64,000 nucleotides of DNA from Coptis chinensis (taxonomy: Eukaryota > Streptophyta > Magnoliopsida > Ranunculales > Ranunculaceae), in assembly GCA_015680905.1 (NCBI GenBank), contig CM027377.1, forward strand, positions 2,504,501 through 2,568,500, in the 5' to 3' direction. A model generated the notes under the pieces. It ran no database searches and was not told the DNA's origin. It worked only from the letters and a program-made list of their open reading frames with translations. The translations under genes and the position numbers were made by a program. Positions within the stretch are counted from its first letter, which is position 1. The number at the start of each line of letters is the position of its first letter. Positions 1 through 64,000 of the stretch are shown piece after piece.

Positions 1-1627
1 TCTCAATATACATTTCACATGTTTAGACTCCCATTCGTTCTCACTTGCTCCCGTTTTTTGGCTTCCTGACATATTTACTAGTCTCCTGTCTTGGTTATAT
101 GCTTTTCTTTTTACCTGTAATGACAAGGATTTGCCACCTGGGTTACAAGCAAATAGAAGCAGTGCAGTTGGTCAAGGTCATTGCTGTTGGACTCTCAATC
201 CCGGGTCCAATACCCTAGAGCATAATTTAGATTTACACCTGGAATATGTATTCCTTTATGTATTTAGATTTTACTGATATGAAGAACCTTTGCAGTAAAA
301 AAAAAAAATTGAAAACATTCAAACTCGTGCATTCTATATGAAAAGGCACTAGGAGTGAGCAAATATCTTACTTCAGTGACTTTAGATTTCCAGATTCCAG
401 AGAATGAAATATTTGAGAGACAATATCAGTAGAGTCTGATGAGTTGTTTTTTGGGAAGATAAAAAGAAGTAATCCGCTCCTTGTTAGCTTGACCAGTGAG
501 AGAATTTCCTTCTCACCATTTCCTTCCACCAGAGCCGAGGATCCCGAAGTTTCTTTTAAACCTTGACCTGATTTCAGCAAATTACGACAAAGACGCCAGC
601 TTTTGTCAGTATAACAGCAAACTGATCTCATTTCCAAGAGGATTAGAAAGTGTTTAATCTTACAAAACATAATTACCATTATCAGTATTCCCTTGATTTC
701 TACATCATTGGCACATTCATGAGCTGTTTCCTCTAAGATAATTTTTCTTCTCTTTAGGTCCACATTTTTTCCAAATCTTCCACACTGCTAAAACTGTTCT
801 CCTTCAAAGATTGGATGTACTGCGATAAACACAAACTAAATTTAAGTGAAAAATACCAAAAAACAAACTATCTGACCTTAAAATTGAAAATCCTTTCAAC
901 TTGGAAAATAGAGAACAGTCCGAAGTTTTAGTAACAGAAATAACTAGAAAACTAAGTACCAACGTCATATATCGTATTTCGTGTCTAACGTAAAGTACAC
1001 GGTATCTTGGAAATGGGGACACGGCTGTGCCTATACTTTGATAATCCAAATGCATAGGTCCATTGATTGGAAAATATTCCCACATATAGATTGTTAGTCT
1101 AACATTACCAATATCAAAGATAACCATATATGGCTCTGTAATTACATATTGTGCACATTATAAATCCTGTCAAGATATTAATCACATGTCAAGCATTTCT
1201 ATAAAACCATGGTCTGAAATTGTCACTACGCAATTTACAGTGTTAAATAGAACATACTATACTAAGTTACTAACATACATTTTAAAATGAAAATGAGCAA
1301 CTTTTAGATAAAAACCTTTGATAAGACTGAAATGGCTTCTTTTGTGGCACTTTTCTCCCTCTCTAATAAAAACAACATTTCAAAGCAGTTTCAGCTCATG
1401 AAATTGAATATGTAAGAAAAAAACTTCATTGCACTAAAGTGAAAGAAGAACTTACTGATGGGGCAAGTAATGAGGAAGCCGGAATGAGAGTGTTGGAGAA
1501 GAGAAGAAGGTGCGTTGTAATCGAAACGAGGGATGCTAATTACTGCTGAGTGTTGCTCCCAAGGGGTCATCACTTTTTCTTTGGTCAACTTGAGTTCTTT
1601 TTCTTCTTCTTGTTTCTCCTCTGCCAT
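1..1627 (-). CDS. THUMP-domain protein (THUMPD1/Tan1-like), 5' part, runs off left edge
   Basis: Minus-strand gene, partial at the window edge. Exon 1 (1456-1627) starts MAEEKQEEEKE and carries the conserved N-terminal block TPWEQHSAVISIPRFDYNAP, then ends at a GTAAG donor. A second coding stretch, roughly 372-763, has KRRKI, then SLVKLTRSGLLLFIFPKN and QIFHSLESG, the start of the THUMP region, and ends at a GTAAGA donor. A short intron may interrupt this second stretch near 600-690, so its internal boundaries are not fixed. Family knowledge: THUMPD1/Tan1 proteins bind tRNA through the THUMP domain and act as adaptors for N4-acetylcytidine formation in tRNA-Ser and tRNA-Leu. The rest of the THUMP domain lies outside the window. 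The gene is divergent from the polymerase gene, with about 1.4 kb between start codons. Assignment rests on remembered similarity to plant THUMP proteins. Confidence 0.8.
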
Positions 1628-2226
1628 TGTTAACCTCTTTTCTTCTTCTTTCCCTTCTCTGTGTTTTTTAGGGTTTAGGGGTTATCGTTGGGCTTTTTTT
1701 GCAATAGATGAAAGCCCGTCAGAAGTTGGGTTAAAGTGTTGGGCTGGTGCTAAGTCTGTACCCTGCCTAATTGGGCTACTAACATTCATGGCTGGGCTTT
1801 TATTTTTGGGTTATGTAGAAGGGTAAATTTATGATTCGGACATGATAATATCAATGTGTTCTCAATACGCCCAAAATGCAACTCAACAAGATTTTGTCAT
1901 GGACTAGTGGGGGTCATGTCGAAAATTTTTTGAGTTGGCTATAATACTCGGATCAGAACAAAATGAATATGTGGCATTATTAATCATAAACGTCTTCCAG
2001 AATTGTAAGTGAGGTAGAGATCATAGTTCACATGTTTTTTATTCTTCTTTTTTACTTCCCCTCAATGCCCATAATCATTATCATTTACTTTATAGACAAA
2101 TAGCAAATTAGATGGATTCTAGAGTCTAGTTCTCGAATCATTTCTCGTGCAATTTGCGTCATTATGAAGAACCACATCATCACGCCCTAAATACTTCACT
2201 AGTTTGCAATCTATATAACAAATAAG

Positions 2227-2252
2227 GGTGGTGTTGGACATCCAACACCACC
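2227..2252. repeat. 26-bp palindrome, 12-bp perfect arms
   Basis: Arms GGTGGTGTTGGA and TCCAACACCACC are exact reverse complements separated by only two bases (CA). It lies about 600 bp upstream of the THUMP start codon. Function unknown; it could be a cruciform-forming relic of a transposon end or a dyad protein site. Confidence 0.75.
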
Positions 2253-2585
2253 TCTTAACCTTTTGATCTAGTTTATGAGGTGACAAATCCTAGTGTTTAT
2301 GAAGTGTGGGTTGTTTAATAGTGTAGAATAAGAGTGTTGTATCATTCTTGAAATCAACAAATACGACTAGACTTTTAGTGGACTTCAGTTGGACTTTTTT
2401 GTCGGGCTTCTAATGGACTTCGATTGGAGTGTTTGTGTATATGTGCCGTACTCCACGGGCAAATATAGTATCTTACTATATTAGAAAAATGGTGATTTTG
2501 TGTCACAAAGGTAAATTAGTAATTTTGTTTAATAATTTATTATATTTTATCAAAAAATGACCCCAATGATTGACAAATATCTTTA

Positions 2586-2734
2586 GCAACACACAAAATG
2601 AACTGAAAATTGTGAACACAATGACGTGGCACTCCATCGGTAATGCGTGTATTTCTCAAAAAAGTACTGAAAATCAAGGTCTCTCAGCTTGCCATGTCAT
2701 TGTGTTCAGAAATTGTGTTCAAAGTGTGTGTTGC
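2586..2734. repeat. Foldback (MITE-like) element with ~45-bp inverted arms
   Basis: The left arm begins GCAACACACAAAATGAAC and the right arm ends AAAGTGTGTGTTGC. Reverse-complementing the right arm gives a close match over about 45 bp, including the shared block GAACACAATGACRTGGCA. The loop is about 60 bp. No clear target duplication was found. The structure is typical of a non-autonomous DNA transposon; superfamily not assigned. Confidence 0.65.
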
Positions 2735-4692
2735 TGTAGAAGCACTCTAAAATGTTTTTTAATAGTGAGAAATTAATAATGAATAATTTGGGCAACCAAA
2801 ACGGACCGACACCACCACAGTTTCGTGGATATAAATATGTGTCTTTAAATAGTGAGGTGGTTGCTCACTAGCTGTCATGTTTTATGGGGTTTTGAGGTTT
2901 TCCCTTTTTCCACTCTGACAGTCTAGTAGTCTCTTAAACCCTCGCCCCCACCCAAACTCTTTCTTCACTACTTCACTTCACTTTACTTGCCTCAAAATTC
3001 ATCAGCTTTATTTTTAGTTTTGTATGTCGCGCCAAAAGCTCCTCCTTCGTTTCTCAAACAACATGTCCACTCTCTACTCCAACCACGTCGGCTTTTCCCC
3101 ATCTTTACTGCACCACTCTCACAGGTACTCCCGAAACACTTCTCATTACTTCTTGCACAAGTCACCAAAGTTATTATTAACAAAAGTGTGTATTTTTTTG
3201 TATAAATTTGTTTTAATATGAGTTAGTGTTTGGGAATAGCAGGTTGAACTTGAGTAGGTCATACTGTACTTCACTTGAAGTCCCAGAAGACAAGTGTTCT
3301 TGGCTTCAAGAAGCCCAAAATATTAAAAGGTGGAAATTGGCTATAAGAGATAAAGATGGAAGTGGTTATGACACTGAACGAGTTACTGATGCTGAATCAC
3401 CTCGTTTTCAGTTTCGATCCAGTAGTAGTAGTAGTGGAGTACCGCAGTTTTATGTGAACGATAGGGGTAGTGGGACCTTCATGCCTCATTGCTTTAATCA
3501 TGGTTCTATGAATGAGAATAATGGGGTTAAGGTACCCTTGAGACGGGATGCCCAAGTTAACGGAACCAGTGGAAATTTGGAAACGGGTGCTATTACAGTT
3601 CAACCTGAGTCTTATGTTTCAAAACAACCTGTAGTTGCACAGGTAGATTATCGCGAGCGCCTTGCTCGTATGTACAGTGATGTTCTTGTTGTCGACAGTA
3701 TATCTTCAGCTAAGAAAGTTGTTCAGCTACTTACAACAAAGTACAGGGATTTTGTTCATGCATGCGATACAGAGGTTATTTTCCATATCTGTCTATGATT
3801 TTCAGTCGTGGTAAACATGTATATGTGTGGTTCATGATTTCTTGTTTATATTTAGAATTCAGTGGTAGTTTTTTTTTTTTTTGGTTTTTCTTGACCAATG
3901 TCAGTATCTATACAGGTATCTAAGATTGATGTGAAGCAGGAGACTCCTGTTAATCATGGCGAAATAATATGTTTCAGCATCTACTCTGGATCTAAAGCAA
4001 ATTTTGGAATGGGGAAGTTATGTATCTGGGTAGATGTTCTCGATGGTGGCGGTAAGGATCTGCTAATGGAATTTGCTCCATTTTTCGAAGACTCGTCAAT
4101 TAGGAAGGTAAAAGTTTTGACGAGCTTGACCAACACACACAGAAACACAAATGTGTACCTACATAATGTGGTCATGTTATTGGTTGAGATCTTATTCTAT
4201 TTTTCATTGATGAGCATCTTTGGTATTCAGACATTCTACAAAAGAATATGTGGGGGGTCTGAATAAATTTGGAAAGAGATTTAAATTCTCTCTTTTGCTG
4301 TGGAAATGTTGGTATTCAATAATATTGGATTGAAAACGAGGTTTAGATCTCCCTCACTCCGTGTCTTGTTTGGTAGCAACGTAAACACCGATATTGTACT
4401 CCTTGATTGGAATTCATTGAATAATTATATTTCTGATCAGAAAAAAGCAAAGTAAAAGAAATTGGTGGTTCTTGTTTAGTCTGTGCTCTCACTTCTAAGT
4501 GTGCATTAACATGAAATGAGAACAGCTGATCTATTTTGCAGGTTTGGCACAACTATAGCTTTGATAGTCATGTTATAGAAAACTATGGGATTAAAGTTTC
4601 TGGTTTTTATGCCGACACAATGCATATGGCAAGGCTTTGGGATTCTTCAAGACGGGACTCAAGGTGGGTATTCCCTCAAGCACTTTACAAGC

Positions 4693-4844
4693 GACTCAAA
4701 GGTCATGAATGGGACTCCTAAAAGGGACTCAAAGGTCATAAATGAGACTCGTAAAAGAAACTCAAATGTCATTAATGAGGATCCTAAAAGGGACTCAAAT
4801 GTCATGAATGGGGTTTCTACAAGTGACTCAAAAGAACTGATTGG
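4693..4844 (+). repeat. 33-bp coding minisatellite (4 full units plus a partial)
   Basis: Units start at 4693, 4726, 4759 and 4792, with a partial at 4825. Each begins [GA]ACTCAAA and encodes an 11-residue motif like DSKVMNGTPKR. It lies inside polymerase exon 4, between exonuclease motifs II and III, where relatives have a short loop (remembered as about 11 residues). The period is a multiple of three, so expansion keeps the frame. Confidence 0.85.
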
Positions 4845-7200
4845 TAAGATATCCATGAAAACCATCTTTGGGAACAAGAAGTTAAGAAGAGATGGAACTG
4901 AGGGAAAGTTTGTGGCTATTGCTCCAGTGGAAGAACTTCAAAGGGAGCAACGTGTACTATGGATTTGTTATTCCGCTTTGGATTCTGTGAGCACACTACA
5001 GCTTTTTGAGAGCTTGCAAAACAAGCTAAAAAGTATGAGTTGGGCTGTTAATGAGAACAACAAAGGAACCATGTTTGATTTCTATGAAAAGTATTGGAGG
5101 CCATTTGGCGAGCTTTTAGTTAACATGGAAACTGAGGGAATGCTGGTAGATCGAGCATATCTTGCTGAAATACAGAAAGTTGCTAGTATGGAACAAGAAA
5201 CAGCTGGTAATAGATTCCGCAAGTGGGCAGCTAGGTACTGTGCTGATGCTATACATATGAATGTAGGAAGTGATACGCAATTGCGAACGCTCCTTTTTGG
5301 TGGCACAACTAACAGGTATATGGCAAGCGTGCCCATTTTGTTATTATTTTTGTTTTCTTTTGCTGAGTACATTTAAGTGCGTGGATGGTAACTTACTTAT
5401 TTTTTCTTCCCAGATGGATATGTAAATGTTGTTAATCACATAATCCATTAATTGTCTCTTGTTTGCTTTTTACAGCAAGGATCCAAATGAAGTTCTTCCT
5501 GAGGAAAGGGTTTTTAAAGTGCCAAATGTTGACAGAGTGATTGGAGAAGGGAAAAAGATTCCGTCGAAATTCCGGGATATTAGAATAAGCAGTTGTAAAA
5601 ATATTAAAATAGAAAGTGCGATGTTTACACCCACTGGTTGGCCCTCTGTTAGTGGTGATGCTCTGAAGACCCTTGCGGGAAAGGTATCGTCAGAGTATGA
5701 TTGGATAGATGATGTTCATGGATTTGAGTCAGAGATAGATAACAGTGGGATACGTAATGATTTAGAGCGTTCTGCGGATCAAAACGGAAAAAAAGACGTT
5801 TCTTCATATGGAACAGCTTATGAAGCATTTGGAAGTGACAAGGATGGGAAGGAGGCTTGCCACGCCATTGCTGCCTTATGTGATGTCTGCTCTATACACT
5901 CTTTGATATCCAATTTCATTCTTCCCCTGCAGGTGATTTATTTTTACATGATTCTTCCATACATGCATTTAGATTATTTACCCATCCCAGGCTAGAATAC
6001 AACTTCAGTAAAGTGCTCTTCATTAAGGAAATCAATCCACATCTTCTGGTTCAATTGGCAATGCTTTGGCTGATGCGATACTCGTAAAGAAAGTTGTTTC
6101 CTTCATCTGTTTTTTTATAACTCAAGACGCCTGTCTCATATACTCATGCCTACTTGAAGTTTTGCATTTTATGTCTTACACAAATTTTGGTAACTGTAAC
6201 TGGTTTAAAGGTTGAGATTCTTATGCAATTACAGTTGTATCACTTTCCAACAGACTGACCTGTTCTTCTAGTTCGGCTTCTCTCCTGTTTGATAACTTAC
6301 CAATTTAGATAAAGCCCAATGGCTGTTGCAGCAGTTTGCATTTCTTTTTTAGAAAAGCTATTCTTTGCAGTCTATGACACTTGTCTTAAGGCCATAAGTA
6401 CACTGGAAAAACTGTGTTTCATGTAGATGGCAAGAGGGTTATTATTCTAACCATTTGCATGGGTCCTACACAAATTCATGCTAATATTCTTTTGCCACAA
6501 GAACTGAAGCGATTAGTGGGGAAATGCATGTTGGATGTCTATCCAGGATGATTTTTCCGACTGCTACCCCCAAACCCACACACTCACACATGTTTTTGAT
6601 GGTCTGGACTTACATTATATGGGGTAACACATTGTAACTTTAATTCATGGGTGAGTGACAGAACAACCGTATATCAGGGAAGAATGGGCGCATCCATTGT
6701 TCTCTAAATATCAACACTGAGACTGGACGTTTATCGGCAAGGAGGCCAAATTTGCAGGTACGTGCTTGATATCTGTTTCATTATTATGTTATGTGAACAA
6801 AGACTAATTTGAATTGTTGCTAGTTTTGTTATATTTATGGACTCTTATTTCTACTATTGATTTAAAGACATGGTTCACTCTGAACAAACAATAAATTGTT
6901 GACACTGAGGTATCACAAAGTGTGTGCATCCCCAATAATAGACCATCAGTTCTTCTGATGCACATATTGACACTGTCAAGATGTTCCACATGGGACATTT
7001 AAAACTTTGTGCATTAGTATATAACTATATAGGGGTTACTCCACTCACGGGCAATTGGTTTTGAGTTAAATGCTCCAAAGGTTAAGATGGTATGAGAGCA
7101 GGCTAATGAGGCTATTCCAGTTTGTCCCATAGGGCCCATTCATGTCATTCAATAATATTGGTCCGCATGTCATGCTCAACCAACCCCACATGTAAGGGGG

Positions 7201-7390
7201 TGTTTTGAGATGTTTAGTATAGTCCCACACGAGACATTTAAAGTGGTGCATATTAGTATGTACATTCCTATGGCCCCGCTCCACTCATTTGCCAATTGGT
7301 TTTGAGTTGGTTGATCCAAGGTTATTGAGACACGATTCCTTATTTCAATATACCATTTTTCAAAACTAGAAATCAACATGGTATCAAAGC
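7201..7390 (+). mobile_element. Ty1/copia remnant in polymerase intron 6: short LTR plus primer-binding site
   Basis: A probable LTR runs from TGTTTTGAGATG (7201) to AATCAACA (7378), with TG/CA ends. It is followed at 7379-7390 by TGGTATCAAAGC, close to the copia primer-binding site for initiator tRNA-Met (TGGTATCAGAGC). A diverged direct repeat of the LTR interior (GGGACATTTA ... CAATTGGTTTTGAG) lies at about 6986-7095. No retrotransposon coding sequence follows. Confidence 0.6.
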
Positions 7391-7729
7391 TGTCGATCTT
7401 GATAGGCTGAGTGGGTTGCAGTATTAATTAAGAGGTTGTTCAGTAGGTTTAGTGGTAATAAATACTGTTATGCACCTGCACCCCATAAAGTGGTGTGCTA
7501 GACCTATTTAACATCCTGTTCTGCGTACGCTGGTAGCTACTATATCTTCCCTTATAGTTTTTACTTTTTTTTTATCTATCTATGAACTATACTCGTATTT
7601 TTGTTTATTTTTGATTTTTTTTTTGCTCGGTGAAGTGAAATCTCATTAATAAAGGAGAAGTAGGTTGAGAAGGCCTACATTACAAGAGAAAAAGAAATAA
7701 AAAACATTTACAAGAAATGAATCAACATT

Positions 7730-7978
7730 GTTGAGATATATAACTTCTAGTATGTGGTTTAGTCCCACATTGAATAAGGAGAGAACTCATACTCTGACTC
7801 CTACCTACTCAATCCGACCTAGCTACAAAAGACTCAAAGAAACATCCTCTAAACTCTTTGAAGACTTTAGACCACTGAAATAACAAAACTTTTATTGAGA
7901 GAATTATAATCGTATTTTTATTCCTTATGTCCTCTTAAAAAGTTTCTAAAATTTCATTGTTATATATTTCTGATATCA
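7730..7978 (+). mobile_element. Candidate solo LTR abutting exon 7 of the polymerase gene
   Basis: Begins TGTTGAGATATATAAC with the common copia-LTR phrase TTTAGTCCCACATTG, and could end at TCTGATATCA just before the exon 7 acceptor. The TG/CA ends fit an LTR, but no target duplication is visible, so the right boundary is a guess. Confidence 0.35.
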
Positions 7979-10449
7979 GAATCAGCCTGCTTTGGAAAAG
8001 GATAGATACAAGATCCGTCAGGCATTTGTAGCTGCTCCTGGATGCTCTCTCGTTGTTGCTGATTACGGACAGGTTACTGGATACTTAGTTACCAAATTAT
8101 GACATGTGGATCGTGTTAATTTGTTCTGATTTTGTAAGAGATATCTCATTACAGTTGGAGCTTAGAATTCTGGCTCATCTTGCAAACTGCAAGAGCATGA
8201 AGAATGCCTTCAAAGAGGGCGTGATTTCCACTCTAGGACAGCAATGAATATGTACTCATATATAATACGTGAAGCTGTAGAAAAACAAGAAGTTTTGCTT
8301 TGAGTGGCATCCCCGTCCAGTGGGGATAAACCCCTGTTCCTCTATTAAAGGTAAAATGACTGAAAAATTGTTGCACTTGTACATGAGAGCTTCAGTATAC
8401 TTTTGCGATAGGAATTAAGTACCTCCGGATAACCACTAACCAGCATGTTAATGTATGAAGACCAAGTTATTAAGTTGTTCATGTATTACTTAAAGTAGCA
8501 CAGAAGCGAAGTGACATTAACATGGTTACATGTATCGGTTTCTGACACCACTGTTTTACTTTGTGCAGACTGGCTCAACTTAACCCGTACTGATATCCAT
8601 TTTAATATGTGGCTTATTTGTCTCAAAACCAACTTTCTGTTCCAATCCTTGAAAAACCTCAAAAATTACTTGAGTCCATCTGTCCCATATTCTAATGGAG
8701 AGAACATTATACCTTCGCCTTTCTTCTATTCTTTTCATCTCAGTGTACTTAGAAGAGGAATATGATTTTTCTCGGCTCTCCTTGTTTCTCACTTCTTCCT
8801 CTTTGGGGATGAAAATATTTAACCCAAAATCTTATCAGATGTGTTTTTGTGTATCCGCCACGAGTTTTGGAGTGTCCACATGTTGAAGCGTTAATTGTGT
8901 AAAACATTTTTCGTATGGTACTATTTTTAACATTTTGAGAAAGTGCTAACTTCCACAAACAAACAAAAGAAGGCTTTAAAATGGAAACAGTATAGCATAT
9001 TTTGGAACATTATATCGTTATTTGCGTGAACCATATATGCTTTGTTTATAATACGCAAGTTCAGTTTTCTTTTATGTTTCCTGTGATTTTCTCAGGACAC
9101 CTTTGCTTCTGAAAGGAGAAAAGCCAAAATGCTCAACTTTTCCATTGCATATGGTAAGACTCCTGTTGGGCTTGCTCTCGACTGGAAGGTAATGCGATGC
9201 TTATGATGAAGTTATAGGTTTTGTGTGAGTTACAATATATTCAAAGTGGAAAAATTGTTCAAGATATATATGTTCTCTTTATCTTAGGTTTCTGTCAAGG
9301 AGGCAAGGGAAACAGTCGAACTCTGGTACCGAGATAGAAAGGAAGTTTTGAGTTGGCAAGAGGAGCGGAAGCAAGATGCTAATCGTTATGGATGTGTAAA
9401 AACACTATTAGGCCGGACACGCTCCTTTCCTTCGATGAATGGTGCTAGTAATGCTTATAGAGGACATATTGAGCGAGCTGCTATTAATACCCCTGTGCAG
9501 GTCTGACTTCTAATTTCACACAGAAGCTAAAAACATTTCTTTAGAAAAACATAGCTGTGTTTTTTGGTTATTGACATTGCCTGTATTTAATTAACAGGGC
9601 AGTGCTGCCGATGTTGCTATGTGTGCCATGCTTGAAATATCTAGAAATGCCCATTTGAAGGAGCTTGGATGGAGGCTGCTCTTGCAGGTTTCTCTCATAT
9701 GACACTTTTAGTTTTAATTTGCTACCTGTGACTTATTTGGTTTAGCTTTTCATGTGCTCAATTGCAAACATCTACTGTGGCTCTTCACTTTCTATGCACC
9801 CTCGATATCTCTCGTAGCAGTAAACCGTTCTATTTAAAATTTTAAACTCAAAGTTCTATCTTCAAAGTGTTAGACTTGGATAGTAAAGGTTTTTAATGGT
9901 ATCTAAACTCACTGGAAGCTGCACCTTGAAACTGCTTCGGTTTGCAAGATGAAAATGTTGTCTTACCAATTGCATATCCCTATTATCTAATATAAGGATA
10001 CAGTTGATTGGTTCAGTAAATCGTGAGCCTCTGTTCAATTCTAGTTAAATGACGTCTTCTGTTTGTCTTATTTACTTTATTTTCCCTTTCCTTTGACCTT
10101 TTTGCATTTCAACTTACTAAAACTAGAGCATTTGTCTGTGTTAGCACTCGACTAAATTATCTCACTCATTTTTTGTGTCTTACCATGCTTGAGCCGTTCC
10201 TACATTGTCACGAACGTCTTTGTTTCTGATTTTCCTTCCTCTTACTATGCTCATCTCTTCTCTTCTCTGCTTAATTAGTCAAAGTGTTCTTTATTGATTA
10301 ATCTATCTGTAGCTCAATAGATAGGTGACTCGGTATCCTTCTTATAAAATGTATCAAGTACATTAGCATTTATCCGTTAAAAATGAGTGGAGACATGCTT
10401 TTGTTGAAGCAGGTTCATGATGAAGTAATATTGGAAGGTCCAACGGAGT

Positions 10450-11330
10450 CAGCAGAGGTGGCGAAGGTTATAGTTGTTGATTGCATGTCCAAACCTTTTG
10501 TTGGCACCAACATTCTAAGTGTTGATCTGGCTGTAGATGCCAAGTGCGCACAAAATTGGTATGCCGCCAAGTAAACACCAGTTCTGTGATTGTATCACAA
10601 GCTCCAGTTAGATTGAAGTTACAGTCGCAGTGGTGCAGTCTGAGATCCATTTTGTACAGATGTAGCGAAGGCTATAGGTAATTGGGTGTGTATATCCCAG
10701 CCTTTTGAAGGTGCCAACAATCTCGGTGTTAATCTGTCTGTTGATGTCAAGTCTGCACAGAATTGGTACACCGCCAAGTAAACATTGTGCTCTATCACAA
10801 GCTCCACTTTTTGTGGTTCCTTCGGGCCTTTAGTACTTGCAGTGGCAGCGGTGCTGTTTAAGATCTGTTTTGTACAATGGTAGCGAAGGCTACAGTTGTG
10901 CGCATGTCAAAACGTTTGGGGTGGCACAAACATTCTCAATGTTGATCTGGTTGTCAATGGCAAACTTTTCACAGAATTGGTGTGCCACCTAGAACACAGT
11001 ATTTTGCATCACAAGGTTCAATTATGATCAAAATCCTTTTGTTGCTCCTTTGTGCTTTCTTTGGCCCGAAGGAGTTAAAGTGGAAGCTGTGTGGTTTAAG
11101 ATCTACTTTGGACAGAGGTTTAAAAGGCTAGTTGAGCGCATGGTTCGAATACCAATATGTTGATCTGGCTATGGCAACTGTGATATGACCTAGTATTCCA
11201 CCAGTAAAACAGTAAGTTCTGGTACAAGCTCTAACTTGACTGAATGTCTTCCCCTGCTCGTTTGTGGTTTCTTTGGGCCTCAGTGAGTTTCAGTGGTGCA
11301 GTTGAGATCCGTTTTCTTTGGCTGGAATTT
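10450..11330 (+). repeat. Decaying tandem array of the polymerase last exon and 3' UTR (about 4 copies)
   Basis: After the real last exon (stop at 10572-10574) the same order of landmarks recurs: GCGAAGG ... GCACAGAATTGGTRYRCCRCC ... ATCACAAGCTC ... CAGTGGTGCAGT ... GAGATCCRTTTTGTACA. The GCGAAGG landmark falls at 10461, 10665 and 10883, with a decayed version near 11122, giving steps of about 204, 218 and 239 bp. Copy 2 still ends ACCGCCAAGTAA like the real exon. Copies 3 and 4 are progressively degraded, and a partial fifth begins near 11285. None keeps an open frame through the motif C region. Confidence 0.85.
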
Positions 11331-12143
11331 ACGGCACTGCTAGGTTGCACGCTATAAAATTAGTTTTATGATCAATACGAGGTGGTACTTCGATATGATT
11401 CACAACGCCATGTGGTGTGATCTGTAAGGACAGTGGGTTAACATCTCTGTGAGGCTTGAAGCTAAAGCTGTTTAGATTGGGGATAGGGGGGAAGAGTTGT
11501 ACAGTGTACATTGACGTCCTACTGCCATTATTCAAAGCTGTATTTCCAGATAGAATGGATTTAACTCCGTACTCCTTTTCATTTGGGCCCTAGTTTTTAT
11601 TTTCTGAAAATTATGCTGTTTTCGATTTGCTGTGAAACAGATTTCTTGAATCTAAAGCTTACTGGCTACTGCTTTGGGTGGTAGTAACCTTCATCCACAA
11701 ATTCTAAGGTAGTGTGATGTCAGTAACCTTCATCCACAGCTATGTTTCGATTTCGGACTGATTTTGTGACCCAATGTAAACATTGTTCTCTACTAAGATC
11801 CATCAGTTGAGGTTCCTGAGAACATCAACCACTATGGAATCAATGTACCAATCACTCAACGAAAACGCAGATAAAAAATGGAAAATGCTCACCAGCCAAC
11901 AAGTCAACATCTAAACCAGTTTCACAAAAAGGAAAATAGTTTCATCCAAAGAGAACGAGTATACAAGTATGCAACACCAGATCCCTCTCATGGTCACTGC
12001 GCTATAGGAGGATATGAAAAAAACGATACACAACATTTTCAAACGGCATAAGTGGTGATGCAAGAGTTAAACTTGTATGATTGAGTGAGTATACAGGTTG
12101 TTTTCTAATAATGGTATTCGGTATCTCAAGATCAAACAAAATG
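11331..12143. other. Intergenic region between convergent genes
   Basis: Lies between the 3' end of the polymerase array and the presenilin stop codon. A short direct repeat, GTAACCTTCATCCACA, occurs twice around 11687-11737. No gene seen; the right part is presumably presenilin 3' UTR. Confidence 0.5.
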
Positions 12144-13442
12144 TTAGAACATCAGCAAATTTGTGGAAGTCCCAACAACGAATGGTTCCATTAACAGTCG
12201 CGTCAAGAAGTAAAACGTCACCCCCAATGTGATAGAGATGGGAAGAGCAGGTAGAGCTCGATGACACACAGACAAGAGGATAAGTGTGCACCCAAGTCCA
12301 GATATGATAGCAAGATAACATGCATAGACAGTCATGAGATCATACATAGCAGCTCTACCAACAAGAACACTATAGAAAACAAAGTCTCCAAGACCTAATT
12401 TGATACCTGGTTTCATAATGATATCCAAATCTCTACCACTATCTCCACCTCCACCACCAATGTCCCTTCGCGACCTTTCTGCCTCGTGCCCCATAACATG
12501 AGATGACCTCTCTTCAACAATTTCAGATTGCCGAGCACCTAGAGATCCAACGTCCACCACGGTTGAGCTAGGCGACACCAAAGGGATTCTCTCCTCATCT
12601 TCTCCCCCATTGTAAGCTTCAGTTTGGATACTGGAGCGATATGCATTGCTATCATTTTCTAAATTCCTTCCAACATTTTGAAGTTCGATCGAAGGCGATG
12701 CCATAAAAGCCCCGGCAACCAAAACACCCAACGATCCACGCCCTTGTTGATCACGAGCCACTGTCGGTCTGGCCTCATAAACCAAAGCAGGAAGCTCTTC
12801 GTCTCGACTCGAAGCCAACTCAACTAAAATCTTCAAAGGTCCACCAGGAGCTAAAACAGCAACTAAATCATAAACAGCCAATGCAACAAGTAACACCCAT
12901 GTAGTCCATTCAGGCAACTTAGTAAACCAAGTAGCAACAATAATCCCCAACAAAACCATATACCCTTGTCTCAAAAATATCGGAATCCCACGACTAAAAA
13001 CCGAAAGAACACCCAGTATAGTAAAATTAAACAACAGCATAAAACAAGTAATCGAGTCAACAGGTATCGAGAAATGCTGAATTATCGACAAAAATATCCC
13101 TCCACCCATGGAGCCAAGCACGAAAAATGCCGAAAAACGCATGTAGTTTTTCAAGAAATTGGTGAAATTGTAGTAGTAAAGGAGGACTAGAATGAAAGTG
13201 ACAACAGCAATGAGGACAACGAAGACGGCGGCGTTTAGTAAAGCGCCTTCGAGTTTCTGGGTAGTGGAGTCTGAAGGTGTTTCGAGGTAGACTAAATTGG
13301 CAGCAGTTCGAATTGGGGTGGAGACTGGTGTGGGAGAAGAGAGAGAGTAGACTAAGAGAACTACTAGAAACATACATATTGAGACCGGGGACATTACTCC
13401 TATGATTTCTACCCCAATTGATTCCAGAATGCTGCCTTCCAT
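12144..13442 (-). CDS. Presenilin-like intramembrane aspartyl protease, uninterrupted ORF
   Basis: 432 residues in one open frame, close to plant presenilin length. Presenilin is the catalytic subunit of the gamma-secretase complex, an endomembrane protease cleaving substrates within the bilayer. Hydrophobic spans cover about residues 20-34, 70-90, 103-121, 130-150, 158-172 and 180-198, then a long hydrophilic loop (about 205-345), then spans near 350-361, 370-392 and 398-415. Both catalytic aspartates are present: D192 in AVYDLVAVL and D353 in the GLGDF motif (GxGD). The PAL motif is at 398-400 (LPALPISI). The loop contains a Gly run (GGGGG) and Ser/Glu-rich patches. The first Met is supported by the hydrophobic segment just after it. 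Intact, with no frameshift; convergent with the polymerase gene. Confidence 0.95.
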   Translation of the reverse strand: MEGSILESIGVEIIGVMSPVSICMFLVVLLVYSLSSPTPVSTPIRTAANLVYLETPSDSTTQKLEGALLNAAVFVVLIAVVTFILVLLYYYNFTNFLKNYMRFSAFFVLGSMGGGIFLSIIQHFSIPVDSITCFMLLFNFTILGVLSVFSRGIPIFLRQGYMVLLGIIVATWFTKLPEWTTWVLLVALAVYDLVAVLAPGGPLKILVELASSRDEELPALVYEARPTVARDQQGRGSLGVLVAGAFMASPSIELQNVGRNLENDSNAYRSSIQTEAYNGGEDEERIPLVSPSSTVVDVGSLGARQSEIVEERSSHVMGHEAERSRRDIGGGGGDSGRDLDIIMKPGIKLGLGDFVFYSVLVGRAAMYDLMTVYACYLAIISGLGCTLILLSVCHRALPALPISITLGVTFYFLTRLLMEPFVVGTSTNLLMF

Positions 13443-13856
13443 TTTCTTTTGAGGTTTCCAAAGTGGTCAAGGAATAGATAAAACCATCTCAAATACCAGC
13501 TTCACACATGAGAACTCTGCTTTTAACGATGGATTTAACATTTCGTGGAATTTACCTGTTGACTGTTATTTCAGAATTTCAGTCCAAGATATTTCGAGTG
13601 TAGTTTAAGCGCTAATCGGGAGCAAGTCGCTTAGTTAACCTATAATATATATGTCACGTATAAGTGATATAACAACCTAAAACAAAATAAAGTCAAAAAC
13701 CTATATGTCTGAGTGGTGGAGTGCTAGCTGGCCTAAGAGTTTTCTTTAGTGGTTTTTCATTTTTTACAGTTTTGATTATTTTTCCTCGGTGAAGGGCGAA
13801 ACGTTTTCAATATATAAATTTGTGGGCTTTTCTTTTTTTTAGGGCTTTTTTGTGGA

Positions 13857-13888
<32 letters not shown>

Positions 13889-14459
13889 CAAAAAAACAAA
13901 AAAAAAAAATAACATGTAAACCTATTAATTGGGGCTTTTTTTTATACCGATTTACTTTAAGTCTCAGTTCTCACACATTGATACCACATTTTGGGTTTTT
14001 TTTCATCCCTTCAAGATTTTGAAAATATTCATTTTCTCATGAAATTTTATCTAAGAAAATGTATGTATTGCATCCAAGAAACGTTTGACACCAACAAAAT
14101 TTGCCATGGAAAAATTTCAATTCATTACTTTGTTTGATATTATTCATGGAAAAACAAGCAATTAACAAGGGAAAATATTTTTCATTTTCCCACGAGAAAA
14201 TTTTCTAGGGGGATTATATGGAGAAAATTTTCCTACATACTTTTAACGAATCAAATACGAGAAAGTTGGAATTTCCCGGGTAAATCATTATTTTTCCACA
14301 GGAATATAGTGGATCAAATATCCCCAATATCCTTCATGAGAAAATCGAGAATGTATATCTATTTCGTGTAGTGTATGAATTTTTTGTCAGCAGAGGAATT
14401 TCAGTTTCTGACATCCACCATCTTTTGTGAAAAGAAAAGAAGATTCAAACAATTTTGCT
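13443..14459. other. Intergenic: presenilin 5' flank, poly(A) tract, hairpin-rich AT DNA
   Basis: Contains a poly(A) run at about 13860-13908. At about 14100-14320 there are imperfect inverted AT-rich segments (GAAAATTTTC-type), possibly a degraded MITE. No gene seen. Confidence 0.5.
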
Positions 14460-16501
14460 TCAACAATTTAGCTCAACAGTCTCTTGCAAGAACATGTAAA
14501 GCTCTTCTGCAACGGCATCGGGATACTCTTCATGTGGTAAAAGTGCACCAGGCACCTCGACAAACTTGGTAACTCCTTTAGCTCCTTTGAGTGCAGTCAT
14601 CTCCGCTTTTGACCTCTTTGGCGACCCTTTCGTTGAAACAACTAGAATTTGAGTCTCCCCTTCCAACCCTGCAAAAAGATTGAGGAACTCCTCCCTTGAC
14701 TGAACTGGGTCAAGCAGGCCTGTCAGGAAAGCAGCTGGAACATACCGAGCCCCTTTCTGTTTTGTCAAGTTATATCTACTTTCAATGATGGCAGAGGTTA
14801 CATGTTCAGGATCTGCATAAACATGGGATTTATACTGCGACTGAATGGCCTTCTCATTGCTAACGAGCATATTGTACATCATCCAACCCACTGCTGGGGC
14901 CCTTAGGGTACCCCTCAACAGCCCATACCTGTATATTCATGGATAGCAGAAACTGATTGTGGTAAAGACCATTGTAGAGATTTGAGAAAATCTTATAGGG
15001 TGAGCTTTATAAATTAGTTAATTGTCTGATTATGCAGTAGCTATTCAGATTATGGACGATAGTGAAAAGACAACCAACGAACCAAATAAATGCAATAGGC
15101 TGTTAACAACCAGGGAAAAAAATGCAGTAGGTTAGCAATGTCATCTGTCTATTGCATGGACACGTCAAACTAAAGACAGAAACCAGTGAGCCAGTCTCTC
15201 AACCAGCCAATGATGAGTTCATATTACCTTGATTCCATGGTGGAATCTCGACCGAAGACTATAGGAAGAGGACCAGCCCAGGTCGGTGCTATAGCAGCAA
15301 TTGCTGAGGTCTTCACCAAGCCTTTCTTTGCTGCCCGAAGTGCAATGGTAGCTGCGTGTCCTCCTCCAAAAACTACCAAATCATCATCTGATTGAATTGC
15401 AGAAGAAGGTGACAGTGAGAAATTACCTAAAAAGTAAAGGATGAAAAGTACCAACATCATGCTCAAGATGCCCTAAGGAGACTAATTGAACAAGCCTGCA
15501 AGTAGTCTACTATGAGGAGTGGAAAAAGAAGAAGAAACACATCGATCGATAACACTAGTGTGTGTGTGTGTGACCACATGTCTCTCCGTATGCAGAAGCA
15601 AACACGTCAAGTTACTAGCTAAAACTTACATCTCAAAGTTTTCCTGAAAAAATAACAAAAGCTCTGAAGAGTTTCAGTATAAACAAATTAGAAACAAATT
15701 ACTGCGGCATGGAGAGTCCCACTGTGCATTCTTCTAATCACTGTACAAAATAGGTTTTAACTGCTCATATCCTAAAATCTAGAAATATTTTGAGAAACGT
15801 TAATTATGCTGGCCCTCCTATTCAACAAATGCATCAATATGCCAATAAGTCATCAATATGATGCAACTGCAGATTATTACAAGTTTGATTTGCACACCTT
15901 TTCGCTGTACAGGGCTATCAGGCGCATTAATAAATTCAATCAAGAAAGTCTCCATTATGTCTGCAGTATAATCAATCTTTGGTCTATCAGAGTAACCAAG
16001 ACCAGGCCAATCGACAATAGTTGCACGCCAGTTAACCTTTCCATTCTTCTGAACAATCTCTTTAGCCACCAATCTCCATTCTTCAACAGTACTAACATCA
16101 GAGATTGTAGGTATCATAAGAATATCCTTACAAGGTTCAGAGCTATCCCCTTTATGTTCTTCATAGTAGATGTTTACCAAATTATCTTGAAATTTCCATT
16201 GCCAAGTACCAGTCTTTAACCAACACAAGCAACAGAAAAAAAAAGCCCAACGACAACATCAGATTAAATAACACTAACATAAGCAAGAAAACATTACATT
16301 GAATCGTTAAGAGAGAAAACTTACAGTTGATGGAGATGAAGGTTTATCGACAACGGAGACCCTTGAAGAATCTAGAGAAGTTGCTGAAGCTCTGATTGTT
16401 GTGAAAGGTTTCCTGAGCTGAAAAGTTTGGCAAGTAGAGATTTTGCAGAATAGGCGTGTGGCATAGGGAGGAGTGAGAGAAATATTTGCCGAGAATGCCA
16501 T
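14460..16501 (-). CDS. Alpha/beta-hydrolase-fold protein, probably plastid-targeted, with altered nucleophile elbow
   Basis: Four exons: 16325-16501, 15898-16213, 15228-15387, 14460-14928, in phase to 373 residues with GT/AG at every junction. The N-terminus (MAFSANISLTPPYATRLF...) is Ser/Thr/Arg-rich with almost no acidic residues, like a chloroplast transit peptide. DWPGLGYSDRP is the oxyanion/strand-4 region of the fold. The elbow reads VVFGGGHAATIAL: where active hydrolases have Gly-x-Ser-x-Gly, the Ser position is Gly (about residue 174), followed by His. The remainder (TWAGPLPIVFGRDS, GWMMYNMLVSNEKAI, GSPKRSKAEM, EVPGALLPHEEYP) resembles a conserved plant family of unknown function. Probably no classical serine-hydrolase activity; its substrate is unknown. 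Confidence 0.85.
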
Positions 16502-16703
16502 TTGGACGAAGAAGAAGATGTTCAGTGTTTGGGATTAGGAGGAGCTTAAACGAAGGGGGAGAGAGATTCCAGTTTGACTCTTGCATACCTTTTCAGCAAT
16601 GACCAAAAGTCTTCGTGTGCTGCTGATTTTTCCACAAACTCTCGTTGACATTTCCAAGTTTGAACCTCAAAAATCATATCTTTGATGGAGCCCAAAATCG
16701 TAA

Positions 16704-17180
16704 GAGCATTCCTATTGCAGGGGATTTCAAGGGGTTTGTGACTATAGTCATCGGTTTTGGGGAAAAACTGTTATATAATGCAGAGGTGATTATTTGGTGA
16801 ATATTTTGCCAAGTTGATTTCAAGGTGAAACTCATCACCGAGATAGTGGCTGATTTGTTAATTTCGGACGAGATGTTGGAATCCATCTCGTATGTTTTTT
16901 TTTTTTTTAAATGGGGGTTTTTTTTTTCCGGACGGGATGTTGGATTCCGTCTCGCATTATTTTTCGACTTTTTTTCGGTTTTTTTTTAAATTTTAGACCG
17001 GATGTTTCATTCCGTCCGGAGTGTTTTTTCGATTTTTACGTACATCCCGTCTGAGATATTTTTTCACCTTTGCATTGCACAGCTTCACCTTGTTTTTCAC
17101 CAAAACGGTGAAAAGAGGGAGAATAACTGCCTACGTAGAGGTGATAAGGGGGGATTATTTTGACTTGCGTTGGGAATGCT
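16704..17180. mobile_element. PIF/Harbinger-like non-autonomous element, copy A
   Basis: TIRs GAGCATTCCTATTGCA (left) and TGCGTTGGGAATGCT (right), with TAA at the left flank; the right flank (TAG) is mutated. The interior carries blocks shared with the other copies: CGGACGRGATGTTGGA, ATTCCGTCYG, TTTTTCACCAAAACGGTGAAA and CTGCCTACGTAGAGGTGA. About 477 bp, non-coding. Confidence 0.75.
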
Positions 17181-17837
17181 TAGAGCCAAATTTTCATCTC
17201 TCTTTTTTACTACTTTTATGGTGAAAAGTTGTCAGTGGTTGCCAAATACATAAGTGACTATAAACTTCCGACGTAATACACGGAATGTTTTTATTGTATA
17301 TGAATGTAAAAATTGAAAAAACATATAAGATGGAATGAAATAATAAAAACGGATATTGATTTTTCAGCACCCTAAAGGATTATCATTTTTATTATTTCTA
17401 TATTGAACTAGTATTGGAAGCTGCTCAGACAGAAATTCATATTTTGTTGAAGGTGAGAGTATAAATAAAAAGCTGCGCCTTAATCTTAATTAACTCCTTT
17501 GACAACACCTGCGACTATTTTCACTGAAAATATCCGCCTCGGCCGATGGGTGCCTTGGTTGCCTTGAGCCGGGTTGGAGGCGCCTTTCACAACATAGCTC
17601 AAATGACGATGAAACTATGCTTAGAACCAAGGCCTTTTGAATTTTGAATGTTATAAATGATTACCTGGGTTTGTGCTTGCTCTTTGATGTGCATACGTAG
17701 TTCTTGGTTATATTTTGTTTCACAACCTCCAGGCTTGACAAATTTATACAAGGAGGTGGCATGGGCTGTATACTGCATACTTGACGGTCGGCATGACATG
17801 TCTTGTCGGACCTTGATACATGAAGATACACTAGATC
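17181..17837. other. Intergenic region left of the copia element
   Basis: No supported gene. An open frame at 17657-17857 runs into the copia LTR and has no family features. Confidence 0.4.
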
Positions 17838-18026
17838 TGTCAAAGATGTTTTTTTAATGAATATTTCGATAGTCTTTATTGATATAACCAACATATATAT
17901 ATATAGAAGAAGAAGCTCTATGAATACGTAAGATCTCTTAGATCCACATATCTAGAAAAATAGGGTACACTTATTAAGATTACAAGATACTTGCTAATAC
18001 TAAATAAAATAACAAATATTCTAACA
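17838..18026 (-). repeat. Left (3') LTR of the copia element
   Basis: Plus-strand ends TGTCAAAG ... TTCTAACA (TG/CA). It aligns along its length with the right LTR, sharing TGAATATTTC, AGTCTTTATTGATATAACCA, TAGATCCACATATCT and TACTAAATAAAATAACAAAT. Confidence 0.85.
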
Positions 18027-21000
18027 CCCTCCCTCAAGTTGGTGCGTAGATATCGCATACATGTCCAACTTAACAAGAGAGTTAATAAATACATTGCTAG
18101 CCACTGCTTTAGTAAGGACATCTGCTAGTTGTTCTTCAGACTTTACAAATGGAAAAGTAATAATTTCAGCTTCAAGTTTCTCTTTGATAAAATATCTATC
18201 AATCTCTACATACTTCGTTCGATCATGTTGAACAGGATTATGAGATATCTCTATAGCTGACGTATTGTCACAATACAGATTCATTTTCACTTTTGGTTTA
18301 AAACCTAAGTCCTTCAACAAATTTCTCAACCACAGCAACTCACATACCCTATATGTCATACCTCTATATTCAGCTTCAGCACTTGATCTTGATACGACTG
18401 ACTATTTTTTACTCCTTCAAGTCACAAGGTTTCCACCTACAAAAGTGAAGTATCCTAAGATAGACCTTCTGTTGTCGGCAGAACCTGCCCAATCTGAATC
18501 ATTGTAGCCTTATACATTTAGGTGATCATGATTCGAGAACAATAAGCCTTTATCCGGAGCAGATTTCAAATATCTCAATATGCATTCTATAGCATCCATA
18601 TGAGGTTTACGTGGGTCATGCATGAATTGACTCACGACACTAACTGCATATGCAATATCTGGCTTGGTATCGCGATAAATAGATCGGTTTCTATACAAGC
18701 TTTTGATATCTCCCCTTATCGGTTGGAGTTGCATTCAAACACGTAAACAACTTGTGGTTCTCGCTTCAATGGGAGTATCAATCGGCTTACATCCGAGCAT
18801 TCTCGTCTCAGATAATAAATCAAGAATATATTTTTAGTTGGGATAAGAAAATACCATTTTTTATCGGGCTACCTCAATCCCAAAGAAATATTTAAGGTCT
18901 CCGAGCTGTTTCATTTCAAATTCGAAGCCGATCTTGTTGTAAACTAGAAATCTCTTCATGATCATCACCTGTCACCACCATATCATCAACATAGATAATC
19001 AAAGCAGTGATTTTACCTCTTCTGTGTTTTAAAAACAAAGTGTGATCCGAGTTGCTTTGTTTGTAGCCAAACTTCTTCATAGACTTGGTGAACCTGCCAA
19101 ACCAAGCTCTTGGGGACTGTTTTAACCCATACAATGTCTTCTTTAGTTTACAGACCATTGTTGTATCTGAGTATTCTGGTATACCTGGGGGAGGATCTAT
19201 ATATACTTCTTCAGTAAGATCTCCATGCAAGAAATCATTTTTTTCATCAAACTGAAGAAGAGGCCAATCTTTATTAGCTGTTAATGACAAAAGTACTCTC
19301 ACAAGATTTGAAGTTTAGCAATCGGTGCAAAAGTTTCTTGATAATCTACACCATAAGATTGTGTATACCCTTTCATGACCAGCCGAGCTTTGTATCTCTC
19401 AATAGCCCCATCTGCTTTGAGCTTGATCAAAAATACACATTTGCACCCCAATCTTCTTTCTCTTTGGTAAGATTACAAGTTCCTAAGTGGCATTCTTTTT
19501 TTTTCTTTGCCATTTCTTCGCCATAGCTTTGGTCCATCTAGAATCTGCTAAAGCTTCCTGCATTTGACTAGGAATAGAGACAAATGATAATAAGAATACA
19601 TAAGATGCATATGACTTGGACAACTTGTGAGATGACACATGGTTGCTTATGAGATATTTCACTTTAGCTTTAGGATCAGGTTCATATTTAATTAGTGGTT
19701 GGCCACGGTTAGATCGAGGTGGAAGATGATATTGAACTAGTTCAGAATTAAGACTAGGTAGATTAACATCATGAATATTAGACTCACCAACATTATGAGT
19801 ATTTGAATCAACAATAATAGAGTAAGGCGATACCTCTAATGGGTCTTCTGGAGAAGATTGGATTAGTGGATCCGTTGTAGGAAGTAATGTACTATCATGG
19901 ACTTGATCTTCACATCCTTCACTTAAGCACTTAGTGGAGGTTGCATCGACTTTTTCTATTAAGTTTTTATCATTTGGTGATTGTGATCTCAATAAATTAA
20001 AGACCATTATATCATCATGATTATGCATTTCATTTCTATTCTCCCCCTGAAGTGAAGAATCAGTGATATTTATATAAAAAAGATCGTGCTCATGGAAAAT
20101 GACATCCATTGAGACAAATTTTTTGTTAGAAGATGGATGATAACACTTATAACCCTTCTGAGTTGAGCCATACCCAACAAAGACACACTTCAACGCACGT
20201 GGATCCAGTTTGGTGCGTTGTTGTGCATGTAAGTGAACATACACCACACACCCGAAGATATAGGGTGCTAAATGAACAATGGGTGGAAGCGTACAATGAT
20301 CATAAAGCACATCTAAGAGTCTCCGAAATAGGACAACACTAGAAGGTGTACAATTCATCAAGTAAACAAATAGAGTTCAAAGCTTCTCCCCATAAGTGAG
20401 ATGGAACATGACCACCAATTAATAAAGACCGAAAGTGACCTCCAAAATATGTATGTTTTTTCGATTCGGTAACCCCATTTTGGTGGGGAATAAGAGCAAG
20501 ATGTTTGATGTAGAATACCAAAATTTAATGCATAAAGCCAATCAATTCCTTTTTGAAATACTCACCCTCATTATCGAGGCGAACAACCTTTACATAGATT
20601 CCAAACCGTGGTGAGCACCATCCGATGGAAAAGGGCAAAACCGTCTGGACATCACTTTTATGTTTCAAAAATATACCCGTGTCATCCGAAAGTGCATCAT
20701 CAACAAATGTAATAAACCATTTCATCCCGTTATGTGTAGGGCGTGGGGCGGGACCCCCAACATCCGAATGAACTAAAGAAAAAGGAGCATCAACTTTATT
20801 ATCACTTTCGAAGAAAAAATAATCACGATGGCTTTTCGCCATTCTGAGAGGGTTTACAAGCAAAATTAGAAAGACTACAACCATTAAATAAAGATGGAAA
20901 TAATCTCCTAAGATAACCAAATGAGGGATGTCCTAGTCTCTATACCAAAGCCAAATCTAAGCCTTTATATTTATTAACTTTATCATCACTCATAACATGA

Positions 21001-21563
21001 GCTTGTACTCCTTGATTGGACCGTTGTAAACCATCCTCCGGATAATACAATCCTCCACTTTGTTTACCACGCCAATCCTCTCCTTGGTATGGATGTTTTG
21101 AAAAATACGATGAGTAAGAAAAACAAGGCAACACAATTATTAGATTTGATTAATTGGCTAACAAAGAGAAGGTTACTGAGTTTAGTGATGGAACAAATAA
21201 AACATCATGGATATATAAAGAAAAGGATAGAGGTACGATTACAACACCAACAACCGGAGATGACACACCATTAGCATTAGTAATGACTGATTTAGAACAA
21301 CTAGAGGAGAAATGGTTAAATTTATAGCGATCACAAATCATATGATCAGTAGCACCCGTGTCAATTATCCAATCACTATTTCCAATAAAAACAATAAGAG
21401 CAGAGTTAGATATATCTGATTGGGCAACAAATCCGGCAGTAGTGACTAAGTGACTCTTCTTCATATAAAGAGTAGACATGACAGCTGAATCGTTATTGGA
21501 ATGCACAACAACGGAATCATTATTAGTAGATAAGTCTGTCATTATGATATATAACACAAACAA
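18027..21563 (-). pseudogene. Broken pol polyprotein of the copia element
   Basis: Fragments in several frames. Protease at 21150-21563 has WIIDTGATDHM (active-site DTG). Integrase at 20339-20920 has HSDVGGPAP, WFITFVDD and RLDNEGEY. Reverse transcriptase at 18510-19302 has NDFLHGDL, YGLKQSPRAW and the catalytic YVDDM. RNase H at 18021-18359 has YCDNTSAIEI and EEQLADVLTK. Stops and shifts separate the parts, so no functional polyprotein is encoded. The linker between integrase and RT (19483-20361) is open for 292 residues. Confidence 0.85.
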
Positions 21564-21741
21564 TGAATTAGATTAATAGACAAGAACGATAAGGAAGAAG
21601 AGGGTAATAAATACAATCTGATATAGTGTAACAAATTGTATTATATGACCATAAAAAGAAACCAAACATCCAAAAAAAAATACTCTGATTTCTATAGTAA
21701 TGGGGTAGTGGAAAGAAAATCGGAGTTGGCTCTTGTTACCA

Positions 21742-21953
21742 TGTCAAAGATGTTTTAATGAATATTTCTGATAGTCTTTATTGATATAACCAGCAGATAT
21801 ATATACAAGAAAAAACTCCATAAATACAGAATATCTCATAGATCCACATATCTCGGAAAATGTAATACACTTAGTCACTTACTAAGATTACAAGATACTT
21901 ACTAATACTACAAGATACTTATTAATACTAAATAAAATAACAAATATTCCAAC
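21742..21953 (-). repeat. Right (5') LTR of the copia element
   Basis: Longer than its partner mainly because a segment of about 20 bp (ACAAGATACTTAYTAATACT) is tandemly duplicated near 21890-21932. Other differences are scattered substitutions, so the insertion is not recent. Confidence 0.85.
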
Positions 21954-23386
21954 GAAACCTGCGCTACCTCCAGAGTGATAATGTTTTGCTTGGTGTCAGT
22001 AATCGAAAAGTCGAAACCATCATATGATTTGATTAGTAAAAAACGGTTCAAGATTTGAAGTTAATTGGGAGCCTTATCTCATATTTTTCGTTAGGATAAG
22101 TTGGGTGAGTTATTCAAAACCATTACCTGTTGCTTCTACTATTGCTTATTTGTGGTGTGTGTGTAAGGCTCCAGCTTTTGTCGTTGGCGGTGGTGCTACT
22201 GTCTCTTGTGCTAGGCCCACGTTTCTTCACTTTTGTCTATTTAATACATGAAGGTACACCAGCATAGTGGCTTTACTTGTTCATGAATCGTGGGTGAGCT
22301 TTAGCTTAAAAAATAAAAATAAATAAATAAATCGTGGTGTATAGTGGACTACGTTATAACCATAAGGGATAAAGCCATTCCCTCTCCCTCTCCCTCTCTT
22401 TATGATATTTAACTATGAAGAGACGCGATTATCTGAATTAGGAATTCAGAGGGGTCCGCGTATTAATACTCCATAAATAGGACTAAAACCTTTTGACTAA
22501 TTCAAAGTTATTAGTATTTTTCTATTAAATACACAAAAAGCACTAACATCAAGCAGTTGCCGCGGGATTACACAATTTATAGTATTAGAGTTTTTTTTTT
22601 TTTTTTTTTTTTCGTAAAAAAATTAGTTGCCGCTAGATGATTTTGTTTAATAAAATGGAGTCTTTGTTTGTGTTAATTATCAAAACTCTTTTTCATTAAT
22701 TTGATCACAAAATTTTCTTATAACATATAAAAATATTTATTGCGAAATAGCAAAATTATGATTTGATTGTATATTTTTTTTGTCATGGTTTTAGTGTTGT
22801 TTTTGGAGTGTATAAAGAAACTTTAAAAAAGAAAATGAGGTATTTATATGTCGTGTATATTTAATACGCAAAATTTGAACTGAAAAAAAAAACAAAAACA
22901 ATACTATATCCACCGCGGCATTTATTTTTTTGTGTTTTTTGTTTTTTTCAGTTCAAATTGTACATATTAAACACAAGACATTATTGTTTTACTTTTTGTC
23001 AAAGAGATGCTAGTCCCATCAAATAGAAATGCCAATACCACCCCAATTCCAAGTAAAAAAGTACGCTTGTGCGTTTTGTGGATTTTCTCCTTGGTATAAA
23101 TTGGTTCACTATGTGGCCAAGTCTCGTCCAAGTAACAAAATGTCAATCTCTGGGGAATGACGGAATGTAGTGAATTGATGTCGGCCTGTCGGGGGATAAG
23201 AAATGGCAAGTAATACCCTCATGTTACCAACCAGTACTCTTAATAATCCCGCAACCCCCAAAAGAAACACAAACCATTAAGCTCCAACCTCAAACTTCAA
23301 ATGTATAAATTGAATCTAACTCGACTAGAACTGCTCATCAAATTTGTTTTGAAAGTGTTCCACAAAGTTCGCTAGTGGGCTTTAAA
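21954..23386. other. Intergenic region, AT-rich, upstream of GST
   Basis: Holds a (CCCTCT)n tract near 22379-22398, a poly(T) run near 22591-22612 and a foldback (listed separately). No gene seen. The last 100-200 bp are presumably the GST promoter and 5' UTR. Confidence 0.5.
22849..22980. repeat. Foldback with ~50-bp arms and GC-containing loop
   Basis: The left arm (22849-22900) and right arm (22930-22980) are imperfect reverse complements sharing TGTCKTGT, TTTAATA and AATTTGAACTGAAAAAA. The loop of about 30 bp contains CCACCGCGGC. Looks like a small MITE or a cruciform-forming repeat. Confidence 0.7.
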
Positions 23387-24551
23387 ATGGCAGTGAAAGT
23401 GTATGGTTCAATCAGGGCAGTTTGTCCTCAGAGAGTCATGGCATGCCTTCTTGAGAAAGATGTGGAATTTGAACTCATTCACGTCGATTTAGACACTGGC
23501 GAGCATAAAAAGACCAGAGTTTCTCGTTCGACAGGTGAATTTTTACTTTTATGATTCAATGTTAGCTCTAAATTTTTCTCTGAATATTTCATTTTCGGTA
23601 TCCTTTACTTGTACGAGCATCTCCAACTGGTCCTAGACTCCTAGGCCTTGTGCCAGCCCAACCACAGAATAGAAAGGGGCCTTAGTATGTATCTGCTTTC
23701 TTGACAATCCTCCGATCCGGACTCTGGATCAAGCTTCAATCCACAATTGACCTTTGCATATTTGTTTTCCTTGCAGCCCTTTGGACAAGTTCCAGCCATA
23801 GAGGACGGAGATTTGAAACTTTTGGTAAGTACACTGATTAATATACATAGAGACAAAGAGGTGACCACTATGAACAAATGAACAATGAATTAATCATGCA
23901 ATAGGTTTAACTGTATGCTTGTATGTAACATATATTATGCCAACTCTTTGCCTAAATGTTCACTCTCCACCGCACTGTCAAAAAATCAAGGGTTAACTAT
24001 GAGTGTAACACCAGTTTTCCAAAGGCATAGCTTCTTAATTATTGCAAGTTTAAGTCATGGAACTTGGTTCAATTGATTTGTAATCCTCGATATGTATCAT
24101 CCAGAGTCAAGGGCGATTATAAGGTATTATGCAGCTAAGTACGCAGACCGCGGTCCAAATCTAATAGGCAACACTCTAGAGGAAAGAGCATTAGTTGATC
24201 AATGGATTGAAGTAGAAGCCCACAACTTCGATGACTTGGTGTTCGGTATTGTATTTAATCTTGTTATCCTTCCCAAAATGGGTAAGCCTGGGGACATTGC
24301 AGTAGCCCACGTTAGTGAACAAAAAGCTTGAGAAGGTCCTTGATATTTATGAGGAAAGACTATCTAAGAGCAAATATCTTGCTGGGGATTCATTTACTCT
24401 TGCTGATTTAACACACCTTCCAGCCACTAAGCACTTAATGAATGAAGCTGGAATGAGTCACCTTATAAAGGGTAGAAAATACTTGAATGCATGGTGGGAA
24501 GACATTTCCAGTCGACCAGCTTGGAAGAAATTGATGAAGCTTATGGATTAA
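23387..24551 (+). pseudogene. Phi-class glutathione S-transferase, three exons, three single-base indels
   Basis: Cytosolic phi GSTs conjugate glutathione to electrophiles or carry flavonoids. Exons 23387-23534, 23777-23824 and 24105-24551 follow the classic GSTF structure. The N-terminal thioredoxin-like domain begins MAVKVYGSIRAVCPQRV; PFGQVPAIEDGD and ESRAIIRYYAAKYAD are glutathione-site blocks; the C-terminal domain has YLAGDSFTLADLTHLP and WWEDISSRPAWK. Against the family frame there is an extra A near 23513 (exon 1), one T too few in the run at 23820-23823 (end of exon 2), and one A too many in the run 24321-24325 (exon 3). Allowing for these, length would be about 213 residues, the normal GSTF size. 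As written, no full-length protein can be made. Recent pseudogene or sequence error. Confidence 0.8.
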
Positions 24552-25037
24552 GAGTTGAGGATATTTTCTGTTAAGGTTGCGGGTGCTCGAGATGCAAAAT
24601 TTGTTGCTTTTAAGAATCTAATGTGGTTTTCTTTCTGAATTTTTTTTCTTCTAAGTATATGTTGTAGTGGTTGTACCACTGTACTAAAAAATAATATGGA
24701 AATTGCTTCTTTTGCATATCCGGACTCCGGGTGGTAATTTTTTTTTAAAATTATTAATCGTCTACAATTTGAACTTGGAAACACTAACACAGCTTGGATC
24801 AGTCCAAAAGTGGCCAAAACCTTCATTAAAATTTCCTCAAACATGAAGAAACAGCTTAACACGACAAATTCCGTGCACATTTTACTTAACTCAGATATTA
24901 TAGATATATAGAGAAGACACACTTCACAGTTCACACTACTAGTTCCAAAGGAATATCTGAGAGCGCAGCTAGTGTGCATATTGTCTCAAAATACTACGTT
25001 TATATTGGCCATCTTATATAGACTGCTTCAAGAGATC
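24552..25037. other. Intergenic between GST and defensin 3' ends
   Basis: Probable 3' UTRs of the two convergent genes. No further gene or repeat recognised. Confidence 0.5.
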
Positions 25038-25722
25038 TCATTCACGGCAAGGTTTAGTGCAAAGCATCTACGACGAAATCCTCTGCATTTCCCTCCTCGA
25101 AAGCCTTCAGTCTGGCAAACACCAGCGCAATTGCTCTTCCTCACGCACATGCCTTTGAACCGATGGCTTGGTGATTCACAAGTCCTTCCCTCGATAATGG
25201 TCGCTCCTACCTCTTCAACAAAGAAAAGCAAGTTCACCCTAGTGTCAAGCATTTACAATTTACTTGTGTATGCCACATGTTTTCAGTTATTATAATGTTC
25301 CAAAAGGGTTAACTTGTGTATGCCACGGTATGCTTTGAAAGAATTGAAAGACATTTTTTTCACAATTTCAAAACAAGACACCATCTGACAATATTATATA
25401 CATCCAACATAGTGATCGATCAGATTTACAAGATAGTGGACTCGAGTGTCACTCGCTGTTTGTGATCAATATTTAATGCCAATTTCATGCTTGTGAAAAA
25501 AAAAAAAAAAGAAACACAATCTAGTTGGCATAGAAGGTGAGGAAGCCAGGTTCTGAATCGTTTATACTAATAACAAGACATAGTTTTGTTCCATTTGGTC
25601 TAGAACACACTTAGTTATGCACATAACTAAATTTTGTCCATGCAAAACTACAGTTACTTACCAATTGCCGTAAGGAGCAATACAGTGAAAAGAGCCGAAA
25701 ACAGACGCATTTTTTTCTCCAT
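25038..25722 (-). CDS. Plant defensin (gamma-thionin type), two exons, one-base shift near the C-terminus
   Basis: Secreted Cys-rich antimicrobial peptide family. Exon 1 (25662-25722) encodes a signal peptide: short basic start, then a Leu/Ala/Thr-rich hydrophobic stretch. Exon 2 (25038-25212) encodes the mature knot domain, opening [10 protein letters not shown] with the Cys pattern [18 protein letters not shown] and RRC. The single intron (25213-25661) in phase 1 at the end of the signal peptide is the standard defensin layout. A run of three Ts (25061-25063 on the plus strand reads AAA) is one base short of the family frame, so the last Cys codons are displaced and translation runs on to about 25028. 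Everything upstream is conserved. Either a sequence error or a recent loss of the final disulfides. Convergent with the GST gene. Confidence 0.8.
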
Positions 25723-27268
25723 TGGGTTTAGGGAAAGAGAGTAGATCGAGTGAACTGTGAATGTAGATGGAAGAGAGCATGTACCTCTCTTTATATAATT
25801 TTTTTTTCGCAATACATGGGCTAACTTGTAAAGTGTGAAAGGGTTACATGATTCCGACAACCTCACGTACAAATAGCTTCTTTTTTCTTTCTGCGTTTTT
25901 TTTTGGACAGTGAGCTATACATGCTTAGTAGTCATGTTGCAAAGAAGTATGGCACTAGTGTTAGAGCCAATTCAAAAATGCAAAAGCTACTTTTGAAAAT
26001 AAAATAAAAATGCACACATGACTTAGCTGGCGTTCTTGCAATCGTATCTGTTTATTTGTTTAAAGTCTAAACAGTTTTAGAGTCGACCCACTATCCCTTA
26101 GTATCTACCTCTTGTTTTCTTTTTTCTTTTTCTAGTCTCTTATTCTTCTCTTTATTTACACCCAGAAGAGTGTATGATGGTGTTTCAGAAATTCAAATAA
26201 GGTAATATTAAGATTTAACATTCGAAGCTTTAGCTCTTCAAATTTCACTTACTTATAACTTTATAAGGTATTCTAAGAGGCATCTGACAAATGACTTTCA
26301 GGGATTAGTGTATCGATTTTATTAGTGTATCACCTCAGTAAAATGCACTTTCAGGGAGGTACGTAACTACTACGTATGCAACTCATTTTTGAATCGAGCA
26401 CATAAAGCAAAGTTAAAGGCACTTTTCCTAAACCACTTTTTTTTTCTTCTTCTTAAGCTAGACATGGAAGGTAAGAATTAAGAAATGGAAAGGGAAAACA
26501 ATAAAGTAAAATAAAGATAAAATTGCAATTAATTTATGTCTTGAATCTGTAGCACAATAGTTCAAACCTTCCACACGAATCATAAACGTGTTGGTGGGAA
26601 AAGCCATATATAGAATAACTCCCACGAGTCAGTAGACTAAAGAACCTGAACAAATCCATAAAGTAGTTTACGAAGAGACAAGGAATAATTGTTTGGGTTA
26701 GTTTAGTGTTACCCCCAACACACACACACACACTAGATGAGCCAATTTCTAGTGGGTAATACTAGTTAACCCTAATTGTTTTTCCAATGATATACCTCAC
26801 AATCCCATAGTAGTTGGGATCATCAGTTCAGTTGAGCTAACAGAACTGGTTTGGACCTTGCTTTGGGAAAAGAACTTGCCATGAAAGTGTCTTTGTAGAC
26901 CTTTGTCAATTGTACACAGAGAAGAGGATGACGAGTTTGGATCATGTAACAACAGTTATGAAGTTCCAACCTTAGCAAACTTATCCTTCAGCACAGAAAA
27001 TTCACCATGGGGTTACATGATGTCACTGACGTGTACTCCACACGAGTTGACGTTGTATGGTTTGAAAAAGGTTAGATCTCTGCTGGATTAATAAGGTGCT
27101 AAGAGCGAATCTCCATGACTGAAGGTAAATGATCCAAAGAAAATGAAAAGCCATATAAAGTACGCAAAGCACAAATCCAAAATCCATTGAACTGGTCGCT
27201 AGTTACAAAGAGGAGTGGCAATTTGTTAATACAAGAGATGAGACCTGCAGATACATCATTTGTTCTCG
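25723..27268. other. Intergenic region, no gene seen
   Basis: AT-rich. A (CA)n run lies near 26719-26732. The 5' flank of the defensin gene is at the left end. The small plus ORF at 26903-27091 has no family features. Confidence 0.5.
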
Positions 27269-30200
27269 TTACTTGCTCATTCGAGATTTAGCAGAGTTCT
27301 GCAGTAAAGGAGACAAAGGCTGTCTTGAACTAGGGCTATCGAACTCTATCATCCTCTTAATCGGACTGCACCTCTTGGGGCTCGACTTTCTTTTGTTGCT
27401 CTGAAAAAGAAACATGAACCAATTTTAATAATTGATCAATGCAGCAGTACGGTATTGGACTGCTTTATAGGAAAACGTTAAAAGTCGCAAGAGATAAGCG
27501 GACACTACAAAAATGTTCAGATAGGTTAAAGCTAACAATCTGACTCAAATCGCATTATATAGTCCTAATGTAATAATGATCTTAGGAACTATCCATTACT
27601 ATGTCCTTAAAAAAGAAGGATTATCTAATATAAGTTGCTACATATATCCATTACTATGTCCTTAAAAAGAAGCTCAATAGAAGTTGCTACATGATCATCA
27701 CTCTGATATTAACTCAACATCTCGTTCAATCTGAAAAGACTTAGAAAGTATTAGTATCAACAAAATGTAAAATCTCACCTTTGCTGAAGTATTATGTCCA
27801 TCCCCGGACCCTGAATGGCGCTTTTCTTTGTTGTACAGCCTCAACAACTTTTTGTTCTCTACATCCAAGATGTTATTATCTTCAAATAGTACGTTCACCT
27901 GTAGGATAAAATACAAAAACGTTGCCAAAAGAAGTAGTGGAATATAAACCTTAAACAACATAGGAAAAACCATCCATGCTAACCTCCTCCTCAGCCTTGG
28001 TAAGGTTAATTTTAAGATGCTCCTTCTCATTCTGCAGTGTCTTGACTTCAGCCACCAATGATACAACAATTTGACTGGATGGTCGCAAACTGCAACAGAT
28101 AAAACAAAAATTCTGCATATCAATCAAGATTTTTTTTTTCTTTAGGCGTTCGCACTTCGCAGGTCCTAGGAAGTACTTGCATCTATAATAAATTAACAAC
28201 TAATTGAGGGCTTGAGGCATTGATATTCTCTTTTAGCTTCTTAACTTCTTGTGTATTGATTTAGTAATACAACAACAAAATCAGAGTGAATCAAAATATA
28301 TTTTCTTGACACATGAACCATTGGACGTGATTAAATATTTTCTAGCTTGTGTGTGTGCATCAATCCAGCAGAAAGATATGAATACTCCATCCCATACCTC
28401 CAAAATATATAAGTGCATTACACATAAAGTAGAAACTATCAACATAAGTTATTAAAGATGAAAAATGAATAAAGAACTCACTGGTCCCACATATTAAGCA
28501 ACTTCTTATACGATTCGAACATTTTATTTGCTTCTAGAAAAGCACGTGCATTTGCTGCTAATCCATCTTTCTCAACCATCGAAGCTAGCACTGAATCAAG
28601 TAAACCTTCTTCCAAAGTTGCACCACATGGAGACGAGTCATGCTTTAAGAAAAAACATGATAAGAATTTGTCAGACCTCTCAACAGTATAATTTAAAAAG
28701 TAGAATAAAGAAATTTAAAAACCAATAATGTATTACAGGGCCATCATCCGATGCTGAAGAACTATAAGCAATGACGTAAAGAAATCACAAGAAACTCTGT
28801 CACTTAAGATTATTAGAAAAAGGAAACTCATTGTACATAAAATTATATTTTTGTACTAAAAACTTTGTTTTTAGTGCAAAAAGGGATGCCACTTATTAGT
28901 GCGTCTTCTCATGAGATAGGAAGCGTAAATAAGAGAAGTTTACCACCCCTAAAGTCATTCATCAGCATTCCACCCAACAAAAGTCTACATGCCCTCATGG
29001 AACTTCTCCCTTAAAGTTTTTGAAGGTTGTAGAAAGTTCACGTAGAACTTCTCCATAGAAGTCTTTGAAGGTGATGGGCAATAACTTCATATTATGCTTT
29101 TTATCTGATATCTTCACAAAAAAGTGTATCTTCCTACTAATAACCCTTTTCCAATCAAACACACAATAATAAGCCGCTAACAATAACATCTATTTGCTAC
29201 TAAACTAAGAGCCTTTTTTGATGGATATGTTGGCAGATTGCATAGACAACCCAATGGTACTGGCCATCTCACTAATAAGATCACTATTAGTTGTTTAAAA
29301 CAGTAATCAAACATCAAGTGCCAAATTAAGTTTTAGAAAAAAATTAAGAGTTATTAACTCACGGGCATGGCGGCTAGTACATGTGGGCGTGGACTTTGGT
29401 TGTCTGCTTTCAGCAAAGAACATTTGCTACAGTGAATAGGATTATCACTACATCCTTGCAACCTGATTAATGCAAAATGAATAACAAATTTAGCATACTA
29501 ATACACGCAAAAACATTTATCCCCACTATAAAATTTGACCAGTACCCATTTATATACCTTGATTGCTCAAGCATAGTAATCTTTTCTCTCATCAAATGTA
29601 ACTCCTCAGTCAACCGTGTTTCGCTAACCTGCCACCAAAGAAACCCAACTAATCAATACACAAAAATTTAAAACCTTTTAAAATCATTAAACAACATTGG
29701 GGAATATATATATATAAATAATAAATATACCATGTGCTTCTCGCATTTTTTTCTATAAATTTCCAACTCTTCTGAAGCATTCTTCAACTCATCTTCGATA
29801 TCAAGAACACGAACCTCAGCCTCTTTAGCCCTTTCATCTGCTTCATTAGCAAATTCCATCAACGCTTCTCGATCACGATCATAAAGCAAACACTCTTTCT
29901 CCCATCTTGAACACTGGTTCAAAAGATTAGTACACTCAGTAGCCAACTTCTGATTCTCCTCCACAAATTTCTTCAATGCTAGTGCACTTTGACTCGCTTC
30001 CGACTAAATAAAAATTCAAACAAAACAAAACAAAATTATATATAAAAAGAAATAATGTAGAAAAATAAAAAGTTCCTACTAACCCTAGCACGGTCGATTC
30101 TTTGGTCTTTATCTTTTAATCTGGAATGTAAAAGAAAATACTGATCTTGAAGACATTTTCTTGATTGTTCAGAGGCACGGAGTTTTAATTCAAGTGTGTT

Positions 30201-30314
30201 TGTGGAAATAGGGAGACCTAAAGAGAAATCGATTGATTCTTTAATGAACTCGTCAATTTCTTGAGGGAGATCTCTTGATGTTGTTGTTGTTGTTGTGGCT
30301 TCTTCGGAACTCAT
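27269..30314 (-). CDS. Conserved plant coiled-coil protein of unknown function, 8 exons
   Basis: Exons 30084-30314, 29731-30003, 29558-29628, 29363-29462, 28482-28642, 27984-28089, 27779-27898 and 27269-27400 join in phase to 397 residues with GT/AG signals throughout. I chose MSSEEATT as the start; an in-frame Met seven codons upstream is possible. A Glu/Ser-rich N-terminus (EIDEFIKESIDFSLGLP) leads into a long Lys/Glu/Arg-rich coiled coil (LKKFVEENQKLATECTNLLN, EALMEFANEADERAKEAEVR), a second helical part (LVAEVKTLQNEKEHLKINL, ILDVENKKLLRLYNKE), and a basic Ser/Pro C-terminus (NKRKSSPKRCSPIKR) that resembles a nuclear signal and Cdk-type sites. The insert at exon 4 (CSKCSLLK) has paired Cys. 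I recognise the layout from plant proteins annotated as uncharacterised or myosin-like; no function is assigned. Confidence 0.85.
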
Positions 30315-30363
30315 TTTTTTCTTGGAGATATTCAAAACCCTAGAAATGGAATTTGGTCGGAAG

Positions 30364-30366
<3 letters not shown>

Positions 30367-30391
<25 letters not shown>
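30367..30391 (-). repeat. (CT)n tract in the 5' leader of the coiled-coil gene
   Basis: A run of GA on the plus strand, CT on the coding strand, about 50 bp upstream of the start codon. Such tracts are common in plant 5' UTRs and can be bound by BPC/GAGA-binding proteins; a regulatory role here is inference only. Confidence 0.6.
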
Positions 30392-30394
<3 letters not shown>

Positions 30395-31618
30395 GTAGCC
30401 GTTGAGAGATTTTTTTGAACTTGAAAAAGAGGTTTATATAGTGTCTGTTCGGTCCGACACCAGAATTTCAAACGTCACTTACCTAACAAAAATAACCATG
30501 ACTAATATGTTTATTGAGTAATATTAACCTCATTTAAGTTATAATAGGGGTTTTAGTGACATGTATTACAAAAACACATAAACAAATTCATGATTGTTAT
30601 GGTATTTTTAAGTTTTAGATTTAGCGGATTTTTTTTTTTATATATAATCTTCTAATTATTTTAAATATCGTCACAAAAAATTATTCAAATCTGAAATTTG
30701 TAACCTCATTGAATATAGTCAACAAATTAAGAAGTTTGACTACTTATAAACAGTTCATTTTTACGATTTTTAATACTATATTTAGTAAGTTCAGATTTTT
30801 TTTGATTATTTGTGACAATATTTAGAATAATTTGGAGATCATATTCACACAAAAATTAACCTGATCTAAAAACTTACAAATGCCCAAACGGTTTTGAGTT
30901 TGTTTAAGTATTTTTATAAAACGTCACGATTATCATTACTGCATCTGATAGAATATGTGACCGAAATATATGAATGACGAAAGTTTTATATATTTTCTCT
31001 TCCAAACAGGTGTGAAATGCCAATATTTAAAAGAACATTAAATCACACTAAAATGTTTATGTATGAAGATCCACACACATATTACTACACATTTACAGCG
31101 TTTGGGGAATTCCGAATAAACCATAAAAACAAAAGTAACTTCTCCATAAAACAAAACCACGACGACCTCCACGGTGTTTTGTTGGCATTTGTATTCACCC
31201 TGTCCAAACCAACCATTTGAGAAGTCACTGTAATTATAATAATCCTGCCAATCAGAAAATAATCGAGTCAATAAACAGACGAAAAATAACGGGAGAAGTC
31301 CCCACAAAAAATAAAAATACACTCTATGCCCACATCTCAAAATGTCAGACCAAAGACCATGAATGCATACTCCAAAAAACGTAGACATTTACGCTACGGT
31401 TGGTTCAGAAACCCTCATCATTTGTAGTGTGAATGGTCTTTAGCTACATCTCAGACACTTGATGCAGACATTATTGAGAAAAGAAAGCTTAACGCATTAT
31501 TGTTACTATGGTGGTTCAGTATCAGCCTAGTCCCATTGCTATTTCAGAAGTTGGTGCCTAGTTATAATGTGCAGAACAAAATAAAGATCTGATTAATAAA
31601 AGAAGGGAAACAAATTAC
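30392..31618. other. Intergenic region, no gene seen
   Basis: AT-rich. Contains the promoter side of the coiled-coil gene at the left and the RABF2 3' flank at the right. No repeat recognised. Confidence 0.5.
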
Positions 31619-34485
31619 TTAGGAACAACATTTAGCCGCTTGGGACCTATCTGCTGGTCTGTCAACGAGAACCATCCCTGCAGGATTTTGAGAAGGCTGG
31701 GCCCTAGGTAACCTCCTTGCTGCTTGCATGAAAACAAATATTCAAGGTCAAGACGAAAGAAAGAAAATTAAAAGTAATGGATAGAAACTGCTTGGTTCAC
31801 ATATACAAAAATATCATTAGACAGAATCGAAATCTATAGACAATGAAACAAGTATCCTTTTAAAGAATCCGCAATGATAACATACATAATTGTGTTACAT
31901 AGCTAAAATTGCACTTGTGATAACGATATGGGAACATGGTGGCAACATAGATGGGCCTCACCAAAACCAAACATTGGATATCAACTCCCTCTTCCAATCA
32001 AAAATTACAGAGAAGATTAAGATCCAGTGACACCTTTTAGCTGCCAACCTATTTGACAACCATCTAGATGGAGCACAACCCCAAATGGGACTTGCTTTCG
32101 GTCAAGAGGATCTCTTCACCATAGAGATAATCCTCAAAAAAGAGGGGGGGAACAAACCATTTTTGACATTTCTACCCTGGAAAATTACAGCTCAAAGTTT
32201 TCAATTTGCAATCATCTTTGGACAAGGTATAAAATGTACAATTAACCGATTTAGTGCAAGGAGATGGTCCGCCAAACATCAACTCAAACATTGGGGGTTC
32301 CATGAAGACACTGTCAAATAAAGTTCTAACGATACCCCACAATATGAATTGCAGCCATGCTCGTGCTTAGTAGGAAGCGTGTTAACCCATGGGAAAACCA
32401 CTATCAGAATAACAAATATTTTACAGCCAGAAAATTGTAGTGGTTTACATATTTTCAGGAGGATAAAGGACATAAAATTCAGGAGTTCTATAGATGTTCA
32501 GATCATATTCCATTCCAGCTAACAATGCTAATAAATTAATAATAATCAGAAAGAATTTTCATCAATTAGAAGAAAATGAACACACCTATTTCATAAAATA
32601 CGTCGTTGACATTAGTAGCATTTTTTGCAGAGGTCTCCATGAAGAAAAGTCCATTCTCCTCTGCATATAAGCGTGCCTCCTGCAAGGGAATTTTTTTCAG
32701 AACTGATACATACGAGCACGGCTGGGCACGCAGGATGCTTACATGGAAGAGCGATAAAAAAAAGTGCAAATCAGAAAAGGAGATTAAGTTATTTCCATAA
32801 CTTGGACGCTTGTACTAAAATTTCTTTTCCTTTTACCTAACTCAGTAACTCCTGATGAAACAGTGTATGACACAAAGTACTAGCAGACTGTGATCATATT
32901 AATGGAAGTTTCTACCTAACATTTCCCCATTACTGTCACTAGAGTCATTGGTATCCCAAAAAATACTAGAACAGACCAACCTAACCAGTATAATTATAAA
33001 CACAACTTATAGAGCTTCAACCTTAACTCCATATCTGCAACTCAAAGACCCGTGCAGCTCATTAACTAGACATGTATATACTATTGTCTTTATTAAGTAT
33101 GACCATGACATCAATTAAGCAGGGTGTGTATACTAAGGTCTGTAGGGAATGTGACCATGAAATTAACCACACAACCTAAAATACATTTAAAACCTCTTCA
33201 AAAAACAATAGTTCACTGAAAATTTTATTGTCAGTATCAGGCTTTAAGCATAGCACCATGAACATGTTCATTGAATAAAATTACACTTTTAACAAAATCA
33301 AATTGGGCACATCCTGCCAGCAACATGACACCATAGTGAAAATAAACATCTTTGTTGCATTATAAAAAAAGCCTACAAGTTGAATGGAAATCCCCGATCC
33401 GAATAAGTGTATGGATTCAAGCATTATAATTGGAGCAAATCGCCATCAGAAAATGTAATAGAAAAAGTTTACTTCGCACATCATACCCTTTACTTTTTGT
33501 CAACTTCAAAATTCACTTCCCCTACTGAGACTCGAGAGCAGTTTACCAATTTGATGTTTCCAAAAAAAAGACTTATTTATTTTTACTTGGAGCACATCAT
33601 CATAAACAGCAATCTTGTTGCCTCCTTATATGTCAACTAATCATGATGAATTCTGCATAACCTAATTATAAATCCCCTATCATCTAACCAGAAATAAACC
33701 CTCCAAAAAATTCCGTAAATTACACTCACCTCTGCTGTCACCTTCCTTTTTTCTTCCAAATCAGCTTTATTTCCCGCAAATGCCATGACCATACTAGGAT
33801 TACCTGGAACAAAATTCAAAATAAACCTGTATTCATAACAAGTACCAATAAGGAAACCATCTCAAGCATATCCCTTTAACATATGGAAAGACCGCAAACC
33901 TTGTTTCTGCAGCTCTTGCACCCACTTCTTAGCACGTGTAAACGATTCCTAAAACCCATCAAAACAATCAAATTTCAACCGAAAATCAAACTTTCACAAT
34001 AAATCTAAGGAAACAAAAAAAAAAACAAAAACCACACCGTGCTAGTTATGTCGTAAACGATGATAGCAGCCGCAGCACCTCGGTAATACATAGGAGCCAA
34101 ACTATGATACCTCTCTTGTCCAGCAGTATCCCAAATCTCAAACTTAACAGTAGCATCATTTACTGCTAATGTTTGCGAAAAGAACGCTGCCCCGATCGTG
34201 GATTCCTATAAACACCTCAAAAACCCTAATTTAAACACCTCAAAAACCCTACAACAAGTAAATTCACATGAAATTCATCTCAAATTTACCTGAAACTCAA
34301 GAAATTGACCCTTAACAAACCGCAACACTAAACTTGATTTCCCTGCTCCCATATCTCCTAATAGAACCTAAGATCGAATCCCAACAAGTACAAATTTTAA
34401 TAAAATAAATTGAAATTTAAAAAGAGTTGGGTGAAATTGAACTTACGAGCTTTGCATTGAGATTGTTGTTTCCAGTAGTTGCCAT
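31619..34485 (-). CDS. Rab5-type small GTPase, RABF2 (ARA7/RHA1) class, 7 exons
   Basis: Rab5-like GTPase of the plant endosome, controlling traffic between the prevacuolar compartment and vacuole and endosome fusion. Exons 34447-34485, 34290-34367, 34038-34205, 33900-33948, 33730-33803, 32586-32679 and 31619-31719 join in phase to 200 residues. All GTPase boxes are present: P-loop GDMGAGKSS, effector [15 protein letters not shown] with the catalytic Gln, NKAD, and [18 protein letters not shown] and the C-terminal KCCS, a geranylgeranylation signal, place it in the conventional RABF2 group rather than the N-myristoylated RABF1 (ARA6). The first exon is only 13 codons, ending after AKL just before the P-loop strand. 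No break or missing residue. Confidence 0.95.
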
Positions 34486-34869
34486 TTTTTGAAACCGAAA
34501 ATTGAAATCTTCGATTTCGAGAATATGAGGATCGGGTTGAAATTTAATTTATTCGCCTGTTGGAATCGAGAATTGAGATGGAGACTCCAAAAGAGAGAAG
34601 ACAAAGTAATTTGACGTGACGAAAGAGGAACGAAATGGTTTAAGAGTTATTATTTTTTACTGATTCTGTACATCTAGGTGTTATATAAGCGCTTACGTAA
34701 TGCGCGCCAAGTAGCATTCATTGGCAGAATACGATGAACCCGTGTTTTGGCATGTGTAGATCAACAGAGTGGTCAACTTAATTTTGATTCTAGTTTTTGG
34801 TCTGGTCAAAGTTGGACATAGAGCTGTAAATGCTAGCCCGATATACACAAAGAAAATCACAACGTCTAA

Positions 34870-35359
34870 TAGCATTTCCAATGCAGGTGGATATGGTGGG
34901 AATGTGATTTTATTCACCTTTTTATGGTTCAAAACTTTTGCCCAATGCAAAGGTGAATATCTCCGGTGACTATTTTCCCAAGTCAAAACGATGGTAAAAT
35001 CTTCAACCCCGAGATAATTAGCCGAATTAATGAACTTCGGACGGGATGTTAGATTCCATCGTCGTGTGTGTGTTTTTTTTTTTAATTTTAATTTTTTTTT
35101 TTCGGACGAGAATATTGGATTCCGCCTCGTGTGTTTTGACTTTTTTTTTTTTTTTTTTTATTTCAAACCGGATGTGTCATTCCGTCCGTGTTTTTTTCGA
35201 TTTTTACATTCAGACGGAATCCAACATCCCGTTCGAAATTATTTTTCACCTTTGTATTGGGCAGTCTCACTTTGCTTTTCACCAAAACAGTGAAAAAGAT
35301 GAAAAATACTGCCTACGTGAAGATGAATATTTGTGACTTGCATTGCATTGAGAATGCTC
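34870..35359. mobile_element. PIF/Harbinger-like non-autonomous element, copy B, with TAA target duplication
   Basis: TIRs AGCATTTCCAATGCA and TGCATTGAGAATGCT, flanked on both sides by TAA (34867-34869 and 35360-35362). The interior shares with copy A the CGGACGRGATGTT block, the ATTCCGTCCG block and TTTTCACCAAAACAGTGAAAA. About 490 bp. T-rich stretches create spurious Phe-rich ORFs. Confidence 0.85.
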
Positions 35360-37326
35360 TAATGTCAAGCTTTGACATAGCCAATGATGTGTCTTCCCAT
35401 ACCACATTTATGGTCCATACTGTTTTTGGACAGCTACGGTTGGTTAATCACAACCGCTAATCTCGAGCATAGTATCCAAAGAGTGCATGATGTGCAATCA
35501 ATAATTCAATACTATGCGTTTGTAATTTTGTTAATGAAATTTTGAAAAAATCTTGTAATGTAAACGTTACTTAATTTTTTTTTATTATACTAATGAAAAT
35601 CTAACTCGAGATTTCAAATTTGGCTCGACTGTAAATGTGTGCTTCTGGAGATTTTATTTTATGCAGTAAAAACTATCCAAATGAAATTAGTCAACCTAAC
35701 ATGAAAATCTAACAGAGAAAACTTGTGGTGGTCATCAAATCTTGATCAAGAAACATGCTTGTAGTAGTTGAAAAAATTGTGAATCAATAATTAGAAATTT
35801 AGAACTACAGCTAATGTTATACACTTATACCATTATATTCATCTGCCGTTCTGAAAGTCAAATCCATTAAAGTGCTCTTTTTCCGCCACAGAGATGTTGA
35901 ATAGAACATTTGAACCACATATGGTAATTGGCAACAGCCCCATTTCAGTCTCCATTATTATTATTTTCAGTTTCCCAAAATTAAGGCTTCCTTATTACTA
36001 GTTTAAGACTCATTAAGCTGCAATTTCTACGTACCAACCAGTAGATAAAATACTGCTGGTTGAAAACCCGTCCACTTGCTCCAAAGTGGCATTCATGCAG
36101 ACTAGTGAAAGTACGGAAAGACCACCAAGTGTGTCCTACTTGGACATCTACTACAAGTCATTTTCTTTAGGGTGGTATGGAGTAAGGTCATATCTTTGTT
36201 ACAATCTTACAGTACCTACACGGAGAAAGTGAGGAGCCTCTGATAATCGTGAACCTCTATAAACAACGGGACTGAAAATGTGAGTGGAATTGCCTCATGA
36301 CAACTCATTGAGTTAGCCCCCCTCCCCCCTACAGTGGTGGAGCTCCATGGGGGAGGTGGTGGGTGTTACGCCCTAGCTCACCTAGGAGGAATTTGTCAAA
36401 AAAAAAAGTGTTATGTTCGTAGTTAGTAAAACTGATAATATTATTTGTCCCTATTATACTTTGAATTTTATCTTTGCATTCAAAAAGGACTTTAATTAGT
36501 GGTAAAAATAAGAACTATGAAGGGTCATATTTCTTTTGTTGAGCTGATGGATTCATTAGGACCACTTAAAATGAAAAGTTATAAATACTGTACATGGACA
36601 GAATGTTAATGATAAAGCAAGCTCTTCAACACTACTTATGAATTAGGAAATCTCCATTATATAAATATATTAACATAATTTTTTTTATTTTTAAATATTG
36701 ACAAAATAAATTAAGAAATGATTATTTAAGTAAAATATTTATATATATATTGATGAAGTACTCTTATTGATGTACAATGTTTAACTAAAATAAAACAAAC
36801 TAAGCTAAAGTAGTTGTGTACATACAAATTGAGTTGAAAACTTATAGTGCTCACCCGGAACAAATTTCTGGCTATGCATGCCACTGCCTGGTATGAGAAC
36901 TTCTGTCATGACTCATGAGACTCACTCATAAGTGTCATAACCAACTTTTATAGATCTGGAGGTGTGCTTTGATGGTTTGATCGGTCTTTATTTGATAGAA
37001 AGCAAAGAGCTATTGCTAATCTGATATGCCTTGTACATGTAATAGGAACATCACTATATTCAAATTACTTGCGAGAATACTAGTGTCAAAATTATGATGT
37101 CTCATGACCAAAATATTAAGAGCTCATATAGTGTTGGATTGTTGTATTGTAATAACCATAAAAAAAAAAAGATTGTTGTATTGTAATTATTTTTTAAGCT
37201 CACACTCTTTGATCATTTTCACATTTTATAAGAAGCTCACCAAAAGAAGCATTAACATCAGTTTTTTAAATTTGTTTTTTCTAAGACTGCAATTTATTAA
37301 GATTGACCAACAATTCTTAAAAGTAA
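35360..37326. other. Intergenic region, no gene seen
   Basis: About 2 kb of AT-rich DNA between two Harbinger-like copies. No coding family, RNA gene or large repeat recognised. Confidence 0.5.
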
Positions 37327-37530
37327 GAGCATTTCCAATGCAAGTCATTATTTTTCTCCTCTTTTCACCTCTACGTAGGCAGTATTTCTCTTATTTTCTA
37401 CCGTTTTGGTGAAAAACAAAGTGAAACTATCCAATGCAAATGTGAATATTAATCTCGGACGAGATGTTAGATTCTGTTTGGACGTAAAAATCGAAAAAAA
37501 CGCTCGGAATGAAATGAAACATCTGTCTGG
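37327..37530. mobile_element. PIF/Harbinger-like element, copy C, truncated and in reverse orientation
   Basis: Begins TAA|GAGCATTTCCAATGCAAG, then CTCTACGTAGGCAG and ACCGTTTTGGTGAAAA, which are reverse complements of the right half of copy A. Continues through CGGACGAGATGTTAGATTC and is lost near 37530 with no right TIR. Confidence 0.7.
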
Positions 37531-37805
37531 CAAATTAAAATCTTGCAAAGTGACACATAGCATATAATTTGCAGGAGCATGGAGCACTGTACACCAGAAG
37601 ATACCGTTCTCATATCGTGATAAAAACAAGCAAAATACCACGGTATAGCAAAGTCCTCAATTGGTCAAAGAAAATAAAGCATGTAACACACTAGACATTG
37701 CCCCATTCACAGTTCTCTCCATCAATTCTCTCACTCACTGACTCTCTTCCACCCCCACCCCCAACCATCAACCATCTCTTTCTTTCTTTCACAAATGCCA
37801 AAGCT

Positions 37806-39312
37806 ATGTCTGAGCCTCCAAACACACCATCATCCATAATCCACCACCATCAATATTTCCAACAGCAACAACAACAAAATGCTCATCATCAACCACAACA
37901 ACAACAACAACAACAACCATTCATCTCTCCTTGTCCTTCACCTTCACCTTCTCCTTCCACTTCTCTCATTCGTGAATACCGTAAAGGAAATTGGACACTC
38001 CACGAAACTATTGTTCTCATTACTGCTAAAAAACTCGACGATGAAAGAAGAACTAAAGCTTCCACTACTCCACCCGATCCAACTAACCCGAATAAAACAA
38101 CAACAACAATCTTTCTTCTTCTTCTTCGGCTCGAACCGCTGAACTTCGTTGGAAATGGGTTGAAAATTACTGTTGGAGCAATGGATGTTTAAGAAGTCAA
38201 AATCAATGTAATGATAAATGGGATAACTTGTTACGAGATTACAAGAAAGTTCGCGAATACGAAGCTCGGTCCGATGTATCTAATGATCTTCCATCTTATT
38301 GGAAACTGGAGAAACACGAACGCAAAGAAAGAAATCTTCCAACTAATCTTGTTTCTGAAGTTTTCGAAGCTCTTAATGAAGTAGTTCATCGTAGATACGC
38401 TGCCAAAACTCCCTCTTCCTCATCGAGTCCCGCTGCGGTTGACGCAAAGGGTAATGCTTATTCTTCCGTACCGACGACATTGCTACCTGCCCCTCCATTG
38501 CCTACTCTTCCTCCTCCTCCTCCTCCTCCTCCATCACAACCAACCGTTTCAGGTATTTTGTGTAATTATTATTGGATTTTCGGGTGAAGTTGGAAAATAT
38601 TTATTATTGGTCAAACTCTAACCGTTGAATGTAATAAAAACAGAATAAACACAGACTGATCACTGATATGAGAACAATTCCTTACTGTTTGGATATCTTT
38701 TTTTAAAAGATTTTCTTCGTTTTGCTCACATAGTCCACTAGTTAATTATGAGCTGTTGTATTGAATATTTAGTTACAAGTTACAATTTTTTGAAAAAAAA
38801 AAAAATTACACACACAAAATAAGATGGTGCGTTTTGATTTGGGATTCAATGCATGTCCTGAGTTCACATTAGCATGAATTACTGCAATGCTAGCAAAAAA
38901 GAGAGAAAAAAAAAATTTGTAGCTAAGCAACCATGCATACGTGTGGACGAGCCGTATGGTGCATATCCAATCATTTACTTAATTTTTTTTCATGTTCTAT
39001 ACAATGACAGACGAAACATCAGGCGAGTCATCTGAATCGGACTCAAAGATGAAACGACGACGGAAGATCAAGAATGTGGGCACGAGCATACTGAAGAGTG
39101 CATCAGTACTAGCTGAAACAATAATGACTTGTGAAGAAAAAAGAGAGAAAAGGCACAAAGACATAATAGAACTCGAAGAACGAAGGCTTCAGATTGAAGA
39201 AACTCGAAATGAGGTGAATCGACAAGGAATTGCCGGCTTAATAAGTGCAGTGAACAATCTATCCGGAGTGATACAATCGCTGGTTTCGGATAGGCACAGT
39301 GGTGGCACATAG
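37806..39312 (+). CDS. Trihelix (GT) transcription factor, two exons, one-base shift in the Ser/Thr linker
   Basis: Plant-specific DNA-binding protein. Exon 1 is 37806-38552 and exon 2 is 39011-39312. The N-terminus is His/Gln-rich (CAA repeats), then Ser/Pro-rich. The trihelix domain has its three helices with spaced Trp: GNWTLHETIVL, ELRWKWVENYCW, CNDKWDNLLRDYKKV. YWKLEKHERKERNLP follows, then a Ser/Pro linker with an eight-Pro run, and in exon 2 a basic patch (KMKRRRKIKN) and a charged coiled coil (EEKREKRHKDIIELEERR) likely for dimerisation. Between trihelix helices 1 and 2, near 38108-38111, one base is missing relative to the frame of both halves; corrected length would be about 349 residues. 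Resembles trihelix proteins whose helix 1 reads RKGNWT. MSEPP is chosen as start; an upstream in-frame Met exists at 37698. Confidence 0.85.
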
Positions 39313-41100
39313 TTCATTAATTAACCATTTTTTTAATTATGAAAAATTAGTGATTATTGTTATTTATTAATTTTCAGATTCTCTATTAAATATTTTTCTA
39401 TGTTAATAATATTTTCTTGAAAAAGATTTTTACTTTTGTATGTCTTCTCTTTATTGAAGACTGGAGGATTCAGTAGATGAATCATGGGTTGTGCAGAGCT
39501 CCTTTTTGTGTCTCTTTTGAGTGGGCCGGATGGGTTTGTACAGGTGGTCAAAAGACTATAATGCCCATCCTTCTTAAGGATGTTTACATATACGGTTCAA
39601 CCGTAACAAAATACAGCAGTGAGGTGAAACCGTGAAAATGAGAAACTCTGAAGTACCCATGAAAGTGCAGCTATGTCGTCCAGTTTATGAATTCAAATTA
39701 AACCTAAAAGAGAGCTACATGTATTCCGCTGGTGAATTTGTAGATTTAAGCAACTTAGCAACCACTTTTAGCTGGAGAAATTTCGATGCTAGTGACTAGT
39801 GATTATAGGTTCAACCAAACTATAAATTGCTCATGAAGTGTTGATAAATTCTGATCATTAAGTTTAACATTGGGTTGGAAGGGAAAAGTTGCCGTAGCTT
39901 CTTGCTGAAAAATTATATATATAGAACTAAATCTTTATCACCTCCAAAAAAAAAGTCATTGTAGTTTGGTGATGCAATTAAGGTTTTGTTCGAATCTACA
40001 TTACAATTAAGGTCACCTGAACAAACTTATGCTTTATTATGGAAACATAACCTTAAAGACCTGTACTTGTAGTTAATTATTGTATTAGTAAGATGCTTGG
40101 CTTAAAGTCTTAGTTGCATTGTACAGCTGAAGAGTTAGGTCTCATGTCTCAAGTCTCAACTATGAAAAGAGATTTCCTCAAATATTTGGTTGTAGTAGTT
40201 GAAAGGTGTATAACGTAAGTATGCTACACCTTGTGATGGATATATGAGGGTATATATTATGATTTTTTATGGTTATGGATAATTTGTCTCACTCGATAAC
40301 TAAAATGTTACTGAAACTAGATCTGGAAAATTGGTTGTTTTGATTCAATATCCCTTTGAAGCGAACCAGGGTCCAGGGGTTAGCCATGGTAAACGAATTT
40401 TGCGCCATGTTTTGGAAAAATAAGAACAGCATCGCGACTTATGTACGTACAGTGAAATTGAAAAAAGTATGTAGAATGAAACCTTATAATTTCTACTGCG
40501 TACACCGTTAGAAGCTAGCTAGAAACTTAGAACATGCATGCTTAGGTACGGCAATCACAGTTAACATGTTATGGCATCATGATAGAAGATATCTGCACAA
40601 ATATATAACAAATCTAAACAACAATATTTTACCTGGGTTGAGAACTTTTTGATCCCAGCAAAAGAAAATGAGAGCACGAGTGAGTTGCATGGTGAGTAAA
40701 TTCATTAAGTACAGAGTCCAATAAAAAAAGCGTTCAAAGCTCACGAAGCTTTCTCTTCAATTTGTGAAGAGGAACTTTCACAGTCCAACAAAATAATGCC
40801 ATAAATATTGAAAATCTTATTGAGATTTCTCTCCACCTATATGGAAAACCACGAAAGTACCAAGTAGCTACACCTGAAATTACAAAACCAATCACTACTC
40901 TCTCATGGGCAGTGAGTTTTCTATAAACTGATGTATAAGGGTAAGTCCAATAGTTTTGGGGCTATCCCACTAGAACACAATAGCACAGGAATAGTGTTAG
41001 CGGGATGGTGTAAGTCACACCCAATGGCTTCTAAACCACCTGCAATTGCCAAAAGCATAAAGAAAATATTTGAATTTCTAACCGCCTCTCCCAATCAAGG
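39313..41100. other. Intergenic region, no gene seen
   Basis: AT-rich. Left end is the trihelix 3' flank. No family or structured repeat recognised before the ATATCG array. Confidence 0.45.
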
Positions 41101-41104
41101 CCCA

Positions 41105-41495
41105 AAATATCGAATTCGGTAAATATTTCGGTGTATCCAAAAACTGATATATATTGGATATATCGAAAATATTGGAGATATCTTTTTTTGTTGACCAGTC
41201 AAAATTTTGTTTTGTATATCGATATGTCAGAAATATCGCCGATTATATCAAAAATATCATCAATTATATCGAAAATATTCTCAATATATCCGTCAAAATC
41301 AACAATATTTGGTCAAAGTTAACAATATCGGTTAAAGTCAACAATTTATATCGGATATATCGGTCAATATATATCGTTATATCGGAAATTTTGATATATA
41401 TCGGAAAAAAAGGTTCAATATTCGGTGGATATATATCGGATATATCGATATCGGTGTACCAAAAAAATAATATATATCGGCAATATTTTGGGCCT
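41105..41495. repeat. Degenerate ATATCG-rich repeat array
   Basis: About 390 bp dominated by irregularly spaced ATATCGG, ATATCGA and AATATC words, bracketed by CAAGGCCCAAAATAT (left) and its reverse complement ATATTTTGGGCCTTG (right). Imperfect units with no fixed period. The spurious Ile/Ser/Tyr-rich ORFs here are by-products of the repeat. Confidence 0.8.
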
Positions 41496-42070
41496 TGCTC
41501 CCAATAGCGTGTACCAAATCAAGCAAGTATTACCAAATACCACTCCTAGTGACGTGCAAACACTTTTTACCCGCTATTTGTAGTGGGGTGCTAACAAAAA
41601 CAAAATATATTCTACCCGTCTTTTAGAGTGGCGTGTAGACTATACGCCATTCTGCTAAAACTTGTGCTATGTATAAGTAAATTAATAGTGATAGTATTAA
41701 CGGGTTGGTGTTTTGACACACCATTAGATTAAGATTTTCGCCATATTTGATGGGATGGCACACCATTGGTCTTGGCATAATATCACCGAATTTCAGCACT
41801 ATTTTCGATATAAGCCCAAAAACCAAACTTTGCATATCTGTTAATATCGTTGATATATGGCCAGACAAAAACAATGTAAATTGGGCATAATTGTCAAATC
41901 ATGGTCGTAGGTATTTCATCAGTTATTTCATGGGCACGTTGATAGTCAACCATGTCGATATATCATGTGATGAACTTATAAGGTATATCGATCATAGAAG
42001 AAAATTGTTTGCGTAAAAGCATAGACTTGGTTAAATACATACCTTTTCGAAAGACTTTCTTTGACGCAAA

Positions 42071-42076
<6 letters not shown>

Positions 42077-42131
<55 letters not shown>

Positions 42132-42206
42132 AAAGATTTTGGTATATATATATATAAAGAAAAAAAGATTTTGGTATATATATATATAAAGAAAAAAAGA
42201 TTTTGG
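42077..42206. repeat. TA microsatellite with a repeated AAAAGATTTTGG interspersed unit
   Basis: A run of TA from about 42077 to 42124, followed by three tandem units of poly-A + GATTTTGG separated by short TA runs. A likely slippage hotspot with no coding value. Confidence 0.9.
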
Positions 42207-42476
42207 CATTGTGGAGTCAGGTAACAGCCACATCCAACTGGTTTTGAGTAGTGGGTCTGTCCAAGTATTGGTCCTATTGAAAAGTGATGAACACAGGGCA
42301 ATGGTGCACTGGGCCACTTCTGCCAGCACTACCATACAATTGAGGTGCTTTCGGCCTTTACTTTTTCTACATCAAAATCCAACTCTACATTGAATCGAAA
42401 ATGACATATCTACCCAACAAATGTGGGTAAAATTGTTGACCGGTTGGATCTAGGCAAATTTCATTTCCAATGTGGT

Positions 42477-42908
42477 GCATTTGTTTGCCAAGAGGAAAAG
42501 AATTTAGAGAAATTATTGGTAAACCGCCCTAAGTGGAATTGGAAAAAATTGGATTCTAAATAGAATCTATTTCCTTATTTGCATTCTTGAGAGGACCCTT
42601 GTGAATTCAAAGGAATTTCTTTATTTATTTCCTTATTTGCATTTAAATTGGAAAGAAATAATCCATTTGACGTATAGAGTATAAAGACTTATAAAAGAAA
42701 TAAATAACTAAATTGAGGAACAAATATGACAACCAAACACAAAAATTTACATAGGAATCGAAATCCTATAATTTCTGAAAGTTTGCCAAACACACATTGT
42801 GTAAGTTGGAATCGAATTCTATCTAAGTGGATTCCATTCCAATGGTTTCCAACTCCATTCTATTCCTAATTAGTTTCCAGTTTGAGCTGCTAAACACACT
42901 CCAAATGT
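42477..42908. mobile_element. Possible MITE with weak inverted ends
   Basis: The ends GCATTTGTTTGCCAAG and TAAACACACTCCAAATG are loosely inverted, and the interior is rich in GGAATTGG/ATTCCATTCC pairs, as in hAT- or Harbinger-related MITEs. No target duplication verified. Confidence 0.35.
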
Positions 42909-43285
42909 AAATTTTGTGGTGTAGGATTATTAATAAACTAGATAAACTTTTGTAGTATGTCGACCTGAATCGAATACATACAACTTAGTATGTTTAACTT
43001 CACGATCAAATTCAGTTAGTACAGCACATTGCATTTCGTTGAAAACTACAATTAATTTTCTCAAATTTTTTTATATGTATAATGTCTTAAATCTTGAAAT
43101 ATTGCCTCTTAATTTTATCACAAAACACACTCTTGACGACACTTATTGTAAAATGGCATTTTTGTAGCAAAGAGGCACTTGATTTTTTTTCACCCTCGGT
43201 AATCAAACATCATACTAAAATTTAAATGTGTAAATTGGAGAAAGCAGAGTGTGTAAAAGATGGAATCACATTTCAGTATGTGTAA

Positions 43286-44689
43286 GAACATTCCCAATCA
43301 CAGTCACTATGGAGAAAAATTGACAAATTTCACCATTTTTTGGGAAAAAACCCTTGCCCAATGCAAGGGTGACAAAGTCGGTCAGTTGTAACTAAGTGAA
43401 AACGAGAGTAGCAGTTGCTACCGAGAAAGTAGTTGAGTTGTGAACTTCGGACGAGATGTTTGATTCCGTCTGGATTACAAAACACATCAGACAGAATCAA
43501 ACATCCCGTCTCGATATATTTCTTTTTTTCTAGACGGAATCAAACATTCCATCCAGAGTCCTAACGACTATATCTAACAACGGTTAGAAAGTCAGAATGG
43601 TCAAAAATTAAAACTTTGGTATATATACCACACTTCCAACAATCATATTTCTTATTCTTCAAAATTAGTTCTTAAAAAAAAAAAAAAAAAAAAAATTAGT
43701 TGAATTACTTTCAAATGGCATCTCAAGCATCTCAAGCAACTCAAGAAAGTGGTGGCACTCAATCAAAACCCAAAAAGACATCAACTCACTTTAGCATGCC
43801 CGAAGATCAAGCTATATGTCTTGTTTGGATAAAAATTAGTGAAAACTCCGTTATTGGTGTTTTCCAAAATGCAAAAGGATTTAAAAGTTCTGAAATGGTG
43901 TGGCAGCTATAATGTTAGTAATCGTGACAAAATTAGAATCCGTTTTTTATCTCAAACAACGCCACCATGACACGATATTTGAAAGTGCACAACGCACTTT
44001 TCATAGATGTATTGCCTATATTCATATTACACGCAATACAACAAACTATTCAACACGATATAATTTCAACTCAAATTTTTTTAACACAATGCAACAAATT
44101 CAAATTAGTTACACAACAACAAACTTGATATAAACTAACATAAATAATAATAATTAACATAAAAAAAATCTAAAACTTACTTGAGACGCCGCCACTCTAT
44201 TTGCTACGTGTTGGGTGGATGTTGACGCTAATGGTGGGTGTTGGTCGATTTCATAACGTGGTGGAAAGTTAAAGCCAAGTTCAATTTCGTCCTCCTTGTT
44301 GACGACGATCCTTTTTGCCATTTTTTTTTGAAATTTTGTAATTTCCAAACTATCTACTACACTCCTGGTGTGGTGAGGCAGGTGGAGAATCATTGGTGGG
44401 GGGGGGTGGAGAAGTCATTAGGAATTCAAGAAATTGAAAAAAAATCGCAATGGAGGCGCAATGGAAGAAACTGAAAGTGAGTTGTTTCGCGTCTGTTATA
44501 TTAGACTTACCAGACATAATTTTTCATTTCGTTTCGGGCAAAATGCATCCAGACATAATCAAACATTATGTTCGAGATTCAAACTCATTTTTGTATTGCA
44601 CAGTTTCAGTTTGTTTTTCACCAAAATAGTAGGAAACAAGAGAAATTGAACCTACGTATTAAAAACTCTCGCTTGCATTGGAAATGCTC
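43286..44689 (+). mobile_element. PIF/Harbinger-like element, copy D, 1.4 kb, with TAA target duplication and a decayed gene
   Basis: TIRs GAACATTCCCAATCACAG and CTTGCATTGGAAATGCTC, flanked by TAA at 43283-43285 and 44690-44692. The subterminal blocks CGGACGAGATGTTTGATTC (left) and TTTTCACCAAAATAGT (right) match copies A-C. Unlike those it has an interior with a decayed ORF. A 3-bp TAA/TTA duplication is characteristic of PIF/Harbinger. Confidence 0.8.
43715..43914 (+). pseudogene. N-terminal fragment of a Myb/SANT-like (NAM-associated) transposon protein
   Basis: MASQASQATQ leads to FSMPEDQAICLVWIKIS and NSVIGVFQN, resembling the opening of the PIF/Harbinger second protein and its host relatives (pattern: Phe-x4-Glu-Asp-x-Leu-Cys-x-Ala-Trp, then Gly-x3-Gln). 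The frame stops after about 67 residues and later stretches lie in other frames. It sits inside element D, which supports the transposon assignment. Confidence 0.5.
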
Positions 44690-44692
44690 TAA

Positions 44693-45819
44693 ATGGACTA
44701 ATGGGTTATGGGTATATATATGAAACCTGATTTGGGGGAGGGTAGAAGTGGTAATAGAGATGCTGATTGTGGATTGTCATTGCAGTGGTTATTGATTGGG
44801 TGTTGAGTTATTTTGTTTTGTTGTTGAAAATATGATTTCTGAGTACTACGGCCTGCAGCGGCTGACAATATTTGGCAGAGTCTTCACTCGGGGCTTTCGG
44901 TCAAACCCGTAGTTAAATCTCTTTGACCAGTGAACCCCAATCAAAGATCCTCGTCCGTTTCATTTCCCAAATTACCCTTCCATACCGTAATTGTACGTCT
45001 ACAATTCTGACAAACCGTACAATATACTCTTATCTACTACGGTAAATACTACTTTCACACCGACAGTTACGTGATAAAAAGGAAACGGTTCTTTGATTAA
45101 TTTCTCGCGAAATAGGCACGACTTTCGTGTGCTCCCCATATGCTGTGTAGCACATCACTTTCGGGCTACATATACCCAGTCCAGCCCAAGGTCTACTTAA
45201 CTCAAAGTCTAGGTAAAGCCCGCTTCGCTATACTCAGCTGACGATAGAAGGGCACTGGATCTCTTCGAACTAGGAGAATCTGTATGCTGGGTGGGGATGT
45301 GGTGAACCAATTGTTTGCTCCTCTAGGTGAAGTATCGGGGCTTAAGGAACTGCAAGAAGACGAATGAGTCCGTTATTAGCTAATACAAATTTATATAAAA
45401 CTTTAAAATAAATTGTGGTGTTGGTATCCTAATCTATAACTAATTAGCAAAATTTGCGTGAAGAAATATTATTAAAATTCTGCGCGTTTTGTTTTTTTGA
45501 GTCAGTGGGCACTTTATCTAGTGCCTCATGCAACATGCCCTCAGGCCTCATCAATATCTAAGTTCAAAACAGCCAGCCCCCCAGGGCTCTCCTGTGGCCA
45601 AAAGCAGCTTCTCTTCTCCCCCAAGTTTTTGAATTTGAATTTTGAATCCTTCTCTCTCTAGTGTGCTAACTTTCTTGGACTCTCACTGATTTTAAGAAAT
45701 CTTTATTACTCTGGTTCTGCCACACAGTTTTCTTAACTCATCTTGCTGTCTAGAATAGCGATAGTTTGGTATGTCCTACAAAAAGATAAGATCCTGATAG
45801 CTCTTTTAGCCGGCTAGTT
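44693..45819. other. Region upstream of the LINE
   Basis: No gene recognised. The last 200-350 bp (CT-rich, ending just before ATGGCAGCC) are probably the LINE 5' UTR, but the 5' boundary of the element could not be fixed. Confidence 0.4.
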
Positions 45820-46788
45820 ATGGCAGCCAATTTCCAAGTTATGCTGAGAGGAGAATCATCAAGCTCTACATCTCAAACAAAGATAGAACTGTTACAAACA
45901 AAAATGCAAAACCTCTTTAGTTCCAAGGAAAGGAAGGTGGTGGACATCAAATGCAAAAACTCGGAGAGTGTTATAGATGGAAAAAACATGTTACTGGATA
46001 AACTGTTTGGAGAACGGAAAATGAATATTCAAGATATAGCTGATGAGCTACATCGGAGCTGGCAAACTCGAAGTCAGACAAGGTTGGAATTGATATCAAA
46101 GGGGTTCTATAAGCTACATTTTGACAACACAGAGGAATATGATCATGTGAGAAAGAATGGTCCATGGGTTGTGCACGGCTTTATTCTGTCAACTAAGAAA
46201 TGGAAGACTCCGTCAAAACTGGAGGAAGATCCATCGTTCGATATGGTTAAGTTTTGGGTCCAAATCTTTGGACTACCAGAGAACATGATTAATGAGGAGA
46301 ACATTAAGATTATTGGTTTAAGATTGGGTAAGGTTAAAGCTACGGATATGAACTGCTCGTCAGAATTCAAAAAATCGGTGGCTAAAGTCCGAGTACTCAT
46401 GGATATAAAGGAAAGATTATTAAAAGGGATTGACCTACGAACTAAATCTGGAGATATCTTTCCGGTCACTTTCAAGTATGAAAAATTGGATATTTTCTGT
46501 TATTTTTGTAAAAGAATAGGACATGATATCTATTTCTGTCAACAAAAAGAGAAATACGGGATCAATCTCCTTAAGTGTGGAGGCTTTCCTAGAGACATAA
46601 AACACAATTTCTCCTTTATGCTGAAAGCAAATGTCTTTTTCAATGGAATGACTAATCTAAATCCTACCTCTGTCACATTTTCCGGTACACCACAAAAACC
46701 AAGGAACGATCAAATTCCAGCAAGAAATAAGGGTGCACCGGGGAATCGAAGCTGGGGAGGATCTGGCATCATCGCTACACCACCATGA
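45820..46788 (+). CDS. LINE ORF1, N-terminal part (DUF4283-like, CCHC zinc knuckle)
   Basis: 322 open residues. The nucleic-acid-binding DUF4283-type region includes SKGFYKLHFDNTEEYDHV, GPWVVHGF and FWVQIFGLPENM. It is followed by a CX2CX4HX4C knuckle, FCYFCKRIGHDIYFC. This is the RNA-binding ORF1 protein of plant LINEs. It ends at TGA 46786-46788. The reading frame continues unchanged past this codon to a TAG at 47041, so the TGA looks like a later nonsense change rather than the original end. Confidence 0.85.
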   Translation: MAANFQVMLRGESSSSTSQTKIELLQTKMQNLFSSKERKVVDIKCKNSESVIDGKNMLLDKLFGERKMNIQDIADELHRSWQTRSQTRLELISKGFYKLHFDNTEEYDHVRKNGPWVVHGFILSTKKWKTPSKLEEDPSFDMVKFWVQIFGLPENMINEENIKIIGLRLGKVKATDMNCSSEFKKSVAKVRVLMDIKERLLKGIDLRTKSGDIFPVTFKYEKLDIFCYFCKRIGHDIYFCQQKEKYGINLLKCGGFPRDIKHNFSFMLKANVFFNGMTNLNPTSVTFSGTPQKPRNDQIPARNKGAPGNRSWGGSGIIATPP

Positions 46789-46797
46789 CCAAAACAG

Positions 46798-48181
46798 GTG
46801 GCAAGACAGCACATCTCAGGAACCGTTGGATCTGATCAGGGGGTGGCCCACTCTACTCTAGATACAGATATGACCGTTGGATTTGGAAACTCTGCTAGGT
46901 CAAAAAAGACCGTTGAAAGCCATATTATTGTGGACCTAGGGTCAACATCTAACTCTGAGGTAAGAAGCATGGGCTTGGGCCTACCAGGGAAAAGTAGAAG
47001 CACAAAAGAAAATGTTGGGCCAGAGACAGATAATCCTGGTTAGAGATCATTAGTCAATTGGGAAGCTAAGATGAGCTCTAGTTATATGGACCTGGATCTA
47101 TCTAACAGAGATGGGCCGAATGCACAAAAGCGAGTCTTGGTCTATGTGGATAAGAACTAGCTGGAACTCATCTTCATTAACCCTAACTCTACAGTAATCT
47201 CATCGGGAAATGATAAAGCCGCATATCTTCAGCCCTCTCTCTCCTCATATCTCATCACGCCTATTTCTAATGATAACATCCCTAATCCTGAGCCTCACCA
47301 CACCTCCAAACATATCAATTCTGCCACCTTATGAATCTAACCCAGTTTATAGATTTCACAGTTTACCTACACGTGGAAGGGGCTTTAAAACTTTAGTTTC
47401 TCGAGGTCCAAAAAGGAAAATGGTTAGATCTGGTCTAGGCTTAAGTAAAGCTCAAAATTTCTCTGGATCTCCATTAGAGAAAAAAATAAAAGAGTGTGAT
47501 CTGGTGATAAAAGAAACTAATATGGACAACAATGATGGAGATGTTTGGGTTAGAAGGAGTATAAAAGTTGCTGAACACAGATCAAAGAAAGCAAAGCAAC
47601 TAGCAAACGATATGAGAGCTAGAGGAGAAGGCCATTTGCTTATTCCTAACGAGGCAGATGTCATTCCCATCTCTAGTGATTCAGCAGAGTCTGTAGCTTC
47701 TTTGGGGTCTTATGATCGGGCTATGTCTAGTGAAGTTTCTGCAAATGATCCAGCAAGATTGGAAGACTCTTCCTCTGACTCGGGAGATTCGGATGTTCTG
47801 GACATGATGGGGCCAGCCTTGCCACTAGTTGTGATGGCCCCAAATGAGTTTGTAGTGCCACTAGCTATGGTAAACCCAAATGAACAATCTTTGATCCCGT
47901 TTGTGGAGCAAAATCATCAGGAATTAGTAGGATATGAAGCTAACATAGAAGGGCTTGGTGAACAACCAGAGCCATTTGCTTCGGACTTATCATCAGTGGT
48001 GCGTCGTCTTCAGTTCCAAAACATCCAAGGTAATACAGGGGAATCGTCTAGAGTTCAACAAGGTAACCTTTCTGGGTATGAGGAATGTTTGAATGAAGAT
48101 TTGGGAAACAGTGGGGGCCTGTTGGTCTCTCTCCCAGGGTTCGCGGTGGTTGTCCCCAAACAACTACCTCTACGTCAATGA
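46798..48181 (+). pseudogene. LINE ORF1, C-terminal part, broken
   Basis: Same frame as the preceding ORF as far as 47043, then a shift into the frame open from 47210 to 48181. The sequence is Ser/Glu-rich and low in motifs, with basic patches (RGPKRKM, RSKKAKQ) and an acidic Ser/Asp stretch (SSSDSGDSD), like the variable tail of plant LINE ORF1. Its TGA overlaps the ORF2 ATG. Confidence 0.7.
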
Positions 48182-51109
48182 TACACGCCTAGAATTGCCT
48201 GGGAATAAGTTCCTCCACGACAATTCAAAATCTAAAGAACATATTAGGTAGGCATGATCCAGATATAGTGTCTCTCTGAAACAAAGGTTAGTAGTGATAG
48301 GATTAGTAGGATTAGTAAAATGGTAAGTACAGTGGTTGCTTCAGTGTCCCAGCAGCTATGGGTCTCAATGATGGGCTTGATGTCCTATGGAAAGAGGGAG
48401 TGGACCTGGAGATCTTGGGAGCAACTAGAAACCAAGCGACAAGTAAACTTTCCAATTATCATTGCTCAGAATTATGGTATTTCTCTTTTGTGTATGGTGA
48501 ACCTATAGCAAGTAACAGACACAAAGTTTGGAAGGAATTACGTGATGTAGCTCCTATGATCCTTGGCCCTTGGTGCCTTTTTGGGGATTTTAATGTTATA
48601 GTATCCCTAGATAAAAAAATAGGGGAGTATCTTTGATAAAAGTGTGCTTGAGTTCAATGATTTGATTAATGACTTTGGCCTTATTGACCTGGGATATAAA
48701 GGCCCAAAATATACTTGGAGCAATAAAAAAGCCCCGAATGGTCATATCATTGAAAGATTAGATAGAGGTATGACAACTGATGCCTGGCTCTTAGCCTTTC
48801 CTCGTATGCAAGTAACTAACTTAGTAAATGCTACCTCTGACCATCTTTCTATTATGATTAATCTGAATAAAAAAAATGATAATAGGAATGAGCATGATAA
48901 ACCTTTTAAATTTTATAATATGTGGTTCTCTGATACTACATGTATGCCTATTATAGATACTGTCTGGAACTCTATTATGCATGATATGTCTAATGTTAAT
49001 GTGGTTCTTAAGCTTAAAGTCACTCAACAACACTTGTCCATCTGAAATAAAAAAAGTGTTTGGAAATATCTTCACTAATATCAACAAATTGCAAAAAGAT
49101 TTGGAAAACATTTTGGTAAAACCTTTTTCCCCAACCAATTATGAGAGAGCTAAGGTACTCAAATCTGAGTTGTTTGATTGGTTGGCAAAAGAGGAGAGTT
49201 TTTGGAAACAAAAATCCACTACACACTGGTTGAAAGATGGAGGGAGAAACACTAGATTCTTCCATCTCTCCACCATTTATAGAAGAAGGAAAAATAAGAT
49301 TGAGAAGCTCAAAAAAAATAATGGGAGTTGGAGTTTGGGGAGAGCTGAAGTGGTTGCTAACATTAGTTCTTACTTTAAAGATATCTTCAGTTCTGAACAT
49401 GAAGCTATTGATTGTGGTGTGTATACTTCAAAGATTTATAAGAAGTTGAGGTTCATCCTAGATTGTTTAAAGTTGAAGAGATTGGGAGTTTAGGGAAGAA
49501 GGTAGACTCTTAGTTTAGGACTTGGCTAGTTTAGTTGTGAATGAAAACATTGAAAAGCAAGTTGTTAAAGATTGAAATGACTCAAAATATTGAAAGCAAA
49601 TAATTGAATGAAAGATTAAAACAAGAAGAACAAGGAAATATTGATTAATTGAAATAAACAAGATAACATAACAAGAAAATAAAGAACAATAAAGTAAAAC
49701 TTGAATTGAAAAACAAGACTAGCTAGAAATGTAAAGCAAACCAAATGGTTTGGATCCTAATACAATGGATGAGTTCTCTCTCATTTGCTTTATGATTATA
49801 TACCCCTCCTTTTGCTAATTACATATTTGCCCTCATCCATTCTAAACTAGACACCTCACCCCTTTTACTTTTACTTTTGCTTTTGCTTTTGCTTTATGGG
49901 TGCCTTTTTGACCAAAATAGGTTTAGGGATAAGTCTTCATAATTTGAGATAAAGGCCACCATTTTTGGTCTTCTGATTTGAGTCCTTTGACTGTTGACTT
50001 TGACCGGTTGACTTGATTTTTTCAGCACTTTTCTATAGCAGCTACTAGTCTTCATAATAAGCGTGATTAATATTCTTTTTGGTGCTAAAACGCAGCTTTT
50101 ATGATAAGTGGTCTGAAATACTTCTTAACTTGAAAAATGTAATAAAAGGTATGAGTTGTCTTTTCGTTAAGTGTAAGAGGGACGGTAATACATTAATAAA
50201 GGGGTAATAAAACACATATTTGGGAGCTGATCAGAACACCCTCAGGATAATGAGAGTATTCTCAACTTGTTTCAGCCTTGTATTACTGAGAGGGAGAATG
50301 ATATCCTTATTGTTGTGCCTACAAATGATGATATTTGGAGGGTGGTTAGGAAGATGTGAAGCCTAAAGGCCCCTAGGCCAGATGGTTTCCAAGGATGCTT
50401 CGACCAAAACACTTAGGACATTATTGGCAATAGTATCTCTGCCTTTGTGAAAGACTTTTTCATCTCTGGGGTGTTTAACCCTACTTTTAATGAAACTTTT
50501 ATTACTTTAATCCTTAAAGTTAGTAATTCTAAGGTTGTGGCTAATTTTAAACCTATTAGCTTATGCAATTTATGCTATAAGATTATTTCTAAAATATTAT
50601 CCAATAGGCTTAAGTGTTACCTGAATAAGATTATCTCTCCCTTTCAAGGGGATTTCATAAAAGGGAGAAACATATGAGATAATAATGGCTTGGCTTGTGA
50701 GCTGTTTCATAATATGAAAAACATGAAATAAAAAAGTCATGGTTGGGCTACCTTAAAAATGGACATGACTAAGGCCTATGACAAGGTTGAGTGGTTCTTT
50801 TTGGATAATATTTTGGATAGACTTGGTTTTAATAACAAATGGAGAACTCTTATTCATCAATGCTTATCCACTTTGTCTTTCCGAGTTTTGCTTAATGGTT
50901 ATCCTTTAAACAAGTTTACTCCTGAGAGAGGCCTCAGACAAGGGGATCCTCTTTCCCTATACTTTTTTATTATAGTGTCGTCTAAGGTCTTATCTAGGAT
51001 GATTGCAAAAGCTGAGATGGAAGAAAAAGTCCATGGGATTAAAATTAGGAGAGCTGCTCCTTCTATTACCCATATCCTCTATACAGATGACTTGATCCTA
51101 TTCACCTGA
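48178..51109 (+). pseudogene. LINE ORF2: endonuclease and reverse transcriptase, broken
   Basis: Starts at ATG 48178 and hits TAG four codons later. Endonuclease blocks: RHDPDIVSL, GPWCLFGDFNVI, YTWSNKK and ATSDHLSI. Linker: HWLKDGGRNTRFFH. Reverse transcriptase: FKPISLCNLCYKIISKIL, SPFQGDFIKGRNI, KAYDKVEW, GLRQGDPLSLYFF and the catalytic YTDDLILF. The solo LTR at 49400-50233 splits it: removing the LTR and one copy of GAACA gives continuous reading from DIFSSEH into PQDNESILNLFQPC. Several stops remain. Confidence 0.85.
49400..50233. mobile_element. Solo LTR (834 bp) with 5-bp target duplication GAACA, inserted in LINE ORF2
   Basis: Begins TGAAGCTATT and ends GAGCTGATCA (TG/CA). GAACA directly precedes (49395-49399) and directly follows (50234-50238) it. 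The interior is non-coding and AT-rich, with a TATA-like stretch near 49794-49803 and a (TTTTGC)n tract near 49865-49895. Excising it restores the LINE frame. No internal retrotransposon domain is present, so this is the footprint of LTR-LTR recombination. Confidence 0.85.
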
Positions 51110-51114
51110 GGTTA

Positions 51115-52146
51115 TGAAATAGGTTATTTGGTTGCTGGGTTTATTGGATGACTTGGCCGGGTATTGTGCAGAATCAGCTAGAGATTCATTGTGAGAGCAT
51201 GAGTGCTATATATTTGGTCAAGAACTAACCAAGTTCATCATGCCCGTATGAAATATATTGATGTGCGTTTTCACCTTGTCAGAGAAATTTAGAGGAGGGT
51301 GATATCTTACTCACTAAAATAGACACCAAAGTGGTTTCTGGAATCAAGTTTCAACATTGTTTAGACTTGATTCATATCCTTCATTTGAGATGATTTGGCC
51401 TTTAGGGGGCATTAGTGAACTATGGTCAGTTTGATCTTTTTACAAGGGTACGTAGGCAGCCACTACGTGGTACAATCGTGTTTGGTCCTTCAGACATTTG
51501 TGCATTAAAGAGGAGATTTAATTTGCTATTCAATTCGGTTGATCGGCTTAGATTTGTGAAATCTTCATCGAGGTGGAGAATTGTTGATTTAGGGCACGTG
51601 GTTGGGAACATTGGTTCTAAATTTGGTAAAGTCCAAATTCACAATTGGAAACAAGCACCAACTGCTTGTTTATTTCGATATAGAAAACTAACTCTGTAAT
51701 TGGTTCCCATCACACACGGTCTGTTTCTAACTTGGTTTTTTAGAAACCAATTAGAATACCAATTAGATACCCACAACCTCTATAAATACGAGACCGGTTT
51801 GTGGGATTTGTTAAGCTCAAATTAGTTATGCTCAAGTTTGTAAGCTAGGAGTTCTATACTAGTTTAGTTTGTGAGATTCGTGAGTTCGTTTGTGAGAGAA
51901 AATTAGTGAGTTATTCGAGATTCTTTTGTGAATCGTACTCTATTTGTTTATCTCTTGATTAGTAAAGTTCTCTTATTTTATTTGGTGGATTAGGCTAACG
52001 ATACACCACATAAATATTGTCTCTATTTCTATTAGTTATTCGCTTTGCATCGGTAAGCATTTTGATTTATTTGTTTTGGTCGATTTCATCACCATATTCA
52101 ATATTATTTGTCCAATTGTCACGCTTTCGCATTTGTTTGCGTAACA
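51115..52146 (+). mobile_element. 3' end of a Ty1/copia element: RNase H tail plus probable LTR
   Basis: Just after the LINE RT, a broken frame reads VIWLLGLLDDL, SAIYLVKNQ, HHARMKYIDVRFH, VREI and VVSGIKFQHCLDLIHIL, the C-terminus of copia RNase H. A purine-rich TTTAGGGGGC near 51400 may be the polypurine tract. The following roughly 740 bp carry a TATA-like CTATAAATACGAGACC (51779) and end near GTTTGCGTAACA (52146), consistent with a 3' LTR whose borders I cannot prove. Confidence 0.65.
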
Positions 52147-52464
52147 GAGTTGATCAAGTTATCCAAAATACAGAGGTATACGTGTAGTGGATAGATGCCG
52201 CATGCGCTATTGACTGAAGTTTTTCTCAATATATTCATGTGTAGTCTTATTCTTCGATCTCTCTATCCCATTATTGAGATTAGACAAAATTGGCTGGCTG
52301 GACGAACACGATGGTTTCTTCATCTGACTTCAAACATTTCGGATAAGGCTCAACTGTTGTTAGACAACAACAACATTTTCTTAAGCCTATAAATTTCGAT
52401 TAAGCATTCTGGTTAACCTTTATATTGAGAGTTTAGGTAGTACAAAGAGAAAAAAGAAAAAAAC

Positions 52465-54229
52465 ATGAGAATGGTTAACGAGACCACATTGAGTTCTGGT
52501 CACGTTATGCCATTGCTAGGAATGGGAACAGCGGCATTCCCAGAACCTCCACCGGAACTAGTTGAGTCCTCAGTTATTGCTGCCATTGAACTTGGTTACA
52601 GGCATTTCGATACAGCAAGTGCCTACCAATCAGAACCACCTCTAGGCCGAGCCATATCTGAAGCTTTAAGGCGAGGTTTGGTCACCAGTCGGAGTGAACT
52701 CTTTGTTACTACTAAACTTTGGCCAGGCCATGCACACCCTGATCTTGTTCTTCCAGCTCTACGTGAATCTCTTGGGTAATTACTAACATAGACTGATAGC
52801 GTTAGCCAGTTGTACTTTAACTTTAGCTGCACTCATATCTAGGTATTAGACGGAACATATTTGCGCTATTGCTCCTATTTGCTTCCCATTTGTTTGTTTG
52901 TCTGTCGGTTTTGCTTTTTCTTAGTTGTTCTATACAAATCAGTAATCGTGCTTGCGTTTTATTTTGATAGAACTTTGGAGTTGGATTATGTCGACTTGTA
53001 CTTGATCCATTTTCATGTGAGATTCAACGTCAAAGAAATAAGCTTAACTAGTGCTACGAAAAAAGATCTCCTTCCTTTGGATGTTAAAGGGACATGGCAA
53101 GCAATGGAAGAATGCCAGAGGCTTGGGCTAGCTAAGTCCATTGGTGTTAGCAATTTCAGTTGCAAGAAGCTATCTCAACTTCTGGATTATGCTACTATAC
53201 CACCTGCGGTGAATCAGGTTAATATATAATGTTTGTGCTTGAAACTACAATGTTGTTGTTTTCTTCTAATAAAATTACAATTAAAGTATAATCCAATTAT
53301 TAGAAAACTAACCAAAATCGTTAATTTGTCCAAACCCCCCACATTTGTCACCCGCAATTCTGACTTCCATCCCAGTTTCGGCAGTATTTCACATAATACC
53401 AAATGTACCCCTTAATGATGTCCATGATTGCCTCCTATTTTACTATTTATAATAAAACCCCCGTATTTGTAAACATCACAATTGAAATAAATGTAATTCC
53501 TCCCTTCCAAAGTGGTGACAAAAATCCCCACAGTAGATCTGGTTTGTGTATCGTCTTCAACCCATCGTTTGTTGTCAATAACTCATCGTTTTCAACCTTT
53601 AGCTTATCGTCATTGTTAGGGTTAATTTGTTCAAACCTTCAACCGAACAAACCTTCAACCCTCAATTAATGACTTCGATTATTTAATATTAAATTGGGGT
53701 TCTTTTTTTAAAAAATTTGAACTTAAGATATTTGTTCAGGTAGAAATGCATCCTCTTTGGCAACAAAGAAAGTTGAGAGACTACTGTGCAGAAAAAGGCA
53801 TTCATGTGAGTGCCTTTTCACCTCTAGGAGGAAAAGGAGCTTTCTGGGGGTCTAACGCAGTTTTTGACTCGGAACAAATTAAACAAATAGCTCAGGCTAA
53901 AGGGAAGAGTGTTGCTCAGGTATTTGCAGATGTTTTCTATATAAATTGCTTTATAGCGTATACTGTTCATGAAACAGAGATATAAGCAATAATTTTATGT
54001 TCAGATTTGCTTAAGATGGGCATTCGAAAACGGAGTGAGCTTCTTACCAAAAAGCTTCAACAAGGAAAGGTTGAAAGAAAATATGAAAATATTTGATTGG
54101 GAGCTGAGCAACGAAGAGTTGCAGAAGATGAGCACCCTTCCCCAAAGTCGGATATTTACATTAGAGTTTCTTGTATCAGAAGATGGACCGTTCAAATCAG
54201 TTTCTGATTTGTGGGATGGAGAGATGTAA
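52465..54229 (+). CDS. Aldo-keto reductase of the plant AKR4 type, 4 exons
   Basis: NADPH-dependent carbonyl reductase, probably cytosolic. Exons 52465-52775, 52971-53217, 53740-53919 and 54005-54229 join in phase to 320 residues, the usual size. Catalytic tetrad D49, Y54, K84, H117 in [22 protein letters not shown] and YLIHFHV. AKR signature [16 protein letters not shown]; cofactor-side blocks [19 protein letters not shown] and [21 protein letters not shown]. The block [20 protein letters not shown] is standard. Relatives include chalcone/codeinone-reductase-like and methylecgonone-reductase-like enzymes of specialised metabolism; the substrate cannot be read from the sequence. The His site is followed by FHV where many family members have HPV or HWP, a possible active-site variation. 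Intact; starts about 320 bp after the copia LTR. Confidence 0.93.
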
Positions 54230-54309
54230 CAAAAAATGTCTATTCAACAAAATTTACTTTGATACAAATGCGTTTTTTTTCCCTCGCTTGATATGAAGAC
54301 TTGCAAAGA

Positions 54310-54720
54310 CCTGTTGCATAGTAAAAAATATCCTGATATATCGGGATATTTGGGGATATCTATCCATATTTTAGAAAAAAATATATAAATATCAGAATAT
54401 GTTTAGAGATATATAAAATTATAAATATCAGTGATATTTTGATAATATTTGTGATATTTATAATATTTGGGAATATTTTGTGATATTTGAAAATATTTGA
54501 CGATATTTTATATATATAATAATTTTATTTAATATTTACCATTATATTTCAAATAAATATAAATAATATATCATGATATATCAAAAAATATCCACAATAT
54601 TTATCGATATTTTAGATATATCTACAATATTTGCATGTGAAACAATGTCAAATATCCCTAAACAGGAGGATATATCAACGATACATATCCAGAAATTGAA
54701 TATCGATAAATACCCATATC
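54310..54720. repeat. Second degenerate ATATC/GATATTT-rich array
   Basis: About 400 bp of irregular GATATTT, AATATTTG and ATATATC words, similar in texture to the array at 41105-41495. Lies just after the aldo-keto reductase 3' end. Confidence 0.7.
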
Positions 54721-55451
54721 CTATCCTGATATTTTGTACTCTGACCTGTTGTACTTTTGGAATTTCTTATTATGGAGTAGGCCATCTTCTGGAAATAAAA
54801 AATGCAGTAATTTACAATAATTATCAACAAAAAATCACTACAAGTGTTACAGCTTCCAGAGCTTAGTTTATGAGAATTTATTACTACTGACTGTATTTTA
54901 TTAAAGGATGGTTCATGGAAATATGGAATCCATAGAAGTTGAACAAATGAAAAACTGGAATATATATATATATATATATATTCAAAATTTCAAAATTTCA
55001 AAAGAAAAAAATGATATTGAGAAACGAAGAGATCAAACGGTCTTACTTTCTTTTGTAATCATTATTTCCCAGTGTCATAAAAGGTTATCTAGGGTTTGGT
55101 TCTCTATTTTCCAGGTCGGTCATACACTCATATACACTTCATCAGTATACAATATATTGAAGTAAATAATGCTGATGAAACGGTACTATGGAGATCACAA
55201 CCAAACGCTACAGCGAAAAAGGACGGTATACACATCAGAAACTGAAATCTATGTCTAGTATGGTTCCTCACAAGTTGGACCAAGACCACACTGCCCCAGG
55301 ATAAATGCCAGAAAAAAGGAAGGTAAATAAACACTGCAAAGCCAAAAAAACCTCCCTTCTGATTCTAGCGGGTTTAAGAAAACTTATGAAACACAATTCT
55401 CCCCTGTACTCTAGCAGGTTTAACTGCTTAAGACAAACTTATAAAACACCA
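54721..55451. other. Intergenic between AKR and UBX genes
   Basis: Includes a short TA microsatellite near 54960-54981. The right part is probably the UBX gene 3' UTR. No gene seen. Confidence 0.5.
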
Positions 55452-57803
55452 TCATTCCCACGTCACAGAAATCATTGAGCTTGCCAGGCCAGACTCCTCA
55501 AAAGTCAAGTTACTAGCATAATCAAGACAATTTTGTGCACCAGGAATTGCATGTGTCAGCCTAAATGGTCGCACCTCTGCTTCCCCAAGCTGAGATCTAC
55601 AGAAGGACCACAGAAGCTGCAAACAACAAATCATCCATGAGAAATTATGCCCAACTGAACTACAGTTAATTGTCAAGGTCATGTCTTGATTATCCTAGAA
55701 TGCTGGTGTTACCACCTCCTACTTGAAGGACTCTACAAATTTGTTGTGTAGATGACTTTCATCACATTTTTACAGATATAACCAACTAACTCACGTGTGA
55801 GTTACATGCATACCATCTCACCAAAAGATTGATTACAAAAGTTGTCCTAAAAGATCATTTTCGTAAGGGAGCAAGCGTCTTCCAGAGGTGTACGAATCAA
55901 ACTCACAGGTGAGTTGCTTACTTAAAATTATGTGCAAATGCTTTATTATTTCCGTTGCTAGGATCTGATCCAGGGAAACAGGCACACAACAGCTGTACCA
56001 AAAAGGTGGACGTCTAGAGCAAAAAAAGACACTTTACAGGGATTGGTTCTACCTGAATCAGATCTGTGCGGAGAAAATTCCTCTGTAGCCTCCGTCCATC
56101 AGGAAGACGAACTCCGACCCTGCAGAGTAGGCTCTTATCAACCTCAGGCTCTTCAGGAAGAGGAGGATATGCAGGCTTACTTTCTGATAATGATTCTGGC
56201 TCCTCAATTGTGGGTTCACTTTCACTAGCAGAAGCTTGACCAATTGGATCTTTCAGATTTTCCATAGAAGCGGCAAGTGCCTTTAGAACCTCTTCATCTT
56301 CTTCAGTAGTTTCACCTACAGATATAGCGCAAGCTTGAAATCAGGACTTAGCTGTCAGTCACAATAGAAAATTTAAAGTACATATGTGTTTGCATGCCAG
56401 TTTCTTAGTATATATGTGTATGTGTCAGCTTAGCCTTTTCTTTTGCTTGGAGTGTATTGCCTCTTCCTTTTGCTTGTACATGAAGGCTTTCCCAGCCTAC
56501 TTTGTTTCATCAATATAGTTTTATACTTACAGAGAGAGAGAAAGAGAGAGAATTCCCAGCCCATTCTCTTTCAATATGATTATATGAATGATGATAGTTT
56601 TACCCCGATAATAATAATATTGAACATTAACTGGTCCCTAGAAGTTTAGAAATTCCCACATTTAGTTTGACAAGACTTTCAAACTAATGCATTTAACAAA
56701 ACAAGTTGTGTTGCATAACATGTGTAGCCCAAAATGCCGCCAATTTTGAACATTTGAGGATGCAGCCAACCTTAAAGGTTAACAGTAGTGTTTCAAGGTT
56801 AACGCAAACTCTACAGCATGGTGAATATCCAATGTCATATTTATATGTGCAAGAAACAGAGAATTATAATACCTTGCACTTTATGCACAGAAATCTGAGA
56901 GCTCTCTCTTGGACGCTTATGAGGAAGAGCAGCATGATTATCTTTGGGGCCACTGTCCATGAATGGTAGTAGGTCCTAAAAGAAAAACAATTGGCTACTA
57001 GTAAGCTAGAAAAGAATCGAGTAAAAAATTGGACCTTAGTTAATGATCTATGATATAGGTCATTATAAGTGGATACAAGTCATACAACGCTTTCAATAGC
57101 TTCATACATGAAATAAAAATATCAATCTAAAATGAAAAATAAATGAAAAACACCTAAAATAAGCGTATTAAGAAGCACCTCCAGTAAACTATCTGGCTGA
57201 ACCATTCCACTCCATGAACGCATCTTTTGCCCCGTGATGGGGTCAATGACAAGAACCACAGGGAAAGATTCCAACTTGTAGTAAGTGCATACCTTCCTGC
57301 CTTGAGTAGACTCTTCATACACCTATTGATTTTAATTGAAAACAAGTAGAAATTCAAAACTGTTATATGAAAATGAGTAATATCCTGTTACCAATAGAAT
57401 CTTTAGAATTTTCTGTTACTGTTTAACTAATTTATCATTATTCATGAAACAATTCCATAAAGGCATGCTTGAGCAACAAATTTCTACCAAGAAATGCATT
57501 CTAATATGACTAACAGTTGAGGAAGACAATTTGGAAAACGTGTATATGACAATCCCTAAGAAAATCTAAGCTAGACAGGATTGGGCCTCTGTGTCTTAGG
57601 ATTACTTCATTTTAATTGCATACCATGTGTGTATCCTTGCTCCATGGCCTTGCTTTTTAAAGTAAGGTACATAACTCCACCTTTACAAGGTCAAACGTTT
57701 CCAAACCTTTTCATCTACAAAGCATCCGTAACTCTGCTGCAATTTCTACCAAAAATTAGTGCTCTTCAGAAATCCACGACTGCTTCTTCTTCTTCTTTAT
57801 TTC

Positions 57804-57837
<34 letters not shown>

Positions 57838-60800
57838 TTGATAATTAAATCCACGATCGCTATCCTTAGGTTTTGTTGTGCATATACATGCCTAAATCCA
57901 AGTTAGATGGCAACATACTATTCATAATACAACAACCAAGTCTTATTGCATAAACTAAATATGCATGTTTTCAATAACACGTAGCAACACAGTAGAAAAA
58001 ACAAAAATTAATATAGCTCACAAACAATGACCAGTGAAAAGAAGGTCCATGCAAAGCACATATTGACACAAAGTCAACAAAACCAAAAAAAATGTAGCTC
58101 ACTAACCATAACCAGTTAAAAGAAAGCCCATGCAAATAGATCTTTTCATGAATTTTTTTGAAAGAACCAGACCAAGATTAAGCCTTTTAAATGAAAGACA
58201 TGGTAAACCCATCAACTGCCAAATTCAAATAAGAAAAGTTTAAAAACTGTTGAAAATGCTAAACGTGCTAAGAATATAAAATTTTGGAACACACTGGAAA
58301 TAATATACACAAACCTGCCAAAAGATGAAATTTGTACTAATAGTTTGAGCCACGGCTTCATTTGCCCATGTATCACGATTCAGCTGTACAACAAGTCATC
58401 AACATATTAAGAACTGAGCCCAGACTCCCAACTCAAGCCAACTAATTAATATAAAACAACACCATACTACTACCATATGGGAGCTGAACTCTTTAGGAGA
58501 CTGCAGGTTTACAAGAAGCCACTTGTCCTGTCCAGAAGCAGCTTCCTTTGCCTGCATTCAAGTGGAGCAGAATAAATTTAATTTCAAATCAAATAGCCAA
58601 AAAGCAAAGGGGGGGGTGGGGTTGGGGAGGCAAAAATAACTGTGTTCTCCTTCATATATTTTGATAGATGAAGATATAAAATGATATAGGATTACTTACC
58701 CCCTTTTCTTTAATACCAAGAATACTTTCAACTTGCTCCATATTAGAAATTGAAATTATTATTAATTATTAATTTGGAATTTGGAATATTTAGTATTTAA
58801 TTTCTATTTAGAGTTTAATTAGATTTAGAAGTCTTGGTTAGATTTAGAAGCCTAGGTTTCTTGGTTATCAAGTATAGCTTATCTATATAAGGAGGCCATT
58901 GTAGTTTAGTTCATTCATTCAATTATCAAATCTCCAAATCTTATTATACTTTTTTCCCTCAACTTCTACAATTCTTCAATTCAATCTTCTTTCTCTTTTA
59001 AATTTGTTCTCTCTTTGAGGATCTCCGTATCCTTTCTTCTAAAATCTATGTTTATTCCGCATCATAAAATACACAGGCACACATTCCAAGAAAAACCTGG
59101 ATATGATCAACAAATTAGGTGAAGCAACAATAGTTATAACCAATAGTTGTACAATCAACACAGTCCTTTCAGTTTAAGACATCAAATTATAACTTGTGTT
59201 TTCCTTATAAAAGCACCATATTACTTGATTGCCAATTCATGGCATCTGTGAATTTATTTTATTTGGGTAATAATGCCTCAGTTGTGACCTTGCCTTCTCA
59301 ACTCACCCTTCTTTTCTTCTTTTAAATGTACAGACCATTTCAAAGCCATTCCCAAATAGCCATCCTCCAAATTGATACAGCATGCCTAGACAGCTCGTCT
59401 TACACTAACTCCAGAAACTTTAAATTCAAGTAGTAAAGATCACACTGAGAGGTCTTAGCCTGGCATGAGAAGTGCAAAGCCGGTTCAGGTAGACTAAGTT
59501 CCACATTGACTTTATAAAGACCATTTGGTTTATTTATTCCCCCATAAGCCCTTAAGCCATCACCCTTCTCAAATAAATTATGATAAAGGAAGCATTTCAC
59601 TAATCCATTTAACTCGTCACTTGATATGTTTTTAATGGAAGCCTGCTGCACACAAATACTTCTACTCATAATAAACTAACCTCCAGACCGAAGGGGGCTT
59701 AGCACACTGCACACCCAAGTGAGTCTACCATAGCTCTAAATATGAATTGACTCCTTCAAATTAGCAACATCTTCCATTTTGCATGTCAATATCGATGACA
59801 ATGTCGAACAAAGGCATACATAATTTCTACTGGCGCCATGCCTAGGTATATATAGCAAACAAAAAGATGCACAAATTTCTCGTTCATCCTTTTGCATGAA
59901 GAAGCAGCATACTAGTACATGTCTGTAAGCGGTAGCAAGCAGTGTTATAACTGAAAGCCCGCACCAACTATGAAAGAAGAGTATGTATTTTCCAATTTTA
60001 TGTCCTTGCTGTATAGTTTATCAACTACTATGCAAGTCTAAAGTATATCATACACCAAAATTTGAGACTGAGCACGTTTTCTTTTTTGATAAGTGCATAT
60101 ATTGTATACTGCTTATCTGAATGAAACAAATTTTGAGAGTGAGAGCACTATGAGACAACAAATTTTGAATACCCTTCAAATCCACATTTAACAACAAAGG
60201 TGTGGATATATTCTCAAACGAAGCTGACAGAAATGCTTAAAAGGATTGTAATCATTATATGAATATCATAATACGATGGATCATCCAAAGCGCAGCCAGA
60301 TAAAGAGACTGAATCCAAGACAATTACCTAAAATAAACCAGAGCCAAAGAAGTAAGCTTCTCAGCAGAAAAGGAATTACCTTATCAAACGATCCGTGATG
60401 CATTAAGGCAAAAGGTGGACGATACAGAGATGCAAGATTATCAATTGAAGGTTCGGCACTTTGCCCAGTCTCCCAGACTCCAGGACGTCTCATCTCCTCA
60501 TTAAAATTTCGAAATGCAACCAACGAACTTGGCTCGTTTGATGAATATCCCATCCTCGCAGCTCTGTACCAAAACAACAAAAAGAGGTCGTGTAATTCCC
60601 AAAAGCAATTAATGGACAAGAAAACCTATCACCGAAATTAATTACCACCAACTATAAACCAATTTAACAACAAAGGAAAAACATTCAAGAAAGATCTATG
60701 CTGATGCCTGTCAGTTTGAGCTAATGCATTTGTGAACTTGGTAACAGCCTGTACATAGATATGTAATATTTTATATGTTAGCTCTAATGTGAGAAAGATC

Positions 60801-63327
60801 AAATGTCAAAACCTTTTGTTAAAAAAGGCCAGGGCTATGCTCACAAATGACAAACATCCAATTCATTGGTGCGTCTTGTTCCAAAAAATAAATATCACAA
60901 TGGTAAAAGAGTGTATATGTTCATTGATTGACCTTCAAAAGACGCACCTATACAACATAGGATCATCATATAAAATATCTCGTTTCACTGGTAAAGGAGC
61001 CCTCACTTCACCTCCATCCTTCCCTTCCATATTTTCACTTACAATGCCCTCCTGTCCACTGTACCAAGGTACAAAAGTCAATTCCAGATAGCAAACTATT
61101 AAGTCAGAACAGAAGAACTTCGTAAGGTAAAATTAAGAAATCTCTGAACCTGTTATTCAACTTACTTAGTATTCTGATTATGTGAAACTGCAACACCTTG
61201 TGGCAGAGAGTTGGAAGATGGAGGTAGCGCTCCGCCATCATTCCCAACATAAAACAACTGAATAGCTTCTTCCAGCTTCCAACTAGTTGCCTGCAATCAT
61301 CATCCAAAATTAGATTCAATATGAGTAACATAACCTAAATTCACGGCCAGGGAGTAAATATAAGTATTTAGATGCTACCAAGGAAAAATAAACGGAACAG
61401 ACACAAAATAAGATCTAAAGTCTGGTGGAAAGTATGCAGCATTGTTTTTTTCCATATAATAACCAATATTGTTCATCCATTTAAGTACACGGGTAAGGCG
61501 CCTCAGTTGGAAAAGCACCCCATCATCTCCTTCCATTTCCACTAAAGCGACAACCATGACTCCACCATTACCATGAACACCACCATATTTCTTTCGTTAC
61601 AGTTAATGTATTTTCTTCGTTCTTCCTCTCTCTCTCTCTCTCTCTTTTCCTACGTAATTCTCTCACATTTTTCCATTCTTCTTACTTCTCCTTCACTTTT
61701 TCCTCTTTCCTCAACAAACACATTTTCTTCCATGGGGAAAGAAGGGGAGGAGAAAGAAAGAAGAACGAAATGAGAGAATGAAGAAAAAGTAGTTGGGACC
61801 TCAACAACGCTGTAGCAGCCATGGTGGTGTAGTGGAAGTTGTTCTGGCGGTGGCACGGTGGCGTTAGGGTTTTCAGTGGTAGTGAGGCAGAATGTATAGG
61901 CACCAAACATTTGTTATACCCCTTATGGGAGGGGTGCTTTTCCAAATTTAGTACCTCAACTTAAAATATAAGAAGGATGTTTCTTGCTACAGTATACCCT
62001 ATGGTTCCATCTCAAATTTATTCCTTGAGAAGTCATTTAAGTGCGCGAGGAAGGCGCTGGGGGAGACAATTAATAAGTTGATGTGTTTAGGCCTCTGGAG
62101 CAAAGGACATTGGTATAGGACATGCACTAGTAGCTCAAAGAATAGGATTTGTCGAAGAGACACCTTCATGTTAGAAGGCACAGATGATAAAAATTACTTT
62201 TTGGTATCTAAGACACGTGTGGCATAGATCATACTTTAGGCATGCCAACATGTGCCAAAAGAATGGGGTAAAAATCTGTTCTGATAATGTTTACGAATCC
62301 TAAAAATACAAAGACTAAAACTATTTACAATTCTACTAATAACTCCACAAATCTTGGTAACATTGAAGAAACACTAATCAGATCTACCAATACTTCTTTG
62401 TAACATTAGGCATGCTTTTCTTATTCATAGGTTTAACTGAACATTGATACATCAAAGTGGCCTTATGAAACAGTACATACTCCACAATTGTGTATGAGTG
62501 TTTGTATACTTCTCAATTTTTCATTGCAAACAGGATCACGGGTAATTAACCATTACAAGAATGTTCCCATATTCTCTAATACAAATTTCGTCACCAAACC
62601 CTATAAAGAAGGATCTTAAAAGAAAGCTTAAAAGAAAAGGTTCATTTGAAAATTTAATAAGTTGTACGACAATTGCTGATCCTATTTCTATTACTACCTA
62701 AGAAACAAAGTTAACTCTAATAAATAGTACGAAACTGATCAACTGCTCTAATACACTATTATGATATGTTCTGAAATTTTTATCAATACTATTACTCAAC
62801 AAAAAAAAAAGATTGGTAAAACTCAAAATTTACTAAAGTTACGGGAATTACTTCTCATATCAAGATTCTACAAGACACCCAACATTACCTTCCCATTTAC
62901 AAAACAATAGTAAACCAATTACACATAAAATCTTCATATGTCTATTCCTCAATGTGGTAGATTATTGTCGTACACGCATTCAGCCTTCACGTAACTGTTC
63001 TATTAGTATCTATGCATGGTAATGTCCCATATCTTTTAATACCATCCACATAAATTGCACAACATTTACTATTTATCTTTTACAATGCAATAATACAAAA
63101 TATAGAAAAGAGACCTGTCATTTGTCATATACAAGGGTAAAGATTATTTCAACTATTAATATGTTTAAAGAAATAAACAATAAACAATAATTAAACATAA
63201 CAAAATGAGAAAAAAAAAAGAGTTTGACCTGAAGAAACTGTCTAGCAGTCTCGGAAGTTTGACCAACAGCGATTTCAAGGAACGAGGTAACCAAACTCTG
63301 ATTCTCCGCCGATAAAAGGCTTTCCAT
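55452..63327 (-). CDS. UBX-domain protein of the PUX7 type (UBA-like, UAS, UBX), 10 exons
   Basis: Adaptor that links ubiquitinated substrates to the AAA ATPase CDC48/p97. Exons 63229-63327, 61166-61290, 60948-61058, 60380-60563, 58474-58551, 58315-58383, 57179-57322, 56873-56975, 56053-56315 and 55452-55616 join in phase to 446 residues. An N-terminal UBA-like helix set (NQSLVTSFLEIAVGQTSETA, SWKLEEAIQLFYVG) is followed by a linker, a UAS thioredoxin-like domain (KWLLVNLQSPKEFSSHMLNRD, FIFWQVYEE, YYKLESFPVVLVIDPITGQK), an acidic UIM-like segment (TTEEDEEVLKALAASM), and the UBX domain (CRVGVRLPDGRRLQRNFL, RPFRLTHAIPGA, GLASSMISVTWE). Exon 7 is cut at LLE|GTGCTT, not at the later GT, to keep phase. 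Introns 1 and 4 are about 1.9 and 1.8 kb. Fully open. Confidence 0.93.
58740..59066. mobile_element. Possible short LTR-like insertion in UBX intron 4
   Basis: An AT-rich block with a promoter-like TATATAAGGAGGCC (58886), then a C/T-rich stretch ending near TTTATTCCGCATCA, the layout of a small LTR leader on the plus strand, opposite to the host gene. Ends and target duplication not resolved. Confidence 0.3.
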
Positions 63328-64000
63328 CTTTCAAAATATCGGTTTTTTTTTTTTTTTTTTTTTTTGGTGAACTAGGGTTTGCTCATTTTCAGACTCGGCA
63401 GAAAAAATAAATGAAGTTATTTTGAGTGATGGGTTTTGGTTGCTGGTTATATACTCTCTCCCTCTGTAAGACTGATTTACATATTTGTCCCTATATTTTT
63501 CTTTTATTTACGGGCTTTGTTCAGTTGAGAACTTCAGTTGTGGTTGGGTAATATTGTAGTTTGGTTGCTAATAGTTTGTTGGACAAGATAAGAGAGTTTA
63601 ATTAGATGTAGTTTAGTCGGGTCGGTTTGTATCCAATGACCCAATACTCCAACAGCTGGAAAAGTGGAAAATCATATTGCAGGTGGTTTGGTCAGTCCAT
63701 TGAACCATGGATATGGACATAATTGTATGGGCTTTGTTAATCCAAACGCTTTATTTAGTGGTTCCATTGTTTTTAGCTTTGGGTGCTCAACTGTTGCCTG
63801 TTGGGCTGTTGGGGTAAGAAAAACCATGGCATCTAGTGATGTACTTAGACTGTGTTGTATGCAGATAAAAGAAAACAATAGAAGACAATGACGTAATAAT
63901 GAATATACCAAGCGCTGGATTAGGTCAGTCCTTAAGGAAAAGATTTCGCCCCTTCCAATGGTGCGCAGAAAGCAACATTGGCGCCTTCCTCACGGATTCA
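63328..64000. other. 5' flank of the UBX gene to window end; no gene seen
   Basis: A poly(T) run at 63342-63365 lies in the UBX 5' leader. Beyond it I recognise no coding family; the small ORFs at 63664-63911 on both strands have no supporting features. Confidence 0.45.

What the first reader, a model, noticed from the sequence alone, without database searches (positions are those of the whole stretch)
10450..11330. Tandem, progressively decaying copies of the last exon behind the organellar DNA polymerase gene
The terminal exon (polymerase motif C to stop) and its 3' UTR are followed by at least three more copies in the same orientation, spaced about 204, 218 and 239 bp. Copy 2 still ends with the CCGCCAAGTAA stop context; copies 3 and 4 are more eroded with distance. 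This could be a dead local duplication, a source of alternative 3' ends, or an array expanding by unequal crossing-over. I know of no description of it.
Basis: seen in the sequence. Interest (0 to 1): 0.7.

Follow-up and report, generated by a model that had tools for sequence, protein, structure and literature searches.

The report
Decayed tandem copies of gene's end
Behind a plant gene for an organelle DNA-copying enzyme lie three old, rotting copies of the gene's own last coding piece and trailer; they seem to evolve like junk DNA, and a jumping gene once picked up and moved part of the array.

Summary
The array is real: four head-to-tail units at about 10453-11335, starts 204, about 218 and about 238 bp apart; all six unit pairs score above every one of 300 shuffles. 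One correction: the unit starts 42 nt inside the last exon, so copies 2-4 lack polymerase motif C and the exon's splice acceptor.

The window lies in a 935.6-Mb genome. A paralogous polymerase gene on C9 has a single last exon and UTR, and its 3' region resumes in the window only after unit 4: the array lies inside the gene's ancestral 3' region. In a near-duplicate 166 kb away, units 2-4 differ at the intron rate (10/638 versus 48/2919). Copy 2's own changes show no codon-position bias; copies 3 and 4 carry stops. Pieces on C4 and C8 sit in a TIR element with 8-bp target duplications and a high-copy end: a hAT-like Pack-TYPE capture.

Best reading: one old seed duplication, amplification to four, neutral decay. 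Nothing found supports current expansion or an alternative C-terminus. RNA data and plant relatives were not available. New member of a known kind.

The parts
10413..10574 (+). last coding exon of the organellar-type family A DNA polymerase (VHDEV...NWYAAK, stop TAA)
   Evidence: Pfam DNA_pol_A E 2.7e-6, profile positions 333-380, below the curated cut-off for so short a piece; no indel against the C9 paralog
10455..10658 (+). unit 1 (c1): end of the real exon from codon GAG plus proximal 3' UTR; its UTR lacks a block of about 45 nt that c3, c4 and the C9 paralog keep and c2 keeps in part
10659..10872 (+). unit 2 (c2): decayed copy, frame still open to TAA at 10779-10781
   Evidence: 78% coding-like and 71% UTR-like identity to c1; 5 synonymous and 12 nonsynonymous own changes; open frame; no Pfam match
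10873..11110 (+). unit 3 (c3): decayed copy, frame disrupted, stop in place of the last codon
11111..11335 (+). unit 4 (c4): most decayed copy, internal deletions and stop; its UTR end joins the ancestral 3' tail
11322..11543 (+). ancestral 3' UTR / 3' flank, homologous to sequence directly after the single exon+UTR of the C9 paralog
   Evidence: local alignment score 64 vs maximum 35 in 200 shuffles
11757..11817 (+). possible displaced fragment resembling unit 2
   Evidence: score 46 vs maximum 33 in 200 shuffles, one of four units tested
12144..13466 (-). open frame of the neighbouring presenilin gene, tail to tail with the polymerase gene
   Evidence: Pfam Presenilin E 2.2e-124
10128..11265 (+). 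stretch of this locus (or its near-duplicate) that was captured by a TIR transposon and now lies in pieces on C4 and C8

Best explanation
This is an old intragenic partial tandem duplication. One event copied about 205 bp, from inside the last exon through the proximal 3' UTR, and put the copy directly behind the original, inside the gene's own 3' region (shown: unit boundaries, the single-unit state of the C9 paralog, and its 3' tail resuming after unit 4). Homologous misalignment between the units then raised the number to four (inferred from the same breakpoint at all three junctions). Because unit 1 keeps the reading frame and the stop codon, the rest became 3' UTR or flank and has decayed neutrally (supported: intron-like divergence, no codon-position bias in unit 2, stops in units 3 and 4). 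Later a non-autonomous hAT-like TIR element copied this end of the gene, array included, and inserted it elsewhere (shown: TIR-like ends, 8-bp target duplications, high-copy end sequence; the hAT assignment is inferred from the 8-bp duplication).
For: Six of six unit pairs above shuffles. C9 paralog with one unit only and resumed tail homology. Array present in the near-duplicate C1b and, with four units, in C8a. Divergence between window and C1b: units 2-4 10/638 (1.57%), introns 48/2919 (1.64%), Fisher p=1.0. c2-specific changes per codon position 6/38, 5/33, 6/24 where c1 and C9 agree, against C9-specific 1/33, 3/31, 7/25 where c1 and c2 agree, and c1-specific 0/32, 2/30, 4/22 where C9 and c2 agree. 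Short branches between units in the tree. Element ends and target duplications; 35 of 41 listed matches of a flank-plus-capture query lie only in the element end.
Against: The array-versus-exon contrast is weak: 7/1029 with approximate exon limits, p=0.13, and 26 substitutions over 2,493 window bases (about 1.0%) in the ten better-placed exon stretches, not tested. The c1 UTR (0/84) and the tail (2/265) differ less than introns. c2 keeps an open frame and the stop context in the window and in C1b. No RNA evidence and no related plant species could be examined. The order of array birth and C1/C9 gene split is unresolved (branch support 84/79), so loss of the array from C9 is possible. Single-seed origin rests on shared junctions alone.
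Confidence: 0.85

Rival explanations
1. Unit 2 is a working alternative C-terminus, reached by removing an intron inside the last exon (exitron-like: intron 10438-10659), which would swap the end of the polymerase for EDVAKAIGN...NWYTAK.
For: This splice keeps motif C and the frame; the c2 frame is open in the window and in C1b, where the peptide is identical; a duplicated terminal exon with part of the 3' UTR is used by alternative splicing in oyster AOX (PMC5589949, passages).
Against: c2-specific changes show no codon-position bias and 12 of 17 are nonsynonymous; the donor (AAG|GTCCAA) is weak by recalled consensus, no splice model was run; very many other GT-AG pairs also give open products, so openness is cheap; splicing from the previous exon straight to c2 would lose motif C; the captured copies of c2 are no test, being transposon cargo.
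Confidence: 0.04
2. The array has a regulatory role as a long 3' UTR (about 970 nt from stop to the end of the conserved tail), for example lowering the mRNA through nonsense-mediated decay or offering several poly(A) sites.
For: It lies between the stop codon and the conserved 3' tail.
Against: Units 2-4 change at the intron rate; poly(A) sites are unknown; the effect of long 3' UTRs is recalled, not tested.
Confidence: 0.08
3. The array came in from elsewhere, with the transposon, instead of being made here.
For: Array pieces lie in a TIR element on C4 and C8.
Against: The captured piece begins in the intron before the last exon and ends inside unit 4 (C8) or unit 3 (C4), with presenilin-side fragments behind it, so the element copied this locus or its near-duplicate; the gene and its ancestral tail continue on both sides of the array here; none of five exact end motifs of the element occurs in the window.
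Confidence: 0.03

Closest known systems
[quoted passage not shown] passages seen, part of the abstract among them)
   Same: Terminal coding exon plus part of the 3' UTR duplicated head to tail inside one gene; copies 63.5-65.9% similar there, 67-78% to unit 1 in the coding-like part here
   Different: In the oyster both copies keep peptide coding and are used through an alternative 3' splice site; here three extra copies lack motif C and the exon's acceptor and look neutral
Fragmented / tandem plant pseudogenes (PMC7935947; passages seen)
   Same: Partial gene copies near the parent, high turnover at neutral sites
   Different: Here the copies sit within the parent's own 3' region and form a four-unit array
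Pack-TYPE transposons, Pack-hAT (PMC8903248; passages seen)
   Same: Non-autonomous TIR element carrying gene pieces, 8-nt target duplication reported for hAT
   Different: Here the cargo is a pre-existing array of gene ends; no autonomous partner was sought

Membership tests
intragenic partial tandem duplication / decayed gene-fragment array | several head-to-tail copies of part of a gene beside the original | tested here: met
intragenic partial tandem duplication / decayed gene-fragment array | copies evolve without coding constraint | tested here: met
   small numbers, and the direct array-exon contrast is not significant (p=0.13)
intragenic partial tandem duplication / decayed gene-fragment array | single-copy state in a relative or paralog | tested here: met
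   C9 paralog; one paralog only, no other species available
duplicated alternative terminal exon (oyster AOX type) | each copy encodes the functional C-terminus | tested here: not met
   motif C absent from units 2-4; stops in c3 and c4; c2 alone is open
duplicated alternative terminal exon (oyster AOX type) | transcripts that end in the different copies | not testable with these tools
   no RNA data
actively homogenised tandem repeat (satellite/minisatellite) | units kept near-identical, copy number varying | tested here: not met
   units 58-78% identical; four units in window, C1b and C8a; one probable contraction in C8b
Pack-TYPE hAT element (for the dispersed copies) | TIRs and exact 8-bp target duplication | tested here: met
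Pack-TYPE hAT element (for the dispersed copies) | moved by a hAT transposase in trans | not tested
   no search for an autonomous partner was made

The most novel reading that the evidence does not exclude
Unit 2 is occasionally spliced in by an exitron-like event and gives a second polymerase C-terminus, the other units being failed versions: a stepwise record of making an alternative last exon out of a gene's own 3' UTR.
Probability: 0.04. Interest if true: 0.6.

Novelty: new member of a known kind. Interest (0 to 1): 0.25.

Why it matters
It is a clean example, polarised by a paralog, of how a gene's tail can be multiplied inside its own 3' region without harming the protein, because the first stop codon shields the reading frame. 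It also warns annotators: the extra 'exons' here and the transposon-borne pieces on C4 and C8 look like polymerase gene ends but most likely are not.

Tried and rejected
Transposon origin of the array was considered when pieces turned up on C4 and C8; rejected because the captured piece includes intron, array and presenilin-side fragments of this locus. Further units upstream: in 9701-10400 no unit scores above shuffles. The unit tree was used to ask whether the array is older than the C1/C9 split; it does not resolve it. Left out of that tree and its alignment: the unit-1 pieces of C8b and of the left half of C4. Listing exitron-like open products was uninformative because very many GT-AG pairs give them. 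The last exon against PDB sequences gave only weak matches, to bacterial DNA polymerase I (48 with E up to 1, best E 0.28). Seven paper searches (listings only, apart from passages of three papers) showed no description of this array; most subscription papers are not in that library. No other plant genome was available, so no relatives were searched; the viral, prokaryote, phage, plasmid and E. coli collections were not scanned.

Full report
OBSERVATION. The sequence at 10413-10574 is the last exon of a family A DNA polymerase gene: the three last exons match Pfam DNA_pol_A at profile positions 232-302, 302-333 and 333-380, the latter two below the curated cut-off for such short pieces. The label 'organellar' is from recall, as no plant reference was available. 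From codon GAG at 10455 the exon end and proximal 3' UTR (unit c1) are followed by three similar units, c2 10659-10872, c3 10873-11110 and c4 11111-11335. All six unit pairs score above all 300 dinucleotide shuffles, c1-c4 and c2-c4 narrowly, and the repeat finder sees the same families. Tandem Repeats Finder does not report the array. The unit starts 42 nt inside the exon, so motif C (VHDE, name recalled) and the splice acceptor are not copied.

CONTEXT IN THE GENOME. The window is C1:2504501-2568500 of a 935.6-Mb assembly with 116 contigs. A search with 10410-11340 gave 8 matches from 8 candidates: the window; C1:2348502 (95%, called C1b); C8:82520467 (90%, C8a); C4:54128837 and 54141669; C8:82709841 and 82713062 (C8b); and C9:72115230 (85%, query 1-171 only). 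A search with the Pfam family gave 12 matches: exons at the window (2), C1b (3), C9 (3) and a further locus on C3 (4).

THE PARALOG WITHOUT THE ARRAY. On C9 the gene has one last exon and UTR; in 5.2 kb around it the units match that one place, apart from hits of 11 and 14 bp. Its UTR contains the block that c1 has lost and that c3 and c4 keep whole and c2 in part, so the loss in c1 is derived. After this single UTR the C9 sequence matches the window again from 11322 to 11543 (score 64, maximum of 200 shuffles 35). The extra units therefore sit inside the ancestral 3' region. All three unit junctions have the same breakpoint (AGATCY..TTTG.ACA), which fits one seed event and later homologous gain. 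By eye no long microhomology is visible at it.

AGE AND DECAY. Coding-like identity to c1 is 78, 75 and 67% for c2, c3 and c4, UTR-like 71, 69 and 63%; c1 to C9 is 83% and 69%. In the UTR-like part the units differ from each other (58-71% identity) about as much as from C9 (57-70%), so the array is about as old as the C1/C9 split. A 17-row tree has short inner branches between units (6 of 14 inner branches well supported; the branch separating the c1-c3 rows from C9 and c4 at 84/79), so the order is open. Where c1 and C9 agree, c2 has own changes at 6/38, 5/33 and 6/24 sites of codon positions 1, 2 and 3 (5 synonymous, 12 nonsynonymous; random expectation 20% synonymous). Where c1 and c2 agree, C9 has own changes at 1/33, 3/31 and 7/25; c1 on the same footing 0/32, 2/30 and 4/22. 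c3 and c4 each carry a stop. Between window and C1b, units 2-4 differ at 10 of 638 sites, introns at 48 of 2919 (p=1.0), exons with approximate limits at 7 of 1029 (array against exon p=0.13), the c1 UTR at 0 of 84 and the tail at 2 of 265. In ten better-placed exon stretches the two copies differ by 26 substitutions over 2,493 window bases (sum). Units 2-4 thus behave like introns, but the exon contrast is weak at this low divergence.

PIECES ON C4 AND C8. Pieces of 10128-11265 lie on C4 and C8, followed by short stretches that also occur on the presenilin side of the window (13518-13597 and 13962-14003 for C4, 13962-14001 for C8). Of 41 listed matches of a query holding this end plus the captured part, 35 lie wholly within query 324-548, starting at 324-349; the element end as placed is query 341 and the captured part begins at 574 (903 candidates, 40 scored, so a lower bound). 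This is how a Pack-TYPE element looks; 8 nt is the hAT duplication length reported in PMC8903248 (passage). The C8a piece starts at 10475 and holds four units, the fourth cut at 11265. The C4 piece is split by a 12,434-bp LTR retrotransposon with LTRs of about 525 bp and 5-bp duplication GGCAC. In C8b a c1/c3 hybrid, now split by a 2,847-bp insert with an 8-bp repeat, suggests one contraction by recombination between units; the repeat is partly shared by c1 and c3, so this is only probable.

CAN THE COPIES BE USED? Splicing from the preceding exon into any unit would lose motif C. An intron inside the last exon (10438-10659) would put c2 in frame behind motif C, but the same listing shows very many open GT-AG combinations. 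The c2 peptide is open and identical in the window and C1b, yet its changes since c1 show no codon constraint, and it matches no Pfam family. No RNA data were available.

CLOSEST KNOWN. [quoted passage not shown] A plant pseudogene survey describes many fragmented and tandem gene copies (PMC7935947, passages). The present case is the same kind of event with an apparently neutral outcome and four units. Paper searches (listings) showed no description of this array.

CAVEAT ON THE GENE COPY. As assembled, the window's polymerase copy carries a 1-nt insertion near 4654 and a cluster of six indels without substitutions at about 8220-8355 relative to both C1b and C9 (whose stretch stops at 8345, shows five of them plus an edge gap). 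The Pfam search agrees: it lists the corresponding exon for C1b and C9 but not for the window. In the ten stretches C1b shows, against C9, only gaps that sum to multiples of three within a stretch, or gaps at the edge of the stretch chosen. This may be a broken copy or local assembly error. The duplicate is collinear where checked: window 2803-21922 matches, and of three 2-kb probes expected inside the duplicate two match (window 33183-35149 and 48076-50064) and one (C1:2368000) does not; two further probes were expected outside and do not match (matches over 200 bp only). It is either a large segmental duplication or a second haplotype in the scaffold.

VERDICT. Real, old, and most likely neutral; a good teaching example, not a new kind of system.

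Noticed in passing
window 4654 and 8220-8355: The polymerase copy in the window has a 1-nt insertion and a cluster of six indels with no substitutions relative to both C1b and C9; C1b keeps the frame. Broken copy or assembly error.
   Followed up: partly
window 2803-50064 versus C1:2340754-2399999: Much of the window is present again 166 kb away at 95-99% identity in the same orientation: segmental duplication or unpurged haplotype.
   Followed up: partly
window 4689-4832: A 33-bp tandem repeat (4.4 copies) lies inside a polymerase exon and is in frame, giving repeats of 11 residues (DSKVMNGTPKR-like).
   Followed up: no
L004, L005, L007, L008, L013-L017 (C4 and C8): A high-copy TIR element family with 8-bp target duplications carries pieces of the polymerase end and of the presenilin-side region in two insertions.
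   Followed up: partly
C8b (L016-L017): A probable c1/c3 hybrid unit, split by a 2,847-bp insert flanked by an 8-bp repeat, suggests contraction of the array by recombination between units.
   Followed up: partly
window 11757-11817: A 61-bp stretch resembles unit 2 more than shuffles do; possibly a displaced fragment of the array.
   Followed up: partly
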